33,229 bases of DNA from Opitutus sp. GAS368 (GTDB taxonomy: Bacteria; Verrucomicrobiota; Verrucomicrobiia; Opitutales; Opitutaceae), in assembly GCA_945871085.1 (NCBI GenBank), contig CAMBVX010000027.1:1-33229 (forward strand), read 5' to 3'. Shown here in pieces: positions 1 through 33,229 of the stretch. Each line of letters begins with the position of its first letter. Positions within the stretch are counted from its first letter, which is position 1. The notes under the pieces are model-generated. The model was given only the letters and a program-made list of their open reading frames with translations. It was not told where the DNA came from and did no database searches. The position numbers and the translations under genes were made by a program.

Positions 1-887
1 TAGTAGGGCCGCACGCGCATCCGCAGCAACCGGTGGACGAGCGCCTGCATCACCTCGGCATCGTCGTTCACGCCCGCCAACAGGACGCTCTGATTGCCCA
101 AGGGCACGCCGGCAAACGAGAGCCGTTCACACGCCGCCTTCAACTCGGCCGTCGCCTCCTTCGGATGATTGAGGTGGATGCTCATCCAGATCGGACCGTA
201 TTTTTTGAAAATCTCGCAGAGCTCCGGCGTGATCCGCTGCGGCAGAAACACGGGGATGCGCGAGCCGATCCGGATAAACTCCACATGTTTGATCGCGCGT
301 AAGCGCGACAAAAGGTGCTCGAGCTTCTTGTCCGAGAGCAGCAAGGGATCACCGCCCGAGAGGAGCACGTCGCGCACCTCGGGGTGGGCCTCAATGTAAC
401 GCAGGCCCTGCTCATACTCGGGATGAAAGTTGTAGTCCTGCGCGTTGGAGACCAGGCGGCTCCGCGTGCAATAGCGGCAATAGGCCGCACAGCGGTCCGT
501 CACGAGAAAGAGTACGCGATCCGGATACCGATGCACCAACCCCGGCACCGGCGAGTGTCCGTCCTCTCCGAGAGAATCGAGGCGCTCTTCCTCGCTGACC
601 ACCATCTCACCCGAGCGGGGAATGACCTGCTTGCGAATCGGGCAGTGGGGATCGTAACGGTCGATCAGGTTGAAAAAATAAGGTGTGATCGCGAGCGCCA
701 GCTTCTGGTTTGCAAAGGCGCAGCCCGCCTTTTCGTCGGCGGTGAGCGTCATGAACTGCTCGAGCTGGGCCACCGTCGTAATACGATTCTTCAACTGCCA
801 AGTCCAATCGCGCCAGTCGCGCTCGGGGATGTGTTGCCAGAGTCCTTGGCCTTCGAACCAGCTGGCGCGATCTTCAGTGTAGGGCAT
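1..887 (-). CDS. kamA: Lysine 2,3-aminomutase (KamA-type radical SAM), 3' end outside window
   Basis: About 295 N-terminal residues are present and the rest lies beyond position 1. The radical-SAM cluster motif CxxxCxxC is seen at about residues 133-140 (DRCAAYCRYCTR), followed by LLSGGDPLLL and IHLNHPKE, and the readable part ends in RMRVRPYY. That last motif is typical of KamA; the shorter EpmB (EF-P lysylation) enzymes usually read differently there, so KamA is preferred. Family members use SAM, a 4Fe-4S cluster and PLP to convert L-lysine to beta-lysine. The PLP lysine would lie in the missing part. The ATG at 887-885 gives the normal family N-terminus and has no Shine-Dalgarno sequence. 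The gene diverges from the hydroxylase at 1078. Beta-lysine could serve as a compatible-solute precursor or in lysine breakdown; nothing here decides. Confidence 0.85.
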   Translation of the reverse strand, partial: MPYTEDRASWFEGQGLWQHIPERDWRDWTWQLKNRITTVAQLEQFMTLTADEKAGCAFANQKLALAITPYFFNLIDRYDPHCPIRKQVIPRSGEMVVSEEERLDSLGEDGHSPVPGLVHRYPDRVLFLVTDRCAAYCRYCTRSRLVSNAQDYNFHPEYEQGLRYIEAHPEVRDVLLSGGDPLLLSDKKLEHLLSRLRAIKHVEFIRIGSRIPVFLPQRITPELCEIFKKYGPIWMSIHLNHPKEATAELKAACERLSFAGVPLGNQSVLLAGVNDDAEVMQALVHRLLRMRVRPY

Positions 888-1077
888 CGATTTTGGGGAC
901 AGTTAGGGAGCTAACGAAATTCTGTCAAATAGTGAGCCCAAATGACGCGGAAACCGTCGCCGCGTTTTTCCAAAACCCTGCTCGCATGGCGCCACGCGAA
1001 CTGCTCTCATCCTCTTGAATATTGCCCGCAGGGATTGCCCTTTCGGCAAATCCTCATCCCTCTCACCCGAAAAACCT

Positions 1078-2028
1078 ATGTCGCATCACCATCACGGGAG
1101 CAAAGTCGAACCGAAGTTTTCGGTCACCCTGTTTGCCATCACCATCACGCTGTCGTTTACCGGACTCTGCGGTGTCCTTGCGCTCGCCGCACCCGATATC
1201 TGGCGCGCTCAGCTCGCCGCCCCCTGGTGGAAGCTGACCATGGTGATCCTCGCCGCGCACTGTGGCGCCGGTGTTTTCGAATTCTTCTTTCACCGCTACA
1301 TCCTCCACGCCCCGCTGCTTCCTTTTCTGAGCCACTTTTATAAACAGCACACCCTCCACCACGCACTGACGCGAGTCGGTTTCCAAAAGGCAAAAAAAGG
1401 CCAGGCCGCGATGCCGTATCTAGTCGAAAACCGCTACCCCATCGAGCACGAGAAACAATTTGAAGCCTCTTATTTTCCTTGGTTTACGCTGATCGCCTTT
1501 GTCGGATTTGGAAGTTTCATCTTTGCCCCCGTGCAGTGGCTGCTACCCGACTATCCAATTTTTCTCGGAAGCTTTATCGGGGTCACCTTTTCACTTTGCC
1601 TCTACGAGATCATCCACGCCATCGAACACTGGCCCCAAGCGACTTGGGACCGCCTAGTCAGCCAGCCAACCATGGGGCCCTTCTGGCGCAAAGCCTACGC
1701 CTTCCACCTTCGCCACCACGCTGATATCCGCTGTAACGAATCCATCTCCGGCATTTTCGGCCTACCTATCCCAGACCTGATCCTCGGCACCTACATCGAT
1801 CCGGAAACCCTCTACACTCACGGTCGGACGACGGAGCCGAAGGAATTTGTGAGCCCGCGGCCGCGTTTCGCGATCATTCGCTGGTTGGACGAACGGGCGG
1901 AGCAATCCATCAAACGTCGCCGCCAGCGCCAGACCACAACCGAACCGGCCGCCGTCACCACCGAACCAGATGACGCCTCGGCCACCCCGCCGCTCTCCGC
2001 CGCGCGGCGTGCTCCCACTCAGACGTAA
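1078..2028 (+). CDS. Membrane fatty acid hydroxylase / sterol desaturase-like protein
   Basis: This 316-aa protein has several hydrophobic segments and histidine clusters typical of non-haem di-iron membrane oxygenases: HRYILH, HTLHH, HAIEH and HLRHH, in that order over roughly residues 70-215. Such clusters bind the two irons used to hydroxylate or desaturate a lipid or carotenoid. The substrate cannot be read from the sequence. The N-terminus MSHHHHG carries four native histidines. The C-terminal 50 residues are Arg-, Thr- and Pro-rich and probably a disordered cytoplasmic tail. An upstream TTG at 1015 is in frame, but the ATG at 1078 is preferred because the extension shows no family character. 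The gene ends 66 bp before carA on the same strand but looks functionally unrelated to it. Confidence 0.75.
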   Translation: MSHHHHGSKVEPKFSVTLFAITITLSFTGLCGVLALAAPDIWRAQLAAPWWKLTMVILAAHCGAGVFEFFFHRYILHAPLLPFLSHFYKQHTLHHALTRVGFQKAKKGQAAMPYLVENRYPIEHEKQFEASYFPWFTLIAFVGFGSFIFAPVQWLLPDYPIFLGSFIGVTFSLCLYEIIHAIEHWPQATWDRLVSQPTMGPFWRKAYAFHLRHHADIRCNESISGIFGLPIPDLILGTYIDPETLYTHGRTTEPKEFVSPRPRFAIIRWLDERAEQSIKRRRQRQTTTEPAAVTTEPDDASATPPLSAARRAPTQT

Positions 2029-2094
2029 TTTTCGCGTGCCCCGCACGCGTTTCCCCTTGGCAGCGGACGGGGGACACCTTTTCGTTCGGCTTTA

Positions 2095-3267
2095 ATGTCC
2101 ACGTCCAAACCCGCAGTTCTCGCGCTCGAAGACGGTTCAATTTTCCGCGGCCTCGCCTTCGGAGCCGACGCCACCATCGCCGGTGAATGCGTCTTCAACA
2201 CGTCGATGACTGGCTATCAGGAGATCCTCACGGACCCCTCGTATTTCGGCCAAATCGTCACGATGACTGCCGTGCAAATCGGCAACTACGGGATCAGCCC
2301 CGAGGACACCGAGTCGGCCAAGCCCAAAGCCAGCGGCTTCGTCGTCCGCGAACTCTCCCCGATCGTCAGCAACTGGCGCAGCCAACTTTCGCTCGGCGAC
2401 TATCTTCGCCAGCATGGCATCCCCGGCATCAGCGAGATCGACACCCGCGCCCTCACAAAAAAGCTCCGCGTCGATGGCGCAATGAAGTGCTGCCTCAGCA
2501 CTCTCCCGATCACCGAGGCCGAGGCCATTCAACGCGCGAAATCGTGGCAAGACATGGCCGGGGCCGACTACGTTAAGGACGTCACCTGCCAAGAGCCCTA
2601 CTTGTGGCGCGCTGACGAACCCGCGAACTACAACGCCTCCTATCTTCCGGTCGGCACCACGATGAACGCCCCCGGAGCCCCTCCGAACAAGTTCCGCGTC
2701 GCCGCCTTCGACTACGGAGCCAAACACAGCATCTACCGGAAACTCGTGAACCACGGCTTCGAGGTGCAGGTCTTCCCAGCCACCGCGACCCACGAACAAG
2801 TCCGCGAACACCAACCCGACGCCGTCTTCCTTTCCAACGGTCCTGGCGATCCGTCCGCGCTCCCTTACATTCACAAGACGGTCACCGCGCTCATCCCCGA
2901 CTATCCGATTTTTGGAATTTGCCTCGGTCACCAGATGCTCACGCACGCCCTCGGCGGCACGACATTCAAGCTCAAATTCGGCCACCGTGGCGGGAACCAG
3001 CCCGTGAAGAATCTCGAGACCGGCAAGGTCTCGATCACCGCGCAAAACCACGGCTTTGCCACCGATCCGCAGTCACTCGAAAAAACGGGCGCGCACGTCA
3101 CCGAGATCAACCTCAACGACAACACCGTCGAGGGTCTCCGCCACACCAAGCTCCCCATTTTCAGCGTCCAATACCACCCGGAAGCCGCCCCCGGCCCGAA
3201 CGACGCCGACCCGCTCTTCGTCGATTTTTACCGGATGGTAGAAGCGCGCAAAGCCGGAAAAATCTAG
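2095..3267 (+). CDS. carA: Carbamoyl-phosphate synthase small (glutaminase) subunit
   Basis: This 390-aa protein has the usual CarA length. The N-terminal domain contains ALEDGSIFRG and FNTSMTGYQEILTDPSY; the C-terminal class I glutamine amidotransferase domain has the nucleophile in GICLGHQM (Cys276) and the catalytic His/Glu in QYHPEAAPGP. It releases ammonia from glutamine and channels it to CarB to make carbamoyl phosphate for pyrimidines and arginine. carB is not next to it, so the subunits are encoded apart or carB lies outside the window. The ATG at 2095 gives a standard N-terminus; no Shine-Dalgarno sequence is evident. It converges with kdsB over a 75-bp gap that holds a hairpin. Confidence 0.96.
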   Translation: MSTSKPAVLALEDGSIFRGLAFGADATIAGECVFNTSMTGYQEILTDPSYFGQIVTMTAVQIGNYGISPEDTESAKPKASGFVVRELSPIVSNWRSQLSLGDYLRQHGIPGISEIDTRALTKKLRVDGAMKCCLSTLPITEAEAIQRAKSWQDMAGADYVKDVTCQEPYLWRADEPANYNASYLPVGTTMNAPGAPPNKFRVAAFDYGAKHSIYRKLVNHGFEVQVFPATATHEQVREHQPDAVFLSNGPGDPSALPYIHKTVTALIPDYPIFGICLGHQMLTHALGGTTFKLKFGHRGGNQPVKNLETGKVSITAQNHGFATDPQSLEKTGAHVTEINLNDNTVEGLRHTKLPIFSVQYHPEAAPGPNDADPLFVDFYRMVEARKAGKI

Positions 3268-3272
3268 AGTCG

Positions 3273-3290
3273 GGCGGACTTCAGTCTGCC
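3273..3290 (+). terminator. Hairpin between convergent carA and kdsB
   Basis: The arms GGCGGACT and AGTCTGCC form a near-perfect stem with one G-T wobble and a very short loop, 5 bp after the carA stop. A short T-rich run (TCTTTG) follows. It may serve as a weak terminator for carA or be one copy of a dispersed palindrome; no second copy is visible here. Confidence 0.45.
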
Positions 3291-3342
3291 TCTTTGCAAT
3301 CGCGCATTCGCCAAGTCTGGGCAGAGCGGAACGACTCCCGTC

Positions 3343-4095
3343 CTAGCCCAGCCACTGCTCAAATTTCACCGCGTCCTCCGGCGTATCCACGCCGATCATC
3401 GGGTCCGCCGTCACCGCGCACGCGATTTCGTAGCCGTTTTCCAGCACGCGCAACTGCTCCAGTTTTTCAATCTGCTCCAGTTGACCCATCGGCAGCTCGG
3501 CAAACTGGCTGAGCAAGTCCGCTCGGTAGCCGTAAAGTCCTAGGTGCTTGAAGCACGGATTGGCCGCCACCCAAGCGTCGTCCACCACACCAGCCCGATC
3601 CCGGGCGTAGGGCAGCGGGGACCGCGAGAAAAACAGCGCGCGCCGTGCCGCTGGAGCCAACACCACCTTCACCTGATTCGGATTTGCAAAGTCGGCCGCC
3701 CGCGTAAAAGGCGTGGCCAACGTCGCCATCGGCGCACCCTCGCCGTCCTCCAAAAGCGCCGCCAGCATCCGCAGCTGCCCCCCGGTGACCAACGGCTCAT
3801 CCGCCTGCACGTTGATCACCAACCCGGCTCCGACCGTCCGGTTGGCTTCCGCGATGCGGTCCGTGCCACTTTGGTGCGCCCCCTTCGTCATGATCGCCCG
3901 AAAGCCAGCCGCCGTTACACAGTCGCCCAAACGCGCATCATCCACCGCAAACCACAGCGGAAACTCGGGCGCCTCACGGGTAATCCGCTCCGCCACCCAG
4001 AGCAGTAACGGACGTCCTTTTATTTCGTGCAAAAGCTTGCGGGGGAAGCGGGTAGATTCTAGCCGACACGGAACGATAATCGCAATTGCAGGCAT
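3343..4095 (-). CDS. kdsB: 3-deoxy-manno-octulosonate cytidylyltransferase (CMP-KDO synthetase)
   Basis: This 250-aa protein matches the family length. Starting at the ATG at 4095-4093 it opens with [18 protein letters not shown], the nucleotide-binding signature of KdsB, and later shows [24 protein letters not shown] and [13 protein letters not shown], all typical. It activates KDO with CTP for lipopolysaccharide inner-core assembly in the cytoplasm, which implies a Gram-negative outer membrane. A longer in-frame start at 4194 was rejected because the extra 33 residues have no family match and run into the ptsH start region. It is divergent from ptsH and convergent with carA. No other KDO or lipid A gene is adjacent. 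Confidence 0.95.
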
Positions 4096-4174
4096 GTCTT
4101 GGCATCGTGCCGGCGGGTTTTTGGGTTGCAAGCCCGTGCCGGCTGCCGGACTTTGCCCGGCCCTTCCCGGACCT

Positions 4175-4474
4175 ATGAACAAAAGCGACGCCACACCTGC
4201 TCCTCAGCCCGCCACCAAGGAGCTGATCGTGCAGAACAAGATGGGCATTCACGCCCGTCCCGCCGCCATGATCGTGCGCATCACCAATAAGTTTAAGGCC
4301 GAGGTCTTCGTCGAAAACAAAGACGAACAGGTTAACGGCAAGAGCATCATGGGCCTCATGATGCTGGCCGCCGGCAAAGGCTCGAAGGTTAAGTTCATCG
4401 CCACCGGTGCGGACGCCCCCGCGATGCTGACGGAACTGGACGCCCTCTTTGCCCGGAAATTTGACGAGGCTTGA
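4175..4474 (+). CDS. ptsH: Phosphocarrier protein HPr-family
   Basis: This 99-aa protein has the HPr fold signature [11 protein letters not shown] with the phosphorylatable His26. The regulatory-site region [11 protein letters not shown] follows, with Ser57 corresponding to Ser46 of classical HPr. The first dozen residues (Ala/Pro/Thr-rich) are a short extension over the usual 85-90 aa. HPr passes phosphate from enzyme I to sugar permeases. With the Ser site retained, it could also be a target of HPr kinase, as in many Gram-negative bacteria where the system is regulatory and not a transporter. No EI, EII or hprK lies nearby. The start follows the family alignment, has no Shine-Dalgarno sequence, and is 79 bp from the divergent kdsB start. 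A strong terminator follows. Confidence 0.92.
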
Positions 4475-4484
4475 TCGCCAGTAG

Positions 4485-4508
4485 GGCCGGTCCTTTGACC
4501 GGCCTTTT
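4485..4508 (+). terminator. Rho-independent terminator after ptsH
   Basis: Perfect 8-bp GC-rich arms GGCCGGTC and GACCGGCC with a CTTT loop are followed directly by TTTT, 10 bp after the ptsH stop codon. It also separates ptsH from the convergent tatD gene. This is the clearest intrinsic terminator in the window. Confidence 0.85.
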
Positions 4509-4534
4509 CACTGACGGCTTCAAGCCTGTCGAGC

Positions 4535-5350
4535 TTACCCCAATCCGAAGAACCGCCGCGCATTAGCCGTTGTGATCGCCACCAACTCGTCGTAGTCGAC
4601 CCCAAACACTTCCTTCGCCGCAAACGCAGCCGTATGCCGCACGAAGGCCGGCTCGTTGGGCTTTCCGCGATGGGGCATGGGCGTCAAATACGGCGCATCC
4701 GTCTCCACCATCATCCGCGCGAGTCCTTGCGCCTTCGCCGCCGCTCGCACGTTTTCAGCGCTCTTGTAGGTCAGCACCCCGGTAAACGATCCCAAGCCAC
4801 CCCGTCGCGTCAGCTCCGCCATCTCGGCGACACCCTCGGTGAAGCAGTGAAACACCACCCGCGTCCAATCAACTCCACTCGCATCAATCAGCTCAACGCA
4901 CTCCTGAAACGCCCCCCGCGAATGCACGACCATGGGACACCCCAGCCGTTTCGCCACCGCGAGCCCCTCGCGAAACGCCGCCCGCTGCCAAGCGAAAATC
5001 TCGGCCGCTGCGACCGCGTCCTTCGGCAAATGAAACCGATCCAGCCCAATCTCCCCCAACGCCACGGGCCGCGGCGCGTCACCCTGCCAAAACCCTTCGA
5101 CCTGCGCCATGGCCTCGGCCCAGCCCCCATCGACCGAACACGGATGCAGCCCCACGGCATAGCGGACCAAGCCCGTTTTCCCGTGTTCTCGCGCAAGCGT
5201 GCGATAGAGCTCCCAGTCCTCCGGAGAAGTCCCGATTGTGACCATCGCTTCCACGCCCGCCGCCTGAGCGCGGGCGAGCGTATCGGACAGCACCGTGCCG
5301 CCCTGACGCGCAAACGAGGCCAAGTGGGTGTGTGTGTCGATGAGTCCCAT
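4535..5350 (-). CDS. tatD: TatD-family metal-dependent hydrolase (DNase)
   Basis: This 271-aa protein has the standard TatD length. It starts with GLIDTHTHLASF, whose paired His residues bind the first metal, and continues with ALGEIGLDRF, VVHSRGAF, VFHCFTEG and the C-terminal VETDAPYLTPMPHRGKPNEP. All are family motifs. Members are cytoplasmic metal-dependent 3'-5' exonucleases acting on DNA/RNA ends or D-aminoacyl-tRNA; the substrate here is not decidable. The gene is last in a minus-strand run after the M32 carboxypeptidase. The 81 bp between them are almost wholly filled by an inverted-repeat element ending 4 bp before the ATG, so the initiation region of this gene is derived from the element. 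Confidence 0.93.
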   Translation of the reverse strand: MGLIDTHTHLASFARQGGTVLSDTLARAQAAGVEAMVTIGTSPEDWELYRTLAREHGKTGLVRYAVGLHPCSVDGGWAEAMAQVEGFWQGDAPRPVALGEIGLDRFHLPKDAVAAAEIFAWQRAAFREGLAVAKRLGCPMVVHSRGAFQECVELIDASGVDWTRVVFHCFTEGVAEMAELTRRGGLGSFTGVLTYKSAENVRAAAKAQGLARMMVETDAPYLTPMPHRGKPNEPAFVRHTAAFAAKEVFGVDYDELVAITTANARRFFGLG

Positions 5351-5354
5351 AGTT

Positions 5355-5430
5355 TGTCATCGCGAGTCCCGCGCAGCGGGACATGGCGATCCAGCTGGAT
5401 TGCTTCGTCGCGGCGCTTCTCGCAATGACA
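5355..5430. repeat. 76-bp element with 12-bp terminal inverted repeats (REP/MITE-like)
   Basis: The ends are TGTCATCGCGAG on the plus strand and its complement-type CTCGCAATGACA at the other side, giving 12-bp terminal inverted repeats with one mismatch. Inside is a hairpin CCCGCGCAGCGGG and, read on the minus strand, GCGACGAAGCAATCCAG. That phrase resembles a class of short 'GTCATTGCGAG...GCAATC' repeats I recall as dispersed in many unrelated bacterial genomes. It lies 4 bp before the tatD ATG and 1 bp after the M32 stop codon, so it fits exactly into an operon junction. There is no coding capacity. It is probably a non-autonomous mobile palindrome. Confidence 0.75.
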
Positions 5431-5431
5431 T

Positions 5432-6943
5432 TTACCCGAGATAGAGCGCTCCGTAACGCTCATTCAAATACCGCACAAACGCGCGCGGCGACAACTCCTC
5501 CCCCGTGACGCGCCTCGCCAGCTCCAACGCGTCGAACCGCCGTCCCGGCGTGTGCACTTCCGCCCGCAGCCACGCGAGCAGCCACGAAAAGTCTCCGCGC
5601 GCGAACTCCTCCTCCAGCCCCGGCCGCAGCACTAGCGCCCGATACCACAGCTGGGCGGCCAGCAGATTGCCCAGACAGTAACTCGGGAAATACCCAAATG
5701 CCCCGTCGCTCCAATGGACGTCTTGGAGCACCCCCGCGCGATCGGTGGCCGGCTCCAACCCCACGATGTCCCGCGACGCGGCGCGCCACGCCGCCGGCAG
5801 ATCGCGCACCGCGAGCTCTCCGGTGAAAAGTTTTTTCTCCATCTCGAAGCGGAGGATGATGTGCAGATTGTAAGTCACCTCATCCGCCTCCACCCGGACG
5901 AAGGTCGGCTCCACCAAATTCACCGCGAGGTAAAGTTCCTCGGCTGACAAGTCGGCCATCTGCACGGGGAAGCGCGCGCGCAGCTCCGGCTCGAATCGCC
6001 GCCAAAAGCCCCGGCTGCGCGCGACTTGGTTTTCCCACAACCGGCTCTGCGACTCATGCACCGCCATCCCGGCATGTTGCCCCAACGCCGTGCCGAACTG
6101 TGCCGCCGGCAAACCCTGTTCGTAAAGTCCGTGCCCCGTCTCGTGAATCGACGCAAACAACGAGTCCAGCGGCTCGTCGACTTTGAACCGCGTCGTCATC
6201 CGCACATCGCTGCCCGTGCCCGAACAAAATGGGTGCAGCGATACATCGATCCGTCCGCGCTCGTAGTCGAAACCGATCAGCTCGGTGACCTCGCGCAAAA
6301 ACGCCCGCTGCCCTTCCACCGGAAATCCGCGCAGCTTCGACTCCGCCGCCTTCGCCCGTCCCGCCGTCGGTGAGGCCGTGATGGCTCGCACCAACGGCAC
6401 GAGTTCTCGCTTCAGTTCCCCAAAGAGCCGGTCCACCGCGACCGTGGTCAACCCCGGGTCGTGCTGGTCCAGCATATAGTCATACTCCCGCCCACTCCAG
6501 CCGAGGCAGGCCGCCTCCCGCTTCGCCAACTCCACGTTCTTCTCCAGCACCGGCACAAAACTCGGAAAGTCATCGGCTGCCTTTGCCTGCACCCAAGCGT
6601 GGTAGCCCCGACTGCTCTGCTCCGCCTTTTCGCGCACAAATTCCACCGGCAGCTTCGTCGCCCGGTCGTAGTCCTTCCGCGCGTGCGCCACGACCAACTG
6701 TTCGTCCGGGGTCAACGCGCCGTTCCCCGCCTCCAGCACCCCGAGCAACACGCCCAGGCGACCCGCACTCGCCGCGGCGTGGTGCACCTCCGCGACCGCC
6801 GCGTGCTGGGCCGCGCGCTGCTCGGCCCCTCCCGGTGGCAAGTTGACCTGCTCGTCCCAACCCAACAACTCCGCCACCGTCCCGAGCGTATGCGTGCGTT
6901 TGAGCAGCGTAGTCAGTTCCGTGAAGGCGGGTTCCAGATTCAT
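5432..6943 (-). CDS. Carboxypeptidase Taq-family (M32) metallopeptidase
   Basis: This 503-aa protein matches the M32 length of about 500. It carries the zinc motif HETGH in FASIHETGHGLYEQGLP, preceded by DVRMTTRF and followed by ESQSRLWENQVARS and VEADEVTYNLHIILRFE, which are M32 signatures. The C-terminal YFPSYCLGNLLAAQLW is also family-typical. It removes C-terminal residues from peptides in the cytoplasm. The ATG at 6943 (MNLEPAFTEL) fits the family start, and the in-frame upstream ATG at 6991 adds an unrelated stretch. It is 51 bp after the DUF4097 gene, with tatD downstream; the three may be cotranscribed. Confidence 0.94.
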   Translation of the reverse strand: MNLEPAFTELTTLLKRTHTLGTVAELLGWDEQVNLPPGGAEQRAAQHAAVAEVHHAAASAGRLGVLLGVLEAGNGALTPDEQLVVAHARKDYDRATKLPVEFVREKAEQSSRGYHAWVQAKAADDFPSFVPVLEKNVELAKREAACLGWSGREYDYMLDQHDPGLTTVAVDRLFGELKRELVPLVRAITASPTAGRAKAAESKLRGFPVEGQRAFLREVTELIGFDYERGRIDVSLHPFCSGTGSDVRMTTRFKVDEPLDSLFASIHETGHGLYEQGLPAAQFGTALGQHAGMAVHESQSRLWENQVARSRGFWRRFEPELRARFPVQMADLSAEELYLAVNLVEPTFVRVEADEVTYNLHIILRFEMEKKLFTGELAVRDLPAAWRAASRDIVGLEPATDRAGVLQDVHWSDGAFGYFPSYCLGNLLAAQLWYRALVLRPGLEEEFARGDFSWLLAWLRAEVHTPGRRFDALELARRVTGEELSPRAFVRYLNERYGALYLG

Positions 6944-6994
6944 GACCCAAGCTTGGCGAGACGCTCCGCGTTCAGGCGAGCGCGTTGTCACCGA

Positions 6995-7948
6995 TCACTC
7001 AATAAAGCTGTCGCCCGGGACAATCTTCACGTGACCGCCGTTGGCGCTGAACGTCAGCTGCGGGCCACCCACTCCAATTTGCCCCGCCAACTTACTCTTT
7101 CCATCGCCACCAGACTGAATCGCCATCGGCAAGAGGTTCTCGACTCGACCCCAGACCGAAGACGCATTCACCCGGCAATTCAACGACGGCGCAACCGTGA
7201 CGTGGATGCTGCCGCCGGCCGTGCTCACGCGGGCGTCACCCACCGAATCGAACGGAAATCCGACATAGACATCGCCCGCTTCAGCTGAAGCCGTAATCCC
7301 AGCGCGCGCCGCTTGCACACTGACATCACCAGACAAATTCTTCACATCCGCCAATCCACCGATCGACCCAACGCGCACCGTTCCCTGCAAAACCCGGACC
7401 TTAACCGGCCCAGAGCAGCGCGAGATGACCACGTCCCCTACCTCCGCACTGGCTTCGATTGAGCCTTCGATCCGCTTGATACTGATCGTCCCCTTCTCGG
7501 TGCGCGCCACAACTCGACCCTCAAGATTCCCCACCGTAATACCGCCATTGCGAGTAACGGCTTCGACATTGCTTTGGCGCGGCACTGAAATTCGCCACTC
7601 GAGGTCAATCTGGTTCTTGTCGTTCCAGACAAAACGCACCCGGGTTTCCTGCGGATTGCGCGCCCGAAGCAAGATCGTGTTCTCCTGATCTAAAGCTTCC
7701 AGCTGCAGCGCCGCAAAAATTCGACCGGCCTCCGCGGGATCATCGCTCCGAATCGACATCTGCAGCAAAACCCGGACCTCGGCCTGATCGCTCTCCGCGA
7801 CGGTGATGCTACCCCGATAGGTGTCCACCTTGACCGAGCAGCTTGGCTGAACGGCAAAGGTCTTCTCAAATTCTCGCACGGTGGCACGAACCGTCCCGAT
7901 CGATAGCGCCACCAAACCCAGCCCAAGAAAAAAACGCGTTGCAGCCAT
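6995..7948 (-). CDS. DUF4097-family secreted beta-solenoid protein, second copy
   Basis: This 317-aa protein starts at the ATG at 7948-7946 with a signal peptide (RFFLGLGLVALSIGTVRA). The body is built of short beta-strand repeats with Gly-rich turns (RNGGITVGNL, EKGTISIKRI, EVGDVVISR, AGITASAEAGDVYVG), as in the DUF4097 family, which forms a right-handed beta-solenoid. It is a diverged relative of the protein encoded at 8054-9004 just upstream, and the two are probably a tandem duplication. Its repeats are less regular. Function is unknown: family members are surface or periplasmic and often described as putative adhesins, without biochemical proof. The 105-bp gap to the upstream gene contains two hairpins. 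Confidence 0.8.
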   Translation of the reverse strand: MAATRFFLGLGLVALSIGTVRATVREFEKTFAVQPSCSVKVDTYRGSITVAESDQAEVRVLLQMSIRSDDPAEAGRIFAALQLEALDQENTILLRARNPQETRVRFVWNDKNQIDLEWRISVPRQSNVEAVTRNGGITVGNLEGRVVARTEKGTISIKRIEGSIEASAEVGDVVISRCSGPVKVRVLQGTVRVGSIGGLADVKNLSGDVSVQAARAGITASAEAGDVYVGFPFDSVGDARVSTAGGSIHVTVAPSLNCRVNASSVWGRVENLLPMAIQSGGDGKSKLAGQIGVGGPQLTFSANGGHVKIVPGDSFIE

Positions 7949-8006
7949 TGAAGTACGAATAGTCTTTCGTTCACCCGAGACCACGCAAGCTCCACCGAAA
8001 ACAACC

Positions 8007-8020
8007 CCCAGACATCTGGG
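8007..8020 (-). terminator. Hairpin between the two DUF4097 genes
   Basis: CCCAG/CTGGG arms with a 4-nt loop, followed on the minus strand by GGTTGTTTTC, resemble a weak intrinsic terminator or attenuator after the first DUF4097 gene. A second small hairpin, GGGG-CAGCT-CCCC, lies at 8029-8041. Either could lower expression of the downstream copy. Confidence 0.35.
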
Positions 8021-8053
8021 CCACGAGAGGGGCAGCTCCCCAGCCAAATAGCT

Positions 8054-9004
8054 TCAACGCGTCCGAACCACAATGTCGCCACCGCTTGAACGCAGTTTGA
8101 GCACCGGCCCGCCGCCATTCACCGCCCCCGTGAGCTGCGTGCGGCTACGGTTCGATTTCTCCAAAGTGATCGTCAACCCCTCGGCGTCGACGGACCCGCC
8201 GCTCGTCGCTGCATCGAGCCGGAACGCCGCGGTCTGATCGACCGTGATTTTTACGCTGCCGCCCGAAGTGCTGAGTGAGCACGGGTCCTTGATCGGCCCA
8301 ACGAAACCGGCGCGAACATTGCCACCACTCGTATTTGCTTTCAGCGCACCGGTCACCGCGTCGATGCGGATATTGCCGCCCGACGTGCTGAGGTCAGCCT
8401 CACCGGCCACGGTGCCCGCGTTGACGTCGCCGCCCGAGGTACCGAGCTTCACCGCCCCGCCCGCGCTCTCGAGCGAGACATTACCGCCGGAGGTGCGCGC
8501 CTCGACCGCGGAGCCGATCTTGCCAAGACGGATATTACCGCCCGACGTGCGGGCTTTTATTTTGGCGGCAAGGTCGCCAACCGTGATGCCGCCGCCCGAG
8601 GTCTGCAGGTCGGTCGCGAAACTCGCGGGCACCGTCACGATGAAGTCCACGTTCACCGGCGGCCAGGAACCGAAATGAAACCCGCCCGACCTCGACGCGT
8701 ATTTTGCCGTCGCGATCACGTCGTTGCCGTTCTGGTCGATCGTGAGCTCGAGCTTCTTGAGGATTTCGTCGGCTTCGCGGTCGCTGCTGGCGCGGATTTT
8801 CTGACGGGCGGTGACCTTGACGACGTTATCGGACGATGGCGCGACGCGAATCTCTCCGCCCAGCGTATCTACCCGCAGGTGGCCGCCGGGTAGAACCGTG
8901 AACGTTTTTTCGACGACGCGCTCGATCTTGGCCTGCGCGGGGATGGCGAGCGCCGCGCACAAACCGGCGGCGAGAATCAGACGGGGAGAGGTTTTGGTGA
9001 ACAT
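8054..9004 (-). CDS. DUF4097-family secreted beta-solenoid protein, regular 18-residue repeat
   Basis: This 316-aa protein has an N-terminal signal peptide (LILAAGLCAALAIPAQA), then an N-terminal beta domain to about residue 130. A solenoid follows in which the tetrapeptide TSGG recurs at residues 135, 153, 171, 189, 207 and 225, exactly 18 apart, then at 246 and 267 with 21-residue steps. Each turn reads roughly TSGG(N/D)(I/V)xxxxxxGxxxxx. This is a clear right-handed beta-helix pattern of the DUF4097 family, expected in the periplasm or at the surface. Function is unknown. No sigma/anti-sigma gene, a frequent neighbour of DUF4097, is adjacent here. The ATG at 9004 gives the signal peptide. 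Confidence 0.85.
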   Translation of the reverse strand: MFTKTSPRLILAAGLCAALAIPAQAKIERVVEKTFTVLPGGHLRVDTLGGEIRVAPSSDNVVKVTARQKIRASSDREADEILKKLELTIDQNGNDVIATAKYASRSGGFHFGSWPPVNVDFIVTVPASFATDLQTSGGGITVGDLAAKIKARTSGGNIRLGKIGSAVEARTSGGNVSLESAGGAVKLGTSGGDVNAGTVAGEADLSTSGGNIRIDAVTGALKANTSGGNVRAGFVGPIKDPCSLSTSGGSVKITVDQTAAFRLDAATSGGSVDAEGLTITLEKSNRSRTQLTGAVNGGGPVLKLRSSGGDIVVRTR

Positions 9005-9271
9005 GTGTCCCCATAACCCGGAGAATTTCCGGAAAGTTACACAGATTTTCCCTTCACCCGCTTGGATTTCAAAAAAACGTCACGCTCAGCGCGCCGCGGC
9101 ACGGCGCACTCCACCAGACACCGCCATTTTCTCGCGAACATTTCCAGCGAGCCGGGACGTTGAATCGGCTAGCCACGGAAATCGTCCTTACCGGCGGCAC
9201 GATCTCCGGCGCGGGTCTTGCCGTTTGCGCGGTGCCTCAAGCCCCTCACAGCCTGCCACCTGTTGCTCCCC

Positions 9272-11707
9272 TCATTCGCGCGGGAGGCTGAACACCCGCC
9301 GCATCCCACCCGTCACAATCGCGAGCGTCGCGAGCGAGTTCACGGGCATCAGAATCGCGGCGACCAGCGGGTTCATCCGCCCGGCTACGGCGAGGCCCAC
9401 GGCGAGCACGTTGTAGACGATCGAAAAAATCAAAATCACCGTCTGCGTCCGCCGGCGCACCGCATCGACCTCGAACAGCGCCCGAATTCCGCCGATCCCG
9501 CGTCCAAGATAATAGAAGTCGGCCTTCTGCTCCAGCAACCCGCGATGAATCACCGGCGTGCCCCGACAGCGGACCCGATCAAAGGCCAGACTGTCGTTGG
9601 CCCCATCGCCGAGCATGAGCGCCGTCTCCGCCCGCTCCCCCGCAAACCAAGCCGCCTTGTCCTGTGGCGACAGCTCACCCAACCCGCAATCCGCGGGTAG
9701 ACCGAGCTCGGCCGTGAGTGCCGCGACTTTTTCGTGCCGGTCGCCGCTCAAAATTTGCACCGCCAGCCCTCGCTGCCGCAGCGCCGCCACCTCGGCCCGC
9801 GCATCCACCCGCACGGTGTCGGTAAACCTAAAGGCCGCGACCACTCGTCCGTCTCGCGTCAATACCGTCGCGCCGTCCGCGCTCGCCGGCGCGCGCCAAC
9901 CCGCGCGACCCAACGCCCAGACGCCGATTTCCACACCGGATCCCACCGTCTCATCGACGTTGCCCGCGAGCGCCTCGGGCGCACCGTCCGCCAACAGATT
10001 TTCCAACAGGGCCTGGCTCACCGGGTGAGGGTTGTCGCGCACGAGCGCATGCAACGCCGCTCGCGCCTCCGGCTCCAGCGACCGCAACACCGCGGGATTT
10101 AGCAATACCGGCGTCTCCAAGGTGAGCGTGCCGGTCTTGTCGAAAACAATTTGCCGCACCCGCCCGAGCTTCGTCCACAGGTCACCCTCGCGCACAAACA
10201 CCCCACGGCGCCGCAGCGCCACCGTCGCCAGCTCGTCCGCCAACGGAAACGCCAACGCCACCGCACACGGACACGACACGACGAGCACCGCCGTCACCAC
10301 GGCCCACGTGCGCAGCGCATCCCCGGTGCCCACCCACCACCCGAGCCCCGCGAGCGTGGCGACGAGCAAGATTCCGACGATGTAGCCTCGGACAATCCGC
10401 TCGATGAGCCCGGCCCGGGCCGCCGCGCGCGCCGGAGTTTGCAACAACTGAGCAAGCAACGATTGGCTCCACGTCTGCCGCGCCGTGAGGCGCACCGCCG
10501 CGCGACCGACATTGACCGCTCCCGCAGGCACCCGCGCGCCGGAGGGAAATATCTGCGGCTCCGCCTCGCCATTGATCGACGCCAACGAAAACGTCGCCGC
10601 GGCCCCGAGCGTAGCTTCAACGGGATTCGTTTGCCCTGCCGCGAGCGCGTAGACCTGCGCCACGCGCAGCTGCTCCGGCGCAACTTCACCCGCGTCGTCG
10701 GTCAACACCCGCGGGGGCTTGGGTTGCATCGCCAATAGCCGGCGCTGGTTCCGCTCGACTGCCGCGACCTGCGCCCAGCGCCCGATGAGCATCAGCAAAA
10801 TGAACCCGCTCACGAAATCGAAATACACCAAGCGGTCTTCGGCCGCCAGCCACCCATAGAGCGAACCCGCATAGGCACCCGCAATGCCAAGCCCGATCGG
10901 CAGATCGATGTGCATCGCCCCCAACCGCAGCGCTCGCAGGGCCCGCCCGAGAAAATACACGCCGCCCACCAGCAGGCTGAGGGTAGCAAACGCGAGCGAG
11001 AGGAGCCCGAACAGCCGCGCATATTCGAAGTCACGCTCCATCCCGAAATACCCGGGAAACGTAAACAGCATCACGTTCATCGCGAAGGCCGAACACAGCC
11101 CGATCCGCTTCGCCAAGGCCCGACTCTCCGACTCACCGCGCGCCTCGCCGAGCGGTCCCACGAGGTAACCAAAGGCCTGCAACACCCGCGCAAACCCCGC
11201 CGCGCTGAATTTCCCCCGCACCCAACGCAATCGCACCGTGCCGAGCTGGGCATTGGCGATGATCTCGCGCGCGCCCGCCTCTTGCTGAAACAGGCGTTCG
11301 ATGAGCCACACGCAACCCGCGCAAGACACTCCCTGCAAATCCAACGTCAACTCCGGGATCTCCCGCGGCCGCAACGCCCCCGTCGCCTCAGCCTCACCGC
11401 GGCCTTCGACCTCCCGTTGCGCCGTCTCCAGCCACGCGTAGTCGCGCGGCTGAAACACCGCCGCGTCGGCCGGCGCAGTGATTTCGTCTTTGATCCGGTA
11501 GTAGCCCGCCAGACCGTGTTCATGCACGAGCCGAAAAACGTAGGAACAACCCGCACAGCAAAATCCCGTCGCGACCATCCGCTCATCGAGCAGCGACGCC
11601 CCGCAGTGCCGACACGACGGCTTTGCGGTGGCCCGGACAGCTTGCCCGGGTTTCGCACGCCCAGTCACGGGCGAAACGGTCGGGCCATTTTCAATTACGG
11701 CGCTCAT
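9272..11707 (-). CDS. ccoI: Copper-translocating P-type ATPase for cbb3 oxidase assembly
   Basis: This 811-aa P1B-type ATPase has an N-terminal Cys-rich segment (CRHC at about 32-35, GFCCAGC at about 49-54), an HMA metal-binding domain with GVSCAGC (Cys129, Cys132), then transmembrane helices. The membrane metal site is SCPCAVALAFPLA, the phosphorylation site DKTGTLT, and the hinge GDGANDSLA. The double N-terminal metal site and the last position in a cbb3 operon identify it as CcoI/FixI. It exports Cu(I) from the cytoplasm for the CuB centre of cbb3 oxidase and is not a detoxification pump. The ATG at 11707 is 1 bp after the SafE-like stop, so translation is probably coupled. A 267-bp stretch with no recognisable gene separates it from the DUF4097 gene downstream. 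Confidence 0.94.
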   Translation of the reverse strand: MSAVIENGPTVSPVTGRAKPGQAVRATAKPSCRHCGASLLDERMVATGFCCAGCSYVFRLVHEHGLAGYYRIKDEITAPADAAVFQPRDYAWLETAQREVEGRGEAEATGALRPREIPELTLDLQGVSCAGCVWLIERLFQQEAGAREIIANAQLGTVRLRWVRGKFSAAGFARVLQAFGYLVGPLGEARGESESRALAKRIGLCSAFAMNVMLFTFPGYFGMERDFEYARLFGLLSLAFATLSLLVGGVYFLGRALRALRLGAMHIDLPIGLGIAGAYAGSLYGWLAAEDRLVYFDFVSGFILLMLIGRWAQVAAVERNQRRLLAMQPKPPRVLTDDAGEVAPEQLRVAQVYALAAGQTNPVEATLGAAATFSLASINGEAEPQIFPSGARVPAGAVNVGRAAVRLTARQTWSQSLLAQLLQTPARAAARAGLIERIVRGYIVGILLVATLAGLGWWVGTGDALRTWAVVTAVLVVSCPCAVALAFPLADELATVALRRRGVFVREGDLWTKLGRVRQIVFDKTGTLTLETPVLLNPAVLRSLEPEARAALHALVRDNPHPVSQALLENLLADGAPEALAGNVDETVGSGVEIGVWALGRAGWRAPASADGATVLTRDGRVVAAFRFTDTVRVDARAEVAALRQRGLAVQILSGDRHEKVAALTAELGLPADCGLGELSPQDKAAWFAGERAETALMLGDGANDSLAFDRVRCRGTPVIHRGLLEQKADFYYLGRGIGGIRALFEVDAVRRRTQTVILIFSIVYNVLAVGLAVAGRMNPLVAAILMPVNSLATLAIVTGGMRRVFSLPRE

Positions 11708-11708
11708 C

Positions 11709-12404
11709 TCAAAAACAGATCAGCGAGGCCGGATCGGGTCCCTCAAAACCAAGCGTGCCGCGCAGCCGCCAGCCGATGACCGCCGCCGTCGTGAGCGCGA
11801 GCGCCAGTCGCGTGCGGGCGAGCCAGAGCGGCGAGAGTTTGGACCGCACCCATTGGAATTGTGATTGCGCGAGCCAGAGCAGCGGCACCGTGCCGAGCCC
11901 GAACGCCAACATAAATTCCACTCCGCGCAATGCCGACCCCGACAACATCGCCAACGCGATGAGAAAATACAGCGGTCCACAGGGCAAAAGGGGCGTCGCC
12001 ACTCCGAGCACCGCCGCCGCCTGCGTCCGCGACCGGCCCCGCAGCCAGCTCTGCAAACGGAACGTCAGCCGCCCGAGAAATAAGAATTTTGGGATGTGCC
12101 GGTCCCAACGCAGCGCGAGCGCGACGAAAAATATTACGGTTACCCACGGCAGCCAGCGGAACACCGAGTGCGAGACCCACGTCAGCGGCAGGCTCCCGAG
12201 TCCACCGGCCAGCGCACCCAAGACCGCGTAGCTCGTCAGCCGCGTCAGGTGATAGACCGTGCTCACCGTCTCCGCATCGGCGCGCTCACTGCGGACCGGC
12301 ATGAGCGAACACGCGAGCGGACCGCACATGCCCGCGCAATGCAGACTGGTGACAAGACCGGCCACGAACGCGGCGGAGGGAGAGTTGACGGCGGCGAATT
12401 CCAT
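11709..12404 (-). CDS. SafE/UreH-type membrane protein of the cbb3 locus
   Basis: This 231-aa polytopic protein belongs to the sulfite-exporter TauE/SafE-like group with a DsbD-like transmembrane fold. Diagnostic motifs are the N-terminal GLVTSLHCAGMCGPLACSLM and, past the middle, ATPLLPCGPLYFLIALAML. The conserved Cys residues in CAGMCGP and LPCGP recall metal- or thiol-handling membrane proteins. This family regularly sits between ccoG/ccoH and ccoI, where a role in copper supply or haem-copper oxidase maturation is assumed but not proven in general. It begins 3 bp after the stop of the preceding small gene and ends 1 bp before the ccoI start, so it is tightly embedded in the operon. Sulfite export is not implied. 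Confidence 0.85.
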   Translation of the reverse strand: MEFAAVNSPSAAFVAGLVTSLHCAGMCGPLACSLMPVRSERADAETVSTVYHLTRLTSYAVLGALAGGLGSLPLTWVSHSVFRWLPWVTVIFFVALALRWDRHIPKFLFLGRLTFRLQSWLRGRSRTQAAAVLGVATPLLPCGPLYFLIALAMLSGSALRGVEFMLAFGLGTVPLLWLAQSQFQWVRSKLSPLWLARTRLALALTTAAVIGWRLRGTLGFEGPDPASLICF

Positions 12405-12407
12405 GGT

Positions 12408-12566
12408 TCAGCGTCCCGTCGCCAGCGGCACTTCCGCCACGCGATGCTTGGAAGCAAACGTGATCCACGCCGTCCAAACCACGATCTGCACGATGAACGC
12501 GGCGACGACGATCCACATGAGCGGTATCCGGTTGGCGGCGCGCTCAGTGTTTTTTGCCGTGCTCAT
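12408..12566 (-). CDS. 52-aa single-helix protein in the ccoH/fixH position
   Basis: Starting at the ATG at 12566 the product has a short polar N-terminus, one transmembrane helix (IPLMWIVVAAFIVQIVVWTAWI) and a brief tail ending VPLATGR. It overlaps the ccoG 3' end by 23 bp. It has the only strong Shine-Dalgarno sequence I found in the window, GGAGGAGGAG ending four bases before the ATG, which is also coding sequence for the EKEEEK tail of CcoG. The place between ccoG and the SafE-like gene is where ccoH/fixH lies in other cbb3 operons. FixH is about 150 aa with one N-terminal helix and a periplasmic domain; here only the helix would remain. Homology is inferred from position and topology only. 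Confidence 0.65.
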   Translation of the reverse strand: MSTAKNTERAANRIPLMWIVVAAFIVQIVVWTAWITFASKHRVAEVPLATGR

Positions 12567-13980
12567 TTTTCTCCTCCTCCTTTTCGTGCCGGAGCCGGGG
12601 ATCCGGCCCCAGAAACTCGACGTCGCGTTCCAGGTGAAAATGGCCGCCCACATCCGCGATTCTTATTTCAAGGCCAAAAGCGCCGATGAAATCCCGCCGC
12701 GGCATCTGCAACACGAGCGGTTGCACAATCTCGCCCAAAGCGGGCACTTCGAGGACCGAAGTGAGCCCATTCTGCACAAGCGAGGCCGGAGCCCGATTCA
12801 CGCTGACGAGGTAACGCTGCGTCTGGTTGCGCTTGTTGACCACCCGCACGAGGAATTGGTTGCGCACATAGTCGTCGGTTACGAAATAAGGCGTGCCGAT
12901 AATCCGCGTAACGGCGAGGTTCGCCGGGCGGATCGTCGAGACCGCCCACAACGCCACGCCGGCGCCGACCGCGAGTAAGAATCCGTAAAGCGCGACGCGC
13001 GGGCGAAACCAACGGGTCTTCTTTGCGTTGAAGCCGTTTTGGGAATCATAGCGGATCAGCCCCGAGGGCCGGTTGAGCTTCGTCATCACATCGTCGCACG
13101 CGTCAATACACGCCGTGCAGCCGACGCACTCCATCTGCAGGCCCTGTTTGATATCGATGCCGGTCGGGCAGACCTGGACGCAACGGCTGCACGCGACGCA
13201 GTCGCCGGCAGCGGGCGTCCCGACCTTGCCGCGCGGTTCGCCCCGCTTCGCGTCGTAACCGACGACCAGAGAATTGTCGTCGATCAACGCGGATTGGATC
13301 CGGCCGTAGGGGCAGACGACGATGCACAACTGCTCGCGAAACCACGCGAAGTTAAAGTAGAGCGCACCGGTCGCGACCGCGATGAAGCCGAAGGCGCTCC
13401 AGTGCTCCGTCGGCGCCGCGCGCATCATCACCCACACCTCGGGCACGGACACAAAGTAGGCGAGCAGCAGGTGCGTGATCACCGCCGAGACGAGAACGTA
13501 GAGCGTATGCTTGAGCCCGACTTTAAAAATTTTTCCAACGGAGAGCGGCGCCGCGGCGAGCGCCCGTCGCCGGACAGCGTCGCCCTCGATCAGCCGTTCG
13601 ATCCGACGATAGACGTGGTCGAGAAAAACCGTGTGCGGACAAGCCCAACCGCACCAAACACGACCGAGTAGCGCGGTGACAAAGAAGAGTGAAAACCCGA
13701 GTCCGGTGATGACGAAAAAAATCAACCACAGATCTTGGGCCGCACCCGTGATGCCGAAGAGATGGAACCGCCGCTCGGCGACATCGAGGAAGACGGCCGG
13801 ATAGCCGTTAAGCTTGATCCAAGGCAACGAGAGATAAAACGCGATCAGCGCGAACGCCGACCACCGCCGGGCCTGGGAGAACCGCCCGTGGGTATCCGAA
13901 GGATAGATAAACGGCCGCGAGCCGTCATCTTGAATGGTGGTGACGGAGTCGAGGCTCGGACGGCGGGGAGGATTCGCCAC
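12544..13980 (-). CDS. ccoG: cbb3 oxidase accessory protein CcoG (FixG), 4Fe-4S membrane protein
   Basis: This 478-aa protein has several transmembrane helices, a NapH/FixG-type segment (GRVWCGWACPHTVF, VCPYGRIQSALID), and two [4Fe-4S] motifs, CVACSRCVQVCP and CVGCTACIDACD. One further helix (about residue 330) precedes a C-terminal Ig-like domain. CcoG is known as a cupric reductase that supplies Cu(I) for cbb3 maturation. The start codon is GTG (13980-13978), 3 bp after the ccoP stop. The annotated N-terminus MANPPRRPSL is reasonable, with YPSDTHGRFSQARRW as the usual FixG opening. The very C-terminus is a charged EKEEEKNEHGKKH tail whose codons hold the Shine-Dalgarno sequence of the next gene. 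Confidence 0.95.
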   Translation of the reverse strand: MANPPRRPSLDSVTTIQDDGSRPFIYPSDTHGRFSQARRWSAFALIAFYLSLPWIKLNGYPAVFLDVAERRFHLFGITGAAQDLWLIFFVITGLGFSLFFVTALLGRVWCGWACPHTVFLDHVYRRIERLIEGDAVRRRALAAAPLSVGKIFKVGLKHTLYVLVSAVITHLLLAYFVSVPEVWVMMRAAPTEHWSAFGFIAVATGALYFNFAWFREQLCIVVCPYGRIQSALIDDNSLVVGYDAKRGEPRGKVGTPAAGDCVACSRCVQVCPTGIDIKQGLQMECVGCTACIDACDDVMTKLNRPSGLIRYDSQNGFNAKKTRWFRPRVALYGFLLAVGAGVALWAVSTIRPANLAVTRIIGTPYFVTDDYVRNQFLVRVVNKRNQTQRYLVSVNRAPASLVQNGLTSVLEVPALGEIVQPLVLQMPRRDFIGAFGLEIRIADVGGHFHLERDVEFLGPDPRLRHEKEEEKNEHGKKH

Positions 13981-13983
13981 GGA

Positions 13984-14556
13984 TTATTTGGGCAAGATCG
14001 GGATCCAGGCGGCCTGGACCTCGATGGGCTCGCCTTCCGCGTGGTGGCTGAGCAGGAAAGCGACGACCTCGGCAGATTTCTTGGCACCGATCACGGGGAC
14101 CCAGGCGGGCATACCTTTTGCGAGCACGCCTTTGTCCAGCGTGGCGTAGAGATCGGTCGGGTTGCCGCCGTGGATCCAGAGTCGGTCGACGAGGTTGGGG
14201 CCGATGCCGCCCTGAAGCTTGTCGCCGTGGCAGCTCACACAGGTCGTCGCGTAGGTGGCGCGCCCGGCTTCCACAAAGACGTGATTGCGGCTCATGGCCC
14301 AAAGGCTGGCATTGTCCGTGGTCGGAGCGGAGGCGAGGCGGGCGGCCTCGATGTGTTCCATTTCCCGCTCCACTGTTTGCGAACCCGTGAGCCCGACCCG
14401 AAACCACTCGAAATAGGCCCAGTAAACCATCCAGAAGAGAATGCTGCCAAAGAGCAGCACCATCCACCAATTCGGCAGGCGACGGTCGAATTCTTGAATG
14501 CCATCAAACGAGTGGTGGCGGAGACTTTGGTCTTCAGGCGGCGGGATCGGAGTCAT
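13984..14556 (-). CDS. ccoP: cbb3 oxidase subunit III, one-haem cytochrome c
   Basis: This 190-aa protein has the FixP N-terminal domain (RRLPNWWMVLLFGSILFWMVYWAYFE split over residues 26-51, one membrane helix). One cytochrome c domain follows, with the haem motif CVSCH at residues 106-110 and a probable distal Met at about 149 in KGMPAW. Proteobacterial CcoP has two haem c domains and is about 300 aa; this one has a single domain. It would pass electrons from soluble carriers to the CcoO haem. It overlaps the ccoQ 3' end by 23 bp and ends 3 bp before ccoG. The ATG at 14556 has no Shine-Dalgarno sequence, so initiation probably depends on coupling. Confidence 0.92.
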   Translation of the reverse strand: MTPIPPPEDQSLRHHSFDGIQEFDRRLPNWWMVLLFGSILFWMVYWAYFEWFRVGLTGSQTVEREMEHIEAARLASAPTTDNASLWAMSRNHVFVEAGRATYATTCVSCHGDKLQGGIGPNLVDRLWIHGGNPTDLYATLDKGVLAKGMPAWVPVIGAKKSAEVVAFLLSHHAEGEPIEVQAAWIPILPK

Positions 14557-14728
14557 GACGGGCGGCGGGGGTGGGAGTGGAAAACGGGAGCTGTTCCGAG
14601 TGGGCCAACTGCGGGCGCTTCATGCGCAGCGCCCGCCAAGTAATACTCACGAAAATCGACACGGCGGTGATGAAAGCCACCAAGGTAAACAGGGCGGCGG
14701 AGTCTTCGAAAATGAGGCGACGAAACAT
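14534..14728 (-). CDS. ccoQ: CcoQ-like small membrane subunit
   Basis: This 64-aa protein has one hydrophobic helix (AALFTLVAFITAVSIFVSI) followed by a basic stretch and a polar Pro/Ser/His tail, the layout of CcoQ/FixQ. It is placed between ccoNO and ccoP as in other cbb3 operons and overlaps ccoP by 23 bp. CcoQ stabilises the interaction of the other subunits. Sequence conservation in this family is low, so the name rests on position, size and topology. Confidence 0.8.
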   Translation of the reverse strand: MFRRLIFEDSAALFTLVAFITAVSIFVSITWRALRMKRPQLAHSEQLPFSTPTPAARHDSDPAA

Positions 14729-14781
14729 GATGAAAAAAATTTAACTTTGGATTCCCGATCCGTGGACAAACGCCGGCGTGT

Positions 14782-17097
<2,316 letters not shown>

Positions 17098-17122
17098 GAC
17101 GGATAGAAAAAGGAAGAATGGC

Positions 17123-17386
17123 CTAGATCGTCTGCTGGAGCCGCCGACAGCCCGCACAGGCCCGGCGCGATCCATCGTGGCACCCACAGTCACCGCCACC
17201 TTGGTGGTGGGCCGGGACCAAAGCGGGCTGTGGTTCGGCCAAGCGCGGTTGCTCGTCGGCCAACGGCAGCAACGAATCGCGCTCCGCACTGCTCAGCCGA
17301 CCCCGCGCATGCTCGCGCAGAAAGAAAATGATGAACGTAAAGACGAGGCTCAGACTGATCGTGAGAGTGAGTGGGACGATAGCCAT
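17123..17386 (-). CDS. ccoS: cbb3 oxidase assembly protein CcoS, Cys-rich tail
   Basis: This 87-aa protein has one N-terminal membrane helix (PLTLTISLSLVFTFIIFFLRE) followed by GRLSSAERDSLLPLADE, comparable to the short acidic segment after the CcoS helix. It lies 25 bp before ccoNO, where ccoS is found in fused-ccoNO operons. CcoS is needed for cofactor insertion into the oxidase. The C-terminal part is unusual: an extra tail with CGCHDG and CAGC provides four cysteines and two flanking His that could bind metal. The name rests on topology and position. Confidence 0.75.
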   Translation of the reverse strand: MAIVPLTLTISLSLVFTFIIFFLREHARGRLSSAERDSLLPLADEQPRLAEPQPALVPAHHQGGGDCGCHDGSRRACAGCRRLQQTI

Positions 17387-17408
17387 AGTTCGGGGGTAAC
17401 GGGCGGAA

Positions 17409-17645
17409 TTATTTCTTCACTTTCGAGACGGTGGACGCACGGACGGTGGAATTTCGGCCGGGTTGCTGGTGCGGGCCATGAACGCGACCGTGGTGGTGGC
17501 GGAGCAATTCTTTTGCGGCGAACCAGTTCTCGGTTTCGACGCCAGAGGGACAGCCACTCTCCCTCCATAGACGATGGGCCACCTGCTGAATCTCGGCTTC
17601 CGCGGGCTCCGGGAGCGATGGCAGGGTATTGGCGTTGGTTTTCAT
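17409..17645 (-). CDS. DUF2934-domain small protein
   Basis: This 78-aa protein contains the segment EIQQVAHRLWRESGCP followed by ETENWFAAKELL, matching the short helical DUF2934 pattern (A..lWe..G.p.g.d..hW..Ae.el). The remainder is His/Arg-rich and ends in Lys. Function of the family is unknown. It is the first gene of the minus-strand cbb3 run, 22 bp before ccoS, so the operon promoter may lie upstream of it in 17646-17820. An overlapping candidate with the same stop but a later start was not preferred. Confidence 0.7.
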   Translation of the reverse strand: MKTNANTLPSLPEPAEAEIQQVAHRLWRESGCPSGVETENWFAAKELLRHHHGRVHGPHQQPGRNSTVRASTVSKVKK

Positions 17646-17820
17646 CGGTGGTTTGGTTGCACCCCGTGACTATGCACCAAACGGCCCGCAGGCTCTCCGC
17701 ACGATTTGGCGAGAGCTGTGCACTTCTTGTGGAATAGCAAAAAATGCGCGGTCAAGAAATGCGCGCACTTCACCAAGCCAGGCGGAGTCAACTGCCCGCC
17801 GGTCCGGCATACTCGTCCCC
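17646..17820. other. Divergent intergenic region upstream of the cbb3 run
   Basis: These 175 bp separate the DUF2934/cbb3 genes (leftward) from the unknown gene at 17821 (rightward) and should hold both promoters. I find no TTGAT-N4-ATCAA type FNR box. A 9-bp direct repeat AAATGCGCG occurs at 17742-17750 and 17757-17765. No confident promoter hexamers are seen. Confidence 0.4.
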
Positions 17821-18303
17821 ATGCAAGAGACTTTGGCGCGCGCGTTGCACGCCCAGCGTGGACCAATCCGTCTGCAATGGGAAGCGCTGCTGCGGGTCGA
17901 ACGCACCACGACGCCGTTGGCCCACCCCGACTCGCTCGTTCACCTGCTCGATTGGGCGATCGACGAAATCTTCTCCGCCCTGCAACCAGACGCCGACGGA
18001 CAGCCTGTTCCCGCACCTCCGGTTGCGACCGCCCTCCGCAGTGAGTGCGCGTGCGGACGCAATCCCTTTCTCGTGTTTTTCATCGCCGGCGAACAGGCCA
18101 TGATCGAAGCCTTGGTGCTCACCCAAACGGAAATTCCCGCCTTGGACGCCGCGTCGCGCGATTCAGCCGTCAGCGAACTCTACGCGGTCCTGCGCCGACT
18201 TCGTGACCAAGAAATCGAGTCGTTCTGCGCGCTCTGCCAATACCGTGGTTCGGCCACGTGCGCGGGAATTCAGCCCGCTGCGCCGTGCAACCGCTCGCGA
18301 TAG
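17821..18303 (+). CDS. Unrecognised Cys-containing protein
   Basis: I do not recognise this 160-aa product. It is largely helical and acidic, with no signal peptide or membrane helix. It has a mid-protein ECACGRNPFLVFF segment and a late CALCQYRGSATC segment. The cysteine pairs could bind zinc or a redox cofactor. The ATG at 17821 is chosen because upstream sequence in the same frame looks non-coding. It is divergent from the cbb3 operon, and its 3' end overlaps the convergent PocR/AraC gene by 34 bp. Context next to cbb3 genes and a regulator is suggestive of a respiratory or redox role, but this is only a guess. Confidence 0.6.
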   Translation: MQETLARALHAQRGPIRLQWEALLRVERTTTPLAHPDSLVHLLDWAIDEIFSALQPDADGQPVPAPPVATALRSECACGRNPFLVFFIAGEQAMIEALVLTQTEIPALDAASRDSAVSELYAVLRRLRDQEIESFCALCQYRGSATCAGIQPAAPCNRSR

Positions 18304-19181
18304 ACCGTTGGCGATTCACCCGCGATCCGCCGAAACACCCGGTTAAACTGCGACAACGATTGAAAGCCGGCCTCGTAGGCCGCCTCGCTTACCCGCTTGT
18401 GCGGATTGAGCAGGAGATTCTTAACTTTTTCGATGCGCACGCGGGCCAGATAGTCGGTAAACGTCATCCCGGTCGCCTTCTTGAACGTCTTGCAGAAATA
18501 GAACGCGCTCATGTTCACCGCGCTGGCGACCTGCGTCAGGGAGAGTTCGTCGCCTTGGTGCTCTGCAATGAAGAGCCGGGCCTTGGTCACCGCCGGCACC
18601 TCGGCCGAAGCTTCAGTGACACTCAGCTGGTTGCTCAACGTCGAGAGATGCTGCGCAAAAATCGTAAGCAAGCGCAGGATCGAAGCGTATTGTTTCTTCT
18701 GGACCACGCGGGTCTGAAAATAGGCTTCCTCCAAGCGCTTTAAGTCGACTTCCGTACCCCACTTCAGGAGTTCACGCGTCGTCTTGGCGAACTCTTGCTT
18801 CGTCGGCGCGTGCAGGAGCACCTGACCCGTCTGGAGAAACGCGACCAAATTCTCCCCCACCCTCACCGGCACGGCAGAATCACACAGGCCCGCGAAACAC
18901 TTGAGTGTCTTCGGTTCCAAGCGGGCCTCGACCTCGACTTTTTTCTGGAGCTGCAAGCAGGCGGCACAGGATTTGTTACTCTGGCCCATCAACGCGCAGA
19001 ACGGATTTTCGTTCGGCTGGTCGTGAAACGGGAGGTCAAACGCCTCAATGGCGCGCAAATTAAACGGCAGCCCGGTCGTGTCGCGAAACGCTTGCTCGTA
19101 GTCGCGGAAAATCTGCGAGCGCTTGAGCTGGGCGACCATCGCCCGACTTTGGGTTGCGTTCATTTCCGAGCCGGTCGTCAT
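18270..19181 (-). CDS. AraC-family regulator with PocR ligand-sensing domain
   Basis: This 303-aa protein has an N-terminal PocR-type domain (about residues 15-170) containing PFCALMGQSNKSCAACLQLQ, KCFAGLCDSAVPVRVGE and AFLQTGQVL. A C-terminal AraC DNA-binding domain follows, with two helix-turn-helices (LSLTQVASAVNMSAFYFCK and VSEAAYEAGFQSLSQFNRVF). PocR domains are thought to bind small hydrophobic ligands; the clustered cysteines (CALM, SCAAC, CFAGLC) could instead hold a metal or sense redox, which is inference. Such regulators are abundant in Opitutales-like genomes. It is not clearly linked to a target operon and could act on its neighbours. The ATG at 19181 has no Shine-Dalgarno sequence. 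Confidence 0.9.
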   Translation of the reverse strand: MTTGSEMNATQSRAMVAQLKRSQIFRDYEQAFRDTTGLPFNLRAIEAFDLPFHDQPNENPFCALMGQSNKSCAACLQLQKKVEVEARLEPKTLKCFAGLCDSAVPVRVGENLVAFLQTGQVLLHAPTKQEFAKTTRELLKWGTEVDLKRLEEAYFQTRVVQKKQYASILRLLTIFAQHLSTLSNQLSVTEASAEVPAVTKARLFIAEHQGDELSLTQVASAVNMSAFYFCKTFKKATGMTFTDYLARVRIEKVKNLLLNPHKRVSEAAYEAGFQSLSQFNRVFRRIAGESPTVYRERLHGAAG

Positions 19182-19257
19182 GGCGAGAACCTAAAACGCG
19201 TCGCGCCGTGAGCAACTGTCAAAATTTCGGACGGCAGCTCGACCTCGGTTATTAGCC

Positions 19258-19527
19258 TCAGACCTTCGCACTGTTATCACACTTAAAGTGGACCTGGGAC
19301 CGCCGCATGGCGTGCGCGCGCAGGGCCGAGGTCTGGGCCGGGTCGCGCGACTTGATTAAAAACCGCCGCTGCAGCTCAGCCTCCTCTGCGGCCGCCGCGA
19401 CCGCTGCAAAACACAGCAGAGTTTCCGCATTGGACTTAAGCCGGCTCGCCGGAAAACACGTGTGCGCGGCCAACCAGCGAACGGTGTCGCGCAACGGATC
19501 GGTAGTGAGAGCAGTGGCTGAGTTCAT
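19258..19527 (-). CDS. Small unknown protein coupled to arsC-like gene
   Basis: This 89-aa protein is not recognised. It appears mostly helical and Ala-rich (CFAAVAAAAEEAELQRRF), with a short Cys/Lys-containing end (FKCDNSAKV). The ATG at 19527 overlaps the stop of the ArsC-like gene as ATGA, a translational coupling arrangement that supports this start over the in-frame one at 19551. It is the last of three genes joined by such overlaps. Confidence 0.6.
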   Translation of the reverse strand: MNSATALTTDPLRDTVRWLAAHTCFPASRLKSNAETLLCFAAVAAAAEEAELQRRFLIKSRDPAQTSALRAHAMRRSQVHFKCDNSAKV

Positions 19528-19889
19528 TTCGCCAAGAGTGCAGCCGCCCACCCCGCCTCGTCAAACCCGACGAGCATGACCTCTCCTCCAATCAAAAATG
19601 GCCGTTTCACCAGATTCCCGTTGCCCGCCAGTAAGCCGAGCGCGGCCGCCTCGCTCAGCGCGGGTAGTTGCTCGCCCAATTTCTGCTCGCGGTAATCGCC
19701 CCCGGAGGTGTTGAACAGCCGACGCAGCTCACCTTGGTAGGCCGCCAACATGGCTTTCAGCTCGGCCTTGGTGGGCGGGGTCTCGCGGATCGCCCGCTCC
19801 TCGAAGGAAATGCCCCGCGCCCGCAGCCACTTTACCGCCTTCCGGCACGTGTCGCAATTTGCCAGGGTGTAGATTTTCAACGCGCTCAT
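19524..19889 (-). CDS. ArsC/Spx-family thioredoxin-fold protein
   Basis: This 121-aa protein has the ArsC/Spx/YffB fold: IYTLANCDTCRKAVKWLR with a CxxC pair (Cys12, Cys15), then GISFEERAIRETPPTK, LFNTSGGDYR, and the C-terminal NLVKRPFLIGG where ArsC enzymes have a key Arg. True arsenate reductases have one catalytic Cys here, and Spx regulators have CxxC; either a thiol reductase or an Spx/MgsR-like protein is possible. No arsB or arsR is nearby, so an arsenic role is doubtful. Its ATG overlaps the upstream gene's TGA (ATGA), and its own TGA overlaps the next ATG. Confidence 0.85.
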   Translation of the reverse strand: MSALKIYTLANCDTCRKAVKWLRARGISFEERAIRETPPTKAELKAMLAAYQGELRRLFNTSGGDYREQKLGEQLPALSEAAALGLLAGNGNLVKRPFLIGGEVMLVGFDEAGWAAALLAK

Positions 19890-21382
19890 TTCACCCAGCT
19901 TGGATCTTGGATGATGAATTGCCAGCGCTCCTTGTATTGCCCGAGCTCCCCGTAAAACCGCATCGGCTGCCCGGCCGGGAAGTCAGCTCGCAGCTTCTTC
20001 CGAAATTCCGCGTCATGGCTGAACACATCGTAGGTCTCGCCGAGGAACTCCACCGCGAGCCGCCCGCCCGGTGCCACCACTCCGTCGACCCGGATGATTT
20101 TCCCTTTGTAACCGTCGGCGCGCAGGCTGGCGCCGCGCGGCAGCGCCGCCGCCGTCAGCGCGACTTTCGCCACCTCCAGCTTGGCATAATCCACCGCCAG
20201 GACGACGGTGGCATCCGCCGGTTTTTCGACCGACGGATTTTGCAACGTCTGGTATTTATCCGCGCGCCCGTCCGCCACCGTCATAAATTTGGCTGCAACC
20301 GGAAAATGGTCGGAAAAACCCTGGCCCGCCGGGCCATCAAACGACCAGCGCACGGGTTGCCCTTGGTCGTCGGCGTTGAGCCCGGGAAATTTCGCGACCC
20401 CGAAGGAATTATCGACGTAGTGCACGCCCCGGTAATCGTAGAGCCCGCGGGAGATGATCAGATGCATCAGCGTGCCCCATTCGCCGCGGTAGGTATCGCT
20501 GCCGCGCTCTGGCGGCGGAAGTTCATACCACAAATTGTAGAGATCGCGCTGGGGCCCGCGCACGGCGAGTTCGTTCCCTTGGGCGCCCAGCACATCGTTG
20601 ATGCCGGTCTTCGTCATCTTCGGGTAACGCTGCTTCTGGTTATACTGCGAGTTGAGATCGCCCCCGATCACGACGTCGGCGTGGGGATCAGCGCGGAGGA
20701 TTTCATCGAGCCTCGCGCGCAGGGTGCGGGCGTTGCCGGCGCGGGTCGTTTCCGTCTCGGGATCGCTGGCGCCCGACTTCCAATGATTCGCGAACAGGTA
20801 GAGTGGCGCCCCGTCCACCGTGACCAACACTTCGAGGATGGCGCGCGCGCCGGCAGTCGGATGGGAACGCACGTGTTTGATCGGAAAGCGCGTGAACACC
20901 GCGCACTTGATCTCCTGCGGACGTTCGCCGGGGGCCACCGGGCTGTCGCCGATCGCGATCTGATAGCCGGTCATCCCGCCATCCGCCAAGGCCTTCGCGA
21001 GCAGCGCTTCCGAGGGAAGATCGCCAATCTCAGCGTCAAATTTTGCCCCGAGCATCGCTTCCAGCCGCACGCCGGCGTAGCGCGCGAGCAGCGCGTTGTA
21101 ATTCGGCGGTGCTTTGCCCGGCGTGGCATCGACCTCGAGTTCGCTCAACAGCAACACATCGGGTCCGCGGCCGGCCTCAAATTTCGCCACCACCCGCGCG
21201 ATGTTTTGCAGCTTCGTCAGCGCGTGGGCCCGCGTGTATTTTCCCGGCTGGTAGTCGTCGTAGTTCGCCACGCCATCGAGGTCGAAGAGGTTTTCGACGT
21301 TGTACGCCACGACCGTAAACGACCGCGCCTGGGCCACCGCAACGATCGCCCAGACCAGCAGAAAAGATGTTAGAAAATGCAT
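19886..21382 (-). CDS. Secreted endonuclease/exonuclease/phosphatase-family protein
   Basis: From the ATG at 21382 this is a 498-aa protein with a signal peptide (FLTSFLLVWAIVAVAQA) and an EEP domain over about residues 20-350. Motifs are VAYNVENLFD, LLLSELEVD, YLFANHWKSG, DVVIGGDLNSQYNQ and FSDHFPVAAKF, covering the metal and catalytic residues of the DNase I-like fold. The last 120 residues form a separate beta-rich domain of unknown role. It is probably a periplasmic or extracellular nuclease or phosphodiesterase; the substrate is unclear. It is the first of three genes joined by ATGA overlaps and is divergent from the ABC ATPase with a 59-bp gap. A longer start at 21421 was rejected because it would bury the signal peptide. 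Confidence 0.88.
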   Translation of the reverse strand: MHFLTSFLLVWAIVAVAQARSFTVVAYNVENLFDLDGVANYDDYQPGKYTRAHALTKLQNIARVVAKFEAGRGPDVLLLSELEVDATPGKAPPNYNALLARYAGVRLEAMLGAKFDAEIGDLPSEALLAKALADGGMTGYQIAIGDSPVAPGERPQEIKCAVFTRFPIKHVRSHPTAGARAILEVLVTVDGAPLYLFANHWKSGASDPETETTRAGNARTLRARLDEILRADPHADVVIGGDLNSQYNQKQRYPKMTKTGINDVLGAQGNELAVRGPQRDLYNLWYELPPPERGSDTYRGEWGTLMHLIISRGLYDYRGVHYVDNSFGVAKFPGLNADDQGQPVRWSFDGPAGQGFSDHFPVAAKFMTVADGRADKYQTLQNPSVEKPADATVVLAVDYAKLEVAKVALTAAALPRGASLRADGYKGKIIRVDGVVAPGGRLAVEFLGETYDVFSHDAEFRKKLRADFPAGQPMRFYGELGQYKERWQFIIQDPSWVK

Positions 21383-21441
21383 CGCGCCAAGTTGACGGCC
21401 ACCATTGACCGGCGCAACCACCCGCGCGCAATCTTCGCGCG

Positions 21442-22215
21442 ATGAAGCCCGTCCTCGAAGTCACCGGCCTGCGCGTAGAGCGCGGGAACACCACGATTCT
21501 CCGCGACGTTAATTGGCGCGTCGTCCCGGGCGAACACTGGGTCATCCTTGGCGCCAACGGCTCCGGCAAGACCTCCCTCCTCAAAGCCCTCACCGGTTTT
21601 CTCTCCCCCACCGACGGCGAATTCTCCGTGCTCGGCCGCCGCTACGGGGCCGCCGATTGGAGGGAACTCCGCCTGCACATCGGCGTGGTGACCAGCGCGT
21701 TCACCGCCTCGATTCCCCTTTCTGAAGTGACGCTCGATACGGTGATCAGCGGCAAATACGCGCAGCTCGACCTCTGGCACGCCGGCACCCGGGCCGATCG
21801 CGTCGCGGCGCTGCGCCTGTTGCGCTCCGTGGGTCTCGCACGCATCGCCCACCGTGAGTGGGCCTACCTCTCGCAAGGCGAACGCCAACGCGTGCTCATC
21901 GCCCGTGCCCTCATGGCTCGCCCGCAGCTCCTCATTCTCGACGAACCCTGCGCCGGGCTCGATCCGGTCGCGCGGGAAAAATTCCTCCGCTTCCTCGAAA
22001 AACTCGCGCGCCGCCGCCGCGGCCCCGCCCTCGTCCTCGTGACCCACCACGTCGAAGAAATCACCCCGGCCTTCACGCATACCCTCATGCTGCGCGCCGG
22101 CCGCGTCATCGCCGCCGGCCCGCGCGCCCAGACACTCACGTCGCAGAACCTGTCGACCGCGTTTGGCGCACCGCTGCGGCTCACCCAACGTCAGGGCAAA
22201 TTGGCGCTGAGGTAA
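21442..22215 (+). CDS. ABC transporter ATP-binding protein
   Basis: This 257-aa ATPase has Walker A GANGSGKTS (about 37-45), signature LSQGERQR, Walker B LLILDEPCAGLD and the switch His in THHVEE. The pattern of a single domain with 'NWRVVPGEHWVILGANGSGKTSL' style opening (split here across residues 24-46) recalls ModF/YlmA-like ATPases, which often occur without a permease. No permease or binding protein is adjacent, so the partner is unknown or the protein acts without one. The start at 21442 follows the EEP gene's divergent promoter region and has no Shine-Dalgarno sequence. Directly after its stop codon begins a remnant of an unrelated gene. Confidence 0.9.
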   Translation: MKPVLEVTGLRVERGNTTILRDVNWRVVPGEHWVILGANGSGKTSLLKALTGFLSPTDGEFSVLGRRYGAADWRELRLHIGVVTSAFTASIPLSEVTLDTVISGKYAQLDLWHAGTRADRVAALRLLRSVGLARIAHREWAYLSQGERQRVLIARALMARPQLLILDEPCAGLDPVAREKFLRFLEKLARRRRGPALVLVTHHVEEITPAFTHTLMLRAGRVIAAGPRAQTLTSQNLSTAFGAPLRLTQRQGKLALR

Positions 22216-22829
22216 CCCGGCTTTCTCCTCGTCCCCGACTGCCGCCAAGCGTTGGCCGTTTACACGCAAACCGCCGATTTGCCCGGCGGCGATCCGCTCG
22301 CACTGCACAATCTTTCCGGTTCCCTCCGTTCACTCGGTCGCTTGGAGAAAGCGGACGCCGCCGTGGATCCCGCGATCGCCTTGCACCCCCATGGCGTTTA
22401 CTTGGTGCGCAAAGTCACGCTCGCACTGCCGCGCGGCGATCTCCCCGCGGCGCGTGCCATCTTGGAAAAATTCCTGGCCCTGCCTTGGTCGAACCCCTCA
22501 ATGTCTCCACGGCGATGACAGTCTGGCTATGGTCGCGCGAGCCGAAGAAGGCGCTTTCACTCTGGCAGTCGGTCACGCAGGACTACGTCAAAGTCGCCAG
22601 CTTCGGCGGACCGAAGGACGACCTGACTGGCGTGGCGCTGTGGCTCGACCATCGGCACGACGCTGCCACCAACGCGTGGCAAGCCGTGTCAAGGGTCGTG
22701 GAAAAGCGACTCGTGGCGCAGCCGAATTCGCGCTCGCTCGTTGCCTGGAAGGGAGTCGTGCTCTGGCGACTCGGGGACCTCGTCGGCGCTCGTCAGGCGT
22801 TGACCCCTGCCGAGGCATGGCGGAGATAA
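22216..22829 (+). pseudogene. Frameshifted C-terminal remnant of a TPR-like protein
   Basis: Immediately after the ABC stop codon, the same frame reads on without a start as ALAVYTQTADLPGGD, LALHNLSGSLRSLGRLEKAD, IALHPHG and LPAARAILEKF, an arrangement like tetratricopeptide repeats. Near 22474-22490 the sense shifts to another frame, which continues ALVEPLNVSTAMTVWLWSRE, LVAWKGVVLWRLGDLVGARQAL and stops at 22829. A run of five A precedes the shift. Joined, the two frames give about 200 plausible residues without any N-terminal domain. This looks like the decayed end of a larger TPR protein (some are fused to kinases or cyclases in related bacteria). A sequencing error at the shift cannot be excluded, but the missing 5' part would remain. 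Confidence 0.6.
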
Positions 22830-22959
22830 ACCCCGCCCCACAGTGAGCCGCTGCACCGCGGTTTCAGAAAACTAAGATGCGCCCATGCGGCCCCGTTAAC
22901 CTCTTCGAACGTCGCTCGGCCACTCCCCTCCCGGCGGCTTCCGCTCCGGCGGCGCCGCG

Positions 22960-23403
22960 TTACGTCGAGGCGCCGCCCGTGATATAGTTGCGCAGGTGCT
23001 CGGCCTCGGCGCGGTGTGTATCCGCCATCCAACGCGTGACGTCGCCGATCGAAATAACTCCGAGCAACTGCCCGCCCCGCACCACCGGCAGATGGCGGCA
23101 GCGCCGCTCCGTGAAGATCGTCATGGTTTGCTCGATGGTCGCCTCCGTCGCGATGGTGATGACACCCGGGCTCATCACGTCGGCCACGAGCGCCCCACGC
23201 GGATCGAGCCCCGCGCCGACGACCCGGCGCAGCACATCGCGCTCGGTAAAAATGCCGACGAGACGCGTACCATCAAGCACGACGATGGCACCGATGCGAT
23301 GGCGGTTCATTTCAGCCACCGCGTCATAAACGCTGAGGGTCGGAGGGATGGAGTGCACGCCAGCACCCTTGCGCTCCAGGAGGGCAGAGATCGGAGTATT
23401 CAT
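22960..23403 (-). CDS. Two-CBS-domain protein
   Basis: From the ATG at 23403 (MNTPISALLERKG) this is a 147-aa protein consisting of a tandem pair of CBS domains. The first includes VYDAVAEMNRHRIGAIVVLD and LVGIFTERDVLRRVV, the second VADVMSPGVITIATEATIEQ and CRHLPVVRGGQLLGVISIGDV. Such stand-alone pairs bind adenine nucleotides and act as small energy-sensing regulators of partner proteins that cannot be named here. The longer in-frame start at 23613 was rejected because the preceding sequence is Arg/Pro-rich and unlike the family. The 263-bp region upstream (23404-23666) holds nothing I can identify. Confidence 0.88.
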   Translation of the reverse strand: MNTPISALLERKGAGVHSIPPTLSVYDAVAEMNRHRIGAIVVLDGTRLVGIFTERDVLRRVVGAGLDPRGALVADVMSPGVITIATEATIEQTMTIFTERRCRHLPVVRGGQLLGVISIGDVTRWMADTHRAEAEHLRNYITGGAST

Positions 23404-23666
23404 TTTTTTGAAGAAACGAGCAGTGCCCGAACGTGAACACTGCGGGGTAAGACCCAGCGTGCGGCGCTCATGCTCCGCGGCAATCGCAAAGGCGGCCAGC
23501 GCGCGAAGATTTTCCCCCATCGCCGCGGCTCCCGGTGTCCGTCTCCTCCGCGGTCGAGCGTCCGACGGAGCGGCGACACGCCTGGCACCATGCGGGCGCG
23601 GAGCAAACGCCAATCGCTCCCTCCGCCTCCGCGCTCATCGCCCGCCCATCCACCCCGCCCACGTAG

Positions 23667-24719
23667 TCACTTCAATCCCGCCGCCGCCGCCACCTCATCC
23701 CACGCATAAAAATGAAACGTGCGGTCCATCGACATCGCGACAAAAAGCCCGCCCGGAAATCCCGGCAACGCAACATTCGTCACCTCGCTCCCATCGCTCT
23801 CGCGCGTCGCGAGCCGCACACTCTTGAGCAACGGATGGTCGTGCGGTTTTCCCGGCGTGCCCGCGCGCGGAAAAATCCGAAACGTGTCTGCCTGTTGGTT
23901 GGAAACCATCACGTAGCCCGCACCACTCGCCTGCGGGTAAATCGAAATCCCTTCGAGATCGCTCGCAAACCCCGCCGTGCCAAACAGCGCGAGCTCTTCC
24001 GCCGCGTCCGGCGCATCGGGATCGGCGCGGTATTTGTGCACCCCGTGCTGCTCGTCGCTGTAGTAAATGTAACCCAGCTCCGCATCGACCGCGATCGCCT
24101 CGATTTCCTTCTTTCCGCTGTAGCGCCCAAACGCCCGCACCTTCGTCATCTTCACCTGGCCGGTGCCATCGTCTTCCAGCCGATATTGCCACAAATAGCC
24201 CTCGGCCGGCCCGCTCTTGCCGCCCACGATGGCAAACACCGCCCCGTCACCGGGCCTCCGATACAGCGCCAAGCCCATCGGCGCGCGCGTCACGTCGCCG
24301 TCGAACACCACCAAATCTCCTTTATCCAACGGCGCGAGGTCCGGCAGCCGAAACACCCGCAACCGCTGCAGCTCCCGTTCTGTCGTCACTGCGAAATCCG
24401 TCGCCTTTCCCCCGAGCATCAAACCGGTGACGATATCGACATTGTTCGGCCGCTTGAGCGTCGGCGTCTGCGCGACAATCTTGCCCGCGAGGTCGAACAC
24501 GTAGAGCGCACCCGCCGAATCTTTGTCGGTCCCGACCACGAGGCTCTTCGCCAGATCGGCGCGATTGATCCAGATCGCCGGATCGTCGGTATCGTGCGGT
24601 AGCGCGGTCGTCACGACCCGCGGCTGCACAGGCGCGTTGATCGCAGCCGGATCGGACGCGACCCGTGGCGCGCACCCCGCGAGCACGCACCCCGTGAGCA
24701 CGGCACAGAGCAGTCGCAT
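23667..24719 (-). CDS. Lipoprotein beta-propeller phytase
   Basis: From the ATG at 24719 this is a 350-aa protein with a lipoprotein signal (CAVLTGCVLAGC, lipid attachment at the last Cys). The body is of the 3-phytase/beta-propeller type: HDTDDPAIWIN near the start, NNVDIV, YIYYSDEQHGVHKY, DLEGISIY and the late GGLFVAMSMD. The Asp-rich calcium/phosphate sites of this family are represented in these motifs. It should release phosphate from phytate or other inositol phosphates in the outer membrane or periplasm. It lies 13 bp after a TonB-dependent receptor gene, a pairing also seen in other phytate-using Gram-negatives. The in-frame upstream start at 24842 would destroy the lipobox signal and lies inside the receptor gene. 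Confidence 0.88.
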   Translation of the reverse strand: MRLLCAVLTGCVLAGCAPRVASDPAAINAPVQPRVVTTALPHDTDDPAIWINRADLAKSLVVGTDKDSAGALYVFDLAGKIVAQTPTLKRPNNVDIVTGLMLGGKATDFAVTTERELQRLRVFRLPDLAPLDKGDLVVFDGDVTRAPMGLALYRRPGDGAVFAIVGGKSGPAEGYLWQYRLEDDGTGQVKMTKVRAFGRYSGKKEIEAIAVDAELGYIYYSDEQHGVHKYRADPDAPDAAEELALFGTAGFASDLEGISIYPQASGAGYVMVSNQQADTFRIFPRAGTPGKPHDHPLLKSVRLATRESDGSEVTNVALPGFPGGLFVAMSMDRTFHFYAWDEVAAAAGLK

Positions 24720-24732
24720 GGGCTCGCGCTTT

Positions 24733-27525
24733 TCAGAGTTTCCAGCGCACCCCGAAGTTCGCGCTGATGCCGTATTCCTCCCACTGCGTGAATCGTCCCG
24801 CGCTCTCGGCAAAATGCACGCGGAAGGCTTCGTTCGTGACATTCAGCACCTCGCCAAACAGCTCCCAGTTGCGGCTCAGCTTGTAGCTCGTCGTCAGGTC
24901 CAGCTGCGTGAAGTAATCCACGTAGCGATCTTCCGTCACGTTCGCCCCGAGCGGTTCGTCTTCGCGCAGCCGCGGCGAGCGGAAATTCACCGCCGCCCGG
25001 ATGAAGAATCCGTTCTTCTCATACGTCAGCGCCACGTTCCCGATGCGCCGCGACTGCCCGATGAAAGGCAACTTCTCTCCGGGGCGCGTGGGAAAATTGG
25101 CCTGCGAACTGGCAACCGTGTAGTTCGTGAACACTCCGAGGCCGTTAAACGGCGCCGGTAGCGAGGTGAATTGCTGCTGGTAGGCCAACTCCAGTCCCGT
25201 GATTTGCCCCCGGTCGCCGTTGGCAAACGTGCTCAGGTCGTAACCAGTCGAGGCATCCGCGCCCGGCAGGGTCCGCTGATAGGTAAAATTCTTGATGTCC
25301 TTGTGAAACACCGACGCCGACACCGAGCCAAGCGACGCGAAGTAGTGCTCGATCGAGGCATCCCAGTTCATCGCCGTCAGCGCTTTCAGACCGGGATTGC
25401 TCTCGGTCACGAGCCGGGTGTCGTCGTTGATCGTGCGGCGCAGCGCATTTTCCGCGAACGATGGACGAGCATACGTGTTGCTCCACGCCGCCCGGACGAC
25501 CGTTTTAGGCGCCAGATTGTAGGTCAGGTAGAGGCCCGGCAGGAAATTATCGGACGTCCGGCCCCGCGTGCCGGGCGTCGCCGTGATCGCCGTGCCGACC
25601 GTCTTGATCACGTTGCCCTGCGTGTCGAACGCCGTGTGCTCGTAACGCGCTCCCGCCATGAGCTGCAGCCGGTCCATCGTCACTCCGCCCACCGCGTAGA
25701 GCGCCGTCACATCTTCGTTCGCGGTCCAGTCCGACCCGAGACTGGTGATGACATCGCGGGTGGCGGTATAGGCACCCTTATTGTCGATAAACGCCGTCGT
25801 AAATTTCGCCGCACTCAGCCGCGGTCCCGTCAGGTAACCATAATCCGACGACGTTTGCGGCTCGGCGAGCGATTGAAACGTGTAGGCGGCCGTCGCGGCA
25901 TAGTTGATCTGCTCGACCTCCTGCTGCTTCTCCTTCGCGCGAAACTGCGCACCGAACTTCACATAGGCTGGCAGCGACCCCGCAAGTGTGAAGCGGTTGC
26001 GCGCGTTTCCGCCCACGTTGAATTCCTTCTCGTAGCCCGTCGCGGGCGCACTGCGCAGCCGGTTAAATTCGGTAAACGAGGCCGGATCGCTGATCGACGT
26101 GCCCGCCGTCTGCGTCACGACCGGATTGTAGATCCCATTGGCAAACGAGTAGGTCCAATCCGTGCCGCGCGCCGCTTTGCGGAAGATGGTGACATTCTCC
26201 GGCCGGTTCTCCGTGCCTTCGCTGAAAGCTGCGCGTCCGTCAAACTGCCACGTTCCGCGCGTCAGCTCACCGCCGGCGCTCACCGAGTAAACTTCCTGCT
26301 CCTTCGCCCGCACGCGGAGCTGTTTCGCCTCCCGGCGCACGCCCGTCACCGTCGCGCTCGTCGGCGTCAACGCCGTGAGCGTGCCCTCGGAAAACGGGAT
26401 CGTCGTAATCTGCCGGATCTCCGCATCCGTGAAACTCGAATACAGCCCGCGCACAAAGAACGCGGTCTCGCGGTCCGGCTTGAACTCGATCGCCCCGTTC
26501 GCGCCGTAGCGCGTGCGCGTCAGATCGTAGGCCCGGTAGTTAATATCGTTGTTGAAGAACGCCGTCTGCCCCGGCGCGCCGGGCACCGCACGCAGCGTCC
26601 ACGCGCCGCCGACTTCGAAATTATCCGAACCCATGCGACGGTTCTGCCACGTCGGGGAAAAGATCACGCCGATGCGACCGTCGTTAAACGTATCGGCATA
26701 CGTGCCGTTGAACTTCCCGCTGAGGCGGTCACGGAGGTCGTTGTATTGGCCCTGCGCAGCAAACTGCACTTGGCGCTCCTTCAGCTCGAACGCGCTCCGC
26801 GTCCGCAGATCCACGCGTCCACCGAGTCCGTCCATCTCCTTGTCCGGCGTCGCGACCTTCGTCACCTCGATCGCGCCGAGCGCATCCGACGGAATGACAT
26901 CGAGCGGCAGCGTGCGATTGCCGCGGTCCGGCGTGGCGACACTGACGCCGTTGAGCTGCACCGAATTCAGATCGGGCTTGATGCCGCGCACCACGATGAA
27001 GCGCCCCTCGCCCTGGTCGCGGTAGAGAGCGACGCCCGGGATGCGCTGGATCGACTCCGCCGCATTCTGATCGGGGAAACGACCGATGTCATCCGCCGCC
27101 ACGAGATTGGTCAGCGTATCAGCCGCCCGCTGTTGGTTGATCGCGCGCGCCGCGCCGACCGCTGAACCCTCGATCAAAAATTTCTCCATGCGCACCGTGG
27201 ATTCGCCGACCGCCACGTCCGCCGTCGCCACGCCACCCGCCGCCACCGTCACCAACTGTGTCGCCTCGGGATAGCCCACATAGCTCACGACCACGCTGCG
27301 CGCGCCAACCGGCACATTCACCAACACGTAGTCGCCGCCCTGCCCTGCAAACGTCTCGAGCGCGGTGCCTGCGACCGTCACCCGGGCACCGCCGAGCGCG
27401 AGGCGCGATTTGGCGTCGGTCACCCGACCGGCAATAGCGCCCGGGGCGGAAGACTGCGCGAGCAGTGCGGGCACCACTGACATAATGAGAAGAAATAGGG
27501 CGGTGAGGGGACGGTAGGCTTTCAT
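24733..27525 (-). CDS. TonB-dependent outer-membrane receptor (phytase-linked)
   Basis: From the ATG at 27525 (MKAYRPLTALFLL) this 930-aa protein has a signal peptide, a carboxypeptidase-regulatory-like domain (GAIAGRVTDAKSRLALGGARV, to about residue 115), a plug with NAAESIQRIPGVALYRDQ, VRGIKPDLNSVQLNGV and GRVDLRTRSAFE, and a long beta-barrel. The barrel ends with SANFGVRWKL, a normal C-terminal outer-membrane strand. It imports a substrate across the outer membrane using TonB. The phytase 13 bp downstream suggests inositol phosphates or their products as the substrate. The start at 27705 in the same frame was rejected because it lacks the signal peptide arrangement and crosses the operator-like site at 27670. 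Confidence 0.93.
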   Translation of the reverse strand: MKAYRPLTALFLLIMSVVPALLAQSSAPGAIAGRVTDAKSRLALGGARVTVAGTALETFAGQGGDYVLVNVPVGARSVVVSYVGYPEATQLVTVAAGGVATADVAVGESTVRMEKFLIEGSAVGAARAINQQRAADTLTNLVAADDIGRFPDQNAAESIQRIPGVALYRDQGEGRFIVVRGIKPDLNSVQLNGVSVATPDRGNRTLPLDVIPSDALGAIEVTKVATPDKEMDGLGGRVDLRTRSAFELKERQVQFAAQGQYNDLRDRLSGKFNGTYADTFNDGRIGVIFSPTWQNRRMGSDNFEVGGAWTLRAVPGAPGQTAFFNNDINYRAYDLTRTRYGANGAIEFKPDRETAFFVRGLYSSFTDAEIRQITTIPFSEGTLTALTPTSATVTGVRREAKQLRVRAKEQEVYSVSAGGELTRGTWQFDGRAAFSEGTENRPENVTIFRKAARGTDWTYSFANGIYNPVVTQTAGTSISDPASFTEFNRLRSAPATGYEKEFNVGGNARNRFTLAGSLPAYVKFGAQFRAKEKQQEVEQINYAATAAYTFQSLAEPQTSSDYGYLTGPRLSAAKFTTAFIDNKGAYTATRDVITSLGSDWTANEDVTALYAVGGVTMDRLQLMAGARYEHTAFDTQGNVIKTVGTAITATPGTRGRTSDNFLPGLYLTYNLAPKTVVRAAWSNTYARPSFAENALRRTINDDTRLVTESNPGLKALTAMNWDASIEHYFASLGSVSASVFHKDIKNFTYQRTLPGADASTGYDLSTFANGDRGQITGLELAYQQQFTSLPAPFNGLGVFTNYTVASSQANFPTRPGEKLPFIGQSRRIGNVALTYEKNGFFIRAAVNFRSPRLREDEPLGANVTEDRYVDYFTQLDLTTSYKLSRNWELFGEVLNVTNEAFRVHFAESAGRFTQWEEYGISANFGVRWKL

Positions 27526-27669
27526 CGGCGGCGAACGTGGTGAGCGCGCCAAACATTCGTCAACGACCCGTTCATTCCGTCGCGGTATCTTCACCCGTCT
27601 GTAACGAGACCGTGACAAAACCAATCCACGCCGCCACACCCTCTCACCGACCGCCCACCTAAAAACCCA

Positions 27670-27692
27670 TTTGTCACGTATTAAGTGACAAA
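27670..27692. promoter_or_regulatory. Operator-like dyad 1 (upstream of kynU)
   Basis: The pattern is TTTGTCAC-N7-GTGACAAA with a TA-rich centre; the two 11-bp arms around a central T differ at one position. It is identical over 26 bp (including flanking CA and C) to the site at 29174-29196. It lies 145 bp before the receptor ATG and 203 bp before the kynU ATG, so it could act on either side. Confidence 0.8.
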
Positions 27693-27735
27693 CTGTATTT
27701 AACAAAAATAAGATTCTTCATAGGTGTTTTTATTA

Positions 27736-27758
27736 TTTGTCACTTATTAAGTGACATA
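27736..27758. promoter_or_regulatory. Operator-like dyad 2 (upstream of kynU)
   Basis: The inner 19 bp, TGTCACTTA-T-TAAGTGACA, form a perfect palindrome about a central T; only the outermost arm has a mismatch. It lies 137 bp before the kynU ATG. It is the best symmetric member of the three sites. Confidence 0.8.
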
Positions 27759-27894
27759 CTGATTTGCGCTTCTACGGACTGGTTTTGGCGATTCGTCACG
27801 CGAGGGTCACATCTCGCGGGTCATTCTGTTGGCGAAACCCGCGGTCCCTTTTCTCCTTTGCACTCTCCACGTCCTCTGCGTGAGCCTCCGCGCC

Positions 27895-29169
27895 ATGTTC
27901 GCTGAACCCGCCGCCCTCGACGCCGCCGATCCGCTCGGCCGTTTCCGCGCCGAATTTTTCCTCCCGCCCGGAAAAATCTATCTCGACGGCAACTCCCTCG
28001 GCCTCCTCTCGCGCCGCGCGGAATCCCACCTCGCCCGCGTCATCGCCGAATGGCGCACGCTCGGCATCGACGGTTGGACGGAAGCCTCGCCGCCGTGGGT
28101 CACGCTCGCCGAAACCATCTCCGAAAAACTTGCCCCCCTCTTGGGTGCCGCACCCGACGAGCTCTGCCTCACCGGCCAAACCACGGGCAATCTCCATCAA
28201 CTCCTCGCCACGTTTTTCGAGCCAACTCTTCGCGCCGCAAATGTCATCCTCGGCGACGCGCTCAATTTCGCCTCCGACTCCTACGCACTCCAATCCCACC
28301 TGCGCCTCCGCGGCCTTGATCCCGCCAAGCACCTGCGCCTCATCCCGTCGCGCGACGGTCGTATCCTCCGCCTCGACGATATTCTGACCGCCTTCGCCGC
28401 ACCCGACGTCCAACTCGCTGTGCTCCCCGCCGTCGTATTCACGAGCGGCCAACTCCTCGACGTCGCCACGCTCACCCGCAAAGCCCGCCAGCACGGCCTC
28501 CTCATCGGCTGGGATCTGTCCCACAGCATCGGTGCCGTTCCGCACACGCTCGGCGGCGCCGACGGCCCGGACTTCGCCTTTTGGTGCAATTACAAATGGC
28601 TCAACGCTGGCCCCGGTGCCGTCGGCGGTCTGTTTCTCCACCGTCGCCACCACGCCCGCGTCCCCGGTCTCGCTGGCTGGTGGGGCGTCCGCGCCGACCG
28701 CCGCTTCGCCATGTCGCCGCACCACGAACCCGCCGCCGGTGCCGCTGCGCTCCACCTCGGCACGCCGCACATCCTCTCGCTCGCCCCCCTCCTCGGCTCC
28801 CTCGAACTCATCGAAGCAGCCGGCGGCCTCTGCGCCCTGCGCGCCAAATCCCTCGCGCTCACCGATTTTCTCCTCGCGCTGATCGACCGCGACCTCGCCC
28901 CGCTCGGCTTCACCGTCGCCACGCCGCGCGGCGAGCCGGCCCGCGGCGGCCACCTCGCCCTCGCTCACCCCGACGCGTGGCGCTTTTGCCAAGCTCTCAA
29001 AGCCGCCGACGTGGTCCCTGATTTTCGCGCCCCCGACCTGCTCCGTCTCGCCCCGTCTCCCCTCTACACCAGCTTCGCCGACTGCGCCGAAGCCATCGCC
29101 CGCCTGAAACACATCGCCCTCACCCGCGCCCACGAAAATTTCCCCTCCGCCCCCGCCCTCGTGCCCTGA
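27895..29169 (+). CDS. kynU: Kynureninase
   Basis: From the ATG at 27895 (MFAEPAALDAADPLGRFRAEF) this is a 424-aa PLP enzyme of usual length. Signatures are IYLDGNSLGLLS near the start, GQTTGNLHQLL, NFASDSYALQSH, IGWDLSHSIGAVPH, and FWCNYKWLNAGPGAVGG with the PLP-binding Lys. WWGVRADRRFAM follows. It cleaves kynurenine (or 3-hydroxykynurenine) to (hydroxy)anthranilate and alanine. kynB follows after 53 bp; tryptophan 2,3-dioxygenase, the usual first enzyme, is not in the window. An alternative TTG start at 27829 adds a signal-like stretch that is unlikely in a cytoplasmic enzyme. Two operator-like dyads lie upstream and one directly downstream. Confidence 0.95.
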   Translation: MFAEPAALDAADPLGRFRAEFFLPPGKIYLDGNSLGLLSRRAESHLARVIAEWRTLGIDGWTEASPPWVTLAETISEKLAPLLGAAPDELCLTGQTTGNLHQLLATFFEPTLRAANVILGDALNFASDSYALQSHLRLRGLDPAKHLRLIPSRDGRILRLDDILTAFAAPDVQLAVLPAVVFTSGQLLDVATLTRKARQHGLLIGWDLSHSIGAVPHTLGGADGPDFAFWCNYKWLNAGPGAVGGLFLHRRHHARVPGLAGWWGVRADRRFAMSPHHEPAAGAAALHLGTPHILSLAPLLGSLELIEAAGGLCALRAKSLALTDFLLALIDRDLAPLGFTVATPRGEPARGGHLALAHPDAWRFCQALKAADVVPDFRAPDLLRLAPSPLYTSFADCAEAIARLKHIALTRAHENFPSAPALVP

Positions 29170-29173
29170 AGCA

Positions 29174-29196
29174 TTTGTCACGTATTAAGTGACAAA
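29174..29196. promoter_or_regulatory. Operator-like dyad 3 (between kynU and kynB)
   Basis: This is the same TTTGTCAC-N7-GTGACAAA sequence as site 1, beginning 5 bp after the kynU stop codon and ending 27 bp before the kynB ATG. Its place inside the gene pair suggests that kynB has its own controlled promoter or that the protein bound here influences read-through. Confidence 0.8.
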
Positions 29197-29222
29197 CATC
29201 AGCAAACCATTTTCCCCGTTCT

Positions 29223-29840
29223 ATGCCCCTCCTCGACATCACCCACCCGCTCTCCAACGCCACCGCCCCCTGGCCCGGCGACACCCCGTTCCACTTTGAG
29301 TTCGTCTGCCGGCTGCGCGATGGCGCCTCGTGCAACGTCGGCCGCTTCACCAGCGGTATCCACAGCGGCACACACATGGACGCCCCACTCCACTACAACG
29401 AAGCCGGCCTCTCCATCGACCAGCTCGACCTCGACATTCTCCTCGGCCCCGCCCGCGTCTTCCTCGCGCAAAACACGATGGTCCTCACCCGCGAACACTT
29501 CGCCGGCCTCGACGCCCGCGCCACCCCACGCGTTCTCGTGCGCACCAATCACTGCGACGACAAAACCATCTTCCCCGCGCGCATCCCGACGCTCGCCCCC
29601 GACGTCCCCGCCTGGCTCGGCGCGCAAGGCGTCCGCCTCATCGGCCTCGACCTGCCTTCCGTCGATCAAACCGACGACCCGACGATGCAGGTCCATCACC
29701 GCCTCGACGCCGCCAACATCATCATCCTCGAAAATCTCGACCTCCGTGCCGCCGCCCCCGGCCTCTACGAACTCATCTGCCTCCCCCTGAAAATCGCCGG
29801 CGCCGAAGGCTCTCCCATCCGCGCCGTCCTGCGCACCTGA
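29223..29840 (+). CDS. kynB: Kynurenine formamidase (cyclase family)
   Basis: This 205-aa metal-dependent hydrolase of the cyclase family has the hallmark HSGTHMDAPLH (HxGTHxDxPxH) at about residues 50-60, preceded by PWPGDTPF and followed by VRTNHCDD and LIGLDLPSVDQTDD. Bacterial KynB is a zinc enzyme of this size that hydrolyses N-formylkynurenine to kynurenine, the step before kynureninase. The neighbouring kynU makes this assignment firm. The ATG at 29223 is 27 bp after the third dyad and has no Shine-Dalgarno sequence. A membrane-protein remnant begins in another frame right after its stop. Confidence 0.93.
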   Translation: MPLLDITHPLSNATAPWPGDTPFHFEFVCRLRDGASCNVGRFTSGIHSGTHMDAPLHYNEAGLSIDQLDLDILLGPARVFLAQNTMVLTREHFAGLDARATPRVLVRTNHCDDKTIFPARIPTLAPDVPAWLGAQGVRLIGLDLPSVDQTDDPTMQVHHRLDAANIIILENLDLRAAAPGLYELICLPLKIAGAEGSPIRAVLRT

Positions 29841-30170
29841 CGATTTTCATCGTCGCGCCATCCCCGCGCACCGCTCGGGCATCCCTGGCTGCTCTCCTCC
29901 AACGTCGGCGTGGAGCTCTGCCAGCCCGCCTTGATTGCCGCCACCTTTCCGCTCGTCGCGCGGTTGCGGCTAGGCAAACACGAGCGCCGGGCAGTCATCG
30001 CGATCTCCGTTTTGCTCGCCCTCTTCGGCTCGGCGTGGTTCACGGACCGCGCGTTCAACCTCGGCGCGATGCGGTTTGAAGACTGCTACCATAGTTGCTC
30101 GGTCGAGAAATTCACCCATTCGCCGCTTCACAGCTTTCCGGGATTTCGCAGCGCTGCCGTATTTTTTTGA
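29841..30170 (+). pseudogene. C-terminal remnant of a HupE/UreJ-like membrane protein
   Basis: Starting directly after the kynB stop, one frame reads HPWLLSSNVGVELCQ, LIAATFPLVARLRL, RRAVIAISVLLALFGSAWF and TDRAF. In intact HupE/UreJ_2-type proteins the last third has 'FNxGVELGQ' followed by two such helices and a 'YWFxERxF' end. Only about 80 residues are left, without an N-terminus. After about 30090 the frame is no longer protein-like (CYHSCSVEKFTHS) although it stays open to 30170. Start codons are available (ATG-less upstream, GTG/ATG-type at 29910), but the product would lack the conserved first helices. Family assignment is by recalled pattern only. Confidence 0.55.
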
Positions 30171-30304
30171 ATTGCACGATCCGCGACGTCGGCGCTCGAA
30201 CCATAATTATTAACCCTCCGTTTTGGTTACCCGACCGAGACGAACCAGCAGTCCCGGTTACCCAAAGCCGCGCGCCGCTTAATTTCCCCGTATTTTACCC
30301 ACCC
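30171..30304 (+). promoter_or_regulatory. Leader of the second receptor with GGTTACCC direct repeat
   Basis: This 134-bp leader precedes the receptor ATG. It contains the octamer GGTTACCC at 30225-30232 and again at 30256-30263, 31 bp apart, about three helical turns. An AT-rich patch (CCATAATTATTAACC, around 30211) could hold a -10 element. No Shine-Dalgarno sequence precedes the start. Confidence 0.4.
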
Positions 30305-33136
30305 ATGAAAACACCCCGCCTGTTCATCGTCTTCACTCTGCTCGCCCTGATTGGCTCCGCCGCGGCGTCCGCTCAGACCGTCCTCTCGGGCGCCATCACC
30401 AACTCTGCCACCGGACGCGCCCTCGAAGGTGCGCGCGTTGCGCTCCGCGGCACGGACCGGGCCACCGTGACCGATCCGCTCGGCGTCTACCGCTTCGAAA
30501 ACCTTCCCGCCGGGCTCACCACGGTCGAAGCCTCTTACTCCGGTTTGGACCCCGCAACGCAATCCGTCACGGTGGTTGCCGGGCAGGAGGTTCGCTCCGA
30601 TTTTGCGCTTACTTCACAAATCTACGCATTGACGAAATTTGTCGTGGCCGGCGAGCGCGAGGGCAACGCCCAGGCCGTGACCCTCCAACGCCTCTCGTCC
30701 GGGGTGAAGAACGTCGTTTCGACCGACGCCTTCGGCAACCTCGCGGGCAACCCCGCCGATCTGCTCGTGCGTCTGCCCGGCGTGGAGGGCGCCACCGTCG
30801 ACGGGACCGTGCGCTATGTCCGCATCCGCGGCCTCAATCAGAATCTCACGACCATCACCATGGACGGAAACCGACTCGCCGATGCAGCCTCGGCCGGATC
30901 CACGCGTGAGTATCAGTTCCAAACCGTCAGCGCCGACACCATCGAGCGCATGGAGGTCATCAAGTCTCCGACACCCGACATGGACGGAGATTCAATCGGC
31001 GGCGCCGTGAACATGGTTTCGAAAACCGGCTTCAACACCAAGGGTCGCTTTCTCCGCGGCTCGTTTGGCCTCACCTACCGGCCGCTCGACGATCGCATGA
31101 CCGGCCTCCCTTACAACTACGCCATTTCCTACTCCGAGGTCTTCAAAGACAAATTGGCGATCGCGCTCAACTTCGGCCACCGGACACTCTTCACACCCCA
31201 GGACACGTTTAACCAAGCGCATCAGGCCCTGCCGAATGGTGCGACGGGTCCGGCTTACACTTATCAAGCGGCTTTTGTCGACGAGCGCCTCGTGACCTCT
31301 CGTTGGGGTGGCGGCCTGCGGCTCGACTACAAACTCAGTGAGCAGGTGAAAATTTATGGCAGCACCACCGTGAACCGACTGACCGATCATGACACGGACC
31401 GGATCGCCACGTTTACCACCCCGCAAACCATCGCGACCCTGGACGCGACCGGCAATCCCACCGGCGCCGGCGGAATCCTCCCCAACTTCACCAACGAGCT
31501 GACTTCCGTGCGCGGCATCGCCAACAGCACGTTCAACATTCAAGCCGACAACGCCTACAAAGACGCGCGCACGCTCTTTCACCAAGTGGGCGGTTCCTAT
31601 CAGGGCAAGGCGCTGTCGGCCGATTGGAACCTCTACAAATCCGACTCGAAATCCAACTACTCCGGCCAGCGCAACCTTGGGTTCACCGCTCGCGGCATCG
31701 GCTACACGATCGATCGCCGGACCAACTCCGACTATCCGCTCGTCACCCAAACCTCGGGGCCAAACCTCGCGGACTTGGCGAGCTACAACGACAATCGCTA
31801 CCGCATCGACCGCCGCGCAGGTTGGGATGGCTACGAAGGCGCATCCCTCAACGTCTCACAAAAATTCGCGACGTCACTCCCGACGATGCTCAAGGCCGGC
31901 CTCCGTCGCCGCGACCAACGCCGCGTGCTCGAGGCGACGCAGTGGAGCGGCACCTATGTCGGGCCCGACGGCGTCATGGGCTTGAATGCAGCCACGGGGC
32001 GCAACGACGATAATCTCGCCCAGTTTGGCCTCATTGAGCGCGGACAACTCCACACGAGCTACGTGAATTTTCCCAACGTCCCCGTGCCCGCGTTTCCCGG
32101 ACACACCAATAAACTCATCGACACTGCGTTTGAGACTCAGCCCGGACTCTTCCGTCGAGAAGTGGCGGCCAACGTGCAGGCGCAGCTCACCGGCAACCAA
32201 CTGTTCGAGGAGAAGATCGACGCCGCCTACCTCATGGGAAGCGTCGACCTCGGAAAGCTCAACGTGCTCGCCGGCGTGCGCATCGAGCGCACGAAGGCAA
32301 CCGGGGTAGGCGCGTTGCAAGCCCTCACCGCGGCCGAGCGCGCGCTCCGCGCCGCCTACGTCGGAACCGTGACCGACACTGAAAATGCACGGCGCACCAT
32401 CGCCGAGTTTGGCGGGCGTCAGACCCGCTCCGGCGACTACCAAAACGTGCTGCCGGGCCTACACCTCAAGTATTCGCCTCAGCCCCGCCTGGTGACGCGT
32501 TTCAGTTTTGCGACCAACGTGGGCCGGCCCGGCATCGGACAGCTGATTCCCCGCACGACGGTCAACTTCGACAACCAAACCATCTCCACCAGCAATCCCA
32601 GCCTGAAGCCCCAGACCGCGAAAAACTACGATTTGTCCGCGGAATATTACTTCGAGCCCGCGGGCATGGTCTCAGTCGGCCTCTTCCAGAAAGACATCAA
32701 AAACTTCATCTACACCTCTGGCGGCGCCCTCGTGCCGGCCGGAGCGGACAACGGCTTCGGCGGCGACTACACCGGCTATGCGCTCACCACCCAATACAAT
32801 GGCGGCAGCGCCAAAGTCCGCGGACTCGAGCTGAACTACAGCCAGCAGTTCACGTTTCTGCCCGGTGTGTTTGCCGGCCTCGGGGCCTACGCCAACTACA
32901 CCCGCATGGAAACCGCAGGAAACTACGGTGCCGGCAACGCCATCGCGCTCGCCCCCAATCCGAAAGGCAAAGTCGCCGGCTTCAATCCCGAGACCGCGAA
33001 TTTCGGCGTCTCCTACATTCGTAATCAAGTGACCGTCCGCCTGCAGTTCACCCACCGGGCCCGCTACCTCACCACCTACAATAGAGCCCGTCCCAAGTTC
33101 GTAATACGTTGTAAAACAAGTGATAAAGTAAAGTGA
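30305..33136 (+). CDS. TonB-dependent receptor, 3' end replaced (truncated)
   Basis: From the ATG at 30305 (MKTPRLFIVFTLLALIGSAAASAQ, split signal peptide of about 24 residues) the frame gives 943 aa. It has a carboxypeptidase-regulatory-like domain (GAITNSATGRALEGARVAL), a plug (NPADLLVRLPGVEG, VRIRGLNQNLTTITMDG, GGAVNMVSKTGF), then a barrel with VGLFQKDIKNFIY and VRGLELNYSQQF. The last native part is QFTHRARYLTTYN. From about 33083 the sequence changes to RARPKFVIRCKTSDKVK and stops, so the final barrel strands and aromatic C-terminus, normally perhaps 50-100 residues more, are missing. The protein probably cannot be inserted by the BAM complex. The substrate is unknown. It should be read as a disrupted gene. 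Confidence 0.88.
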   Translation: MKTPRLFIVFTLLALIGSAAASAQTVLSGAITNSATGRALEGARVALRGTDRATVTDPLGVYRFENLPAGLTTVEASYSGLDPATQSVTVVAGQEVRSDFALTSQIYALTKFVVAGEREGNAQAVTLQRLSSGVKNVVSTDAFGNLAGNPADLLVRLPGVEGATVDGTVRYVRIRGLNQNLTTITMDGNRLADAASAGSTREYQFQTVSADTIERMEVIKSPTPDMDGDSIGGAVNMVSKTGFNTKGRFLRGSFGLTYRPLDDRMTGLPYNYAISYSEVFKDKLAIALNFGHRTLFTPQDTFNQAHQALPNGATGPAYTYQAAFVDERLVTSRWGGGLRLDYKLSEQVKIYGSTTVNRLTDHDTDRIATFTTPQTIATLDATGNPTGAGGILPNFTNELTSVRGIANSTFNIQADNAYKDARTLFHQVGGSYQGKALSADWNLYKSDSKSNYSGQRNLGFTARGIGYTIDRRTNSDYPLVTQTSGPNLADLASYNDNRYRIDRRAGWDGYEGASLNVSQKFATSLPTMLKAGLRRRDQRRVLEATQWSGTYVGPDGVMGLNAATGRNDDNLAQFGLIERGQLHTSYVNFPNVPVPAFPGHTNKLIDTAFETQPGLFRREVAANVQAQLTGNQLFEEKIDAAYLMGSVDLGKLNVLAGVRIERTKATGVGALQALTAAERALRAAYVGTVTDTENARRTIAEFGGRQTRSGDYQNVLPGLHLKYSPQPRLVTRFSFATNVGRPGIGQLIPRTTVNFDNQTISTSNPSLKPQTAKNYDLSAEYYFEPAGMVSVGLFQKDIKNFIYTSGGALVPAGADNGFGGDYTGYALTTQYNGGSAKVRGLELNYSQQFTFLPGVFAGLGAYANYTRMETAGNYGAGNAIALAPNPKGKVAGFNPETANFGVSYIRNQVTVRLQFTHRARYLTTYNRARPKFVIRCKTSDKVK

Positions 33137-33186
33137 TAAGGGTCGAAAACAGGCGGATTACCTGGCTTTGGTCAAAAAACGGCCGC

Positions 33187-33192
33187 TATAAT
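33187..33192 (+). promoter_or_regulatory. TATAAT -10 box before the edge ORF
   Basis: A perfect TATAAT stands 10 bp before the ATG at 33202. The best -35 candidate (TGGCTT at 33163-33168, 18-bp spacing) is weak. It would drive the gene inside the probable mobile element. Confidence 0.45.
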
Positions 33193-33201
33193 TTGGCTAC
33201 G

Positions 33202-33229
33202 ATGACAAACAAGCGCACCGTCGTTGAAG
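33202..33229 (+). CDS. Start of a gene in the IS-like segment (possible transposase), cut by the edge
   Basis: Only MTNKRTVVE can be read before the window ends. By position, behind a terminal-repeat-like end and a TATAAT box, it is probably the transposase, but nine residues do not identify it. Confidence 0.35.

Follow-up and report, generated by a model that had tools for sequence, protein, structure and literature searches.

Palindromic Sites Around the Kynurenine Genes

The window, i.e., the whole stretch of 33,229 nucleotides of Opitutus sp. GAS368 that was analysed, carries the kynurenine genes kynU and kynB together with a TonB-dependent receptor gene (Table 1). An earlier sequence-only reading had described three 23-bp dyads here, and the sequence bears this out exactly: two lie before kynU, within the intergenic region common to kynU and the divergent receptor gene, and one between kynU and kynB, both of which had been correctly named according to their TIGR01814 and TIGR03035 matches. 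Copies 1 and 3 are indeed identical over 26 bp (common stretch CATTTGTCACGTATTAAGTGACAAAC), and the core of copy 2 is perfect over 19 bp (TGTCACTTATTAAGTGACA), with one outer mismatch. The exact 23-mer pattern has two matches in the window versus none in 100 dinucleotide shuffles. Among the listed open reading frames, no regulator gene lies beside the dyads, again as reported.

Table 1. Coordinates of the palindromes and genes discussed; positions refer to the window unless a contig is given.
Feature	Position	Strand	Remarks
TonB-dependent receptor	24733..27525	-	TIGR01782, E 2.5e-167; divergent from kynU
Palindrome copy 1	27670-27692	.	TTTGTCACGTATTAAGTGACAAA; precedes kynU; its two half-sites form a G/T hybrid at base 7
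Palindrome copy 2	27736-27758	.	TTTGTCACTTATTAAGTGACATA; precedes kynU, at a distance of 66 bp from copy 1
kynU, kynureninase	27895..29169	+	TIGR01814 equivalog, E 4.1e-91, above cut-off; ATG start at 27895 assumed
Palindrome copy 3	29174-29196	.	Between kynU stop and kynB start; sequence as copy 1
kynB, arylformamidase	29223..29840	+	TIGR03035, E 1.5e-61, 208 bits, just under curated cut-off of 223; Cyclase PF04199
HTH partner gene	G000 C64:1617-1988		Encodes 124 amino acids; two palindromes before and two after the gene

The sequence-only reading took these dyads for the operator of a kynurenine regulon. In the genome of the window (G000, 7.37 Mb in 630 contigs), the 19-bp core TGTCACKTAWTAMGTGACA (hereafter palindrome P) occurs without mismatch at 51 sites, whereas about 2e-4 would be expected by chance, and the reversed control gave no match even when one mismatch was allowed. 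Instead of a set of sites limited to kyn or tryptophan genes, the scan thus returned scattered copies that adjoin unrelated genes, the very outcome that the earlier reading had named as speaking against it, and on this ground the kynurenine regulon was ruled out. The sites at the kyn genes are three of the 51 dispersed copies and not a dedicated kynurenine switch. The part of the claim that stands is that the dyad behaves like the target of one protein; the part that falls is its restriction to kynurenine genes. As regulator, the best candidate is a small protein with a predicted lambda-repressor-like helix-turn-helix (HTH), encoded elsewhere in the genome (Table 1).

We retrieved the kynU-kynB locus of relatives via the KynB protein; being the one locus fetched independently of the palindrome, it is free of selection by it. 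The dyad between kynU and kynB is shared by G001, G004, G006, and G008, so that, together with G000, P occupies the same place in five of the six examined genomes that use it. It is missing there from G007, which has P elsewhere in the genome, from G002, which has the kyn genes and neither the HTH protein nor P, and from G005, which uses a TTTCAC-type palindrome. Comparison of G000 with the four relatives gives 91-96% identity for the 23-bp dyad and 44-52% for the spacer that leads to the kynB start. In the region before kynU, a single decayed relative of copy 1 is found at the same place in G001 and G008, with no counterpart of copy 2. Given its presence in five of six carriers, the diverged spacer, and its absence in G007, the kynU-kynB copy is, as far as sequence comparison can tell, held by selection or slow turnover in most carriers, yet dispensable. 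A kynurenine-specific operator as originally proposed is nevertheless highly improbable: the three copies around two kyn genes and the conservation in four relatives would fit it, but the 51 copies genome-wide stand beside unrelated genes, and the gene of the likely cognate protein is on another contig, between unrelated genes.

Genomic Distribution of Palindrome P

A scan of 84,980 species genomes returned matches that, among those listed, belong almost all to Opitutaceae or other Verrucomicrobia assemblies. Across many Opitutaceae, about 212 clusters of P were located, of which 94 lie between co-directional genes, 53 in convergent and 27 in divergent spaces, and 34 inside predicted coding sequences; individual contexts may be wrong, since genes were called with a simple codon-usage caller of our own. 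In G000, the copies are mostly 3' or intergenic, and some lie in frame within proteins. Relative to intergenic length, convergent spaces are about twofold over-represented (53 observed, 26 expected) and divergent spaces under-represented (27 observed, 48 expected; chi-square p = 6e-9).

This distribution bears on the possibility that P is the ordinary operator of a classical global regulator, whose retained copies would constitute a physiological regulon including kynU-kynB. Such a regulator would account for the retention of the kynU-kynB copy in five genomes despite diverged flanks and for copies upstream of kynU, TonB receptor genes, and sulfatase-like genes, but it is at odds with the convergent excess and divergent deficit, with the unrelated neighbors of P, and with the location of about one-sixth of the clusters inside predicted coding sequence. 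We therefore consider this explanation unlikely.

A viral origin was rejected: P had no match in 2.9 million viral contigs, PADLOC returned nothing, and PHROGs gave only weak HTH-type matches in one or two members each.

A Probable Partner HTH Protein Bracketed by P

When the proteins neighboring the approximately 212 clusters were grouped by similarity, the largest group was a protein of 104-139 amino acids with P on both sides in most loci. This undescribed protein of about 120 amino acids, predicted to contain a lambda-repressor-like HTH, is the sole recurrent gene family bracketed by P among these neighbors, and its gene is syntenic within the genus. Among 57 relatives, a homolog was found in all 13 genomes with at least six exact copies of P versus 5 of the 38 with none (Fisher p = 2e-8), and those five P-free genomes have a variant palindrome of the same architecture beside the gene. 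When 388 genomes were drawn from the phylum, the protein was present in at least 18 genomes of the same family among those listed, which include no confident match outside the family. A single genome may encode up to eight copies.

Palindromes flank most copies of the gene, usually on both sides; most copies have them ahead of the start codon, as a rule at 20-140 bp. Several copies (e.g., G128b, G169, G186b, G317b, and G337b) yielded no flanking palindrome, and G032 and G036 have the gene with almost no dispersed copies under the pattern used. Conversely, dispersed palindromes for which no matching protein was found among the up to 74 candidates scored per genome, several of the assemblies being drafts, occur in G024, in G012, and as the TGTCACG family of G028, G030, and G018; these families may have lost their partner, may borrow another protein, or may have a gene that was missed.

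The AlphaFold2 model of the protein (pLDDT 80) has five helices; one spans residues 76-84, and another, at 88-96, is where the recognition helix would be expected. The protein also features a long N-terminal helix and a conserved GxTxxPGxxTPLW segment. Its fold matches in the PDB are weak, none having an E value below 0.001, and the best are mostly HTH domains of XRE/Cro/C proteins, phage repressors, and antitoxins with E values above 0.1; a sequence search of the PDB gave only marginal homeodomain matches, and Pfam YdaS and HTH_3 matches fall below the gathering cut-off in nearly all members. No transposase signature was detected in the protein, only weak HTH matches.

Variant Palindromes and Residue-Base Covariation

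The palindromes beside the HTH genes come in variants that include TGTCAC-, TTTCAC-, TGTAAC-, TGTCAA-, TGTCAT-, TGTAGT-, TTTGCC-, and TTTTGC-, with a common TAWTA center, and the variant flanking the gene is usually the one dispersed in that genome. Thus, the dispersed and the gene-flanking palindrome are the same in G031 (TGTCAACTAATAGTTGACA), G025 (TGTCACCTAATAGGTGACA), G011 (TTTCACGTAATACGTGAAA), and G005 (TTTCACTTAATAAGTGAAA), and in G017 three HTH paralogs match three dispersed palindrome families. The general palindrome pattern has zero matches in most genomes without the HTH gene, and its reversed control has none throughout.

Across 40 non-redundant protein-palindrome pairs, mutual information is highest between R88 and base 2, followed by A78-base 2, A100-base 7, R90-base 6, I91-base 4, and Q89-base 4. 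To correct for phylogeny, a tree was computed from the protein with residues 74-100 left out. On this tree, changes of residue 93 and base 7 coincide on a branch eight times (p = 1.7e-5) and those of R90 and base 6 three times (p = 8e-4), and the positions of the recognition helix score above all others in the protein (p = 3e-4). For base 2 the tree shows a single change, and the link between R88 and base 2 therefore depends on one event.

In G000, residue 93 is Q and base 7 mostly T, while its relatives combine E93 with G. The half-sites of G000 combine at base 7 as 34 TT, 11 GT, and 6 GG sites, copies 1 and 3 of the window being G/T hybrids, and this genome seems to have been caught in transition at base 7.

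Taken together, the co-occurrence of P with the HTH gene, the gene-flanking variants, and the covariation of residues and bases indicate, at the level of sequence, that P is very probably the binding site of the HTH protein. We think it likely that a small, Opitutaceae-specific protein of the lambda-repressor/Cro-like HTH type recognizes P, and that P forms a dispersed repeat co-evolving with this protein.

Copy Turnover, Insertion into Genes, and the Possibility of a Selfish Pair

P might be a selfish, REP/REPIN-like element that is multiplied in trans by another enzyme, with the HTH protein serving the element through copy control or targeting and most copies being useless to the host. We regard this as quite possible, and several features of the copies argue for it. 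Copies turn over among species of one genus: among 83 site groups, 54 occur in one genome only, 29 in at least two species, and one in all seven, the orthologous places having been located through P itself. For all copies but the one at kynU-kynB, a comparison of conservation between core and flanks is biased, as these copies were located by their core. Copies are often paired, with conserved spacings that peak at 45-48, 54-56, and 77-78 bp, and in G034 a linker of 28-29 bp is conserved, which suggests that both members of the pair were copied together. P has also inserted in frame into unrelated proteins (described below), many G000 copies have MITE-like flanks, and a genome may hold several paralogous protein-palindrome pairs. 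On the other side, the partner is an HTH protein without transposase signature, its gene is itself syntenic in the genus, and some copies have kept their positions across as many as seven species.

Helical phasing as an explanation of the pair spacings was dropped, as values of 45-48, 55, 66, and 77 bp are not multiples of 10.5. Outside the core, the arms of copies from one genome still pair at flank positions 1 and 2 and no further, which is compatible with a 23-bp dyad or with copied subfamilies; a hairpin function may also be considered.

Copies inside coding sequences lie in one reading frame in 38 of 44 cases, a preference that is expected since the other frames often meet stop codons. 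They encode inserted loops, such as CHLISD...CHVLRD in an RlmN-like radical-SAM protein, where the insert is visible against a homolog without P. Sites within genes for this protein, a DEAD_2/Helicase_C_2 helicase, a lipase maturation factor, and a glycosyltransferase (L106:1661-2812, L076:2790-5318, L090:4020-5666, and L078:4377-5666) are each shared by between four and seven species of the genus.

Many copies in G000 lie within a decayed, MITE-like element of about 110 bp with conserved inner flanks around the palindrome; inverted ends (TAGTATTACTCGGTTAC) can be recognized around some of the copies. This element is best preserved at L083:4949-5060 (G000:C49) and is also seen at L097, L098, L105, and L107. 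Tandem arrays with up to nine palindromes and variants were observed at L408 (G001:C25:5242-5455 and around) and L490 (G003:C100); sister species hold one copy at these places, and the arrays represent expansion by tandem duplication.

Proposed Role of the Protein-Palindrome Pair

In the mechanism that we propose, the HTH protein would bind each 19-23-bp dyad as a dimer, its recognition helix 88-96 reading bases 2, 4, 6, and 7 of each half-site; in G000, the protein encoded on contig C64 would bind TGTCACTTAATAAGTGACA. Autorepression would result from the copies that precede the protein's own gene, most of which lie 20-140 bp ahead of the start codon. The tens of dispersed copies, often in pairs 45-48, 55, or 77 bp apart, could act locally, for the most part at 3' ends, as weak operators or as roadblocks formed by the bound protein, some of them being retained by selection. 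Overall, we favor autorepression combined with such local effects at the dispersed copies, and we rank the selfish reading only slightly lower.

More tentatively, the Opitutaceae may harbor an undescribed class of dispersed repeats, in which palindromes spread with a dedicated non-transposase HTH protein and are re-tuned genome-wide when its recognition helix mutates, as suggested by the combination of Q93 with T7 in G000 versus E93 with G7. No description of such a protein-palindrome pair was found among the open-access journal articles searched.

Comparison with Known Repeat and Regulatory Systems

Dispersed palindromes are known in many bacteria, and among their dedicated partners the RAYT transposase of REPs is the best described. 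P is paired instead with a predicted small, repressor-like DNA-binding protein. Dozens of natural protein-palindrome pairs yield a readable specificity code and make two questions testable, namely what maintains dispersed palindromes and how a set of sites follows a change in its protein; they also offer a set of apparently distinct small proteins predicted to bind DNA.

REP and REPIN sequences are short dispersed palindromes that occur in pairs or arrays, prefer convergent and co-directional spaces, insert into genes including those of DNA metabolism, and have a dedicated gene flanked by the repeats (PMC3733652, PMC8266576). P is likewise dispersed and paired, favors 3' and convergent intergenic space, enters genes, and flanks a dedicated gene, but this gene encodes a predicted HTH protein instead of a tyrosine transposase. 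The GTAG tag was present at 16 of 203 flanks of P versus 11.1 expected from shuffled flanks, and none of five inspected G011 copies has GTAG directly 5' of the palindrome. In a search of 57 genomes for Y1_Tnp, 30 loci (weaker matches being left out) were scanned with flanks of up to 1.5 kb, and none contains P at up to three mismatches. Since GTAG is not enriched, the scanned RAYT loci lack P, and the partner is not a transposase, an identity with REP/RAYT was ruled out, and we do not file P as a REP despite its REP-like behavior. Separately, G056, of the same order and another family, has 49 RAYT-like Y1_Tnp matches in a genome of 5.3 Mb, far above its relatives.

In another Opitutaceae genome, that of Opitutus terrae, palindromic repeats termed GTAG-17, GTAG-19, and GTAG-20 have been reported, some of them in both uvrA genes (PMC3733652), and these families may partly overlap with the variants of P. 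In-frame insertion into coding sequences, as seen for P, is also a property of the Rickettsia palindromic elements (PMC10969869); however, those are about 150 bp long, whereas P measures 19-23 bp and has a co-evolving protein.

With Cro/CI, restriction C-proteins, and YdaS-like XRE regulators, the HTH protein shares its small size, the lambda-repressor-like HTH predicted for it, and the presence of a dyad ahead of the gene that encodes it. It differs from them in its sub-cut-off Pfam scores, the long N-terminal helix with the GxTxxPGxxTPLW segment, the dyads also found downstream of the gene, and the tens of dispersed copies.

Noc, SlmA, and MatP each pair one protein with tens of conserved palindromes per genome. 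P resembles these systems in copy number and in having one candidate protein, and it might be a chromosome-organising site through which the protein structures or marks the nucleoid. The presence of 10-50 mostly intergenic copies would agree with this, as would the distribution in G011, whose 36 copies leave a gap of 2.1 Mb (2.54-4.66 Mb). However, in three closed genomes the positions of P were found to be unbiased with respect to dnaA (KS p = 0.20, 0.40, and 0.52), a weak test of an origin-terminus bias because the sampled GC skew of G011 does not switch at dnaA; moreover, the system occurs in only part of the family, being absent from many close relatives, and several different pairs coexist in a genome, unlike Noc, SlmA, and MatP. 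This explanation thus appears rather improbable. On the G011 chromosome (G011:C1, L498-L509), where dnaA is at position 50, switches of the sampled GC skew fall near 0.6-1.2 and near 4.2-4.8 Mb, and the palindrome gap touches one of these switches.
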